Shown here: positions 1 to 64,000 of the stretch, piece after piece
Layout: every line of letters starts with the position of its first letter
Numbering within the stretch: the first letter of the stretch is position 1
Assembly (NCBI GenBank): GCA_015227615.1
Contig: JAALGZ010000067.1
Span: 62,001 to 126,000, forward strand
Origin: Labyrinthula sp. Ha
Taxonomy: Eukaryota > Sar > Bigyra > Labyrinthulida > Labyrinthulaceae
Length of the DNA stretch: 64,000 nucleotides
Direction: 5' to 3'
The notes under the pieces: model-generated
What the model was told of the DNA's origin: nothing
Databases searched by the model: none
The model's input: only the letters and a program-made list of their open reading frames with translations
Program-made: the position numbers and the translations under genes

Positions 1-3000
1 AGTTATATGATTTAAACTTGAAGAAAAAAATTTCTCAATCTAAATTGACTTAGAGTGCACCACTTGAGGTAAATAAATTCCTACTCATGATATGTACATA
101 ATGCTTATCTATGAGCTTCACGAATTCATCTTCGAGTAAACCAAACATAGCTTATGAAGTGTGGGTTCATGTTCAATTTCACTTACTAAAAATATTTTTC
201 TTTACCTGATTTATTTTCTGAATTTTGTATTATAATTCAAAAGGTGAAGAAAACAATACTAAGAAGTGTATCTCCAAATGAGATTTGTTTGTGAAGTAAA
301 AGTTTTTTTTCCGTATTGGAATGTAATGGACATAATAAGGGTGATTCATCGCGCAAGTATATCTTCTAATTAAGTAAATATATTGAAACTAGACCAGATG
401 TAAATATAATAACCTAGTGACTACTTCTGTTCATTCTTATAACTGTATGCCACCAGATTAATGTTCATTATTACAAGTGACAAATAGCAAGATATATATG
501 CAAAGCTGTTATATCAACATGTAATATTTTTCTCTCACTTTGGTACCGCAAAATTTCAAAGAGGAAATCGAAACCTCATAATTATGTATCAAATCACATT
601 TCTACTGCGTTTTCTGTCACAAACTTGTACAACACAGAAATAAAACTTTTTATGATTTAATAGAAAAGCAATTTAATGTTTTGAAACTGCCTAAAGAAAG
701 GCCTCAATATTTTGAAAAACAGCATAACTATTCTTGTTTCATTTCTATTAACCCATAATTCTTAGGAGACTGATTATCGATGATGAAGACTATTATAAGA
801 AGTAGCTGCCTTTTCTTGAGATTGTATAGCTCAGTTACTTTGTTTTCTATTCGTACGTATCTTAAGATTTTACCGGATTCTTTTATCCTTATTTAAATAT
901 TCATTCAAAATGTGAAATTGGGCTAATAATTAAAATTTATTGTTATAAAGATTTAATTTTGTCATTAACAATCTTTTTGTTTTAAATAGATTTAAACTTT
1001 ATTCTTTTATTCTTATCCTACGTGATGATTATTTCCTTATATAAGACAAAAGAAGTGTACTACTGGAAATTTGTAGGAAGAAAATTGATTCCTGGGAATG
1101 TATTTATTTTCCGAGAAAAAGATGAAATTATTAATTGCCAGTGCACCTTTATCTATTATATAAATAATCAAATTCTCATAATCCTGAAATATGTATGAAT
1201 AAAGGTAACCTCTATCAATACTTGTACACCCTTAGGTCTATCTATTCAGCATTACTGTTTATCACTTCTAATTTTCTGCTTGTTTTTATGGAATTGTGGA
1301 ATATTATTTCTCTTTGGGCTTTGGTCATAATTGCCTGGCTTAGAAGTGGAAAATGTCAAAGTGTGTGCTCCGTGCAATGATAAATTTAAAGGGATTAACC
1401 TTGTGCAAGTACACTATCAGAGGCTATTCCTAAGAATGTACAAGGGTGTTTATTGGAGAAAGTTGGATCATCATAAATACCATAGTCTATAATTGGTTCC
1501 ATACTGCCTCTTTATTCAAGAACCGGCATAATTTTGTTTTATTTCCTAACCAGAAGTGCAGAGAGGCAATGTGAGCCTATGTAAGAAGACTGTCGATTTA
1601 TTATTTAGAAAGCGGCTTAATGGTTTTATAAGAGGAAACACCCCGAACTGGAGAAAGTGATGGCTATGACAAATAGTTGCACAATCCAGGAGAAGAGCAC
1701 TGTCATAAATTTTTCCTATATGCCAAACGATATCTCATCATATAAACTAAATAGACAAACATTGGAGAAATAATCCTCTTTTTCAAATACTATGGCTACA
1801 TTCTCTATAAAAGCGCGCAGAGCTACTCCGGTATACATATGGAAATATTCTGTCCTTTGGTTATAAATACAAGCTATGGTAATAGTAGAGTGTAAACTAA
1901 AAGATAATTTTAGATATTGGTTTAGTATAATAGTCATCGTAATGTACCTTGAGATGTTGACAGTGATTGGATTAGAATAGAATAGAAGGAATAGATACAT
2001 ATTCTTTTTTATAGTTTGTGATCTTAAGGGCAGCTACAAAGCTGTAAACAGTCAACGCAGCATAATATAATGCATGGTTGTACGTTTGGTCGCGTCAATA
2101 GGAAAAACTGCAGAGCATCTTAAGAGAATTAGTTCAACTGAAACACAAAGTATAAGACTTCAACTTGAAGATAGCTTCAACTCCGATTACCATATTCATT
2201 AGAGGTTTCTTAAGCTCCCTTAATCGGTTTATAGTCTTTCAAGAGCTATCTTTGGATCATTTTTGGCCTCTTGATTACAGACTGGTAAAACTTTCGAGCA
2301 CCTATTGGTAAGCCCACAATTTGTTGTTTCTGCTTGGGGCACTAGTAGGAATTAATTTTGAGTTATTGATAATTCTTGCTTCCTAAATTTTTCACATCGA
2401 TGATCATGACTACTTACCTACTCTATTGGTTGAATTTTCATCATCAGTTGGTACTGAAAACTAATTTAAGATATATTATACAAGAAAAAACAAGTTTATG
2501 CATGAAAATAATAATTCAAGCAAGAATCATTTAATTATTGATAAAATTCATCAAGTCCACTTCCTACTGAGGTGATAGAATACGAGAATCATTTTTGCTG
2601 ATTTTCTTTTTATCCAGAGCTTTTCCAAATGGTTACACGTACATTTAAGCTTTGATTGACTTCCTAAGGAGTATACAAGTAGCTAGGTTAAGAGTTTTAA
2701 GTTTCAAAAAGCGGTAGAACATCATAGTAGGACTTTTATTCAGAAGTAGCTCTTTTGAGCTTCAACCTTGTCTTAGTCATTAATTGATTGAAGAAAATCA
2801 TCAACTTAGCTCTAGGAGATGCTTTCTACCTTGTTCCTGACTGGCTATATTTACATATTCCTTTCCTTTGTTCTGCTTGCGGTTGTTTATTTTAATGGAA
2901 CCTCTATTTCTTTCAGTAGGAACTATTAATTTTGCAGAACCTTGGTTTGAAACTTTCTCAAACTTGTACTTATCTCTTCTTGATAGCAAATTTTTTGTTC

Positions 3001-4429
3001 ATCTGTTCAAACTCTTAAAATGTCTTTGTGTTTTGGTTTACCATAATGTGTTTTATATTATAGTGTCGCTAAACCTTCATCATTGGAGAAAAGAGGAAAA
3101 ATCTTGAGTAATGGTTTAAGCCACTAGATTGGCATTACTTTACGGCTAAGAAAACATAATCTTTTACTTAGCCGCACAAGTTGGAACCCTAACCTGCGCC
3201 TTAATTTAGAAAATACTGCATAGCATTCGGATAACTTGCAATTTAGCAGATAGAGTTTGGATGAGGTGGTAGGTGTTCGTTCTAACATGTAAAATACTGC
3301 ATTGATGGAACTTGAGGCTAGTTAGTATCTCTGCTGGCGGGTTATCCTGGTGCTCTCAGTATGATTATGGAAAGGATGTCTTAGCTCAAGATTTAAAGGA
3401 GAAAAGCAATTAGAGTCATTTTGAAGAACTCAATACCCAGTGATAGAAAAAATTCATCACTCTTAGGCATAATTTCTGTAGTCAACAAAGAGCTTAGGTT
3501 CGTTTAGGGCTTAATCTGAGATGTTTGGCTTTGTTTAAGCAACATAGCAAGAAATCTTGTCTACTAGTTCTAGTCTAAGCAAAGAACAAAATGTGAAAAG
3601 AATCATTTAGTTGTACAAGACCAAGCTAGTTGATCGAATCATACATAATTGAATGATAACGAAGGCGCTGTTATCTAACCTCTATGTATTTCACCAAGGA
3701 AAAAGAAGATACGCATAAACTATAGTAGTACATTGGATTTTTATGTTTTAACCTACAATAATTATTTTTACATATAGAATAATAATATATCAAGTACTAG
3801 AACACATTTTGTGCTTTGGAGCGCCCAAAAACTATTTACCCCTCCTAGAAACCTGTAGTTCTATTGTGATTAAACCTTTATCTTTTTTACATTATTTTGT
3901 ACTTATATATCTATTTCTAAAACTATCCAAGTTTCTTTTTTTTTTAATATTTTTATAAAAATTGTCAATGTTTTATATTATTTATTTTATTTTAATCAAC
4001 GTATGATAAATAAGTGGACAAACTGCTTTTTTTACGTAAAAGTTCAATCTATAAATATTCCCGGTCTTCGGTCATTCCCATTATATTATGAAGGCATATT
4101 CATTATTTTATTATCGGCAAGCACTATAATTCCATTCTTAATCGCATTATCATATTTATACTGACTACTTTATTTATATAAGTTTTATCATCATTTTATT
4201 AAATTCCAAATATATTTTTTGACTTATATTTGTTAATATTATTCCATTATCTACTATAAAATAGATTTAATAACATATTTTTATATTATTGCAACCGCAG
4301 TTATCTAATAACCAATTAAATTGTATAATTATTGAATTTAACCAATCGTATTTCATTTTATATGTCTTTAGATTGAATTCCGCACCCGTAAGAAAACCAA
4401 AAGAGTAACTAATCCGTTTAGAAAGTAAA
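1..4429. other. Gene-free AT-rich left flank
   Basis: I see no supported gene here. The open frames are short (61-94 codons), overlap on both strands and have biased, non-protein-like composition. The last 600 bases before the DUF4419 gene are very AT-rich with T- and A-runs, as expected for a promoter-proximal spacer. Degenerate genes with tiny introns could be hidden here, because such introns break ORFs in this genome, but I could not recognise one. Confidence 0.5.
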
Positions 4430-6268
4430 ATGAAAGAAAAATTGGGTGAAATAGAAAGTAATCTTCCTCCTGTTCTCCCTCACGTATCATCAGCTCCACA
4501 ACTTCAAAAAACATTAAAGAGATGTGACTCAACAATATCTAGAGTTTCAAAGGGGCTTTTAAATACACTTGGGAGATCTGCAACCACACCGAAGACATTT
4601 TTCAACCCAAAGAGAAATTCACTTCCTCCTGATTTATCTGTAGAAGAATATTCGTCCGTTGGTGAAGAAGTTAGCGATTTAAAAAAAATTGATGATTTGA
4701 ACTCAATGTTTGAAGAACTAGGAGATGTTAACGATATTGAAAGACAAAATAAAGTATCAGCCCAAATAGACATTGACCAGGTTGCAAAAAGATTGAATTC
4801 ATCCGGAACATTTTCTGATCTAGAAGATATTAATTTTGTTGATGAGTTTAAAAAACAGAAATCTGATGATTCTATGGAAAATCTTAAACGGCTGGAATCT
4901 GAGGACTCTCTTGAACTGTTTAAACGGAAGGAATCTGATTTTGAAATTAACGGAAAGTTTGAAAAGAAATGTGAAGTAAGGAAAGAAACTGTTAGAAAAG
5001 TTCCTTCAAATATAAATTTTGCACCAAAAGAAAAGAAAAAAAGTAAGAATGGAATATCTTTTAGAATAAAAAATATAAAGACTTGTAATAGTTTTTTAAA
5101 GTCAGAAGAACCAGCTTTATTAGAACAGATTCTTCAGAAACAGTTTCAACGAAAAGAAAGAAAAAATTGGGTAGTTTATGAACACAGATATGAAGTTGAA
5201 AAAAATTTTAAAGGGCAAACTGTTTATACAAAAGGGAAAAATAGTTTTTTAGAAGCTGTATTAACAGCATATGAGAACTCTTGTGGACTTGTTTTATCTC
5301 CAGATATGTTTTTTTATCTCATATTGAAAAATATTCAACACTCTATTGAATTAAAAAAAGGAAAGAAAAATAATATTAAAAAAGTATGTGTTGAAAACTC
5401 TTCCAAGTCACAAGATTTACCTTATTGGGATCATCATTTATATCCAGAGTTTGATTTTGTTAAGTTTTATGAAAAGAACAGTTCGAAAGTAACACAAATT
5501 TATTTGAAATGGATGAGAGATTTAACTAAATTTACAGCATCAAAAGAAACGTTTGAGATAATTCCAAAAAAGAAACAGAAAACTTTTTCTTGTACTTCTC
5601 AGGAATCACTTTTAAGTTTAAATTCTAGTTTAATTAATACTGTGAAATACCCACAAGATTTTCTTATGGTTGAGGAAACAAGAATTGGATCTGGAATTCC
5701 TTTTATTAGATTGAAAGGAACAAAATCCGATTGGAAACATTTATATAAAAAAAGTAAATCGTTATTAAAAACTCAGACTGAGTTATGGTCCAAAATTGAA
5801 CCGCTTTTGAGTCGGTTTGTACAAAGTTTTGAACCAGAAAATGGAAGTGAGTTATCAAAGTTTTGGAAAAGTATGGTAAATATTGAAGATACAAAAGGAA
5901 TGACTGAAGTAGTAATAAATGGATGGATAAAAGAGTTTTTTCCATACTGCGTAAAGAAAGGAAAGTTAGGTTTAAGAACAAGTGAAGAGTTGAAAGTAAA
6001 AGAAGTTCCTTCAGGATTAAGTTGGTGTGATACTTTATTTACAGCACGTATGGAAAAAATAACAAGCATAAATTTAGAAAAGAGTAATTATTCTCAAGTA
6101 TATCGAAAAAATTTGAATACTGAGTTTATAAAGAAAAGACAAGTTGTTGAAACTCAAGAAGATTTAAGATTAGTCAGTGGACTTACACAAGTTGTACAAC
6201 ACCAAAGAGATTATTCTCTAGAACCAAAGTTTGGTATTTTGTTGTTAAAGAATATGAGTTGTAGTTAA
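4430..6268 (+). CDS. DUF4419-domain protein
   Basis: This 612-residue intronless protein has a DUF4419-like domain at about residues 255-515. Supporting blocks are NSFLEAVLTAYENSCGLVLSPDM, split here as NSFLEAV and LVLSPDM, then IPFIRLKGTKSDW, then LLSRFVQSF, then the WI(K)EFFPY segment, in the order usual for the family. DUF4419 proteins occur in fungi and amoeboid protists and have no settled biochemical role. The N-terminal 170 residues are acidic and serine-rich, and carry about three imperfect 12-residue repeats (SDDSMENLKR / SEDSLELFKR / ESDFEINGKF) that look disordered. No signal peptide or TM helix is seen, so it is probably cytosolic. The ATG at 4430 is the first in frame. The stop is TAA. 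The gene ends 31 bases from the convergent small membrane-protein gene. The domain call rests on remembered family motifs. Confidence 0.8.
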   Translation: MKEKLGEIESNLPPVLPHVSSAPQLQKTLKRCDSTISRVSKGLLNTLGRSATTPKTFFNPKRNSLPPDLSVEEYSSVGEEVSDLKKIDDLNSMFEELGDVNDIERQNKVSAQIDIDQVAKRLNSSGTFSDLEDINFVDEFKKQKSDDSMENLKRLESEDSLELFKRKESDFEINGKFEKKCEVRKETVRKVPSNINFAPKEKKKSKNGISFRIKNIKTCNSFLKSEEPALLEQILQKQFQRKERKNWVVYEHRYEVEKNFKGQTVYTKGKNSFLEAVLTAYENSCGLVLSPDMFFYLILKNIQHSIELKKGKKNNIKKVCVENSSKSQDLPYWDHHLYPEFDFVKFYEKNSSKVTQIYLKWMRDLTKFTASKETFEIIPKKKQKTFSCTSQESLLSLNSSLINTVKYPQDFLMVEETRIGSGIPFIRLKGTKSDWKHLYKKSKSLLKTQTELWSKIEPLLSRFVQSFEPENGSELSKFWKSMVNIEDTKGMTEVVINGWIKEFFPYCVKKGKLGLRTSEELKVKEVPSGLSWCDTLFTARMEKITSINLEKSNYSQVYRKNLNTEFIKKRQVVETQEDLRLVSGLTQVVQHQRDYSLEPKFGILLLKNMSCS

Positions 6269-6299
6269 AGTGTGAAAATCTACTTGGTTCTATTCTATA

Positions 6300-6875
6300 C
6301 TATTCAAATAAATCTCTTCTAATAATAAACAAAACTAAAAAAGAAGATATTCCTATTATAAGAATACCTAAGATTATTAAAATACAAGATAACTTTCTAC
6401 CTAAAGTATCTTTATTTTCTTTAACTTGTTCAAACTCACCCATTTGTAGAATAAACTTTGGATTACCATTTGTTATTTCTGTATTTAAACTTTCTTTTTT
6501 TCCTTGAAAAGTATTACTATAATTACTAGCTAAACTTTGTCTACTTCTTCTTGCTAAAGATTTTGTAGGTAAAATACTTCCTAATTCACTATTAGACATT
6601 TGCTTTGCTTGTGGAGTTATTAAATATTCTTCAACTGCTTGTACTCTTTTTTCTCTTCTTAAAAGTGTATCTTGATATTTTATATTATTTTCTTCTTCAT
6701 CATTTTGAGGGGGGAAAGCAAGCATTCTACCAGGAGTATCAGGACCAGGAGTTTGTGGAACAGGTGGTGAATATATTGAAGTTGTATCTGTATAATTTGT
6801 TTTCTTTTTCTTTTTTCTAGGAGGAGGTGCAGGTGCAAAATGAAATTTATTTCTTGGATCATTATAATGTCTCAT
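6300..6875 (-). CDS. Small single-pass, probably tail-anchored membrane protein
   Basis: This 191-residue protein is not recognised. The open frame extends to 6902, but only a GTG lies there, so the first ATG (6875) is taken as the start. The N-terminus is basic and proline-rich (FAPAPPPRKKKKK, then PPVPQTPGPDTPGR). The middle is polar, with a short charged helix-like stretch (LLRREKRVQAVEEYL). Residues about 164-185 form one strongly hydrophobic segment (CILIILGILIIGISSFLVLF) followed by only a short RRDLFE tail. There is no N-terminal signal, so a tail-anchored ER or mitochondrial outer-membrane protein is the best inference. The poly-proline patch could bind SH3, WW or EVH1 domains. It ends on TAG, convergent with the DUF4419 gene. 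Confidence 0.7.
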   Translation of the reverse strand: MRHYNDPRNKFHFAPAPPPRKKKKKTNYTDTTSIYSPPVPQTPGPDTPGRMLAFPPQNDEEENNIKYQDTLLRREKRVQAVEEYLITPQAKQMSNSELGSILPTKSLARRSRQSLASNYSNTFQGKKESLNTEITNGNPKFILQMGEFEQVKENKDTLGRKLSCILIILGILIIGISSFLVLFIIRRDLFE

Positions 6876-6948
6876 TTTATTTACTTTTTTTTTTTCTTGC
6901 ACTCTCTTTTTTGTTTATTTTCTTACTTTGGTTCTGATATATATATAT

Positions 6949-6984
6949 TATCGAGATATTATTTTAATTAATTATATCTCGATA
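6949..6984. promoter_or_regulatory. Perfect inverted repeat upstream of the tail-anchored gene
   Basis: TATCGAGATAT (6949-6959) and ATATCTCGATA (6974-6984) are perfect 11-nt inverted arms separated by 14 AT-only bases. They lie about 75-110 bases upstream of the ATG at 6875 on the minus strand, where a transcription-factor site or core promoter could sit. Related CGATAT motifs occur in the spacer between the carrier and dehydrogenase genes near 37,966-38,065. A binding role is inference. Confidence 0.35.
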
Positions 6985-9169
6985 TAAATATATTATATGA
7001 TTTTTGTAGTATAAAATATATTCGGGACATGAGAATATTTTAGTGAGAATATTATTGTATATACAGTTAAGTATAACGAATATTAAATATTGAAGGGGGT
7101 GGAAATAAATATATCGTATACTTCGGAAAATATGATGGTCATTCTGATAGATTTCAGTTTATATTTTGAAGGAGTGATAAATGTTCCGGTTTGAGTTTTA
7201 AATATAATAGTTGGGAATAAACTGTATTTTATAATAAATATTATTTTATTTAAAGATAGTTTATTTTTATAAACTTGGGCCAAAAATATTTTTAAATGAA
7301 GAAATATTTTAAATAATATATTGTTTTCAAGAGTTTAATTTTTGCTTTATTTGATAGTTTAAAAGAGTCTCAATTGAGTAGTTGAAATTCTTTTTAGCTT
7401 TTTGGATGAATACTTGATGAATGGGTTCAATAAATAGTTTATTTTGTTTGTTGAGGGAACATATAGTATCTCTATTACTCCTCTGTTAGATTCATTAGGA
7501 GGATGCCATCCCTCTCTTTGAGCTTACTGCCAAAACAAAAATAATATGGTAAGAGTATATTGGATAATAATTAAAGTTATTCCGAATCATAAGACATAAA
7601 CATTATTCGTCCCATATTTCATTATGCCTGACTGGGATTCACAGTATTAGTTCTTTTTGCTTAACTATGTCCATGTACTTATTAGTGCGTCATGTTTGTA
7701 GGATCTGACTCTGTTGAAAACATGGTGTAGGCTGAACACTATTCATAAGAGAAAATCATTCAGAGGAGTTAGGCCTAACTTAAGCTCAACGACTTGCCCT
7801 CACCATTTAAACATCGGTTCTTATCAAATGAATCAGATTTTAGTCTTAATATCTGCTGGTTGAAAAGGATAGTTGAACTAGGCGGAAATTGGCCATCAAT
7901 GCCCAATTTAGTATTGATGATTAGTGTTTAGAAATATTCAACCAAAAAAATTGTAATTCTTCAGAAGCAATCAATGAGAAACAACAGGTAGAAAAACTAT
8001 AATGAATCATATCCGATGCCCTACAGGTTGTCTTCGTACCTAGTAACTATGGAGATCCTAGTCAAGACACCATAATCCTTCCTGTTTTCTTCTGTAATGG
8101 AGTCATTCGAAGCTCGAAACTTCCCATTGATGAATAGAACGAAAATTAGAACCAGTTCATTATCAATAGTTTTTATCCTATCCGATTCTCATATGTTTTG
8201 CTGGAAGGCGTTGTTACAGCTAAAGCCCCAGTTCATGATTTTTGCAACTTTTCTACTCATCAAGAACAATTAAGAAACTTTAGGAGTTGTGAACTCAGAT
8301 CTTGAGCCTTGCAAAAACGTAATGGGGTTTTGTTCCCGAAGATATGGTGCGGTATCCTTACGCTGCTGGCGTTAAGACTATATTTTTACTAGCAAGCAAC
8401 AGATTACATACAGCAAAGTAAGGTAAAGGATGCCCAGGGGTTGATGAAGCGAACATATTTGTGCTAACTGTGAGTTGTTGATAACGTATTCTCTTCGCTC
8501 TTGTTTCGCCATTATGGCGTCAATTACTGGTGCTGTGTTACATGAAGTTATCAACGCGTTCATTTATATTCGGCCTCTGAAGAGATGTCATTCTATTGTT
8601 CTTCCTTATCCTTCAACGTTTGACCTTACACGAAAAGAAGAAGAAGAAAAAAATAGTATTGATCCCCTGGTGGATACAAAGGGCATCTGCATTTTCCTTA
8701 TACAAAGTTAAACAAAAGTAGAACCAATAAATTGAAAAATTTTACGTTTTTTGACAATGAATCTGAATTTTCATAACTTGTACTGGCGCTGTCACAACTA
8801 CTTTAGTTTACTTCTACGAGTTCTGTGTGTTTTTTCTCATCTGTCTATATTTTCTCTCTGCTTCATCAAGCTAGCCATATCGAGATGGACTTTCTTAAAT
8901 TCAACCATGCAAGTAAATGGTTCTAACTCTCAATTTCCCCAGTGCATATGCTGACTTCTTATCCAGTAATCCAATGTGAAGAACAAATATTGCTTAATGG
9001 ACTTTGAAGTAATGAAGAAAGTTGACTAGAGATTATAGGCTTTACTAAATACTCCAATGCTTTTGCTAAGACTAACTCAACCGAGTAAACTAAGACTTTG
9101 AATCAATCTGTACTTATGTTATATAAACATTTTCTCCCATGAGATATCTCTAACCGTTTTGTAAAAGAA
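6985..9169. other. Intergenic, no gene recognised
   Basis: No supported gene. The stretch 7,450-8,750 has somewhat higher GC than its surroundings and a few ORFs of 60-80 codons, but none shows family motifs, and open frames overlap on opposite strands. It may be old degenerate coding or mobile sequence. Confidence 0.45.
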
Positions 9170-10831
9170 ATGAAGATCACAAGATGTTTGATTTTCCTGC
9201 TAATTAAAAAAGCACTCTGTTTAGAACTGCGGGACTTAGAAAACCCAGTAGAACCAATCTGTGCAATGAAAATGTCTCAGCAAAAAGAAACATGGTGTCA
9301 CAGAGGTGTAGAACAAGACATCCCCTACTTTCCTTACGATGTTCCAGGAGGTGATTGTGTACCTTACATGGGAATCTACATTTCGAACAAGAGATGGATT
9401 CCAGATGGAAAAGTCACATTTACAAAAGTTAATGATGGGTACAATCTAGTAGGGTACTTTAAAAAATCATGTCATGGACTAGCAAGTCAGTCTGAAAATC
9501 CAAAAAACATAAAATTACACTCATGTGTGCACAAATGTGATCAAGTGTTTTCTTCAGAGAATGATGATCAACTTCTAGTTCTTCTTGAGGTTAGAAATGA
9601 GGTTAATTGTACCTTGCAAGACTCTGATTTTGAAGAATGTCCAATGAAAAACACTGGATGCTTGGATGAAAGTGAGAATGCATACTTTTCAAAGATTAGG
9701 GGAGTACTTTTGTTTCCAAATGGAAAAGTATATACTCTTTCATTAAAAGGTGCTCAACGAGATGTTATTAATTTTCCAGAAGAGTTACAAACATTAGCGC
9801 AAAATGATGGATTTAGACACTTAAGAGGTAATGAGTATGAATATGTGAGTGGAGAAGAATTCATAAAAAAAATTACTGCACCTGTAAATTTGGGAAAAGG
9901 GGGAAATTTACACAATGATAAATTAGGATTTTCTTTATGGTTTGAAGGATATCCAATTGGACAAGAAAATGAAGATGTCATAAAAGGAGATTTCAATATG
10001 GATTTAGATTATTGTAGTCTTGTGGAAGATGATGGACCAGATTATAATCCAGAAGAGATATTTAATGATACTTTAAATTTCACATTTCCACCTACACCAC
10101 CTCCTACAGATTCCTCTGTAGATTGTCCATGGGAAAATATTTATGAAGAAGGTGATTTATGTTTGTATGAGTTTAATCCAGGTGGAGGAAAATCAAATCA
10201 TTTCTTAAAGTTTTTTAGAGATGACAGAAGATTGATTCCATCTTTTCAACAAATTACTTTTGGTTCTCATTTTGAAGTTTTTGATCGTACACTAAAAATG
10301 AAAAAATATAAAGAGAAACCAAATGGGTTTCTTGAATTTGAAGGATATTTGTTTGATGAATTAGAACCTACTTTTCAAGTAAAATTAGAGTTTAAGGCTA
10401 TAAAAAGTACTGGATTTGCAAATTGTAGTAGAGATTTAAGGTCTACAGATGCTGGTGAAGGGATCAGATCTTTTCCTATGTTTTGTCCTAAAGATGAAGG
10501 ATATGAAAAAGAATTTGGTTCAATTTGGGAATATTTTGCTGGATTTAAAGGAAAAGTAACTTTAATAGGAGAAAAAAATGGTTATTTTGAAGTTTTAGGT
10601 GAATGTGTTCTTGAACAAGGTCAAGGAATGCCATCTGCTCAATTTGGTTATCAAGCAAGTGGAAAACAATATGAGTTTGGTCTTGGAAAAGATGGACTTT
10701 CTTCTTGGGCTAGATTAAGAAAGTGTAAGAAAGAAATGAAGCATTTAGAAGAGAGTATGGTAGATGTAAATGCAGTTGTACAAAAATGTCCTAGAAAAGT
10801 TTGTAGAAGAAACGAAAATTTTACAGATTAA
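9170..10831 (+). CDS. Secreted cysteine-containing protein with internal repeats, unknown family
   Basis: This 553-residue protein starts with a probable signal peptide (basic KITR, then hydrophobic CLIFLLIKKALCL). The mature part is acidic, rich in Cys, Gly, Phe and Tyr, and has potential N-glycosylation sites (NCT, NDT, NFT, NCS). There is no second TM segment, so secretion or delivery to a vacuole is likely. Related blocks recur: FEGYPIGQENED near 260 and FEGYLFDELEPT near 400; NKRWIPDGKVTF near 75 and DDRRLIPSFQQITF near 355; and a C-terminal FKGKVTLIGEKNGYFEV block. It therefore looks like three or four diverged beta-rich modules. I do not recognise the family. A short PPTPPPT linker near residue 305 separates two halves. 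The TAA stop overlaps the stop of the convergent ENTH gene. Confidence 0.75.
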   Translation: MKITRCLIFLLIKKALCLELRDLENPVEPICAMKMSQQKETWCHRGVEQDIPYFPYDVPGGDCVPYMGIYISNKRWIPDGKVTFTKVNDGYNLVGYFKKSCHGLASQSENPKNIKLHSCVHKCDQVFSSENDDQLLVLLEVRNEVNCTLQDSDFEECPMKNTGCLDESENAYFSKIRGVLLFPNGKVYTLSLKGAQRDVINFPEELQTLAQNDGFRHLRGNEYEYVSGEEFIKKITAPVNLGKGGNLHNDKLGFSLWFEGYPIGQENEDVIKGDFNMDLDYCSLVEDDGPDYNPEEIFNDTLNFTFPPTPPPTDSSVDCPWENIYEEGDLCLYEFNPGGGKSNHFLKFFRDDRRLIPSFQQITFGSHFEVFDRTLKMKKYKEKPNGFLEFEGYLFDELEPTFQVKLEFKAIKSTGFANCSRDLRSTDAGEGIRSFPMFCPKDEGYEKEFGSIWEYFAGFKGKVTLIGEKNGYFEVLGECVLEQGQGMPSAQFGYQASGKQYEFGLGKDGLSSWARLRKCKKEMKHLEESMVDVNAVVQKCPRKVCRRNENFTD

Positions 10832-11706
10832 TTTAATAAATCAGCAAAAACGTCTTTGTTTTCTTTTGGTTTTTCTTTTTCCATTGCTATCTTGAACAGA
10901 TCTTCAAAAGCATCTTTCGGTTTTTCTTTTATTTTTTCTTGTTTTGGTACTTCTAAGTTAAATAAATCAACTTCTTCTTTTTCTTTTTGTTTTGGTGTTA
11001 TAGTTAAATCACCTAATAAATCTTCAACTATATCTTCTTTCTTTTCTTCAACTATATTATTCTTCTCAACTGGTTGAATATTTGTTTTTAGTTGTATTTT
11101 TAACTTAGTTTTAACTTTATTTTCAACTTTTTCAATTTTTTCAACTTTTTTTTCTTTCTTTGGTTCTAAATCTTCAAAATCATCCTCATTTTCTTTTTCA
11201 TAACTATTTGGATAAAAACCATTATTTCCAATACCTTGATATTTATTTTTTAACTTTTTTGCTTTCTTTCTTTCATTTTTTAATTCACTTCCATTTTCTA
11301 TTAATTCTATTAAACTTTCTGATTTTTTTCTTATTCCTTCTCCTCTTTCTGTTCCTTCATCATCGTATCGAAAACTCTTGAGCCGTTTAATATTGCTTAT
11401 GTTATATTGTGCGTCCGTTAAAACATTATCAGCACCATTTTTGAGAAGATATTCTAAAAGTGTTAAACTTTTGTATATTTGTCTCCATTTATATGCTGGA
11501 TAATTCATTTTAGACCAGATTTCTTTCATTATAACTGGAAATTCATGGTAGTCTCGAGAAAGGTTAGCAATTTCTCTCATTTGGGTAGATGAAGCGCCCC
11601 AGTTACTACGTGAGAGAGCTACAGATAATTTTTGCTCAGTATCAGTTTTTGTTAAGGCCCTTTTAGCCTTATCAGCGTATTCAATGGCTCTATCGATGTA
11701 ATCCAT
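10828..11706 (-). CDS. Epsin-like ENTH-domain endocytic adaptor
   Basis: This 292-residue protein carries an ENTH domain at about residues 1-150. Typical blocks are SNWGASSTQMREIANLSRD, then YPAYKWRQIYKSLTLLEYLLKNG, given here as KWRQIYKSLTLLEYLLKNG, then IKRLKSFRYDDEG, with a helix-8-like basic stretch after it. ENTH domains bind phosphoinositides and bend membranes at clathrin-coated pits or at the trans-Golgi. The lysine- and glutamate-rich tail carries short adaptor motifs: clathrin-box-like LLGDL and DLFNL, and DxF-type AP-binding motifs (DAFEDLF, DVFADLL at the extreme C-terminus). No UIM motifs were obvious. The open frame runs to 11826 but begins there with TTG. The ATG at 11706 sits exactly at the ENTH start (MDYIDRAIEYADKAK). 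It is divergent from the PAK gene and overlaps the secreted-protein gene by its stop codon. Confidence 0.88.
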   Translation of the reverse strand: MDYIDRAIEYADKAKRALTKTDTEQKLSVALSRSNWGASSTQMREIANLSRDYHEFPVIMKEIWSKMNYPAYKWRQIYKSLTLLEYLLKNGADNVLTDAQYNISNIKRLKSFRYDDEGTERGEGIRKKSESLIELIENGSELKNERKKAKKLKNKYQGIGNNGFYPNSYEKENEDDFEDLEPKKEKKVEKIEKVENKVKTKLKIQLKTNIQPVEKNNIVEEKKEDIVEDLLGDLTITPKQKEKEEVDLFNLEVPKQEKIKEKPKDAFEDLFKIAMEKEKPKENKDVFADLLN

Positions 11707-11870
11707 TTTATCTCTTGATTTTTCTTCTTCTTGTTGAATTTGATTCTTATGGTAATGCAACCTTGAGTTAATTAAATGAGGTTTTGGGCAATTGAAATTT
11801 GTCCGGTTAAATTTTTGTTGAAACAAACAAAAGAAAGAAGTTGAAAAAAGGTGAAAAAGGTCAAGTTAAA
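11707..11870. promoter_or_regulatory. Shared spacer between divergent ENTH and PAK genes
   Basis: With both genes started at their first domain-consistent ATG, 164 bases separate the two start codons. This spacer must hold both promoters and 5' leaders. It is A-rich close to the PAK ATG and T-rich toward the ENTH ATG. No TATA-like or other defined element could be assigned. Confidence 0.45.
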
Positions 11871-13220
11871 ATGTCAGATAGAGAACATAATTATAATACA
11901 AAAAGACAGCAACTGAAGAAGGCAATGGGTGGTTTGAAGAATTATGGAGATCGTTTAAGAAATACTGTCCCAAACCTTGGTTCTATGATAGGAAGAAACT
12001 TCAAACAGCTTGCTGAGTCGAGAAATTCTGGATTAATTGAAGAAGAAGAAATAGAAACTCCTATAATTATAGGAAAGCCAAAGGGTATGAACCATGTGAC
12101 ACACATGACGAAGGATGATAACAATGAGTGGGGAATCGCAGGTTTACCAGAAGATTGGATTAAGATTTTGGTTGAGTCAGGAATTAAACCAGAAAAGGTG
12201 AAAAATAATCAAGCTGAAGCTATGCAAGCTTTGGCTGTAGTTGCGAAAAAAAATCAAAGAGAAGCAGAAAGAGAAAGGATTAAGAAAATGCCACTTTTAT
12301 CAAAGAAACAATTAGAGGAAAAGATGAAAAAAACAACAAGCATAGATAAAAAACAACCAAGTAAGTTTTATAAAAAGATGGATAAAATTGGAGAAGGTGC
12401 TGGTGGTATAGTATTTAGAGTGAAGCATTTGAGCTCAGGAGAAATAAGAGCAGTCAAGATATCACCTATTGAAGAACTGGAGTTTATAAAAAACGAGATT
12501 GCGTATCATGCATTCAGTACGCATGAAAATATTGTCACATATCATGAAACTTTTTCTCATGGAGATGATGTTTGGATAGTTATGGATTTGGTAAGAGGTG
12601 GATCTTTGACTGATATTCTTGGAGAAGATAATCCACTTGAATGGACAGAAGTTCATATTGCATATACTATGAATGAAAGTCTAAAAGGATTGGATTTCAT
12701 GCATAAAGGACATTTGTTACATAGAGATATAAAGAGTGATAATATTTTAGTTGACCGAGATGGAAGTGTGAAATTGGCTGATTTTGGTTTTGCTGTGAGT
12801 TTAACACAAGAAAAACCCAGAACTAAGAGTACAGTTGGGACACCGTTTTGGATGGCACCTGAAGTTATTCAAGGTGTTGAATATGATGAACGATGTGATA
12901 TTTGGTCGCTTGGTATTACTGCACTTGAGTTAGTTAATCACAATCCACCGCATATGGATAAAAGTCAGGTTGAAGCTTTGGTTGATATATTAACTAAAGA
13001 AGCGCCAAAACCAAATAATATTGACTTTTGGTCAGATTCCTTTCTTGATTTTCTAGATAAGAGTTTACAAAAAGATTTTAATAAGAGGTTTACAGCTGAG
13101 AAATTATTAGGCCATGGGTTCTTAAAAAAGGAGTGCACGAAACAAGCTTTTGCTGATTTTGTTGTTTACAATTTGGATAATAGGCCGGAAAGTGATGACG
13201 AGGATGAATATAGTGATTAA
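11871..13220 (+). CDS. PAK-family (STE20) serine/threonine kinase with CRIB motif
   Basis: This protein has 449 residues from the ATG at 11871; the open frame's 11841 start is a TTG. A CRIB/PBD motif lies at about residues 62-100 (IIIGKPKGMNHVTHM, then GIAGLPEDW), the Cdc42/Rac-binding site of group I PAKs. The kinase domain spans about 169-435: glycine loop IGEGAGGIVF, ATP-binding Lys in RAVKI near 195, catalytic HRDIKSDN near 284, DFGFAV near 304, and the PAK/STE20 activation-loop signature TVGTPFWMAPE near 320-330. All catalytic residues are present. Known PAKs are held inactive until GTP-bound Rho-type GTPases bind CRIB, and then control actin. The acidic C-terminal tail (ESDDEDEYSD) is simple. 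The pairing with an epsin-like gene is compatible with cortex and endocytosis roles but does not show a shared function. Intronless; stop TAA. Confidence 0.95.
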   Translation: MSDREHNYNTKRQQLKKAMGGLKNYGDRLRNTVPNLGSMIGRNFKQLAESRNSGLIEEEEIETPIIIGKPKGMNHVTHMTKDDNNEWGIAGLPEDWIKILVESGIKPEKVKNNQAEAMQALAVVAKKNQREAERERIKKMPLLSKKQLEEKMKKTTSIDKKQPSKFYKKMDKIGEGAGGIVFRVKHLSSGEIRAVKISPIEELEFIKNEIAYHAFSTHENIVTYHETFSHGDDVWIVMDLVRGGSLTDILGEDNPLEWTEVHIAYTMNESLKGLDFMHKGHLLHRDIKSDNILVDRDGSVKLADFGFAVSLTQEKPRTKSTVGTPFWMAPEVIQGVEYDERCDIWSLGITALELVNHNPPHMDKSQVEALVDILTKEAPKPNNIDFWSDSFLDFLDKSLQKDFNKRFTAEKLLGHGFLKKECTKQAFADFVVYNLDNRPESDDEDEYSD

Positions 13221-16200
13221 TGTTGATACGTTTTTGTAATATTAATTTTCACGAAGTTGGGGTAATTTAGAATTTAATACTAGGTTCTTTTTACAGGCTT
13301 TTTTTTACTACCTATGTTCATAAAAAGGTTTTAATAGTTTAGATTTGGCTTATCTTGAAAGATCGTCTTATTTGTTTCAATAAGATAACCGCTCGAGTAG
13401 AAAATGTAGCAAAAAAAATACTTAATTTCTTGCAAGAGATAATCCCAATTGATTAAATAAACTAAAGAAAGGAAGATTAATGGAATTATTCTCTTCTTAT
13501 AAGAACGAGGAATTGAAGAAGTCTATTAGTTTTCGATGAATAAATAAAGTAAAGCCGACTGGCTTCCTTAAGAGAATCTGATATACGATTAAAACCCTGT
13601 TAAAGGTCGACTTTTAACTGTGGAAGTATCATCTAGTTTTGTAAATGTAGTGAAGAGAGCTACTTTACACTTCTTAACCAGGTACAATCTGTAAATATAG
13701 GAAGTCTAGAATCTAGACTATGAACTTCTGGCTAAAATTTTCAGTGTCCAGCTTTTGAAGATTTGGTACCTCTTTGTTGTCCAGGTTAGGCAGTAAGGAG
13801 TATAACCTGAGTAATCCTGCGAAGAGACTAATGGTTAAGCGAATGAGCGTCATAACTTTCTACTGTCTTTAGGTTAAATACTTATTATGGAAAAACATAA
13901 ACAGTGTTTAGTTTATATGTCGTATGAATAAAAGGCAAGAGTTTACTTTTACCTGTAGAAACAGTTTCGCAGAATGGAGTTAAACATAGACAAGTGAAAA
14001 GAAAGATCATAATGAAAGTCATTAATCTATTGGAAAATTGGAGCCTCATTGAGGATATAATTCTTATAGAAATATAGTGGTGTTGATGGTAGTGCAATCT
14101 CGTTGTGGAGTAAAAAAAATGATACAAGCACAAATTAAAGTCTAGGGAAGTTGTGTTGAAAGGGATGTACAAAACTCTCTTGGTGGAATTAAGAAATAAA
14201 AAATAGACTGCAAGGATCAACCTTAGATGTTTCAAATGAATTCAGGTCTGGTTTCCTTTGCAACAAACCATCCAAAAAAATTTGAACTAGGATTGAATAA
14301 TTCCACGAATGATGATATATATAACACAACTTTTCTATACCGTAGAATTCTGAAGATGAACAGCAAAACTAGGAGAACTTTTTTTATATTTGCTATGAAT
14401 AACAGATTGTGGGAGTCTCAATGTATTTGTGTGTTGGCTTGGGACTTAGAGAAAATTATCAGCTACAATCAATTTGGATAAAATTAAGATCTCTGTTCAT
14501 GCGCCAGAGTTATTATTAATGTTTTACCCATAATCCTGAAGTCGCTATTATAAATAGTTTTTTTGAAAGCTGCTTTTTCACAACTTAAAATAAGAAGAAA
14601 AAAAGTTGATCTATTCATGGTTAGAGTGATGCCTTTGTCAGTTATATTCTCCGTTGGAACATATCAGACAGAGTAGCCAGTTTCACAAACCCCAACTCTA
14701 ACCACATGTAACTTCAGAGGTTATTCTAGTACGTAAACAAGGTCGGAGTCTCTAGAGCAACATAGCATGCAAGACATGGTAAGGAAGAAGCTCTATCGAA
14801 ACTGTATGCCGAGATAGTAACCGGACAGGAGAAAAAATAAATTAATCAAGAATAACTCCTAGCTGAAGTTCTCTCTAAGAAGAAACTAAGAAATCTATCT
14901 GAATCGGCGGAGACACTTTCCAAAGTATGTACAAGGCGAAAAAGAACTAATCGAAAAACCAGTACATGTGTTACTTTCCAACATAGTTACTTTAGAGAAG
15001 TGAACAAGGGGTTCTCTATGAGCCTAAGTTGCTTTAAGAAGTCTTGGAGGCAGAGATTTCGAGCTTATAGCTAACGGCACTCAAACTCTAAATTTTCAAG
15101 AGTTCGCAACATTTTACGTTGCAAGAAATAGCCAGTTTAGATAAAAATTGTATGGCAAATGGAGATGTCTAGAATTTCTTTGTGCTAGAAAGTTGGAACG
15201 CTCACTGTGATGTTGCTACTAGCAATATGTGGAATTAATTAAGTTCATTGTGAAGCTAAAAGAAAAACAGTTGTAACATGTAGAATTGTCTTGATAGATA
15301 CTTGAGACAAGTCAGCCCATTTACGCGAATCAAAGACAGGGAACCCAGCTCAATGCACCTTATGAGCAACTTGAGATAGTATTAAGAGGGTTTTGTTAAC
15401 AACTATAGTTACTTACCATATCTGCGATTTTGCACGGAGAATAGGCCCTTTTAGAGCAAGAATAAGAATTGCAGATAGATAAGAGAGCTTTTTAGTGTTT
15501 CTGCATGGATCATGAATAGAAGATTTCCATATATACTTACCTTAAGTCTATATAGTTAGTATTGAACCTATATTAAACTTTTCCAGGTTTCCTAAGTCGT
15601 ATGGTCATATACTCAGCGACATTTTTTATTCATATTGGTGGGACTTAATAATTAAAAAGATAAACAACAACTTTACATATACTTTTTTAAAAAACTTCTT
15701 AGGAAGAGAAGGTATAATTTTAAATATCTTTAGAACGCTTATGTTTTTTAAAATTACCTTGACAGAAAATGTAGTCTAGTTTGCCTTACGAAGAATAAAC
15801 GAATCTCTTAAAAATCATTGAAAAAATAACTTTTTTAAGTTGTCAAGAGCACATAAAAAGAAGTTCACTGAGTAATTAATCGAAAACTTGAAACAAATTT
15901 TAGAGAAGTAAGGAGTATCTTTAAGACAATACTTTTAATATTTGATTTACTCAAAAACTCAAGATATATAGTACCAAGCTCATTCTATTTCAGATCTGCT
16001 GAATAATAAAAATCTTCAGAACTAAGAGTATAATAAACCATCAATCTTACAACTTTTTTAGGAGTACTAGTTTGAATCATCTATTTAAAGGGTCGGTAAT
16101 GTCCATTAATTATATCTCAAATGTAAAATCTTGGTTATACGCCCAGGAGTAGTGTTAAGAAATATTAGTTGTTCATGATTGAGTCCTGTCAACACATTTA

Positions 16201-16562
16201 GTCGCGAAGATTTTAATATGTCGTTATTGGCTGGTAAAAAAGATTGATTGAAAATATGTAGATGATGAGAAAAGTTAGGTATCATTCCTAATTTTTTAGG
16301 GTGTGATAATTTATATCAATTCTCGCTCGCCAAACGCTTGATTTTACGAACTAAAGAGTTTTAACGTATCCTTGTTCTATTACTGAGCATCTTATTTCTA
16401 TTCCCAGTTTTCTAGACTCATAACCCGAGACTATAACTATCCAGAATATTATGGGTCCCTATTAGGATACTTATATTTGGATAAATTAGCTGAAAAGGCT
16501 TAAGTAGAGCTTTAAAATAAAGTTAAGTGATGTATTCTAGCTCATAGAGGTTATTCAAATTC

Positions 16563-16593
16563 GAGGTTTTACGATTTATTGTTCTTGATGCTT
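16563..16593 (+). repeat. Near copy of the LTR element's left flank (see 41,755-41,785)
   Basis: Thirty-one bases match 41,755-41,785 with three mismatches by hand count. The second copy ends exactly where the 5' LTR begins. This suggests that the LTR element landed in a dispersed repeat, or that this site is an unoccupied relative of the target. Confidence 0.5.
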
Positions 16594-19500
16594 ATATATT
16601 AGCAAAGAAGTATTAGCTAAAGTTTCAACCAATTATACCGTAATATATCATTGTTGGGACCATTAAAATTGACAACATTTAGTAAGAACAGAATCGTACA
16701 CTCTAGGGCGCGGTATCTTATTGGAATAGTTAGTTTTACTCTATAGTTCTGCAAATATTTATTTCCAACTTCTTAATATACCTTTCTTGAAACAAAGTAA
16801 CAAATGAAATATTTGATGAATATATATATATATATTCAAACAGCATATAGAAGAAAATGTAATTATAATGAAAATTTAACTGATATATATACATCCTGAT
16901 AAAATTCTGTCTCATAAATCCAAAGAACTGAATGGTAACCTTTACTAATTTGAAAATTTAGAGTGGCATCAAGTTTTCAGAAGTGACCCACTGAAGTAGA
17001 ATGATAGCTTGTAATATCTAGAAAGTCCACCTGTTTCGGAAGATTTATCCAACGCAAATTTCATATTTTGATAAAATAGCGTAGAGTACTAGTAAGAGCG
17101 CATTAGGTGTTTTGTATATTCTTCTTTGTACTTAATAATTGTATCACTAAAGGTTATATTAGTCCTGAAAAAAAAAAAAGTTGTATATGGATAAAACAAC
17201 ATTTCTACATAAACTGAGGGTCTTGATACTGTCTCCTTATGCCGTTTTTACGATTTAAACAATATTATGGTTTGAATTTCCCGAAGAGGGCATAACCAAA
17301 GTTTCTGGAAATTTCTTAAAAATGGCTATATGAATTGCTGCTATCAATCACAGACACTAGGATAGGAAGTTGAGTGAGCTGCCGAGATCCCTCAAACGTA
17401 TTACTTTATTCGTGTATTACAAGAACATTATAATGTCAAGTAAATATTTCAAGCTTTCATAAAAATATTTAAAAAGGTCTGGCAATATTACCATTTGGGG
17501 AGAAGTGAAGGGAATCGTATCCTTGATGCCCGGATATCAAAATTGCGTATGCAATATGAAAGAGAATTGAGGAAAACACTACTATCATCATTAAGAAATA
17601 AATAATATGTATTGAAAATACTTTATTCTTAATTGACACTGAAAGCAAACAATAACAAAATTATGTAAGGAAAAACAACTTATTTCACTTTTAAAATCTA
17701 ATTTCAAATGAAAACTAAAGCAACCAATATGTCGCATGATAACTTTAGTAATTCCTTTTAAGCTATTAAAATATTAAAAAGCTCGGAATCAATGTCACTA
17801 TTAGAAAAGCTTCGTTAAATGCTTATTAAATATCGACAAGAGACATGTCAAGTTATTAGAAGTCAAGAAGGCTAGCCATTATAAATAACATCTAATATTA
17901 TCATCATATTTGAACCGATGCGTAATTAATTCTACAGACTAAGGTGTATTAATTACAACTGCAACTATTAAATGATACATTTGACCTAATTATGAACTTC
18001 CTTGGTCACCATACTGTAGTTGGAGTTTATCACCATATGACGGCCAAATAGAATTTTATTTGGAGAAAGTCATCAGTATTATAAGGTAAATTGGTTTTCC
18101 TCTTGAAGTCGTTGCTTCAAAGATAAAATATGCTAAATATAAATTAGGTACAATAAAAAACACGATTTTTTCATTTCAGGCAGTATTCATTGGATATTTT
18201 TAGAGCTCTTAGGAATTCAAAATATTGTTTAGACTAGAAGAATAATTTGAGAATTCTGAAATGAAGAAGTTAAATTAAATCCATAAATTTACTCCATTTT
18301 TTTTCTCCAACATACCCTTGGTATATAACGGTTATTTTGTTAGAAAGGTTCTATACATATCGCTAGGTAGGAAACAAATGGAATATCCCATCCTGACAAC
18401 TCAATTGGCTATAAAATAACTCAAACTATGTAGGCATCTAGAAATAATTGCTTAATTTGGTACTGAAATTTACTCAAAAGTTATTAAAAATAACAAAATT
18501 TTAAGGTCTTATCTAATTTAAATATTTTACCTTCAGCCCATGGAGCATCCTTTGATATAAAAAATCAATACAATATCTTAAATTTCTCTAATAACTTCTT
18601 TCAAAAATACTTTACCATCTAAATTGAGTATTTTTTTGTTAATCCGAATGTTTTAAAATGTCTAATAACAAGAATTAAAATTTACTTTTTGTAATAGTCT
18701 TTGTAAGCGTGTCGACTTCTATATCCCGTTGGTACATATAACTTCTATTCTAATGTTCTACTATAAACATTGCTTCGTGATACCGTATTTATTGAGTTGC
18801 GTATTTTACTTGACTTGGATTATACAATAATATTTTCATGTGCATCTTTAGAATTTTTGAACATTCCTACAGCTCTGACGCGCTTAAGTGAATCTAAGTT
18901 GTTATTCTTATATGCTGAGGATATTATAAGTTTGATGAGAGTTATAGAGTTATATAAGAATGGTTGGTCATAAAATAGCAAAATTGGTATATGTTAAGTT
19001 AAAATCATTATATTTATTTAACCTCAATATGCTCGGAAAATAGTAGGGGTAAAGTTTCTGATATATTATGAAAAGGGGTAGATTTATTTACTGTTTATGC
19101 GTAAAGCAAAGTTAAATTCTTATTCTCCATCATTCTATGCAGTTATTAGATACATTCTTTCAACAGCTAAATGAAATCCACATAGAGCTCATCGCGATGA
19201 CGCATGAAGAAGTTTTAATTGAAGGAATTAACTGAATAATGTTATAAATGTAATATGATATTATATTTGATTTTATTGAACAAAAGAAATGAAATGCAAA
19301 TAAAATATCACATATAATGAGTTGCAATCAAAACTGTGAAAGATTCAGTTCGAAGATATTAGTTCCTAAGGCAATTTTGACATTTCTTGGGTGAAGGTAA
19401 CTAATTTTAAATATTAACCAATAGCTTGTTTATTTGCCAAGACGCAAAGTAGCAATCACTACTTGACACACTATCTGTCAGAAGCCTATATCTACGTGAA

Positions 19501-22122
19501 CATGTTTCAATAGATTAAGAGAATATTATTCCACATACGTTCATTTTGGTGTTTAATTCTTGAGAATAGTTTTGGTCTTCTGTTACTTCCCAATAGTAAA
19601 AACGTTTTCTTAATTTTATATTATTACTTTATAGATGCTATCTGAGTAAAGATGTTATAAATAGATTATTATGCCAGTAAAATGGATTTTAATATCTATT
19701 CTATGTACTTCATCCCTTAATTAAGGTATCTTTGGAGTATAATTTGGTTAATTTAATTATAGTATAACTTGCTATAGGTGGAATATCATTAAATATGTTC
19801 CAGTATTTAACTTTGGTGTCATTTGCTATATATAAATTAATGAGATAAAACTCGGATAAGCTCAAGTAGTTACATCATAGAAAGAACAAGTGTTTTAAGG
19901 ATCATGTGTTATATTATCAATACCGGCTTGATAAGGTTCTCTTCTTCAGATCTTCTTGCTGTATTCATGAAGGTGATTTAGCAGGGTTATATTTGTCTTG
20001 GCTTTACATTGGATAAAATATTGCTTCTTTCTTTTTCGTCTAGGATATATTTTTATAATCTGCATTGGCATAGTTGAGATATTGATTTAATTTAATTTTT
20101 TTGTATTTTTTTTCGGAGCTCAAAAGTCTAAAATTAGCTTTAAACAAGAGAGATTTATAATTTTAAAGCTATATTTTGCATTATCAATTTTGACTGACTG
20201 GTTGCCAATTAAATTAATTGCTTTGGTTTCAGGAGTTTGCATAAATGATTAACTACTGATTTAAGCATAGGGATATGTAAAATAATGTTATATTGGGAAA
20301 TGTAAGTTTACATGGACCCATTATATGTATTATATTTGTACTAAATTTTGAATAGAATACCGAAAATATATCTGTAATTTAGAATAACACAGCCTGGATA
20401 ATAGCTTTTTGGAGCCATTTTTAACGATTAAATAAATAAACCTTTTGGTATTTCACCCAAAGTAATGGTATCAGATTACTTCCATATTGTAGGATCTAAC
20501 CAAGCCCTTCTATAAACATCTTTCCCAATAAATTTCATATTTTTCATAATCTTCTATATTCTTGGCAGAATATACTCACACCTCATACTCATAAAAGTAA
20601 TAGGATTCGGCTTGTTTTTGTCAATATATATATATTCTCGAAGAGCATCTGTTAGCAAAAATTATAGATATGTTCGATATTGTTTTGTTCAGATCTCACT
20701 GTGTAATACAATATAATGAATGTACACAAAATTTGCACCAAAGGTCCTATCATCTTTATCAGTAAATGCTAACATGCTTTATAAAGTATTATGCTAATTA
20801 CATTAGAATATAGCTAAGTATCATTATCTCGACAGATGATAATTTTCATAAGAAACCAAAAAAAGTTTTATCGCCCAGAATATGCTAAAATCAAAATCTC
20901 GATAGTGACCATTAATATATATAAATTCATAAATCGCTTAAGTTAATAAAATGAAAAATATATACTAGGAGGTTCAACTATTACGTTGAAAATTAATATA
21001 TAGATGATTATGCTATGAAGTAGCAATGTAAGGTATGACGTCTTATAGGTGTATCTAAAAATTAATTATAACATGACCAATGCAGAGAAAGCTTAAAATA
21101 TTAAAAAAAATGTAATATTTTTAGTTATAAGAGCTGTATTTTGATATCTGTTTCTGTTTTCTTATTATTAAGCTAAAACCTAAACCAAAAACAATATATT
21201 TTTTCAAAAAAAATATTTCCCGGGTATATAAATTTACTTTAGACCCATTTATCTTTTTCTCCAGTAAATATTAATCCATAGGAATAGACTAGTATCTCTC
21301 AGATACAAAAACTACATTATCCACTAATTAAATAATGTATTATTGTAACCTATTTTCATAATTGTTCACAACTAGATTTCTATTTTTATTGTTTCAATTC
21401 ATCATTGAATTCAATATTCATTTTATCAATATCACTTTTTCCTGTTTCCATTATACTTGAATTTTCCTAAATATATAGATCAATTAAGCCTATTCATTTG
21501 TCCAGGATATAATCTATGCAACGTATGCAGTTTTATTTTGGTTTTTAATTCTATGATATTAGTTTTTCATATTATTCTGGCTGAGTTTATATGAAGAAGT
21601 ATTTTCCCTGTATTGAATTCGTATTAGGATCTAAAGCGATACATAGTTTTTTAATATCTATTGGTGCAGTACCTTTTCCTATACAAAAACACATATTTTC
21701 ATTTGTTTGGACAATGAAGCTTAATATTACAATTTTACTTTATTAGAATAATGTTTCACTAAGTGACCCATTAAATTGCCGGAAATTTCCCGTTAGCATT
21801 TCATATACAAGTCCTAAACCAGTGCAATTCCAATCTGATTTAATATTTTTATAATAAAATTACTTCATTTTTAGTGCTGTAAAATATACCTTGTACCTTA
21901 TTTTAGCATTATTTTAGCAATACACTAACAGGAGTGATTTAGTTCTTGATATCTGTGATCTAAGTTAGCTTCTCTGAAGCGGATATTTCAACCATCTGTG
22001 GCTCAAATATTTTCACACTACAAACTGAAAACTCAATTATCCGCATATATTTTTCATTTGGTTTTCTTGAAATAAACAGCCTGATTTCAATTGCTATATC
22101 AATTTTATTGAAATTTGTGTAC

Positions 22123-22125
<3 letters not shown>

Positions 22126-22162
<37 letters not shown>
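22126..22162. repeat. (GA)n microsatellite
   Basis: An almost uninterrupted GA dinucleotide run of about 18 units, seen directly. It lies in the gene-free region and creates a spurious serine-leucine ORF on the minus strand. Confidence 0.95.
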
Positions 22163-22165
<3 letters not shown>

Positions 22166-25100
22166 TAGATCTTTTGCCAATCAAGATCAATTTGAAGAAC
22201 TTTTCTTATCACCAATTAATTATTTCAACTAGATAAAAACACTATTTCTCTTACCCTTGCTTCCTCAGAATATTTTAAAGCAAGTATTTCCTCTAGTTTC
22301 TTCTTCTTCGTCGCATGGTTGTTGAAATTAGTGTTTGCTCTGCTTAGCAACGTTGTTCAACTGTTGTCACACTTTAGAGTCATATGATCTTGTGGTGTTA
22401 GTGTCTATGGTCTTTGGTTACAGAAGCATAAAATTAACTAACCTTTTGATATCGATCGATTAAACGAATTGACGTCCCATATTTTTTTATTTATTTACTT
22501 AGATTCCGGTATTAATATATTCTCGCTGACTTACATTATAACCGGATTGGTTAATTCATTATTCTATTTAGAGCTGAATTGAAATTTGAAGAGTGTTCTT
22601 AACTCTGTTATTTCAAAATCTAATTTTTTGATTTTAATTTCTGTTTAATCTCTAGCCATTCTGTAACTTTTCGTCTTATGAATTTACCTTCCCCCGGTCT
22701 CTCCATCAAAATTGTGTCCGTACCAATAATTATAGTTTTATAATTTTAGACCGATATACTACTTATTATAAGGTTTGATAATATATAAAGTAGGCTATAC
22801 ATGTAAAAATTGGATCCGTTATACATGTGGTAGAAAATAACCAGAGGATGATTTCCTCAATTAACAGTCAAAGAATGAGAATAAAATTACATTTCCCTGG
22901 CTAACCAGGTTAAAAAATTAATAAAAAAAATTGCATATAGAATAATGAAACAAAAAAAAACTCAAAATAAGACATTAAATATCAATTTAATCAATAATTT
23001 AGTTTTACAAAACTTCTTTAGATTTATATATATATATACACATATGTATACCCACAAAATTGCTCTTTGAATTATAATTGCATTTATCCTTAGTGCTTTG
23101 GTATATACGGAGTTTCATTATCTTCCACAGTTGAATCACCCTATCTTACTAAAAAGGGAGAGAACAAATACCGATATGTATACCCAATATATACATCTGT
23201 CTTCATATCTTGACCTTATAAGGTAATTTCTTAATGCTTTTTTTTTGATTCTTGACTTTTCTGGTTCGGAAATTTCCGGTAATTAAGAATATAAGAATAT
23301 TCTATACTATTAATTATTGTATATTTCCTTACCATCTGTGATATTCACTAAGGAATTTCTTACACTTTCTCATTTTTCATAATTTCTTAAAGCCAATTTT
23401 CAATTTTCAATATTCTAGCCCAAATCAAAAATTCGATGGTATCTATTAGCACTAACATTGTTGCAGAGTCAGTTATTTTTAGTAATGTATACATATAAAC
23501 CACAATTTGCTTCTAAATTACCTTCTACTTCTTATCTGAATTTCTTGGAAGAATTGGTCATATTTATATTTTCTTATCACATATGACAGCTATTCATCTA
23601 TTTAGGCTTCAAAAATTTCCATTTTTTAACCCAAATCCTTAAGCACACTGTTTATTTCTTTTGATCTGATATTTTCTCAATTTTCCTAAAAACTGCTTAC
23701 TTACTGAGGCAGTATGTGGCGTATTGAATAAAACTCTTATTGATATAAACCGGAAAATAAAGATTGTCTTAAATTAAGGTAGCGAACCATATTTTTGAGA
23801 CTATGTTATCCTGTTACGCTTAACTAGATTAAAAATAGCTATCCACAGTAATTCCAGTTGTCAAAAACTTGCTTTAGGTGAACTAATTCTTTTTTGTTTG
23901 CTTATAGAGTAATATGACTTAGCTGCTTTACTTAGATTTGTCCTCCTTTAGAGATACTTTATTTATGTTATTTTAGTTATTTTTACCTCTAATAATAACG
24001 ATTTACCTGTAGAGAGTAAATGTACCTAACTCAATTATATTTCAATTATTCCTGTCATTAAATGTTGTAAATAATTTCTATTTATTTGCTTAAAGTAGTT
24101 TCGGTCATTGTCACTAAATACCTAAATAGCTAAGCAATGTATACTAAGTACCAAATTTCAAAATGATGCGTGAACTGTTTATTTTATAAATGGCTAATAC
24201 TAAGATCTTGAGATCGCCTTTTTTGTCACATATATTCTTTGGAAAATTTAAGATGAAATGTGATTGAAGATGGTTAGTTACGCCTTTTTTTAATTAGATC
24301 CATAATTCAAGTCAATATATATATATATATGTCTTTTAAGGTTATCTATCTTCTGTATTAACAATTGTACTAATTTGACTAAATCCTTTCAACTATGCAC
24401 TTTAAAACATATTTGAAAACCTATGAATTTATGACACAGCAGCATTCTATGCCCCAGAAGTTATTTTTTACAAACTTTTAGCGGAAATTATGATTGTATG
24501 CCTTGTTTGATAAGCACATTCTAATTCTCGAGCTTATTTGAGTATTGCAAAGGTATTGTTATTATAAGTCCAAGTATTTTTGTTTCATGGTTCAAATACA
24601 TTTCTTAAGAGCTACCTGATCTTGATGATTAATGTTCAGTTATAATGGTATTATATTTGATAAATAGGTGTGTCTGGAGAGTATTCTGTCAGTATAAAAT
24701 TCCACCTGTTAATTTATTGAATTAGCCCAGAATCAACAAAAAACATCTTTGAATGAAGGGGGCGTGGATTGTTTTTTCTTCGTATCTTATGTTCCATGGG
24801 CTTGATATTACTTAACACTTAGTCCGGTTGCTAATGGTTAAGTGGATTTATTTGGCCTGACTTTTCCTTTAATTTGATCCAATCACTATGAAAGACTAAA
24901 TTACTTACAGGAATTGTTTCTCATTATTTATGAGAATTTTTGGCTGTGATTCAGAGCCTTATTTGGTGTATCAAAGTTACTGCTAATTGAAAAGAATGCC
25001 CAATTTCAATTTCTCATATTTTTTTTTCATCTTGTTAAATTTCAAATAAACGAAAAAGTTGGAAACTAAACAAAAAAATTAAGATTTCTATGGCAGATGG

Positions 25101-27799
25101 TTAAGAGAGATAGGGGGGGGTCTTAGAAATCATTCAACACTAGATCGCGGTTTTCAGAGGAAAATTAGAATATATGACAGTAACCGACTTTGTTTTAACA
25201 GAGAATAACTCTTCATCTATATTTAACATTTCTTTTCCAATTTAAAGAGAATGATAAACAGAACCCGGTATATTTATAAATATATAATAACAGGTTTGAA
25301 TTTTGTGATATATGTTGGGTATAAATTCCTGGAGGGTGCTCCAGAGCAAAACCTTTATTGTTTAGTCGCGTTTATGTATTGATAATTTCCATTTGGATTG
25401 TAAATATTTCAGTGAACCTATGTAACATACACTGAAATAAGTATTGGATCAAGTGGATATGGTCGTTAGTTATCGTAAAAGAGAGCTAAGACAGAAGAAA
25501 ACAACCCGGGTATAGGCAACAGAGAGGTAGAGATGAGTAAACTTTTTTATCTGGGGCATTTTTATGGATTGAAATTTGCTTATGCACTCTTCAATATTTT
25601 GAAGTTAAGAAAGGGTAAGTACCGTTTGAAAATTCATGACCATGATAATCCTTATGTCATTCCAGACGGTTTTTTGTTGTTCTAATATGTTCACTCTTTA
25701 TAACACTTTCTTCCACCTGATTTTTTAAGAGTACCTTTGCTAAATTTACAGAGTTTTGAGCATAAATGTTACTTTCTTGTTCTTGGTATGTTTTCTTTGC
25801 TAGTTTTCCATAAACTTTTCATATTTTGAAAAAAAGTTTTATTTGTTTGAGAACCTATTTACTTGGTGCTTTTTAGGCCTTAGTTTTGTCTTCTGGACTT
25901 TTAATACCAGTTAGTTGATAGCTCAATAGATTTTTTGTTGCTAATTCAAAAATTTGGAGAACATGCTCAATCTATTGAGTAATTTAAACTAATTTCAATT
26001 TTTGGTTAGAAGGAATATCGAGTCAAATTGACATTTAGTCTTATTTCTTGTATGTAAGATATGGTATTTATCATGCAATTTTATTTGTTTTGAGGTCCTT
26101 GGAATCTTAAAAATATACGAGTGGAATGTAACGGGTCTATATTTGCATAAGAATGATAGCTATTATTGCTAATGGTAGCGTCTGGCATTACTACGACGTT
26201 AATAGGTTCGCAAATAAATTTAACACTTTTTTGATGCACCTATAAATATTTTCTTCTAGTTTTTTTTTGTAATTTTTTGTTCCTTTGTCTGTTTAGAGCC
26301 AACAAAATTATATAAAACCTCTGTTTTATTTTTTTCGTACTCTGTAATTAAAAAAACAGATTGTGTAAACTGTACTTACTTGTTGGCGTGCTTAATAACA
26401 TTAATTAAGGCTCGTTTCTAGTAAAAATATTCACATCTTGGGTTTTCTGGTGGTCAATAAAATCACATGTAGATTGATATAAGAGTTTTCTGCGATTGTT
26501 TCTGAACTCTTGGGCTTAGTTGTTTTAGTAATACTCCGCATAGATTGGGTTTTATTTTGCAGAATTTAATCAAAATAATAACATCAATTGGTTGATTTTG
26601 AAGAGTTATCTACTTATTTGCATTTTTTATGATTACACTAGGTGCCAGTAAGATAAGAGATATGTAATATCTCATACAATCACATTTAGTTATATTTGTT
26701 CCCATTTCTATTGTCGTTGTAAAATATTATCAACGTGGTATCATGTCAACATAATAGAAATATGGGGTTTATTTCTGTTAGTCGATTTTCTTTTATGAAT
26801 GTATGATATATCTTTATTCAACTGAGTAGATTTCTTAGTTGAATCACTCATATAATTTTATACTCGAAGAGAGGATAAATTATTTGAGCTCTAGCTTCAG
26901 ATGCCTCTGACTATGATCGGATTAACATTTTTAATTATCAAGAGTAATTATCTAGAAAAAGTCATATAAAAATTAATTATAAACATTACACTAAAAAACA
27001 AAAATGAATGATACTGGATCAGAAAGTTATAGACGCAAGTTCGTATTCACACTTCAAGTCTACTACGATATTGAAATAACATACATGTGTTATTTTTAGG
27101 TTAATAACACAAACTAATATTATAAACTGGTCCTTAAAACCTCGCTCGGACAGAGCAAACCTGCTCAAAACAGCGATATTAATTGATACTATGATGGATA
27201 AAAAAGTCTAAGAAATATGAAAATTTTAGCCGGATATATTTATTTTGAAGACGAAAAATGAAGAGATAGCTCAGATGGCAATATTTTAATACACAATCTG
27301 GATAAATATGGCATATTAAGGATAAAGATAAATGGTGTTCTAAAGTTTATACTAACAAGAAAAGGGAAGTATATAGTGGATATACAATCTGTTATTGAGT
27401 TTATTCCAGATATTTTTTGAAAAAATCGACTAAAAGAAACATATGATTTTACTCAAATTAAAAGATTTTTCTAAACCAAGAGTGTAAAAGACAAAACAAA
27501 ACAAATTTCTTATCTTGTTTTCTTTATTTGTGCTCATGTAGTTGTATATCCTTTGAAAAATATGGAAAATACAAAATGGATAAAGATTAAGAAAAAGAAA
27601 ATAGCATTGAACAGAAAGTGTTACTTAAGAGTACGCGGCATGATGGTAGCTTCAATAATTGTTTCAAGAGATGATTACTAAAAAGGCAAAAGGCAATTGG
27701 TTTCATGGGTTTTTACCAACTAAAAGCTCAATCACCAAGAAGCCAGAGAGAAAAAGGAAGGTTATGTTAGTTTTTTTTGCTTGTAAATCTTAGCGAGAA

Positions 27800-29330
27800 G
27801 AAGTACATAGGTGAAATTGACTTTCCCTTTCTTCCTCTCAGTTATTTTCCTCAGCGGCTCAGATATGATCCCACTGTCCTCCAAATCATCACATATGCTT
27901 AACAAATGTGCTTCTCTTTTTTCTTCCATTAAAGGATCATCTTTACGAATTCCGCATTAATCTTCTTCCAGATCTTGCCTGCACTTTTCACTTCTTCATA
28001 TACTTCTTTACTTGCAGTGAAGATCTTGGATTATATATACTTGGTACTTCGTGGGGGTACCATAAAGATTAAGTGGATGAATTTTGACCTCGAACTCTAA
28101 GACTCTCTCAAATTCAGAAGCTTTAAAACCATCTCCCATAAAGCAATTTTGTAAAGATGATGAGCTTGGAATCCACATTTCCCGTGAAAATACCCTACGT
28201 CAATTAACCCAAACATACTGAACTCTCAATATATATCGTTGCAGTCACAGAAAAAATGTTATTCCACGCACCATAGGTGCAAAAAGAGCTCATATCCCAT
28301 AGCTTTCCCAGCTTCCTGGATACAGTCATGCTTATATCTCTTGGATGAATTATTTTAACAAATTTATGCTCAATCAATACCCAAAGGAATTATCTACCTT
28401 CTGTGAACTTTAACTCTTTTTTCAAAATTCCAAGACTTATTTTTAGAACACCTTGCCCTCCCTGATTAAGTCTTTGAGTTTTCCAGAGTTACCTCCATCA
28501 ACTGATCTATAGTATTCTTCTGCTAAGTGAAAACCTCATCATGGGTCCAGATGCTTAAGTTGAACTTCAACCTTCCATTTTCTTTATTTGAAGAGTGGAA
28601 TGATTCAACCCTCTATACAGCAATATGAGAAAAGGCAAAACATTTTTCTGTCATCGCCTGAAATGCCTTCTTTTATTTTTTTTTATATGCTAACCAGTTC
28701 TGGTTCATCTTCAAACCCTTCAAACATATTCTCAATAAACAGTTCCAATTCCTTTTCTTCATGAAAGATTGCTGTCAATGCATCCCGCAAGTTAAAGGGA
28801 AACTTCGCTCTTTTATTACCTGTTGGGCCCTATGAAGCATAGTTCAAGGTCGCCAAGAAGCGCTTCCTGCTGCGAACAGGACATGCTTCAAGTTTCTCCG
28901 CAGCTGTTTCCAAGGCTAAATATAATCCGCTTTGACGACTTCCTCAGCCAGAGGACCCAGGTCTTCTAATTCTTTTGCGCCATTTTTGCACGACTCTTTC
29001 TCCATCATTGGGCATCTGAAATTTATGATTTTCATGAAGCAATCAACCCCACAAGGGAACATTGCCACGAGTCCATAAATATGTGTCCCATGTGCTCTGT
29101 CTACTCATATAACATTTTTCTAAATGTCTCTTAACTTATTTTCTAGAGCTTCTTCAAAGGTAAGCTCTTTTAGAATATCTTTGTTTTATTTGGGATAATA
29201 CCAATTTGGATAAAATTTGACTCCATGCTCTAAATACCTTTTGCCATAATTGATTAACTTTTAATACTATAATCTTCGCTAGCAGCAGTGCCTTTAGATT
29301 CCTGCATATTTATTCTTACTAGGATTTTTT
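27800..29330 (-). pseudogene. Degenerate coding tract of unknown origin
   Basis: Read on the minus strand, this GC-richer tract gives long protein-like stretches in changing frames with scattered stops. Examples are TFEEALENKLRDI and VDRAHGTHIYGLVAMFPCGVD near 29,040-29,170, KELEDLGPLAEEVVKADYI near 28,930, and SICDDLEDSGIISEPLRKI near 27,850-27,920. No family was recognised. The density of charged, ordinary protein sequence is unlike the flanking AT-rich DNA, so I read it as a decayed host gene or genes. Some breaks could be tiny introns rather than lesions. This is inference from composition and readability only. Confidence 0.35.
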
Positions 29331-30870
29331 TGAGCCATGTTTGGGGAGGATTGCGATAAAGAGCAGCATCTGCTTCTCTTATTCCCATGTTCTCACGTCT
29401 TGTACAGATTTTTTAAGTTTTCAAGCATGTTTGCCTTATGAATACATTGATTTTTATTAATTCCAACTGGTATGCTTTAAAAAATCTAAAACGTAAGATT
29501 AATCTTTACTTCAATCTGGCAATGATTGCCTAAACTACTCTTAAATTTGTATGTTATAATTATTTTACGGTTCGAGCCGTACTTTCTAAAGCATGTTGCC
29601 TCGTCAAAGTATCCAAAAACGTGAAACTTCAATAAAAGTAACCAATAGTGATTTCAGTAAGGACCTCAATTATTTTTTATGACAAAATAACTACCTGACT
29701 TTCATTTTCGTAAAATACCACATTCATCTTATTTCTTGGGGCTTTATCAGCTGGCGTAGAACTAGCGAAACTAGATTCTATAAAATTATTATAGTTTTGA
29801 CAATACAAATGAAATGAAGGCTTGAATCCTTCTTTATGGCAATAAATGCGTTAAATATAAGAGTTCTAGTTTCTTATGGGACATTAGTAGAACTTTTTGA
29901 CCCTTTATTTATTTTGTGTGCATAGATTTTACCCTATATGCTAGCTATATCCATTTTCGGCGGTTTTTTGAAACTCTTTTGATGGATCAAATGCTAGAAT
30001 CATCATTGTCATATATTACTACGTTGGTTTTACTGTTCGAGGTATTTTTTTTCGCTTTTCTGGGTAGTTTTCAAGTTAATAATTAGTCATTTTCCAGTTG
30101 GTCGATGGTATGACTCACTTGAAATTTCCCAAGTGTCTCTTTTACTTTTTATATTGTTGTGTTTTTTTTAAACTAAGTAATTGTCGAAAATTCCTACGTA
30201 TATTTATATTCCCCCTAAGGGTTTATTCTTTCTGTAACCATAGGTTAATCATCCCTGCTGTAGATATTAACTTAGGAATAAAAACAAAAGCAGCTATAGA
30301 CTTTGTTGCATTTCTCGTCTAAGCTTATTATATCTTCCTTAAGATGTTACGGAAATTTGACAGGATCTTCGTATTCCTTCTCAAAAATAACTACCTGCAA
30401 GTTCAAAAACTATTTTTTTTTTCGCGTTTAATAGTTAAGATTTATAAATCTTTTTCAAAACATTACAAAAGTATTAAAAACTACTAGATGATATAGTTCC
30501 ATGAATTATATGTCACGAAACAAGAGTGAAAATGTTTCTTTCTAACACCCTGCAGAACTTATAACAAAACTACAAGATGGAACCATATCATAACACTACA
30601 ATTTGGCATAATGGTTTTTTTGTTTCTAAATTTTCAGTTGTCAAGAAAAAAAAAAGCATATAAAATCTATTTTTTGTTAGTAAAGATGTAGAGATATATA
30701 AAGTAATATCTCTTATATAATTAACTATCTAAAATAATTATGATTTATCTTAGATTAAATTTTGTTTTGGTAATTTATTTGTTTTCTTTTAATGATTATT
30801 TTTATACAAAAAAAATTTTGGGCAATTAATTTATGTCTTATAATAACAAAAACAAACAAATAAAAATAAA
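29331..30870. other. Intergenic upstream of ROCO gene A
   Basis: No supported gene. The one ORF of note (30,098-30,322 plus) has no recognisable motif. The last 200 bases before the gene A start are very AT-rich, as for other gene starts in this window. Confidence 0.45.
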
Positions 30871-33432
30871 ATGATGAACTCCATTAAAGAAGAATATGAA
30901 GAAAGATATGTTAAAGAATATTTTAATATTGAATGGTATCTTAATTTATTAAATTATTCAAAGGGAATGCGATGATGAGGAGACTCCTATTAACTCAAAC
31001 AATTTCAAAAGGGAGATAGAAGAGTTGATAAAAGGGTTCCAACCAGATAAGGAAGTGTCTACTATATGGTATTCTATCTTCTTTTATCTTTATGTCAGGT
31101 TTCAATATTGCCCCTTTGATGCTGTCAAATCTATATTTGTAAGATTAATTCTTTGTTTTCCAGCTGTGAAAACACTCGTGTATTTTATTTTAGTTTCTTG
31201 ACTCTAGGTTTTCCAAATGCAGATTCAGTGATGAAAATTTTCCAAACTTTCAAAAACTTAAAAAAGTAAAACTGGATTATTTGGAGTATATTTTTTAATA
31301 TGTTTAGTTTAGGTTTGAGTATTGTAATATTCCTGAGGTGAGTTCTTTTTGCAATTTATTGAAATCAATCAGTGTAAAAGATATAGCGTAAAAATATTTT
31401 ATATTATTATTTAGACTATATAAAAGCAACTTCAGTTCAATATATATATCAAATATATTTAAAAGTTTATCTTTTAATAAAACAATTTTCAAAATAAAGT
31501 ATTTCTTATTCAAATATTGAGTTCTTAGCATTAGACAAAAGGTTCAAAATAAAGTTATTACTTCAGCTATTAAAAACTACTTCAAAACTAATAGAATAAT
31601 AAAGAGTTTAATATATGGTGGTAGCTATGGTTTTGAAAATCTCCCAGAAGAAGATATTATTGAGTTACAAGAAATAGTTGATACACATCCTTCTATTCTA
31701 GGTCTTCAAGTTTATGAAAGTTTTATTGAACCTATAGGAAAGACTAAAATGTTGAAAAAACTTGTTCATTCTGCTTTACAAAGTCAATATGAAGAAAAAA
31801 GAGTTGTTAAGAGAAGTTCCAGTTATTCTTATGGGTATTTTATTTAGTTTAGTTTTATTTTTAGGTGATGGAAGAACTGGAAAAACTTCTTTATTAAGAA
31901 ACTTATCTGGAAAAAGTTTTCAAAAAGAAACACAATCTACTTTAGTTTTAGAAGATACACAAATATTTCAGGTTGACTACAATAAGTTTAAACCACTTAC
32001 AAAATATGATCTTACTGTTCAAAGAGTAAAGAATATGTTGAAAATTCATCATAGTATTGAAGATGAAGTTCCAGAAAAGTCAAAATATGACTTGTATTTC
32101 GAAGATGAGTTGATTACAAGAACTATAAGTGAGAAAATTTTTGTTCAACAATATACAACTAATATCCGTTCAGATTTTAGAACTAATGATACTTTTTTTC
32201 GTGTTTATGATTTTGGTGGACAAGAAGTTTTTTCTTCAGTTCATCATATTTTTCTGAATAAAAAAGCTATTTATTTACTTGTTTTCAATATGACAAAGTT
32301 AAAAGAAAAAGATTTATTTAGACTAAAATTTTGGTGTAAAAGTATTTTAAGAAATACTCCAAAAGCACCTGTTTTATTTATTGGAACTTTTTTAAGCACT
32401 TTGTTAAAGAAAAATAAAACACTTGAGAATATAAATAACACAAACAAATCTTTTGTGTATAAGCTTTCTGGGAAGTTAACTATGATTGAAGATAAAGAAA
32501 CTATTTTTTTTCCTGTTGAAAACGCTGTTGATTCTAATAAGAGTCGTGAGAATAAAATAAAAAAGAAGTTAACGAGCATAGATAAGTATGGTTCAAAACT
32601 AGAAAAATTATTATATCCACATATTAGCATTAAATCTGTTTATGTATTATTTTTGGATAATTGTCGTGAAGAATCAAGTTATATGACAGTTCAAAAGTTT
32701 AAGCTAAAAGCGAAAAAGTGTAACTTTTCTGAAAAAGAAATGAATGAAATGTTAGAAATATATTCTAAAGAAGGAATTATTTCTTATTTCAAAGATATAA
32801 ATTTATCAGAAAGTGATAATTTTATATTTTTTGCACCTTCTTTTTTAGCTCAAGCTTTGGGAAGTTTTATTCGCGATGAAAGTTTTCATCAACTTGCTTT
32901 TAGAACAAATAAAAAAGTATTTTCAAACTATAGAAAATATATTGATACTGGAATAATAAGAAAAGATTTATTTGAAGCTTTATTACAACAATATACAAAA
33001 AAAGAAAGAGAATATGTTTTAAACTTAGCTTTACATATTTTAATTCTATTTGCAGATCCAACAGAAAAAAACAGTTTTATTGTTCCTGAATTACTTCCTG
33101 AAGCAAAAGATCTAAAGTTCAAATTATTCAAAGGCAAATTTAAAAAGATAGACTTTCTACAACCAGTTACAAAAACAATCTTTGTGAAAATTATTTATTT
33201 ATTCTTAAGAGAAGATAATTTGTTTAATTCTTTTATATTTAACTCGTTTTCAAGGTTTATTTTTGGGGTTGAAAGTATTTTAGATATTTACATAAATAAA
33301 GAAAATAAAATAATTTTTAACTGTATAGGCTATAAAATAAATACTTTAATATGGACACAAATTCAAAATATAGTGGAAGAATTTAATATTTTAAGCGAAG
33401 AAGTTGAAGAAGAGTTTAAAAAAAAGTATTGA
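30871..33432 (+). CDS. LRR-Roc-COR (ROCO) GTPase, gene A, with seven candidate tiny introns and one frame break
   Basis: Candidate introns: 30936-30963, 31069-31098, 31180-31207, 31286-31312, 31388-31414, 31499-31528 and 31835-31864 (27-30 nt, GTAT or GTAA at the 5' end, AG at the 3' end). Their removal opens the LRR region, for example LVFSKCRFSDENF and LEFEYCNIPEVSSF. The last exon (31865-33432) encodes Roc (P-loop GDGRTGKTS, G3 DFGGQE) and COR (FLDNCREESSYMTVQKFK to SFIRDESFHQL). ROCO proteins are signalling GTPases of the LRRK/Roco group; there is no kinase domain here. The exon at 31529-31834 is one base longer than its partner in gene B, and the extra base falls in the A-run near 31,793-31,799. 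It is either a recent lesion or a homopolymer sequencing error, because the rest is intact. The G4 motif is atypical (IGTFLST). Ends TGA, with TAA two codons later. Start: ATG 30871 or 30874. Confidence 0.8.
31835..31864 (+). other. Candidate 30-nt phase-1 intron immediately before the P-loop (gene A)
   Basis: Starts GTATTTTATT and ends TTTTTAG. It is a multiple of three and free of stops, so the ORF passes through it. Translated, it inserts ten hydrophobic residues between the beta-1 strand and the P-loop. Removed, the protein reads PVILMGDGRTGKTSLL, the normal layout of a Roc or Ras-like G1 region. The same site in gene B has a 30-nt counterpart with about five differences. Confidence 0.75.
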
Positions 33433-33652
33433 AGTTAAGAGAATTAACTTTTGATTTATACTTCAGATATTTTTTTATATACAAAACAGTCACTGATAAA
33501 ATAGTTTTCTTCGTTTAACCAAAACTCTGTTCTTTCATGTAAAAAATTCTATATTCAAAAACTTTTGCTTTACCAAGAACAATACATTCTAGAAAACTTT
33601 TCCTAGAATAACTTATCCACAGCTTAAAATCCATTCATCCACACAGCTTCGT
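33433..33652. other. Spacer between convergent ROCO A and small basic gene
   Basis: About 220 bases, AT-rich, with no gene. It must contain the 3' ends of both convergent genes; no polyadenylation signal could be assigned with confidence. Confidence 0.4.
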
Positions 33653-34138
33653 TTACTTCTTAAGAACACATGGTTCTCCATTGATCTTATTAAGATAAAA
33701 ATATTTTAATCTTTCTTTTCCCATTGATTGAATCCACCCATTCTGAACATCCAAACCAAAGTTTGTTGTCAAGAATGCTTTTATCTTCAAAGTACTTACT
33801 TTACCATCATAAACACTTTCCAATTTATTATAGGCTTCAATAACAGCACCTTCAAAAACTTTTTCATCAGCATAAGATTTAGAATATTGAGGGATATTTG
33901 CACCATTTTCCACGTTTGTTTTTATTTTGTATGTCCGCTTTTTCGGTCTCCTCTTTTTTGTTTGAATATAAGGTTGCGTTGATATATTTTGTTTTGCAGT
34001 TAACTTTCTATTTTTCTTACTAACAGACCTGATTATATCAACAGATAGTATAATTTGCTTCAAGGTCTTTTTTAGATTCAAACTTTCTCTTTTAAGTTAA
34101 ACAAATCTATTTTTTAACTTTTCAAATTCTTCTTCCAT
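33653..34138 (-). CDS. Small basic protein, unknown; in-frame TAA or unusual intron near its start
   Basis: The 142-codon open part (33653-34081) is lysine- and arginine-rich in its first half (KKRRPKKRTYK near the middle, a plausible nuclear-localisation signal). It ends in a folded-looking block (YADEKVFEGAVIEAYNKLE, LKIKAFLTTNFGLDVQNGW, KYFYLNK) that resembles a small helical or winged-helix domain; the family is not recognised. There is no ATG in the open part. The nearest upstream in-frame ATGs are 34138 (MEEEFEKLKNRF) and 34162, and this charged helix leads straight into the open part except for one TAA at 34097-34099. Either the gene has a nonsense mutation, or a short GT...AG intron (for example one beginning GTTTAACTTA) removes the stop. 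Convergent with ROCO gene A. Confidence 0.5.
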
Positions 34139-34162
34139 TTTTTTAGCTTTTAGAATATTCAT

Positions 34163-36659
34163 TTCTCAAAAATACAGGAGAAATTTGAGGACCAAAGATG
34201 AGCCGTTTAAAAGATAGAAAGGTTCAACAAAGAAAAAATAATAAAATATTTAAATAGTATAGAAAGAAATAATTTGTTTTGAATTTTCTTTGAATCTTAA
34301 GAAAAGAAAGGAACATGAATGTGTTTAAAAAGAAAAAGAGAATAGAAGAAGTGGGAACATGCATCTGGAGAATGGAAAACATGTGGATAAGTTTTCGAAA
34401 GAGACTTGGAGTCGCACATAATAAAGAAAAAGTTATTTAGTTATAAAAAGTAATTACATTAGAAAGAGGAGGTATAATACCTATAACCAACGTGTCTTTT
34501 CATATTGCTTGGAAGAATGTCTGATTGGAACCTAAGGCTACTTGTTCTTTTCAAGTACGAAACTGTAAGCCAGCTCTAATGATTTTTTTTTTATAAGAAG
34601 TTTTAAGCTATAGTTACTCTCACGGATTATATGATTTATCACATGTAATTAGGGTCAAGGGCGCTTGTTTCGATTAAGACAGGGGATTAGGTTTCCTTTT
34701 TGATGTGGGGTCTCTTGACTTTAAGAATCGGAAGAAAATGGGGCATATAAGGATTGAGGTATGATAAACGCTGATTTGGTTAATTAGGAAACGTTCAGTA
34801 TTTTTGTTGTTATTTTATACTCATCTCAACTTGGTTAAACAATTACTTCAGCTAAGAAATCTTGTGACAGTTCTGTTCTTTACATGTGACTTGCTTATAA
34901 AAAGAAGTAGACTGTGATTTAAACACAGTTTTTTTGGTGCAAGAATTATGAACAAGGAAATGGAAACATGCTAATTAAGAGATGAAGAAGCAAATAATTA
35001 TTTCATTAGCTCCAGTTCAAACACGTGTTCAGTATAAGTTGCTGAGTATTCTTAGAAGTGTGAACATTAGAAAGGAATGATTCAGATTCGGAAGAAGATA
35101 GTTAAAAGATTTTGGATTGTTTGAGTATCAGAATAAGGATTTTGTATACAGCTACCAAGCAAACTCCTAGTCTAGAGCGAGGTTTATCAGAATGAAAAAA
35201 TTTTTTGATAAAAGTGGCCTGCTAATTTCACTAAAGGTGCAGAGAAAATTTAATAGTTTGCGCGCTAACTAGTCTTGAGATCAATTGAGTGCTGTTTTCT
35301 TGATTTTATAAAGTGGCAACACCATTGATAATAGAATAATTAACTAAGATTCAGAATAGAATTATATATATATAACTGCGGCTCATTTGCGAATGATGAA
35401 ATCATTTTGAAATATAGAAAGTCGCTTTCTCTTCTGCGGAAATTACATGAATTTGAGACAAGGAGTTATATTGAACATTGAAAATGCTTTTGAATGAGAT
35501 TCATTATGATATTTATTTTCATATTATTTGCTACTTTTAACCAGTTCTTGCACAACTAAATTTCAACTATGCTGAAAGAGATTGGAGGATTTGATACTAT
35601 ATGTTATAGAACTAATGAAACAAGAAAAATATACTCCAATCCTATTCCAGAGACCATAAATGCGCTCTACGACACATATTTTGGTTTCTAAAGGTGATGA
35701 TTATGGAGGATGCAGCGTTTCGTTCGAAATCTTTTCAATGGTGTTTATTTTTTAACAAAAATACTTATTAATAGAACCTTCCTTAGATTCTTCTTCATAT
35801 TCCTCTAAGGAACATCAAATATAAATATATATTCAATATGTTTGTTTTTGTGTTATCATGGTGTACTCAAAATAATTAAGAAATAATAAAGAAGACTTTC
35901 AATCTTGATCAGAAAAATTGTGCCTAATATTATTACAGAGTCACTGCTTCACAGTTTTCAAGTAAAATATAATCAGAGAGATCGTTTAGAAAAGTATTTG
36001 TTTTCATAAATATATTTCGAAAACTTGACTTTTTAGAACTTTTACAAGCAAGTTTCACAATTATAGGACAAAGTCAAGAAGTCTATTTCGAGTATTATTT
36101 TTTTTTCTTTTATTGTTCATTATAGTTCTAAAATATTCAGTTGAATTTATACTGGTTTTAAGCGAAGATTAAAGGCATCTCTTGAATTGATTGGAAAAAA
36201 AGGAAGCTATTGATAAAAGTGCTGAAGAGGTGGTTTTCAATTAGACCATATCGATAGAATTGAAAAAATATTCTCAGTTTGCACTTAATTGTCAATGGGA
36301 TTATTCTCTGTGAGTATGGAGCATGTTCAAAATGCAATTTATCTTAATTGAAGAGAAATGTTGAATGGTAGGCTTAAATTCAGTACAGCTAATATTCCAT
36401 CGCAAATGGAAGAAGCTATATTCTGGTAAAGAAAATAGTTGACAACTTTAGCTAGTTTTCTCAAAATGTAGAGGACTGATTTGAGCTTAGAACATATACA
36501 AGAACACTTAGATAACGTGACTGCGTTGTTTCAACCATATTTGGGCTTTGTGATTGTTCTTCTACAAGAGTAAAACTGTCTCTTTTTCATAAATGAATTG
36601 CGTCAGTGCTTGTTAAAAGAATAATTATATATTTTAATAATTATTATACATAAACTATT
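34163..36659. other. Intergenic, no gene recognised
   Basis: About 2.5 kb without a supported gene. The longest open stretches are short and motif-free. No repeat, RNA gene or mobile element was recognised. Confidence 0.45.
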
Positions 36660-37072
36660 TTGTTTTAATATTATGTGTAAAATAGGATTTACAAATATTA
36701 CAGAAATATATAAAACAGGAAAGAATCTTAACTTTACAAGTTGCTCTAAGTAATATAATTCTACTAGAATATGATAAGAAGTCGATAAATGTTATTCTTG
36801 CAGAATTAATAACTATCTTAACAAGTAAGAGAATAAAACTTTTTTTAGTTTGCGATGAATATGTTTAGGTTTTTGAACCAATTTCTTTGAAAACTATTGT
36901 AAATGTAGTTCTTGATTATAGAAAAGAACATCAACCTAAGAAATTCTTAATATATAAATACTTTGCAAGATTAATATTTTTATTGACTGATGAGAGAATT
37001 GGGATTAATAGAGTAAGAAAGAATTTAAATAGTCGTATGATGAACACAATAAAGAAGAAAACACTCTTTTAA
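36660..37072 (+). pseudogene. Short coding-like remnant, unknown
   Basis: One frame reads through most of the interval: INVILAELITILTSKRIKLF, one TAG inside a stretch that could be a 21-nt GT...AG intron, then LKTIVNVVLDYRKEHQPKKF, ending at 37072 with KKKTLF. The leucine spacing faintly resembles the LRR part of the ROCO genes, but no unit matches clearly. The upstream part changes frame near 36,735. It may be a fragment of a tiny-intron gene or chance. Low confidence. Confidence 0.25.
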
Positions 37073-37093
37073 TATCAATAGTTGAGTTAATAT

Positions 37094-37933
37094 TTATTTA
37101 AATCTCCATGGACTTCCTTTCTCTGTTTTATTTCTTATAGCTTGTTCTCTTAAACTACTTACTACAAAAAATGCACCACATCCTCTTACAGTTCTAGCAA
37201 AACCACCTTTAAAAAAACCTTTAATTCCTTCTTCTTTCCAAACTTCTTTTCCACTTATAAAACTATTTCTAAACTTTTTTTTTTCCATATCTGCTTGTTG
37301 TAAAGTTTTTACAGTATCAACTGGATGACTTAATAAATTACTTATTACACCAGCTAAAATAGCACCAGATAAACTTCCTAAATAAAAACTATTTTCCCAA
37401 CCTTTCATATTCATAATTTCTTTTGTAAATACAGGTGCTAAACCAAGATATCCACCAACATATAAAGCTTCTCTTAAAGCAGTAGATGGAAGTGCTCTAA
37501 ATATAGATGTTGGTCCATATGTTTTTATTAAAGTAGAAATTGTTTGAATAGGTGGAAGATTAAGTTTTTGTTGATGTATCATAATAGAATCAACTGGTGC
37601 ATAAAGTAGTGCTGAAAAAGCACCTGCAAGAGCAGCACAAGATATAGTTTGTGATTTATTCAATTGTGTGGAATTTAATAAGCTAAGCATATATTTTTCA
37701 GTAAGTCCATTAATTGCCATTTGAATAGCTGTAAGTGGTGCAACAGATCCTGCTTGTATTCCAACTCCTTTATACATCCTAGGAAACTTTGGATAAGGAC
37801 GTCCTTCTTGTTTACAAAATTTATATGTTATAATTGGCATTAAAAGTGCTGTTTCTAATGTTCCACCAACTGCACCTACAATCAAATTTTCATCTGTTGT
37901 TAAACTTGCTCTTTGATTTTCTTTGCTCGTCAT
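37094..37933 (-). CDS. Mitochondrial carrier family (SLC25) protein
   Basis: This 279-residue protein has the three-fold, six-helix layout of inner-membrane solute carriers. Signature positions are P33-I-I-T-Y-K38 (degenerate, Asp replaced), P113-V-D-S-I-M (lacks the basic residue) and P204-V-D-T-V-K209 (canonical PxDxxK), each near the end of an odd-numbered helix. Repeat 3 is followed by EEGIKGFFKGGFARTVRGCG, the usual G-x-x-x-G-K/R matrix-helix pattern. The substrate cannot be told from reading. The weak first and second signatures and the QQ after the motifs suggest a divergent subfamily. The ATG at 37933 is the first in frame and the stop is TAA. It is transcribed away from the ACADSB-like gene, and both products go to mitochondria, which may reflect a shared promoter region. 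Confidence 0.9.
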   Translation of the reverse strand: MTSKENQRASLTTDENLIVGAVGGTLETALLMPIITYKFCKQEGRPYPKFPRMYKGVGIQAGSVAPLTAIQMAINGLTEKYMLSLLNSTQLNKSQTISCAALAGAFSALLYAPVDSIMIHQQKLNLPPIQTISTLIKTYGPTSIFRALPSTALREALYVGGYLGLAPVFTKEIMNMKGWENSFYLGSLSGAILAGVISNLLSHPVDTVKTLQQADMEKKKFRNSFISGKEVWKEEGIKGFFKGGFARTVRGCGAFFVVSSLREQAIRNKTEKGSPWRFK

Positions 37934-38107
37934 TCTTTTTTTTTTTTTGGTTTGTTGTTGATTTAGCGATATCTATCGGTATGTCATAAAAGAATTCCAC
38001 GATATCGTTAAGCTTATATTTTTTAGGTTTATGATCTCGTCAAATTCCAATAAGATTCGATATATATTTCGTTAATAAATTTTGAAATATAAAGTAATAA
38101 AAAAAGA
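37934..38107. promoter_or_regulatory. Divergent promoter region between carrier and ACADSB-like genes
   Basis: 174 bases separate the two ATGs. The spacer has a T-run by the carrier start and several CGATAT-type motifs (GCGATATC near 37,966, CGATATCG at 38,000-38,007, TTCGATATA near 38,056). Similar TATCGAGATAT arms lie upstream of the gene ending at 6300. A common regulatory element for both mitochondrial genes is possible but unproven. Confidence 0.4.
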
Positions 38108-39325
38108 ATGTTTCGCAGTATAAAAAAAATCAAAACTTCATTAAATCATTTCCGTAGATTTAGTGTTTCACCACTTCCTCTTCAATCTCTTACAGAAGAA
38201 GAACAAATGTTTAAAGATACAGTTCATCGCTTTGCACAAGACGAAATACTTCCACACGTTTCTTCTATGGACGCTAATAAAAAGATTAAACCAGATCTTC
38301 TTGATTCTTTGTTTACAAACGGACTTATGGGAATAGAAGTTCCTGAAGAATATAATGGATCAGGAGCATCTTTTCTTTCAGCTATCTTAGCTATAGAAGA
38401 ACTTGCTAAAGTTGATCCTTCAGTTTCTGTTTGCTGTGATGTTCAAAATACACTTGTCAATAACTTTTTTAGACTTTATGCGAATGAAGAAATGAAAAAA
38501 AAATATTTAACCAAACTTGCAAGTGATACATTAGGCTGTTTTTGCTTAAGTGAAAGTGGATCTGGCTCAGATGCGTTTGCTTTGGCTACTCGAGCAGATG
38601 TTCAAGCAGATGGAAGTTATAAATTGAATGGAAGTAAAATGTGGATTACAAACAGTGGAGAAGCAGAAATATTTCTTGTTATGGCAAATGTAAATCCTGA
38701 TCTTGGATATAAAGGTATTACTTGCTTTGTTCTAGAAAGATCTATGTCTGGATTAACAATTGGTACTCCAGAAGATAAGCTTGGTATTCGTGCATCAAGT
38801 ACTTGTACAGTAACTATGGATAATGTGCATGTAGATCAAAGTCAAATCCTTGGAGAAGTTGGTAAAGGATATAAATATGCGATAGAAACTCTTAATGAAG
38901 GAAGAATTGGAATAGCTGCTCAGATGCTTGGTATTGCACAAGGAGCTTTTGATGCAACTTTACCATATTTAGGAGAAAGGCAGCAGTTTGGAAAAAGTAT
39001 CGGTAAGTTTCAAGGTATGGAATTACAATATGCAAAAGCAGCAAGTGAGATAGAAGCCGCAAGATTGTTGGTATATAATGCAGCTAGAAAGAAAGAAAAC
39101 GGGCAAGAGTTTGTAAAAGAGGCAGCTATGGCAAAGTGGTATGCCAGTGTTGTTGCTGCTGAAGTCAGTAGGCAGTGTGTTGAATGGATGGGTGGAGTTG
39201 GATTTACAAAAGATATGCCACAAGAAAAGTTTTATAGAGATAGTCTAATTGGAAGTATTTATGAAGGAACAAGTAATATTCAATTACAAACTATTGCAAA
39301 AATGTTACAGAAAGAATATTGGTAA
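38108..39325 (+). CDS. ACADSB: Short/branched-chain acyl-CoA dehydrogenase, mitochondrial
   Basis: This 405-residue FAD enzyme oxidises acyl-CoA to 2-enoyl-CoA in valine, isoleucine and fatty-acid breakdown and passes electrons to ETF. The first 22 residues (MFRSIKKIKTSLNHFRRFSV) are basic, with no acids, and form a mitochondrial presequence. All acyl-CoA dehydrogenase regions are present: LMGIEVPEEYNGSGASF, CFCLSESGSGSDAFAL (FAD/substrate loop), GSKMWITNSGEAEIF, GIRASSTCTV, NEGRIGIAAQMLGIAQGAFD, QFGKSIGKFQGMELQ, ECVEWMGGVGFT-like CVEWMGGVGFTKD, and IYEGTSNIQLQTIAK with the catalytic-base Glu at 386. From memory, the run of motifs matches vertebrate ACADSB more closely than SCAD, MCAD or IVD. 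Isobutyryl-type activity is the main alternative. No introns are needed. Stop TAA. Confidence 0.95.
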   Translation: MFRSIKKIKTSLNHFRRFSVSPLPLQSLTEEEQMFKDTVHRFAQDEILPHVSSMDANKKIKPDLLDSLFTNGLMGIEVPEEYNGSGASFLSAILAIEELAKVDPSVSVCCDVQNTLVNNFFRLYANEEMKKKYLTKLASDTLGCFCLSESGSGSDAFALATRADVQADGSYKLNGSKMWITNSGEAEIFLVMANVNPDLGYKGITCFVLERSMSGLTIGTPEDKLGIRASSTCTVTMDNVHVDQSQILGEVGKGYKYAIETLNEGRIGIAAQMLGIAQGAFDATLPYLGERQQFGKSIGKFQGMELQYAKAASEIEAARLLVYNAARKKENGQEFVKEAAMAKWYASVVAAEVSRQCVEWMGGVGFTKDMPQEKFYRDSLIGSIYEGTSNIQLQTIAKMLQKEYW

Positions 39326-41754
39326 ACACTTAAACTATATTTTATTTCTTATAAAAAAAGGCTCTAAAGTTGGAGTGTAATAAATCTACAAGTTTCTCTT
39401 CATCATTTTCAAACAAAGTTTCTTTGCGGTTGTTTTTATAATCTGAGACTAATTCAATAACTATATTGACAAAATTAAGGGAAAGAGGATCATATGTTTA
39501 CATTGTTCATACTTGTATACTCTGATATATAAGTGTAAAATATGTTCTATCCGTGCCTTGAATGGATACTATGAATAATTGAGTTTTCTTGCATTGTTGT
39601 TAAACAGGTGTAGATCTATATTGACAAGCATCATGCTACTTTAGACTATGTTATTATCCTTGAGGAAAGTATACCTGTGAAAATTATTGGTAATTTAAAG
39701 AAAGCAGGATAAAATACTGTTTTATAAACAATAGTTTTATCATATTTTAGCTCTAATTTTAATTATATTCTATATAATTAAAATAATATGAGTTTCCTGA
39801 ACATTAAATATAAAGTAAGTTATCAAAGGAGATATTTGAATTCCCAGTTAATAAATACAATAGTATGATTCTTTAGGTATGGTAATTCTTTGATGCTTTA
39901 TCTGTGTTTCTTCTTGGATAAGCAAAATATTCGTTTTACTTATATACATTCATCGTTTTTGTACCATGAAGATCTTTTTAAACATAAATCTCATTCTTAA
40001 TATAAATCATTGAAATTATCTTTAACTTCTTTTCTTTAAACATCTATACCATTGATTTTTTACTATTGAGAGTTTGTTGCTAGTTTTGTAATTTGCTCAT
40101 GAAAACATCAAAGTCTTTCACCTCAACTCTAGAACTAATGAAAAAGTATAATAATAGTGAGAATAATTGATATTCATCTACAGATGCTGTTTTAATTGCT
40201 AGCATAAGAAACGAAAATAGATGAATATTTTCAGTTCTTGTATATGGTTTAAACTTTTTTATAACATTTTGGTTTTCATTAATTCAAGACCGAATTCTTA
40301 GACACTTTACTCTTCAAGTCTAAGTTTAATAAGTGAATCAGTGGCATTTTAATCTCGAAGCCCAAACTTTGTCAAAGCAATAAAAAATACATGTTAAGCG
40401 ATAAAGAAGCATCAAATGAGCATAAAACTAAATTAATGGACCTCCAAATTTAAGGGAAAATTAAAAGTCAGACGATTGGACCTTGTACCTAGGGTTCACA
40501 GCAGAATCAAGTTTTGCACAACTTGAAAAAGTGGTTGAAAATAGATTCAAATTAAAAAAGCTTCTTCGAATCAGTTTTCAGAGAAAAATTAGGACAAACT
40601 CCATTGTTTTACTCAAGTAATGTTGCAAATATGTAGTGCGAATTTTGTTTCCTTTAGATTTTGGACTTTATTGTTAAACGATAACTCGTATCTTCAATTT
40701 GCAACATACATCTTTGATGCAAAGTATTTAGATCACTCTGGAGACGAATTGCAAGTCAACTAGAATGAATGATTATTTCCATCTTGGACAAGACAAAAAG
40801 AAAGGAGGCTAATTTGGTATCTAGCACTTGCTGACACACCATTAAAAATTAGAGAAGTTTCATCGCGTCGTGCATTTCCAAGATATTAACGCAATACAAA
40901 CTTACTCAAGCGCAACTTTAAAAACACTTAAGAAGAAGGTAGAAGCTTAAAAGAAACAAATATTCAAGTTTTAAAACTGCAAAATAAAACTGCTTAAGTA
41001 AAAGTAATAGTTTTAGAATCTATTTTTGTAGGCAGTGAGAAACAAGGTCAACGCTCAATAAGTCAATGCCTAAACATTTCTTCAAGCAGTACTAAAGAGC
41101 ACCATTATCCCAGACCTGCCCATTAATCAACACTCGATTTCACCTTGTATCTTTTTATGCAGCATTTCTGCTACTTTAATTTATGATTTTGCTTCTGTAC
41201 CCTACAATTTCTTTTGAAATCTTTCATTTATTTCTACAATACATATGACATTGTCCAAATGTTATTTCAATTAAGTCTTTTCTTATATATATCTAAGAAA
41301 TTGTTGAGTTGTTCTGCATTCATTTGCCTGGCTTTTTCTTTTTGATCTCTTGTGTCTTTCATTTGCTTTTTTATTTGCGGATTTTTTTTTTCTAATTTTA
41401 GATAATTAATCTCACCACTGAAGTTACTCAACATAATAGAATAGAATGACCTTGGGAAGGTGAGCCTCGATAAATACTAAGCCTGGGTTGTAGCTTCTAC
41501 TTCTCCTGTCATATATATAATAAACTTTCTAACAACAGTGAATGACACGAGAATATGATTGGTTAAAGGGCTTTACACTATCAAACTAATTTTTGAAAGC
41601 CATAGACATGAACCTCTAGTTAGACAAGAAGTTGTCTGTAACGTCTATATCTGTGCGAGTATACAAATATATGGTTAGGTTATCTGAATATCTTGAAGAG
41701 AGTTTAAAATGATATAAGCAACGTCTACTAACTCCCAGTAGTTATGGAGATATT
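39326..41754. other. Intergenic between ACADSB and the LTR element
   Basis: About 2.4 kb with no supported gene. It is AT-rich, ORFs are short, and there are no recognised RNA genes or repeats apart from the LTR flank. Confidence 0.45.
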
Positions 41755-41785
41755 GAGGTTTTACGATTTGTTGTTCTCAATGCTT
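41755..41785 (+). repeat. Left flank of the LTR element, repeated at 16,563
   Basis: This 31-base stretch abuts the 5' LTR and matches 16,563-16,593 with three mismatches by hand count, so the insertion target belongs to a dispersed repeat present at least twice in the window. Confidence 0.5.
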
Positions 41786-42037
41786 TGTTACGGTATGACA
41801 TCTCTTTTATGAATATCTCTTATGGAATTTATTTATATCTTGTATTTATATTTCGTTATGACATTTACACCATACCACGTTATTGGTTTACATAAGTTGT
41901 TAGAGAACACACACTTTTTAAGCTATTAAGAACAACAAGGGAAAAACAAGTTTTATTTTTTTACGTTTACCTCTACACGACTGCTACTCGGCCGCGTCTA
42001 AAGAAGAGTATATTTACTGGACGGAAAACTCTCAATA
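41786..42037 (+). repeat. 5' LTR of the Ty3/Gypsy-type element
   Basis: Begins TGTTACGGTATGAC and ends near CTCAATA. It is about 94% identical by hand count to the 3' copy. The right boundary is set by the last bases shared with the 3' LTR and could be off by a few bases. No convincing tRNA primer-binding site was seen just inside. Confidence 0.85.
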
Positions 42038-42119
42038 TTACAATATTTGTTTTTGTAGAAACCAAGTTGTGCGAGGTATTTGTCTTTTGTCAAAGAGCTG
42101 ATCTTGGTATTCACTAGCT

Positions 42120-43253
42120 ATGGCTTCCTTGTTTGGATCTCCTAGTAATAGGGGAGATAATAGTGAGGGGAGGAACTTGAATAATGCCCAGATAACCCAC
42201 TTAATTAAAGAGGTGTCTGAACAGCAGGCTAATCAGATGGCGGGCGTATTGGAGACACTAGTTAGGTCTTTTAAAGATTTTAGTTTGGTAAAACTGGATG
42301 AGCTAGGTAGTTTAAATCTTGGTGATATAGAAGATTTTCTATATTAATATGAAAAGCTAAATCAAGAACAGAAGGGGCTTATTTATGTAGCTCAGAAGTT
42401 ATCTAGAAAAGTATTTCAACTCTTGAAGTTTCTAGGAAAGACCGATACAGATCGAGACATTATTATGTATTTAAAAGAAAAAGTTCAACAAGAGAAGACG
42501 AAAGATTTAAAATCTGCTGAGGATTTAATTGAAATATATATTTGTTTTAATGAAGATATTCTTGAAGAAGAAGCAATTGTCATAATGTTTAAGGAAGTGG
42601 ATGGGTTATTAGAAATCATGCCGCCAGGAGCTGGTATAAAGACCAGATATATTGCTCAAGCTATCTTTGAGAAACTTCCTGATTATGTGTGGGTCAGAAA
42701 GGAACACTTGAGGCTTAAACCAGAGTTGAAGCAGAAGAATAGAGATGCTTTAATGGATTACGTTCTTGACAGTCTCCTACCTCTCCATGTCAGATCTAGG
42801 TTCAAATCAACGAATAAAACGAAAGCAAAGAAGTTAAAACCTAGGGTTAAAGTTGAAGCTGTATATAATATGGGTCAAGAGATGCCAGCTGAGCTGTTAA
42901 TTGCCACCTTGTGTACCCATTGTTACGAATATGGCCATAAGGAAGCTAAATGTTTTGCGAAAAGAAATGGTAGTCCAAAGTCTGATATTCCAACTGAGCC
43001 GGAGTTGAGGCAAAAGTGGGAAAAATATAAGGAGACAAGAGGGAAAAGAAGAGCGGCGAAGAAACTTGCTGCCAGAGTTGGTTGTCAATCAGATGGTAAC
43101 ATCTTGAAACCTGGAAGCCAACAAGTTATTAATGACAAGGAAGATATCGCTGAGTCTGTGCCTTCTGTGCCGCTGTTGGAACCAGAAACAGATATTCAAA
43201 TTTTTACTGATCGAAAGGCTTTTAGAAAAACTTTTTTTAACCCTAAAAACTAA
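42120..43253 (+). mobile_element. gag-like region of the LTR element (fossil)
   Basis: Charged, helical capsid-type sequence with one CCHC-like zinc knuckle (CTHCYEYGHKEAKC) near 42,910-42,950, the nucleic-acid-binding part of a retrotransposon gag. Part of the broken element. Confidence 0.75.
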
Positions 43254-43288
43254 ATATAATAAAAAGTACTGGGGTACTTAAGCTCAAC

Positions 43289-44290
43289 ATGATCCCTGCT
43301 GGTCACATTTACGATTATAGTGAGTTAGATGCGGATGCAAATGTTGATGTGTATTTTGAAGAAGGCGGAAAGAAATACACAGCACTTTTGGATAGTGGAG
43401 CTTTCAAAAGTACTATGAATCTACTTCTTAGGAAATATTGTTCTAAGACAATTACTCTTGACAGCCCATTTGCTATAAAAGTTGCTGGTGGGAGGATTTA
43501 TTGGGTGTTTGAACTTGGTATTTTAGCTAAAGTCATTGTTCGCTTAGACGGTGGTTTTTACAATTTCACTAATGTGGAGTGTATGGTCGTGAGCGTACCG
43601 CAGTTGGATAATTTGATCATAGGAAATGATCAACTGAGAGCCCATGGGTTGGATTCCTTAACGTCTCTACGGCAGAAACTCAAAAAAGAAAAGAAACTTA
43701 ACCAAGTTCAAAGTAGAAAAGCTGCTGAGCATTGGGCTAACTGGCTTGAAGAGACACTTAGGTTAGAAGAGAAAACTATTGAAGTCGATGCTGCTGCATT
43801 AGAGCCCAGGGTCTTATTCTACGTTAATCAGGATGATGACTTTTATGGTGCTTTTTCTGAGGATTTTTATTATGAAAAAGATATTTTCTATGACTCTTTA
43901 GATAAGAAAGAAACTCAATATATATCTATTAATGAACATATTTTGCCAAAAGAACTTATGAAGAAAGATCCAGTAATTTTTGCTGAACAGGATGATGAAG
44001 TTAATTTCGAAATAATAAATGAAGGGGCAAACTTAGATATAAGTTCAGAAGAAGATATAAAACACGTAACGAATATCTTAGAATATAAAGTTGGAAGTTT
44101 AAATTTAAAATATTTTGACAACGATTTAAATAGAAAAGACGAACTTCTGAATTTACTGAAAAACAATGTGAGAGCATTTGGTGATTCTGAGTCACCTACT
44201 TCTCCCTCCAATTTAACTCCTATTGAGTATGAACTCAAAGAAGAAAGAAGTGTTGGAGTTTTAAACCAACACCCCTTAGGATATGAATAG
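43289..44290 (+). mobile_element. Aspartic protease and linker region of the LTR element (fossil)
   Basis: A retropepsin-like motif (ALLDSGAFKST near 43,380) starts the pol-type part, followed by hydrophobic strands and a closing IIGNDQLRAHGLD block (43,617-43,655) typical of Gypsy proteases. The rest is an acidic linker leading to the reverse transcriptase. Confidence 0.75.
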
Positions 44291-44299
44291 GGGAGCTTT

Positions 44300-45733
44300 T
44301 TATTAAAAAGTATCCAACAAATGTTGGATGATGGAATTATTGAGGTCAACCCGAATCCTACAACGGTCATGAGTACTTTAGTAGAACCTAAAAAAGGCCC
44401 TAAAGGGCTTAGGATGGTTGTTGATTTCAAACCTCTTAACGATGCCACAAAAAAGGTTACTAACACTTTACCTAAATTAGAACTACAACTACACAGAGCT
44501 CAGGATATGAATTATTTTTCATCCTTTGATCTACTTTCTGGTTTTGACCATTTACGTTGTGACAAAGCTGCGGGGAGGCTGTTTACCTTTGTAACTTCAT
44601 GGGGAGTTGCATACAACTTTATAGGGCACCGCAAGGTTGGTGCAACACCCCAGCTCTTTTTAGTATGAGGCAAATTCATCAGGTATTAACTTCTGCTGGA
44701 TTGTTGCCTAAAAATAGCATGCAGTGGATGGATGACACTGTTTTAATGTTTCCAACGTTTGACGGTTTATTAAGAATATTAGAAAAATATTTGAAGCAAA
44801 TAAAAGCTCGTAACTTGAGGATTAATATCCAAAAGTGTAGTTTTATTGACAGCAAAGCGATTTTTGTGGAAGAGTTTTAAACGAAAAAGGATATAATTAT
44901 GATATTAGTTACGTTACAAAGCTCTTAGAGAGAGTCAAGCCTCAATATATGCACGAGTTTGCACAGTTCTTGTATACCGCTAACTTTCTATGCGGAATTA
45001 TACCTGAGTTTTCTAGGATTAGAAAGCTAGTACTTGGTGACTTTAAGTTAGTTGGAAAATTAGAAAACCTTGAAAGAGAGCGCTTATTAATATAGTGGAC
45101 TTTAGAAATTGAAGAAGCTTTTATTGAACTTAAAGAAGCTTTGAAAAAAATTTAGTTAGCTCTTTGGGTTATTACAATCAGAATGAAAACATCTATATTT
45201 TTCCAGATGCAAGCGATAAATATTGAGGTTTATATTTATATCAAACTCCTGACGATGTTGAAATAGGAAACCCTCTTAAAACAAGATATAGAGTTATTGC
45301 TCTCAATAGTGGAATCTTTGCAGGTAGCCAGCTAAACAGACATATTTCTTCTAAGGAGCTTTACCCGATGGTAATGGCTCTAAAAAAGCACCCTTATTAT
45401 TTATTATTCAACTCTCATGAAAAAGTCTTATTCACTGTCCACTGTAACTTAGTTGGGATAATTGAACCTAAAGAAGTTAAAACGAAAGCTTATGCTAGTC
45501 GTTTGGGGAGATGGAGTGTAGACTTCATGAGTGTAGGGCTAAAGGTTTTTCACCTAGACGGTGATAAAAATATTCCAGCTGACTATTTGTCACGCTGGAT
45601 GAACCCTGATTATATTAAAGAAAGTGAGGAAGAAAGATATAGTTCTAGAATAAATAAAATAATTAGTATAAACTCGTCTTGGGATGAAGCTGACTACTGG
45701 GAAAATATTGATTCACATCACAATAGTATGTGA
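44300..45733 (+). mobile_element. Reverse transcriptase and RNase H region of the LTR element (fossil)
   Basis: RT motifs are readable: LRMVVDFKPLN, FSSFDLLSGFDHLRCDK and the catalytic-site block WMDDTVLMF. An RNase H-like region follows (45.2-45.6 kb), ending in a DGDKNIPADYLSR block typical of Ty3/Gypsy polyproteins. Broken. Confidence 0.8.
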
Positions 45734-45899
45734 CATCCAGTGTATGATGCCAAACTCCAACTAGTAATTAGCAAGTTATGGATGATTTATTTGTATTTAC
45801 ATATCAAAAGAAAGATATTCCTTCACTTACTTAAGTTTTAAAAGAAAATGAAAAAAAAACAGTTTTAACTATAAGTTTAATTTCAGTAGCTATTTTTCA

Positions 45900-46861
45900 T
45901 GCCCATTTAGTTTTTAATAATGAGGCAAGAAAATTTTAATCGAATTATGTAGTAAAGAACTATGTAATTAAAACTGAGGACAAGGAGTTCTTAAATAAAA
46001 CCATTACTATGTTTAGAAATCAGTGCATTCACTGCCAGAAAAATTCTTTAATAGTCAGAAAACCCCTTAATACTACCGAGTATGGAAATAAAGCTCACAA
46101 ATTTTAGTACTCATACTTTTTATATATTAATACCCATGTTGGATGTTGACTTTAATTGATAGTTTGACAAGGTTCAGGATATTAACGTATGCAAAAACTG
46201 CTAACGCTTAAGTTGTTGTGGACGCTTTATGGAAATGACACTCTCGTTTTATTTTAGCTGATGGTTTTTTATTAGTAACTGATCAGGGTAGTCACTTTGT
46301 AAATACAGTTGTAACTAGCTTTTTGAAAGAAAGTAATGGCCTACATAAAATGATTGCAGCTTATATTAGTCAAACAGCGGGAACAGTTGAAGTTCAAAAT
46401 AAGTCTGTTTTAAAAAACTTAAGATCACTAGTATCTGAGTTTGGGTTGAAAGAGGATCAATGGTATCGTATATTGACTTTGGTTCAAGGGTTTTGAATTC
46501 TAATCCACTTACTTGTCATGGACACCCTAACAAGTCTCTTTTTGACCTTATTTATGGTGAAGAGATAAAGTTTTAAACGATAGGATCTGCTAATTTAATG
46601 CCGGGAGAGAAAGATTTAGATATTTTGAAACAAAACAGCACAGAGTTATCTAAGAGAATATCAGACTACCAAGAAACAGCATATAAAAAAGGGTTTGAAT
46701 ATAGGTGCATTGCAAATAAAAGAAGAGGAAAGAGGTTTACTCTAATTCAGTTCAACCTAGGAGAGTATGTTTGGTTATCTGAAAAATGTTGGGGTAATAT
46801 ACAGAAAGATAAAAGTCGCCCTAGATGGTCTGGACCTTACCGGCTTACATCGCAGATCTAA
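45900..46861 (+). mobile_element. Integrase region of the LTR element (fossil, strongly decayed)
   Basis: A CIHCQ zinc-type remnant lies near 46,025. Core-type sequence with TDQGSHF (near 46,280) follows, and a C-terminal YVWLSEKCWGN-RPRWSGPYRL block (46,760-46,850) like the end of Gypsy integrases. Its position between RNase H and chromodomain supports Ty3/Gypsy order. Confidence 0.65.
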
Positions 46862-47003
46862 GAACATTTATTTCAAGTTCAGGCTCTAATGGAAAATACC
46901 AAGGTTAGGCATTCATCTTTATTAGTGCCACTTGCACCGAGTTCATTCTTAACATCCCCTGATACTACTGTAGCTTTTATTCTAGATAAGGGTAAACTAG
47001 AAG

Positions 47004-47258
47004 TTGATTCTATTGTTGATTAAAAAAACAGCAGAAAATGAGTTTCTAGTTAGTGTCACGTGGAGAGGATTTGATGATGATAGAAACAACTGGGAGTCGG
47101 CGGTTATAATGTATGAAGATGTTCTGTTGATTCTTCTAAAATATACGGGGAAAAATAAGAATAATATTCTTGTTAAGGAATTGGTTCAGTTTTTAAAGTT
47201 TTTATACCCTGAAGATAAATACAGGTCAGAATTGAATGATGTATTTAAAATGGGGTAA
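47004..47258 (+). mobile_element. Chromodomain of the LTR element (fossil)
   Basis: The block EFLVSVTWRGFDDDRNNWES matches the chromodomain pattern (hydrophobic strand, W-x-G-[YF], then an N-T/N-W-E type turn). In chromoviruses this C-terminal domain steers insertion toward particular chromatin. Confidence 0.7.
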
Positions 47259-47327
47259 GCTCTGAAACTTTTGAGGATTTAGTGCATAACTTATTGAGTC
47301 AAAATAATAGTTACTACTGGAGGTATT

Positions 47328-48593
47328 ATGATTCACTATTCTTGGTCTTTGTTTGAAGCTTATACTTTGAAGATTTTTGTTGCTAAGTTTGGTATGGGAA
47401 ACTTTTTTGAGTTCAAAAAGTGGTTACCTGGAAAATCGAAGCAACAAATTTATAATCGTCAACAAAGATATTTAAGAAGACAAAGCTTAGAACATTTGCA
47501 TGGCCTTAAAATTGATTTAGATGTAGTGAGAAAAAATAATTTGAAAGCTGGAAAATATTATTTAAAAACAAGAAATCTCTTGATGATAGATTTAAATTCA
47601 TTAAGAGATTCTTTAATGTATGGAGATATGCTGAGCAGCATATAAAGAATGATAGTAAGAACTTTAAAGTAAAGCTTGTAGTGTATGATATGTTTTCAAT
47701 TGAAGGTTTAAAGAAATTATATACTGAAGTTTCCCAAGTTATTACTGATGGAAGCACTTGGGATAAATACCCTGAGAATGAAGGAGAGTTAATTAAGTCT
47801 AGACAGCAGATTAAATGGTGTATCAAAGGATACTCAAAACGTTTACATGATGTCTCAGAAGGCTTTGAAGAGCTTAAAGTTATTGTTAAAAACGAGTTTA
47901 AGGAAGCTGAAGTTTTTATTCGAGGATATCAGTTTAAATGGGCTAAGAAAAATGACATGGTTCATGCAGTTAATCAAGAACTTAATGTGGAGTTTTATAT
48001 TTGGAAAAGACCACGTGTTTCAAGATATATTAATACAAATGTGCAAGAATTTACTTTTAATCATAAAGAGAAGCCAGATATTTTAATTGTAGATCTTCCT
48101 TTCAAGATGTTTTCTTCTGATCCTGTGAGAGGACCTAAAGTGGAATATGATGTTTTAGACGATTCTGCTATTCTAAACTTGGATTTTAATGGATTACCGC
48201 CGAAAAATATGTGGTTTGCATGGACTGTATTAAAAAAAAGAACTAGTGATGAAGTGGATGGCAAAAAATGGGATAAAATTTTTAAGCAGACTTATTTGGG
48301 TGAAAGCTAATGAAAATGGAAGAATTTTATCTACACTTGGAAATGCGACTGGAGCTTGTACTGAAGAAGTGTTGAATGGTTTAAGAGGACAGTTTCCTGA
48401 TGCTTTAGAAAAAAGATTTATTGGAAAAGAAGTTTTTTATGGAGTAAGAAGAGGAAGTTCAGAAAAACCGATTGAACTTTATCAGATAATTGAGAATGTT
48501 TTCGATAATAATGCTGTTAAATGGGAGTTGTTTGGAAGAAACAACCACTTAAGAAGAGGCTGGTTAACTATTGGAAATCAAGTGGGTTTCTAA
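47328..48593 (+). mobile_element. Extra 3' coding region of the LTR element with SANT/Myb-like motif (fossil)
   Basis: Between the chromodomain and the 3' LTR is about 1.2 kb of well-readable coding sequence. Its start resembles a SANT/Myb DNA-binding fold (WSLFEAYTLKIFVAKFGMGN, then LPGKSKQQIYNRQQRYLRRQ). The remainder (47.68-48.59 kb) is not recognised. An additional 3' gene inside the LTRs is unusual for this family; in some LTR lineages this position holds an accessory or envelope-like gene, but I see no membrane-spanning pattern here. Confidence 0.5.
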
Positions 48594-48613
48594 CTTCAGA
48601 GTTATTGGGGCAT

Positions 48614-48853
48614 TGTTACGGTATAACACCTCTTTTATGAATATTTCTTATGTAGTTTATTTATATTTTGTATTTATATTTCGTTATGAAATTTACATCA
48701 TGCCACGTTATTGGTTTACATAAGTTGTTAGAGAACACACACTTTTTAAGTTATTAAGAACAACAAGGGAAAAACAAGTTTTATTTTTTCACGTTTACCT
48801 CTACACGACTGCTACTCGACCGCGTCTAGAGAAGAATATATTTACTGGACGAA
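48614..48853 (+). repeat. 3' LTR, main part (remainder at 50,100-50,111)
   Basis: Starts TGTTACGGTATAAC and tracks the 5' LTR to TTTACTGGACGAA, where the nested insertion begins. The last LTR bases resume right of that insertion, at 50,100. Confidence 0.85.
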
Positions 48854-50086
48854 GGTTAAGGTTAAGGTTTTAAGGGAGTTATTTGGGCCTACTGGCCTAA
48901 CCCTATGGCGGGGATCTAACTACCAATAAAAGCTACGTACTCTATATATTATTCTCTACTAACGGCTAGTTATCAAGTCTACTGTTAGCTTCCAATATCA
49001 ATTATATTTCCATTGGTTGAACGTCAAGTATCCTTGAATCTGATTGCCTGGATTTGGTCGTTACTAAATTGCCCATAATACAAAACAAAAATTGAAAAAA
49101 TTGTGCAAATCGAGGGAGAAGAAGCTTGAACTGGCTGCTCTGCATCGCCGATCTATTCTACTATGTATTCTTTGCTTTGTCGTGGTCTTGGTGTCTCCTG
49201 GAGTGATATTGCCCTGTTTTTGGAGTGAAATCTGACGTTTTGAGGGGCTGTGTTGAAGGTGGGAATTTGTAGCCCAATCTTGGTTATGTTGGGGAAACGC
49301 TTGGAAGGAGCTGTGTTGTATTCTGCTGCTGTCATTTGGAGTTCTGTGAAAAGTTTGAGCATGTAATTTGATGGTGGTTCTACAGATTTGAAGGAGTGTT
49401 TCATTTTCTTTTCAGTGTTCCAGCCGTGGCATCTTACCTGGACCTTTTCTCTGGAGCTTCTCTTCGACTATGTGGTCAGCTGGTATCATGGCTTTGTTGT
49501 CTGGAAGTTTGGGTATGTTTTCCTGTCCTGTTTGGCTTTTGCTTACTATCTTGGTATCTTGCTGGTACTTCTGGGTTTGTTCTTGAATGAGCTGTATCCT
49601 CGGGCGACTCTTGGTTTCTTGTACAAGCAGCGTTTCTCTGTATTATCTCTGGTTACCTTGTTTGTTGTTATTTTTTCCTAAACAATAATAGTTTTCTGTA
49701 TTTTCATCCAGGGCAATTTGTATACAACACCATTTTCCAGACAACCAGTTTCAGGATCCTGTCGCTCCTTCCATCTGTGTCCGCTACTTGGCTAGCAAGT
49801 TCGTTACACAGGAAGGTCGCTACGCCCGCTGCTTTTTCCGGCAGTTTTGAGAAAACCCACCTTCCTGAAGCCGGGCTAACGTTCACCATTCGCTGTAATT
49901 TTAAGTTTTTGTACGTAGCTACACTTAAAGGCAGTTAGACCAACAACATTCACACTCACCAGTTTAGGAGAGCGCTTCAGTCGGCTCGCTACCCCTGGGA
50001 CTTCTTTCGAAGGAGTAGAAAGGTCGCTACTCTGAAAACTTTGCTTTTTAGCTTCGTCCTTGACGTTGTTTTCACAAGCCCAAAAT
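48854..50086. mobile_element. 1.23-kb nested insertion in the 3' LTR, non-LTR-like, with TTAAGG-type end
   Basis: It interrupts the 3' LTR and is flanked by a 13-bp duplication, TTTACTGGACGAA (48841-48853 and 50087-50099). The left end is GGTTAAGGTTAAGG, a degenerate telomere-like repeat, and CCTAACCCTA follows near 48,896. GC content is above that of the surroundings. Minus-strand ORFs (49,704-49,889; 49,876-50,154; 49,153-49,404) read partly like protein but show no reverse transcriptase or other domain. Duplication length and a simple-repeat tail suggest a retroposed (LINE-mobilised or truncated) copy oriented on the minus strand, with the telomere-like repeat as its 3' tail. The family is unknown. 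Confidence 0.6.
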
Positions 50087-50214
50087 TTTACTGGACGAAA
50101 AACACTCAATAGTATGCCATAAATGGCCATTCTCACTAAAATTTCACCAATCACATGCTGAGTGTAAATTACACGCGTGTAAAAAAGGCGGATTCCTCAA
50201 ACAAAAAAGTAAGA

Positions 50215-53036
50215 ATGAAATCAATTAAAGAAAAATATGAAGAAAGAGATGATAAAACAACCTTTGAAATTGAATGGTATCTTAATTAACTTAATTATTC
50301 AAAGGGAACACGATGGTGAAGAAACTCCTATTAACTCAAACAAATTCAAAACGGAGATAGCAGAGTTTGTTGAATGTTTCCAACCATATAGAGAAACGTC
50401 TTTTTTAGAGTATGCTATCTTCGTTTATCCTTATTTTAGGTTTGAACCTTTCCCATTTGACCTTGTCAAAGGGTTCCAACCTGATAAAGAAATGCCTTTA
50501 ATAGAGTATACTATTTTCTTTTATCCTTATTTTAGGTTTCCACCTTTTCGTTTTGGTCTTGTCAAAGGGTTCCAAGCAAATGAAGAAGTGTCTTCTATAA
50601 AGTATGCTATCTTCTTTTATACTTATTCTAGTTTTTTATATTGTCCATTTTATGCTGTCGAATCTATACTTATAAATTTTATTCTTTGTTTTCCAGCTGC
50701 GAAAGAACTCAAGTATTTTATTTTGTTTTCTTGACTTTAGTTTTGTGAATTGCAGATTCAGTGATGAAAACTTTCAAAACCTACACAAACTTAAAATCTT
50801 GAAACTGAATAAATTGGAGTATATATTTTTATATGTTTAGCTTAGGTATTCTTACTGTAATATTCCTGAAGTGAGTTCTTTTTGCTGTTTATTGAAATCA
50901 ATTAATGTAAAATATATAAGGTAAAAATATTTTATATTATTATTTAGACTATATCATAACAAACTCAGTGGAAAATATATATCAAATATATTTAGGAGTT
51001 TATCTTTTATTGAAACAATCTTAAAAATACAGTATATCTTATCAAAATATTGAGTTCTTAGTGTTTATGAAGATAACCAAGATAAAGTGATTCTTTCAGC
51101 TATTAAAAACTATTTGAAAACTAATAAAACAATTAGAATTTTAAGATATGGCCAATATCTATTTTCCAAACTGCTGTCAAAACAAGGTTTTCTTGAGTTA
51201 AGAGAAATAGTTGATTCACATCCTTCTATTATTTGTCTCCAAGTTTATGAAAGGTTTATTCTACCTAAAGGAAAAAGTGAAATGTTAAAAAAACTTGTTC
51301 ATTCTGCTTTACAAAGTCAATATGAAGAGATAGGTTCGTTACAAGAACTTCCAGTTATTCTTATGGGTATTTTATTCAGTTTGTTTATATATTTAGGTGA
51401 TGGAAGAACTGGAAAAACTTCTTTATTAAGAAACTTATCTGGAAAAAGTTTTCAAAAAGAAACACAATCTACTTTAGTTTTGGAAGATCATCAAATACTT
51501 CAAGTTAATGAGAGAAAGTTTAGACCGCTTACAAAATATGATCTTAGTGTTCAAAGAGTGAAGAATATGTTGAGTATTGGTTATTCATTTGAAGATGAAG
51601 TTCAAAAAGAGTCAACATATGACTTGGAATTTGAAGATGAGTTAATTACAAGAACACTAAGAGAAAAAAGTTTTGTTGAACAATATACAACTAATTATGA
51701 TTCAGGTTTCAGAACTAGAGATACTTTTTTACGTGTTTATGATTTTGGTGGACAAGAAGTTTTTTCTTCAGTTCATCATATTTTTATGAATAAAAAAGCT
51801 ATTTATTTAATTGTTTTTAATATGACAAAGTTAAATGAAAAAGATTTATTTAGACTTAAGTTTTGGTGTGACAGTATTTTAGGAAATACTCCAAAAGCAC
51901 CTGTTTTATTTATTGGAACTTATTTAAATACTTTTCTAAAGAAAAATAAAAGCCTTGAGAATATGAACAACAAGATTAAGTACTTTCTATCTAAGCTTTC
52001 TGGGAAGTTAACTATTGTTGAAGATATAAGAACTATTTTCTTTCCTGTTGAAAATGCTATTGATTCTAATATGAGTCGTGAAAAGGCAATAAAAGTGAAG
52101 TTAATGAGCATAGGGAAATATAAATCAAAGTTATATGACTTATTAAATCCATTTATTTGGATTAAATCTGTTTATGTATTATTTTTGGATAATTGTCGAG
52201 AAGAATCAAGTTATATGACAGTTGAAAAGTTTAAACTAAAAGCTGAAAAATGTAACTTTTCTGAAGAAGAAATGGAAGAAATGTTAGAAATATATTCTAA
52301 AGAAGGAATTATTTCTTATTTCAAAGATATAAATTTATCTGAAAGTGAAAACTTTATATTTTTTGCACTTTCTTTCTTTGCTCAAGCTTTGGGAAGTTTT
52401 ATTCGCGATGAAAGTTTTCATCAACTTGCTTTTAGAACAAACAAAAAGGTATTTTCAAACTATAGAAAATATATTGATACTGGAATAATAAGAAAAGATT
52501 TATTTGAAGTTTTATTACAACAATATACAAAAAAAGAAAGAGAATATGTTTTAAATTTAGCTTTACATAGTCTAATTTTATTTGCAGATCCAAGAGAAAG
52601 AAATTCTTTTATTGTTCCAGAATTGCTTCCTGAAGTAAAAGATTCAAAATTAAAAATATCTTTGACTCCTGATTTAGTGTGGAAAACAGATAATCCAATT
52701 ACAAGACAAAAGTTTCTGCAAATTGTTTTTATTTTCTTTAGCCACAAAAAGTTTCAAGATTCATTTTTATACAAGTTCTTTTCTAGAATAATTTTTGGTC
52801 CTGATGAAATACTTGATATATTTCTGATTAAGGAAAAAGAACTTGGTTTTAGATTTATTGGAACAGAAAGAGATGGTTTTCTGGTAAGCTTTATACAGCA
52901 GTTGATTGAAGAAAGTAATGTGAATAAACAAGTAGAAGAAATCTTTCACCCTGAAAAGCCAAAGAAACCTCGCTTTCAAAGAGTAAGACGGATATTTTAT
53001 CAGATGAGAAATATTTGGACTGATTTTAAGGGTTAA
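50215..53036 (+). CDS. LRR-Roc-COR (ROCO) GTPase, gene B, intact with nine candidate tiny introns
   Basis: Candidate introns: 50277-50304, 50410-50439, 50506-50535, 50602-50631, 50713-50740, 50819-50845, 50921-50947, 51032-51061, 51367-51396. Their removal leaves exactly 2,562 nt, 853 codons plus TAA, with no stop. Residues about 20-205 are leucine-rich repeats, each on its own exon (LNFVNCRFSDENFQNLHKL, LEYSYCNIPEVSSF). A helical linker (206-305) leads to Roc: P-loop GDGRTGKTS near 308-316, G3 DFGGQE near 422. COR follows (FLDNCREESSYMTVEKFK to SFIRDESFHQL). There is a basic C-terminal tail (KPKKPRFQRVRRIFYQM). There is no kinase. G4 is IGTYLNT where Roc domains usually have a GTHxD-like motif, so guanine specificity may be altered. 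It starts 104 bases right of the LTR remnant, so its promoter probably includes LTR-derived DNA. It is 70-80% identical to gene A by eye. Confidence 0.88.
50410..50697 (+). repeat. Tandem 96-bp LRR exon + intron units in gene B
   Basis: The 30-nt introns begin at 50410, 50506 and 50602, exactly 96 bp apart, and alternate with 66-nt exons encoding FEPFPFDLVKGFQPDKEM- and FPPFRFGLVKGFQANEEV-type LRR units. Gene A has a single such intron (31069) where gene B has three. All are phase 2, so whole exon+intron units can be gained or lost without changing the frame. Confidence 0.85.
51367..51396 (+). other. Candidate 30-nt phase-1 intron immediately before the P-loop (gene B)
   Basis: Starts GTATTTTATT and ends ATATTTAG. 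It has the same position, length and phase as in gene A. Removal joins PVILM to GDGRTGKTSLL. Because it is in frame and stop-free, automatic annotation would leave it in. Confidence 0.75.
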
Positions 53037-53749
53037 TTGTTTTTTAAGTGTTTGAGAATAATTCCACTTGTTATGCTATTCTAAGCTGATAATATCTATT
53101 TCTCAACACTATCAATGTGAAAAAGTTTCTTGATCACTATTTGTACACCTTGAAGTTGTGGTATTTTTTCTTAACCTTTCACAAAGAATTATTTCTTCTA
53201 TAACTCTGACGTGTTCTTAGTCTGAGATAAAGCTATTTATAACGCTCTAGAGAAAGAATTTTGTCTCTATAGCGTTTACTTAAGAAGTTACAATACAAAC
53301 AATTGAAGATATTTTATATTTTTATACTTGTATATTTTCAGAATATTTTACATATCACAATATTACATTACTATATTTTTGGAGAACTAAGAATAATTTA
53401 AAAACTGTATACTTATATTTCATTTTTTTTTACAAACAGTCCTCCCAATACTTTACTAATCGATTAGCTATTAACCACATAGCTTAAACTTTTTAAATTT
53501 TACTGAATCAAGTATTTTTCACCCGAAGAATACTCACATTTAAGAATCTCTATTGTTCACTTAGACCTATACGATTTCCTGAAACTGCCCACTGTATTTT
53601 GTATTAGAGGTAACTTTAACTTCAAATGCAGAAAATATCTTTAGATTTTAAACTTTTCTTACTCTAAACAAATACTAAAAGGTATATCTCAATTAATTTT
53701 ATACTACCATATTTCCAACTCTCCTTTTTTCGACTTGGTTAATTTGACG
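53037..53749. other. Intergenic downstream of ROCO gene B
   Basis: AT-rich, with no supported gene. A hairpin-prone stretch with two AGAGA/TCTCT-type arms near 53,250 was seen but is not assigned a function. Confidence 0.4.
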
Positions 53750-55111
53750 CCTGCGAACTAGAGATAGTTATACTTCAGTCTCGTATTAGCATTTTTGAAG
53801 GACAAGAACGACAGGGTTAATGCACAAGCTCGCGCAGCGGAAAACGTACTGCGCGACAAAAGTGTGGCACTAATGAGGATGGCAGTCAACGAGACAAAGT
53901 AAAAACATAAGGAAGAGATTAAGAGGCTTTTGGATGAAGCAAAGAATCTGAAAGAACTCTACCGCGCGGAGAAGGCAAATAACCAGGACCTTCAACAAGA
54001 AGTATTCGATAAGGATAGCGTTGTCGAAAGGACTCAACGCCGTTCTTAAAATTCCGATGCTCAGATGACGCAGGCGAGAGCCCTTTCCGATTTTGCGGGA
54101 GTAAGATCTAATGCCACAGCAACACAAGGAAGTGTACATACCTTGGAGATCAAACTCAACAGCATGGTGACGCTGTTGGAAGAGCTAACGGAGGCTAGCG
54201 CCCAAAATTTGGCGAGAAATGCGCATGGCTCGGAGGAGTCTCGCAGATCTGAGGAACTTAGAGCGCGCCGAGATGAAAATGCGAGACGCGACCGCCAGTG
54301 GAAGAATACGGATGGAAAGTTTAAGACCCTTACCTCCCTAAAGTTTAAAGATATCAGGGCGATGCTGGACATGCGCGACGAATACTTAGAGGTGTAAGAG
54401 AATGAAAGAGAACCTAATCTTTGGATTCACGTTGACCCGGAGTTGAAGTAAAGTCTCTCACGCGCCGGGGGCAACAAAGGAAGGTCTTGTGACTTACCTC
54501 GAGAAGTATATGAGGGAGCACGAGGCCTATGAGTAAGAAGAAATGTTTCGCAAAATTATGGAGAAAGTTGCGTGGCCTCAGGAAAGCGCATTTTTGGAGC
54601 ACCTTAATAATAATATGAACAGCGCGACCGGATGCATCAAATGAAACCAGCTCAGAGAAAATAGCCAAAGGTTTGAGATATTGAGGACGCTAAATAAGCA
54701 CTTTCCGCTTCATTTAAAGATGATGGATGATCTCAATAAAATGATACTGGAAGCACCAGTATTGAAATTGGCGGGTTCGCTGCAGGAGTAGAAAAATTGA
54801 TTTCGGCCATCTACGACGCGAGGCTGAATATGAAGGACGAGTTTGTTATCTCTCCAACAATTGTGACGGGCACCGCGCCAAGAACCTCCGACGTTAGAAG
54901 AACTGCGCCAAAATCAAAAGGAAAAGGGAAATTTACCAGTCTTTGTCTTGACCATTTATGTGAAACAATAGCGTCTATTAACCTCAACAGAGTAATGTAT
55001 TACCATGATTTTTTCATAAAGTCGTGCACAAAAGGAAAAGGACTCAGATTAAAAATACTCTGGGTAAGGTATATTTCTTTAAAAACGAAATACCCTGATT
55101 TATCACAATAA
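53750..55111 (+). mobile_element. GC-richer gag-like coiled-coil fossil, probable retroelement remnant
   Basis: Plus-strand sequence from about 53,790 reads as highly charged, alanine- and arginine-rich coiled coil (KEEIKRLLDEAKNLKELYRA; LLEELTEASAQNLARN; EELRARRDENARRDRQW). A capsid-like part follows (FLEHLNNN, FPLHLKMMDDLNKM), then a basic tail (RRTAPKSKGKGK near 54,895). The codon and GC composition is far from that of local host genes. This layout resembles a gag protein of an LTR-type element, but no zinc knuckle, protease or polymerase was found with it. It is broken, with several interruptions. Attribution is inference. Confidence 0.4.
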
Positions 55112-56600
55112 TTCATGTTACTAGTCTCAAAAGTATTACTTCATTTGCCTATTCTCAATATGGTGTTGAGTTTGAAGCCAAAGAGCTCTATATTGTCTCA
55201 CCTAAAACATAATTGTAGACACAGATAAATGGTGGTCACTTTAGTTTTCGTTCCCCAATGAGATGAAAATATAACAATTTTGTGCAGTTGACTGCTTCAG
55301 TGTTAGTATTACAATTGTTTTAGATTATTATTTTGTATTATTCAGAATAAGAAGATAGTGTTGTAATATTCCTTCTCTTTATTTCATGAAATACAACTTC
55401 GTAGATTATTTAAATAACGGGCACATCACCATTTTGTACTTCATAGTTGTAAAAATTGTACTTTTCCGGATGCACAGCTAATTGTTTTCGAGACGATTAA
55501 CATGATTTTCGACACCCATAATAAGTAAAAATTCTAATCAATCATATTCTTTTAACTTCACTTTTTTTTGGTCATACTAGTAAGAAAGATCATTTCAGTC
55601 AAGTTACAAAGTTATAAGTGCAGAACATAGGCCTGAATAAAACCGGTATCCCCAAGATGTTCTACATTTATATGAAAAAAACTAGAGAGAATAACGGTCT
55701 CCAGAAGTTTCTAATGGGAGGGGTAAATTTTAATTCTTTTCTTGTGCTCTGATGAATATGGGGCCTAATAGCATGACCTACCCGACAGTCGGACTATGAT
55801 ATTGTCTCTCGCAACACACAAAGTAGTTGGAATATTCTAGTCATTTATATTCAAATTGGTAAGGTATAGTTTGTGTGTTGCTAAATGTTAATTATTTTAA
55901 GTATCAAAAAAACAACTTGTTTTATTGTGATATTGCAGGAGAGTTTAAGTGAAATTGCAAAGAGAGCCGATTAGCTATTTATTTCCAAATTTATGTTTAA
56001 TAGAGTAAAGCATATTGCCCGTGAAGAACTTGTCTATTGCAATAAGCTATATATAAATCAAATGGTAATAAGCAAGCTCAAGAAATTCAAGTTAGTTTCT
56101 AACTGCAAATATACAAAGTTCACGAAGTGAATCAACATCTGATAACATCATTCGGAGGACTCAACGCAAGTTTAATTGTTTTTTAATCTTATTCATCACA
56201 TTCAAAGTTTCGAGGCAATTAAGTTTCTTTTAAATGTAAATTTTATTCTTTGAATATCCTAGTTGCGTTGTGATCTCCTCACATTTTAGATCATAACGCT
56301 CTTATTCTGTTTGGCCTCAGAAACATACATGTGCTGAAGTAATTTACTGTTTTGCAAATTATTTAAGTTTTCCAGAAACATCCTAAACTATGAAGTAGCG
56401 TGCTCAAATAAATTCCTAAATTATGTCTCTGAACAGATTATACTCATCACACCTAACACACTGCATCATTATAAGAGTTTCAATTGCAACGACTACAAAT
56501 ATGACTTGCAGCTCTAACTAATTGTCATGGTAATCCTATTACAATAAAAATAGATAATTTAATATGGCTATTATATTTTTCAAATTTAAAAGAACCATGC
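55112..56600. other. Intergenic, no gene recognised
   Basis: About 1.5 kb with no supported gene, repeat or RNA. Confidence 0.4.
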
Positions 56601-58130
56601 CCAATCCGAAGCTAAGAAAAAGTACAACTGACTGCTTCAGCAACTTTTGCTCAAATTTAAGCTGTAAAAGGTTTTCTCATCTTTTGTCAGGTATATTAAT
56701 TTTATGCGTGATATTGAGAATAAATTCCTCTCTATTATCAAAGAAATCTCCTCTTTTTTTATACCGCACTGCTTTTTTAATACAATTAAGATATCTGAAA
56801 GATGAACAAACACATATTTCTCTATGATCTGTACTGACACTTGTCCTCGACGTAATTGCAGTCATTTTCCTACCATAAACAATTGCTTTTCTGTATAACT
56901 TTGATCTAATGAACATTCGAGTAAGGTTATAAAATCTTGCTCAGAACTCAAAAGGAGCTGAAAATTTAATGAGTGTTCAATTGCTATTCGCGGTACAAAC
57001 TTTGATCGCATTATTTCTGAAAGATAATCTTCAAACATCCTCTTCGTACTCCATATTTTATCTTGCAAAACAAGTAGAGATCCTGAACATGAAAGAAAAA
57101 GAAAAGTTAGTCTTCATGTTGCTAAAGAGTCTAACTTCATATAACCCATATTTGCACTCATGAATGGCCAATGTATATATAGTTTACTAGGTACGCCATA
57201 CTATATTACCACAGTGAAATCTTCATCAATAATTGTAATATTACTATCACTTGTTCCAAAATATATTTTTTGTTCAAGCACCTTACAAAACATAATTTCA
57301 CCTCCATCAACATGACATTTTTTAGAATGGAGGGGTATTTGTTTCATGTAAAAAGAAGAAGGATTTTTTGAAATGGAGAGAAACACAAATGTGTTTATCC
57401 TAGAACCAAATCCAAAAATAATTCTTTCAGCGTTTTCAAAGAGAAATGAAAAAAATATTCAAATCGACATCTTCTTTCCTAAAAGATAAATTTCTTACCA
57501 AGTAAGTTACGCTTTTCTCATTTGAAAATAACTTACAAATTCTTTTCTCCTCTGTTTGAACAACTTAAAGCAACAAGTCCTGGTTCAAGCAGGAAAAACA
57601 TATTGCGAAAATTATATCACAATCTCCCAGATATTTCAAGTCCCATTTACTCTTTATGCTAAATTCTAGATCATCCCAATCATATTTTTTGAGTACCCCA
57701 TTTAGCTAGACGAATCTTTTTCATGCTCTTTTTTTCTAAAACCTTATCTATCAAAGCAAATTCTTGCTCACAGATCTCCTCTTTTTCTTTCCTAGGAGCA
57801 ACTTCCTGATCGAAATGTAAGATTTTTTCTGAGTAGCATTTACGAGTGTTTAATCCACGCACACTTTCATGAGTAAATGTTGACCTACTCACCCATTCTC
57901 CTTTAAATATTTTACTATAGTACTTTTCCTCTGATGTCTATTGTCTTAAAACTTCAAAATCTATTCCCTCGCTAAGCGCAAGAGCTCTTTTTTTCTTGTG
58001 AATTCTACCCTTCCCTTCAAAACCAGCAAATAGATCGTCATTATTCAACTCTTTCTTTACTTTTTCTTCTTCATCTGAACCTTAAAAACTCTATACTTTA
58101 CTCAATCAAGAAATAACACGTTGAAAATTT
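56600..58130 (-). pseudogene. Degenerate host gene downstream of the Snu114 relic, possibly beta-propeller type
   Basis: Minus-strand reading gives long protein-like stretches in shifting frames. They include an acidic/basic N-terminal part (NNDDLFAGFEGKGRIHKKKR near 58,020-58,070), SRSTFTHESVRGLNTRKCY (57,840), FLFENAERIIFGFGSRINTF (57,400-57,450), EIMFCKVLEQKIYFGTSDSN (57,250-57,290) and FEDYLSEIMRSKFVPRIAI (57,000). Blocks such as KIYFGTSDSNITIID look like a WD or beta-propeller blade, but this is weak. Several breaks coincide with GT...AG stretches and could be introns; others look like true lesions. It follows the Snu114 relic on the same strand. Confidence 0.35.
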
Positions 58131-58187
58131 TACTATAAGAACTTTCATTTTCTGAAAAAAAAAACACTCATTTCAATTTTTAACAGA

Positions 58188-60690
58188 CTAAGACAAATAT
58201 CTACTTGTTTCAATATTATCTCCTAAACCTTTTCTTCTTCCTGTTTTTAAAACAAATTCTCTTGCAAATTCAACAGGTCTATTTGGTTCAAGTGGCTTGA
58301 AAATAATATTTTCATCAAGTGGATCTTCAGGAATAACACTTCAACTATCAAAAAACTCATCAGAAAAGCTAATACTTTAGTATGTACTCTCAAATCAGTC
58401 TCAAAACCAAATCAGTCAATTACAGGGATATATCCACCAAGAAGCCAAAAAGGAGATCACGGTATTGGTTCATCACGAAAAACATTACCTCCTCTTGATT
58501 TAAACACTCCATCTATATTTGAAACAACTTCAACATGACATTGCACTTCAACTAAAAAAACTGGTTCCAAAAGTCTTGGTGAGGCAGAAAGTATTGATGA
58601 ATAACAAGCTCTTCTACAACACGGGATTAACTGACCAAAATACCGATCAGTCATATTTTCAGAAAAGCCAGCATCAAGTAGTTTAAACTTGATACCTCTA
58701 AGAGGTTCTTCACAAAGTGGCCCTTCTCTACAAGCCCAAGAAAAACCTTGAACAATTGGAGTCTCTATATTTGGCAGAGTTATCAAATCTTCATTTGTTT
58801 CGCCAATTTCTGACGGAAGTGTATCGTTTAAGAAAATATTTGTGCTTGATTCAATCCTAAGATTACAAAAAAAAGACATACATATTCTTGTTATCTCCAG
58901 AAGAAGCAGATAGTCCAAATGCCCATAAGTTATTACTTTCAAGTACATCCCAACCATATTTTGTTTCCAAGTACTTTGAAAACCTTCTCTTCTGACTCAA
59001 ATCTACTTGTTTTCCTTCAAAATCGTTTATAAAACTTGGATATAAAGGCTCAGAAATAATACCTAGATTATTTTTCTTATTTGCTGTTGAAATAATATTT
59101 CTAACAGATGAAGATTATCCAACTGTTTCTCTAAAAGAAACAGAAGGATCTGAAACTTTAACTTCAACCTGAGCAAAATTTTCTCGTAAGTCCTTTAATA
59201 CTGTATCTAGAAATAACTCACCAGTTCCTAAAACAACATGTTCACCACTTTCTTCGGCTCTTGTTTCAAAACTAACAAATACTTTTTGAAGTGAATTTAA
59301 TCCTGATATAACTTGAGAAAGCTCTGAGGGATTCAAAGGTTCAATACGAACTTTCATAATTGGATTACAATTTTTTGGAATAATTAATGGTTTACAAATA
59401 AAATCAGAATGATCTCTCGTTGAAATTAAAGTGGCAAATTTTCGAATTGTTTGATCCACACCGTGAAGAAAAATTAAATTACCAGAAAAAGCTTCTTCAA
59501 CTGAGAGATGTTGTTCACCTTCAAAAGTCAAATATAATCCTGACACTTTTTTTGAAGTCAAATCTTCTTCATCTTCCGTTTGGTCGAAATCGTTCACCTA
59601 AGACTAAGACAGAATCATTTGATTTTATTGAACCATAAAAAACTCTTCCAAGAAGTGTAAATTTTGAGTTCTCTTCACATCCATAGCTTTTTACAACTTG
59701 AATAACCAAAGGTGATTCGCTTGAGAATTTTACTTGATCATCAGAAACTTTCATGGTTTGGATTGTGTTTAATTTTTGTAGATGATTTTCTTCTCGAGAA
59801 GGAATATGTGTTGCGATTGAGTTCATGAAACCACTTTTTCCTTGAAAGAATAGACCAAAAACCAGTTTAAGCAAAGGTTTTACATCCATTTTACTTTGTT
59901 GCAAATTTATCTTAATTCCATTTTTCCTTAATTTTTCAACAAGAACTTTTCCTTCTTCGGAAAAAACTAAAGAGTACAGCTTATAAATTGGTTTCAGAAC
60001 GAAATGCACAAAAGATCTTTCTTTTTGTTTTGTTTCTCTAACTCCAGATGATCCTTTTAAAAACTTTTTAGACTCTAAATCAAAATAAATGTCACCCCAA
60101 AGAGCTCGAGAAAGTTGTTTTGTAGTAACTTTCAATCCAGATCTATCTTTTTCAAGATACATTGAGGCAAACTGATCAAGATTAAAACACCACCCATGTT
60201 CAGAAGAAGCAAAACAAACATTGTTTAGTTTTGGACTCAGTTTCTTAACTCTCTTCTTACCATTTTTCTTTCTTTCTTTACCACTTAAGAAAAAATCAAC
60301 TTCATCCGAAGCTTCCAAAAATGCTTCTTGAAGTGTTTTATTTACATCATGAATAATATAACCTATTTTTATATACGCATCTTTTGGTGGAAGTTTTAAT
60401 TCATGTATTAATCTGTCCATTTTAGTCAAAATTAAACAAATTGAAAATTTTTCTGGTTGAGAAAACTCACTAAATGAACCCAATTGAAGTTCTTCAATAG
60501 CGAGACATAACATTTTTTTTAAGTTTGTTGAAACTCCTTCAACAACATCCACAACAATTCCAATACCGCCACTTAATCTCAGGGTAGCGGAAATCTCGGC
60601 TCCAAAATCGGGATGTCCAGGAGTATCGAGAATATTTAAAATATAATTCTTTCCAAAAGTTGTGGAAGATAAAATAGAAAATGGTTTTGT
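58188..60690 (-). pseudogene. EFTUD2: Snu114 / EFTUD2 (U5 snRNP GTPase) pseudogene, 5'-truncated
   Basis: Snu114 is the EF2-like GTPase of the U5 snRNP that controls spliceosome activation. Matching blocks, in order: NILDTPGHPDF (G3), LTKMDRLIHELKLPPKDAY (G4 region), CFASSEHGWCFNLDQFASMY, LWGDIYFD, ERSFVHFVLKPIYKL, HIPS, VLGERF, GVDQTIRKFATL, NKKNNLGIISEPL, NDTLPSEI, PIVQGFSWACREGPLCEEPL, PRLLEPVFLVEVQ and the ending GRRKGLGDN. The 5' end, including the P-loop, is missing: homology stops at the TTAGGG array. Lesions: a one-base shift near 59,603, TAA at 59,115-59,117 (a Glu in relatives), TGA at 58,457-58,459 and 58,412-58,414, and a shift plus TGA near 58,340-58,370. One apparent break is a 25-nt intron (58,857-58,881). 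Natural stop TAG at 58,188. Confidence 0.9.
58857..58881 (-). other. 25-nt intron retained in the Snu114 pseudogene
   Basis: On the minus strand it starts GTATGTCTTT and ends AATCTTAG. Removing it joins SGDNKNM to IESSTNIFLNDTLPSEI and restores the Snu114 frame across this point. It has the same GTAT...TAG form as the 27-30-nt introns of the ROCO genes. Confidence 0.75.
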
Positions 60691-60693
60691 AAT

Positions 60694-60712
60694 AAGGGTT
60701 AGGGTTAGGGTA
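60694..60712 (+). repeat. Short TTAGGG telomere-type array
   Basis: AGGGTTAGGGTTAGGG on the plus strand, close to three units. The G-rich strand runs toward the right, as in a right-hand chromosome end. It lies exactly between the truncated Snu114 gene and the 3' end of the LINE. Confidence 0.9.
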
Positions 60713-60881
60713 ATTCAGTTCCTTAAGGTTAAAGTTTTTATCACACTTTTAATTATGTTACAGAAGTTTCTTTTTCTTTTCTCTCTTTCTCCTAAAACAG
60801 TGCACAAATTATTCTTTCTTTCGTCCTTCTTTGATTGTTTTCTTCTTAACAGCCTCTTGCATACAACTTACATGCCCAGCT

Positions 60882-62255
60882 TCAATGTACCGTTATACTA
60901 ACGGAAAGTCTATACTTCAGACGTAACAACTCACCAGGGTCTTTTTTATCTTGTCTAATGACGTGTTCTAATGATTCTTTACTGACCATACCACCAGTAG
61001 AGAGAACAAACGGTTGAAATTGACCACCAAAATCTAGTCCAGTGTTTTCTCTGTTCTTGGATGCTACTCTTTTCCTTAAGACATTTTCGGCTAACCTAAG
61101 CAAAATTGAAGACTCTCTGGAATCATTGTTTAAACATAGAGAAGCCAAAGCTTCCCTCAGAGAATCAAAGATTCTAAAATTCTTTTTAGATGTAAGAGAA
61201 ACAACAGAAACATCAAATGCGGTTTTTCCTTGTGTAGTAGAAATTAAAAGATCAGCTCTTCGATTGTTGTTCTTGCTAAATGGCTCTAGTGAAATAACAC
61301 AGTTTGTTTCTTTAAAAAAATCAGCTAAACACTTTTTAATGTCTTCATGTCGTGAAACCTTAACTTGAGAAAAACATGAACAGTGCTCAAAATGGTTGAT
61401 TCTGTCCTCAGAGCAGCCATTCCTACAGCTAGGTGAAAGAAGTAATCTAGAGCAAATTGATGCACAGAAATCTGGATTTAGAATTCTAGTTGAAGCCTCT
61501 ACGGGAAGTGCATGCAACCATTTAGAACCAATTTCAGTAGAGTTTTCCGCAAAACAAAGTTTTTCAAAGTCATTGAATGAATTAAAGAGATTGTTCATGA
61601 TTTGTTTGTAAGCATCTTTGAGTCTACTAGACTGCTTAACCACATCGAGCTCAGAATGAAAATTTTCAGATTCCATTTGTCGCTCAGAAAGTTCTTTGCT
61701 TGCCTGGAAACCATGATGAGAGATTAACGAAGGAGACATTAGCCCTAATCCACCATTGCCAATGGGTAAATGCATTAAATCAGAATTGAACTGTGTAAAG
61801 GAAGACTTTGAAGTCAAGAATTGAATGAATGAGTTGATTGAGGAATGTAGCTTTTGACATTGTCTGGCATCGACAGGTGTTGTTCGTAGAAAAAAAATAA
61901 GTTGAGGAAGGACACATGTCCGTAACAGGTAAAATGCATCTTGATGATGTAAGAGTTTAAGTTTTTCTAGTTTTAAATTGAAGTCATCTAAGTGTTTGTT
62001 GAAGAGTGTTTCATTTTGAGAGAGTGTTGAGCCAAGAAACTGGTCTTCATTAGAGCTAGAAAATATTTTTGTCTTTTCACTACAGAGTTTTAGATGTGAT
62101 GATATTTCAAAAGAGGTAAACACATCTTGAACTTTCTTGATTAACATTGTTTCATCAGAAATTTTGGAAAAGATTACTAGATCATCCAAGTAACTAAAAA
62201 CTTCATCTTCGGGTAGGGCTTGTTTTAGTTTTTGAATGATTGGACTAAGTGCAAT
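60882..62255 (-). CDS. LINE ORF continuation: RT catalytic site, thumb and restriction-like endonuclease
   Basis: In the same frame as the preceding segment. The RT active-site block is YLDDLVIFSK (about 62,180). A CCHC-type zinc motif (CRNGCSEDRINHFEHCSC, about 61,390-61,430) is followed by the endonuclease signature: RHEDIKKCL, then RADLLI and FDVSVVS, equivalent to the R-x-D...D core of restriction-like LINE endonucleases. The proline of the usual RPD is Ala here. Ends at TGA (60882-60884). If that TGA were read through, a TAA follows about 13 codons later. No sign of the APE endonuclease. Confidence 0.85.
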   Translation of the reverse strand: MALSPIIQKLKQALPEDEVFSYLDDLVIFSKISDETMLIKKVQDVFTSFEISSHLKLCSEKTKIFSSSNEDQFLGSTLSQNETLFNKHLDDFNLKLEKLKLLHHQDAFYLLRTCVLPQLIFFLRTTPVDARQCQKLHSSINSFIQFLTSKSSFTQFNSDLMHLPIGNGGLGLMSPSLISHHGFQASKELSERQMESENFHSELDVVKQSSRLKDAYKQIMNNLFNSFNDFEKLCFAENSTEIGSKWLHALPVEASTRILNPDFCASICSRLLLSPSCRNGCSEDRINHFEHCSCFSQVKVSRHEDIKKCLADFFKETNCVISLEPFSKNNNRRADLLISTTQGKTAFDVSVVSLTSKKNFRIFDSLREALASLCLNNDSRESSILLRLAENVLRKRVASKNRENTGLDFGGQFQPFVLSTGGMVSKESLEHVIRQDKKDPGELLRLKYRLSVSITVH

Positions 62256-63752
62256 TCAGAAGAGTAAAGGGCCTAAGGGATCACCTTGTCTTACACCAGA
62301 TGTTGAATGCAAGAAACTACCATCGCCTAAGAAAAGTTTTACAGCTGAGCCGTAACTCCAGTTAAATGTCCTGCACAGTAGTTTACATCTTTGCTTAATT
62401 TCTTTCATTAAAAAATTTCTAGAAACCGAATTAAAAGCATTTTTAAGATCAAATGTAAAAACTTTAAGTCCATCAGAAATCTGTTTTCGAGCATGATGAA
62501 TCAAAGGTTCTACTCCACCAATTGATCCACAGCCTAGTTGGTTAAAAAGTAAGGAATTCGGTAACATGTGCAAAATTCCTTTCACTGCAATGTGGTAAAA
62601 GATTTCTCTAATTGCAATGGGCCGCAGACCACCAGAGGGTTTCTTGAGAACAATTAGTCTAGAGGTAGTTAACGCTTCCTTAAAAAGTTGAGTTCCTTTT
62701 GAAATGTCCATCATTAGGAGTTGCAAAAATTTTGTAAATGAGTCCAGGTGCTTAATTGTTTTAAGTAAGGTGCCGTCAAATCCTGAGATCCCACCTGCAG
62801 TGTCGGTAGAAAATTGGTTACAAATGATTTTAACAAAGTCAAGGGAGAAATTTAGATTAGAAATGGGTAAGTTCTTCCAAGTGGAAAGTTGTTCAAAGGG
62901 ATGTTTTTCAATGAGTTGCTGCCTTAGCTCTGAAGAAAAATCAAATTCAATCTGCGAATCATCATCAGAGAGAGCTCTAGAGGCTCTTTTAATCTTCCTA
63001 AGTTTAAGTAGATGATTTACTTTAGTTTTCAAGTCAGTGTTCTTAGAAGAAAATGATGCATTAAAAGATGCATGTAAAGCAGACGCGTCTAAATTGTTTG
63101 GAAATGAGGTAGCATTCTTTCTAAATTGTGAGATCTTGTTTTTGGTAACAATTGCATTAGCCGCAAGCTTAGGTAAACAAAGGATTTTGAGCAACTTGAT
63201 TGCAGTGGGTGATTGGTTGTAATCATTACAGAGTGTGTTAAAAGTTTTAGAAAATATTTTGGTTTCAGTAAGATTAAGTGAAGTGTCTTTTCGTGGAAGC
63301 CGTGCCAAGAAATTTAGAGAGTTAGAAAGAGCAAGAGAGGAGGGTTGTTCCTCTTGTAAGACATCTAGTAGGAACTTAAACTCCGAAAGTAAGAATCTTC
63401 CATCTTCGGTTTCGATGGTTTCAGTTGTTGTTAAATCATCCTCAGTTAGGCTAGAAAATGAATTTTTTGAGAGAGGTGATAGTGCGAAGCTTAGTGTTTT
63501 ATTGTGTTGAATAGTTTCAGGTTGAATAAAAGTTGTAACTGGAGTAGAAGCATTAGAAGATTCAACATCCAAGGCAAGTTTGCAGTAGCGAGCATGATGT
63601 GGCAAACTCTTAACCACACGACCACATCGACACTTTTTGAGGTCATAATCAGCAAGAACCTCAGTTGTAAAGCAATTTTGATGTCTCTTCAGTAGGTGTT
63701 CATGAATATTTTTATAGGTATTTTTACAGAAAGGACAAGTACTACAGACCAT
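62256..63752 (-). CDS. LINE ORF, N-terminal zinc fingers and reverse transcriptase palm/fingers
   Basis: Starts at ATG 63752 (MVCSTCPFC). Two zinc-finger-like motifs lie in the first 60 residues: CPFCKNTYKNIHEHLLKRH, and CRCGRVV-HHARYC. The middle is a low-motif linker. RT motifs follow: KKPSGGLRPIAI, GCGSIGGVEPLIHHAR, FTFDLKNAFNSVSRNF (catalytic Asp in FDLKNAF) and GVRQGDPLGPLLF. The frame meets TGA at 62256-62258, right after LLF. It continues open in the same frame (IALSPIIQKL) into the next segment, so this is one protein with one interruption: a nonsense change, read-through, or recoding. Confidence 0.88.
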   Translation of the reverse strand: MVCSTCPFCKNTYKNIHEHLLKRHQNCFTTEVLADYDLKKCRCGRVVKSLPHHARYCKLALDVESSNASTPVTTFIQPETIQHNKTLSFALSPLSKNSFSSLTEDDLTTTETIETEDGRFLLSEFKFLLDVLQEEQPSSLALSNSLNFLARLPRKDTSLNLTETKIFSKTFNTLCNDYNQSPTAIKLLKILCLPKLAANAIVTKNKISQFRKNATSFPNNLDASALHASFNASFSSKNTDLKTKVNHLLKLRKIKRASRALSDDDSQIEFDFSSELRQQLIEKHPFEQLSTWKNLPISNLNFSLDFVKIICNQFSTDTAGGISGFDGTLLKTIKHLDSFTKFLQLLMMDISKGTQLFKEALTTSRLIVLKKPSGGLRPIAIREIFYHIAVKGILHMLPNSLLFNQLGCGSIGGVEPLIHHARKQISDGLKVFTFDLKNAFNSVSRNFLMKEIKQRCKLLCRTFNWSYGSAVKLFLGDGSFLHSTSGVRQGDPLGPLLF

Positions 63753-63804
63753 AATAATATCGGGTCAGAAGATTCGGCGATGTAATTGAATCAAACTTTT
63801 AAAA

Positions 63805-63992
63805 CCTTCTAGAATGAGTTATGTCAAGTTAAATATATGAATCTGGGTTAGTTTTCAACGAGTAATAAGAATATATAATTAAATATAGAGTATAATAAGT
63901 TCTTAAGAAAATAAAGGCTGAATGAAAGTATCAGTAATTTAATTCAATGAAAAAGTTTGGGTTCACTTCAGAAGCTTCTAGAATGAGTTATG
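63805..63992. repeat. Two copies of a short motif 169 bp apart at the window edge
   Basis: TTCTAGAATGAGTTATG occurs at about 63,807-63,823 and again at 63,976-63,992, with similar flanks (TCAAGTTA / CAACGTTA). It may be the start of a tandem array or the 5' region of the LINE. The window ends before this can be judged. Confidence 0.6.
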
Positions 63993-64000
63993 CAACGTTA

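Follow-up and report, generated by a model that had tools for sequence, protein, structure and literature searches.

Very probable ultra-short spliceosomal introns in the leucine-rich-repeat half of ROCO genes from a likely labyrinthulid

The window, a stretch of 64,000 nucleotides with an A+T content of about 69%, carries two paralogous ROCO genes, designated A and B (Table 1). In the gene A open reading frame, Pfam profiles place both Roc (66.9 bits) and COR-A (37.9 bits) above their cut-offs; COR-A of gene B reaches 30.8 bits against a cut-off of 35.3, and that of the paralogous protein P0004 also lies slightly below. A Pfam search of six spliced paralogs found no leucine-rich repeat (LRR). 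Modelled with AF2 (mean pLDDT 80.5), spliced P0004 shows strand-helix repeats as far as residue 230 or so. Structure comparison matches the model to LRRK1, LRRK2 and Roco proteins, and RanGAP (1yrg) and ribonuclease inhibitor (2bex) match its N-terminal half. An N-terminal LRR is thus seen in the modelled ROCO protein, and the description of gene A as a ROCO gene with an LRR half, put forward in an earlier note on this DNA, is supported by Pfam for Roc and COR-A and by structure prediction and comparison for the LRR fold. No relatives of the ROCO reading frame were found in phages, prokaryote genome contigs or viral contigs. The known ROCO systems with which we compared the family are Chlorobium Roco, LRRK1, LRRK2 and Methanosarcina Roco2; here, Pfam scans of the ROCO proteins detect no kinase domain, and a single genome (50.84 Mb in 153 contigs) holds at least 83 scored ROCO matches, 30 loci of which were aligned.

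The earlier note had described the region upstream of 31,762 as full of stops when read as a plain open reading frame, and had proposed that skipping seven GT...AG segments of 27-30 nt yields a continuous protein. Both statements agree with our data. Unspliced, the region 30874-31864 contains 18, 33 and 18 stops in the three forward frames, and spliced alignment of four paralogous proteins (P0004, P0005, P0009, P0014) to positions 30,701-33,500, with an aligner that accepted only GT-AG boundaries, recovered the identical seven segments from each reference. In two runs, one extra event each appeared at the extreme 3' limit of the alignment (an intron of 53 nt in one, a frame change in the other), which we take as end artefacts. 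Since all four references are ab initio SNAP models with an AED of 1.00, a value that denotes no transcript support, this alignment is partly circular. Two of the seven segments, both of 28 nt, are not multiples of three, where the note had counted one. All four alignments also require a single-base frame change near 31797, which is no intron and lies in an A-rich stretch of the coding sequence; either a true lesion or an error of the assembly could account for it.

Table 1. Positions of the two ROCO genes, their predicted introns and the tandem array, numbered from the first letter of the window
Feature	Positions	Strand	Basis
ROCO gene A (LRR-Roc-COR), 8 exons	30874..33432	+	Spliced alignment to P0004, P0005, P0009, P0014; Pfam Roc and COR-A
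Gene A intron 1, 28 nt, phase 2	30936..30963	+	Spliced alignment
Gene A intron 2, 30 nt, phase 2, at LRR strand; no in-frame stop if retained	31069..31098	+	Spliced alignment, structure model
Gene A intron 3, 28 nt, phase 2, at LRR strand	31180..31207	+	Spliced alignment, structure model
Gene A intron 4, 27 nt, phase 2, at LRR strand	31286..31312	+	Spliced alignment, structure model
Gene A intron 5, 27 nt, phase 2, at LRR strand	31388..31414	+	Spliced alignment, structure model
Gene A intron 6, 30 nt, phase 2, at LRR strand	31499..31528	+	Spliced alignment, structure model
Gene A intron 7, 30 nt, phase 1, directly 5' of Roc P-loop; no in-frame stop if retained	31835..31864	+	Spliced alignment, MAKER model P0001, P-loop comparisons
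ROCO gene B, paralog, intron sites as in gene A	50215..53036	+	Spliced alignment; MAKER model P0013 matches exactly, from 50155
Gene B intron 1, 28 nt	50277..50304	+	3/3 references, MAKER P0013
Gene B tandem array, period 96 bp, 2.7 copies	50378..50635	+	TRF, sequence
Gene B intron 2 copy a, 30 nt	50410..50439	+	Inferred from array and sequence; MAKER has a 42-nt intron (50398-50439) with identical 3' end
Gene B intron 2 copy b, 30 nt	50506..50535	+	MAKER model P0013
Gene B intron 2 copy c, 30 nt	50602..50631	+	2/3 references; MAKER instead has a 346-nt intron from 50602
Gene B intron 3, 28 nt	50713..50740	+	3/3 references; inside MAKER's 346-nt intron
Gene B intron 4, 27 nt	50819..50845	+	3/3 references; inside MAKER's 346-nt intron
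Gene B intron 5, 27 nt	50921..50947	+	3/3 references; shares 3' end with MAKER's 346-nt intron
Gene B intron 6, 30 nt	51032..51061	+	2/3 references, MAKER; third reference has a 114-nt intron instead
Gene B intron 7, 30 nt, 5' of P-loop	51367..51396	+	3/3 references, MAKER

As had been proposed, the paralog at 50.2 kb has introns at the sites of gene A with matching lengths, and site 2 is multiplied there within a 96-bp tandem array. Each array unit encodes 22 residues in 66 bases and carries one 30-nt intron. Because the references contain one repeat where gene B has three, their alignments jumped over material at this site. EukProt supplied a second set of gene models: the best 120 of 129 database relatives, from 7999 candidates sharing most words that were scored, all bear MAKER or SNAP names in EukProt, and we take these proteins to come from the genome under study. 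The MAKER models match the genome exactly. Fourteen models from these 120 relatives could be mapped with introns onto the 30 ROCO loci, and 56 of their 62 introns measure 22-31 nt. The gene A model (P0001) begins at 31789 and splices intron 7 only. The gene B model (P0013) agrees with the alignment at introns 1, 2b, 6 and 7 and differs at the rest, fusing introns 3-5 into one 346-nt intron. The QI fields of these models, one of which we take to give the fraction of splice sites confirmed by transcripts, read 0.71 for P0016 and 0.33 for gene B, with the individual sites unnamed.

To compare the sites across the family, we counted introns of 15-40 nt lying no more than two residues from one of the seven positions. 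From site 1 to site 7, they are present in 26, 28, 29, 28, 29, 26 and 30 of the 30 loci, which fills 196 of 210 cells and leaves 14 empty. Nearly all (190 of 196) measure 27-31 nt, the others being 22, 25, 26, 32, 33 and 35 nt long. If intron 2 or 7 were retained, the frame would stay open in most ROCO copies. Insertions and deletions are distributed unevenly: in 24 copies compared with one reference copy, segments contain 33 non-triplet and 6 triplet indels, and exons 4 non-triplet (one of which adjoins site 4) and 12 triplet indels. Five of the 29 copies (L013, L015, L023, L027, L028) were left out as truncated, disrupted or tandem-duplicated, and the Fisher p value of 4e-5 for this contrast is too strong because related copies share indels. 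Four loci were read in a second ROCO clade: in L071-L073 the P-loop runs uninterrupted at the position of segment 7, and L074 carries an intron of 27 nt there.

These comparisons bear on the possibility that the segments are translated, or that the 5' half has decayed into a pseudogene in which GT-AG pairs arise by chance in AT-rich DNA. The frame disruption in gene A would fit such decay, as would the frame changes or stops in several other ROCO copies; segments 2 and 7 remain open if retained, and the P-loop with segment 7 included still matches Roc proteins. Chance pairs or translated sequence would sit poorly, however, with sites common to 30 copies, with non-triplet indels that fall mostly within the segments, with loci whose P-loop is uninterrupted, and with the equal size class in the conserved CCT genes described below. 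We therefore consider this explanation extremely unlikely.

The earlier note had further argued that the preservation of the introns in both copies, while coding positions diverge, speaks against chance. This argument is weak. The intron cores differ by a distance of 0.157, compared with 0.153, 0.170 and 0.155 at fourfold-degenerate sites (L027 left out), so that this test does not support unusual conservation of the introns. Because the cores diverge about as much as fourfold-degenerate sites, the likeness between the introns of A and B mostly reflects recent paralogy. The core distance is lower than the Nei-Gojobori pS of 0.22-0.30, which would be compatible with mild constraint on the cores. 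The pN/pS ratio of the LRR half, about 0.74, does not exceed 1; Roc has 0.46 and COR 0.52.

Intron 7 deserves separate consideration. It measures 30 nt in 27 of the 30 copies, and in 26 of those 27 it contains no in-frame stop; if kept, it adds ten mostly hydrophobic residues and leaves the GDGRTGKT motif intact. Such features could be expected if the segments were real introns of which some are retained on purpose, with retention of intron 7 giving two isoforms. In the other three copies, however, intron 7 is 31 nt long, and retention would break the frame. We regard regulated retention as very unlikely. A comparison of gene A pieces (170 and 157 residues) with the archaeal Roco structure 4wnr points towards removal: the spliced piece scores 22.2 bits at the P-loop, in an alignment that begins upstream of the P-loop strand, and the unspliced piece scores 14.0 bits from the P-loop strand onward only. 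Since the P-loop survives either way, this is mild support only.

Introns of the same size also occur outside the ROCO family. Cross-species spliced alignment of the chaperonin gene CCT-beta with P0151 (Pythium) gave six introns of 29, 28, 31, 29, 28 and 30 nt; P0123 (Aplanochytrium) and P0125 each shift one intron boundary. When 40 of 256 boundary pairs were tried on CCT-beta, GT-AG scored highest (1868), followed by the next pair at 1816, against a median of 1745 and a score of 1557 with no intron. We then applied one rule to eight CCT loci, allowing introns of up to 200 nt and keeping those backed by no fewer than three quarters of 7-8 references (P0123, P0151, P0125, P0220, P0228, P0234 and the own proteins of L034 and L037). 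This yielded 15 well-supported introns in four genes, 14 of them 28-32 nt long and one of 61 nt; under the same rule, the other four CCT genes had none. With the maximum length set to 40 nt, the 61-nt intron was replaced by a 31-nt one with an identical 3' end. At the 200-nt limit, five of the eight references made one CCT-beta intron 46 nt long.

Elsewhere, an AAA gene read as Rpt1-like has a 31-nt intron, a mitochondrial HSP60 gene has an intron of about 127 nt, and HSP70-like loci have long open frames. None of the 14 proteasome matches contains a stop, a check that is blind to triplet introns free of stops. A de novo gene finder run on 26 non-ROCO loci (94 kb) called six GT-AG introns of 25-34 nt at the looser penalty, against 0-2 for seven control pairs, and three against 0-2 at the stricter penalty; its power was too low. 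On the window itself, it called a single 28-nt intron in a weak gene, with one of its nine training open reading frames in the wrong frame. Given the four CCT genes that lack a well-supported intron, the open HSP70-like frames and the stop-free proteasome matches, a genome-wide claim rests on few genes; the tiny class extends beyond the ROCO genes, but introns look sparse and not all are tiny.

The CCT introns carry a positional signal. An A occupies position -8 in 12 of the 14 short introns kept by the rule, against 3.1 expected, a value reached in none of 2000 shuffles, and it appears to be a positioned branch-type site that is independent of reading frames. An earlier hand-picked set gave a similar picture, with A at -8 in 13 of 17 introns. 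For that set, 17 introns of 28-32 nt were kept by eye and 15 dropped from 32 candidates with at least two votes and a maximum length of 40 nt, and the pattern had already been noticed on a 15-intron list beforehand. The consensus sequences of the ROCO sites have an A at -7, -8 or -9. A G at +5 is rare, occurring in about 2% of 191 ROCO introns and in 4 of the 17 hand-picked CCT introns.

Spliceosomal RNA genes are present in the genome: U6 (59.9 bits) and U2 (117 bits) both score above their cut-offs, and U1 candidates reach 66.2 bits against a cut-off of 69.5 and start with ATACTTACCTG, which we take to be the canonical start. The genome search, which had no positive control for U12, gave no U12 match. 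The sole U6 found has an ATAGAGA box; the canonical box is ACAGAGA. The GT-AG ends, the branch-type A and the snRNA genes all fit a spliceosome and tell against removal of the segments by a non-spliceosomal route, for which no support was found. Segments of 27-31 nt are also too short for group I or group II introns. We consider the chance of such a route negligible.

From sequence evidence, then, we are highly confident that the seven segments belong to an ultra-short class (mostly 27-31 nt) of U2-type spliceosomal introns, one that occurs in some housekeeping genes of this AT-rich, probable labyrinthulid as well. The ultra-short spliceosomal reading of the earlier note is thereby borne out, with support from the sites in 30 paralogs, the indel pattern, the uninterrupted P-loops, the CCT introns with their A at -8, the snRNA genes and the MAKER QI values. 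The spliceosome would remove these introns by intron definition with a near-minimal geometry, in which the 5' site would lie some 18-24 nt from the branch A and the branch A 7-9 nt before the intron end.

The introns also keep a register with the protein fold. In P0004, introns 2-6 split residues 56, 83, 109, 134 and 162, which lie inside the predicted strands 54-58, 81-85, 105-111, 130-136 and 160-165, and intron 1 (residue 21) directly follows strand 16-20. Strands 188-193 and 220-223 of the same model are intron-free in the ROCO clade of gene A. LRR genes in which each repeat has one phase-2 intron are known from animals and plants. The genes described here resemble them in that phase-2 introns recur at a single point within the repeat, and differ from them in that the introns measure 27-31 nt and that gene B has a repeat and its intron copied in tandem. 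Given the phase-2 register on LRR strands and the 96-bp array of gene B, the introns probably multiplied with the repeats: introns 2-6, in five successive LRR strands, would probably have arisen by tandem duplication of intron-bearing LRR units, and the gene B array looks like a recent case of such a duplication.

As to the organism, CCT-beta is 72% identical to that of Aplanochytrium stocchinoi, the highest identity among the named matches listed; two long plant proteins (60 and 58% identity) outscore Aplanochytrium in the same listing. The own MAKER model of CCT-beta is absent among the best 120 matches listed. In a tree with 26 of these best 120 proteins, CCT-beta groups on a long branch with two Aplanochytrium entries (support 95/100). 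Aplanochytrium belongs to the Labyrinthulomycetes, within Bigyra. On the basis of this one gene, the organism is most likely a labyrinthulid stramenopile. Anaeramoeba was rejected as a candidate because A. ignava has an A+T content of 80.65% (PMC11550330), well above that of the window. Blastocystis is likewise a stramenopile of the Bigyra.

The earlier note had likened the introns to those of Blastocystis, with about 30 nt, and the comparison is apt. For three Blastocystis subtypes, the modal intron is given as 30 nt, accounting for 54, 36 and 21% of introns, with standard GT-AG boundaries in 98.3% of introns in ST1 and gene averages of 4.6-6.5 exons (PMC5608401); for ST7, a median intron of 31 nt is given (PMC3129679). 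The genome studied here shares the length class of about 30 nt, with a narrow peak across the few unrelated genes sampled (CCT, Rpt1-like and two ROCO clades). It differs from Blastocystis in that many of the sampled housekeeping genes have no intron, and one has an intron of about 127 nt. Ciliates, a separate lineage, also have very small spliceosomal introns: those of Paramecium and Nyctotherus are put at about 25 nt (PMC5014332), and those of Stentor are described as exceptionally small (PMC9505925). In ciliates, introns whose length is a multiple of three are stated to be underrepresented and often to contain in-frame stops (PMC5014332). By contrast, 112 of the 196 ROCO introns here are multiples of three and 58 of these lack an in-frame stop, counts that concern non-independent copies of six sites.

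One joint reading of these observations would hold that labyrinthulids and Blastocystis share an ancestral, narrowly sized 28-31-nt class of Bigyra introns set by a fixed branch geometry (A at about -8), that in the labyrinthulid lineage drift of the U6 box which reads the 5' splice site (ATAGAGA in the sole U6 sequence) went along with the disappearance of G at +5, and that the LRR introns spread by tandem duplication of repeat plus intron. Taken as a whole, we hold this reading only tentatively and think it rather doubtful.

Ultra-short introns are an already known kind. What may be new to specialists is that they occur in a probable labyrinthulid, that their branch-type A is positioned and that they keep a register with the LRRs; among the titles and abstract openings listed from the open-licence PMC literature, we recognised no report on labyrinthulid introns, and prior publication is possible. 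Besides Blastocystis, the genome would provide a second, probable Bigyra lineage with introns near the lower end of the sizes that spliceosomes handle, and given this probable second lineage, it becomes testable whether the tiny introns of Bigyra are ancestral or arose twice. Within a single gene family, nearly 200 related introns of this size make it possible to compare intron length and branch position, and gene B offers an example of an intron that was apparently copied through tandem duplication of an LRR unit.

In-frame stops are nearly absent from the 30-nt introns at two of the positions shared among the ROCO genes of this genome. At site 2, which falls in a predicted LRR strand, 24 of the 25 triplet-length copies are free of them, as are 26 of 27 at site 7, just before the Roc P-loop. 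Across 29 of the 30 ROCO loci (L001-L030), mean pN/pS is approximately 0.74 in the LRR half, compared with 0.46 for the Roc domain and 0.52 for COR. The coding sequence of gene A is disrupted by a single-base frame change near 31797, and frame changes or stops also occur in several further ROCO copies.

The sole U6 candidate (L053) carries ATAGAGA rather than ACAGAGA, and introns seldom have G at position +5. Elsewhere in the genome, contigs C96 and C135 carry U1 genes paired with U2 genes at a distance of about 4.6 kb, and 5S rRNA genes form regular arrays on contigs C72, C120 and C80, with a spacing of about 2,206 bases on C72 and about 2,021 bases on C120.

Coordinates of features in the window (plain numbers) and on other contigs of the same genome
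Feature	Position	Strand	Remarks
Tandem array, gene B	50378-50635		period 96 bp, 2.7 copies; unit is an LRR segment plus a 30-nt intron
ORF	60882-62189	minus	weak CoiA-nuclease-like match
ORF	62256-63752	minus	reverse transcriptase domain
U6 candidate (L053)	G000:C46:223545-223653	minus	only one found
U1/U2 pairs	G000:C96:200293-222920		two, mirror-image set
U1/U2 pair	G000:C135:72694-77477		one

The two minus-strand ORFs at 60882-63752 perhaps represent a retroelement. In gene B, the ROCO paralog, the intron within the tandem array was apparently copied through duplication of the LRR-plus-intron unit.
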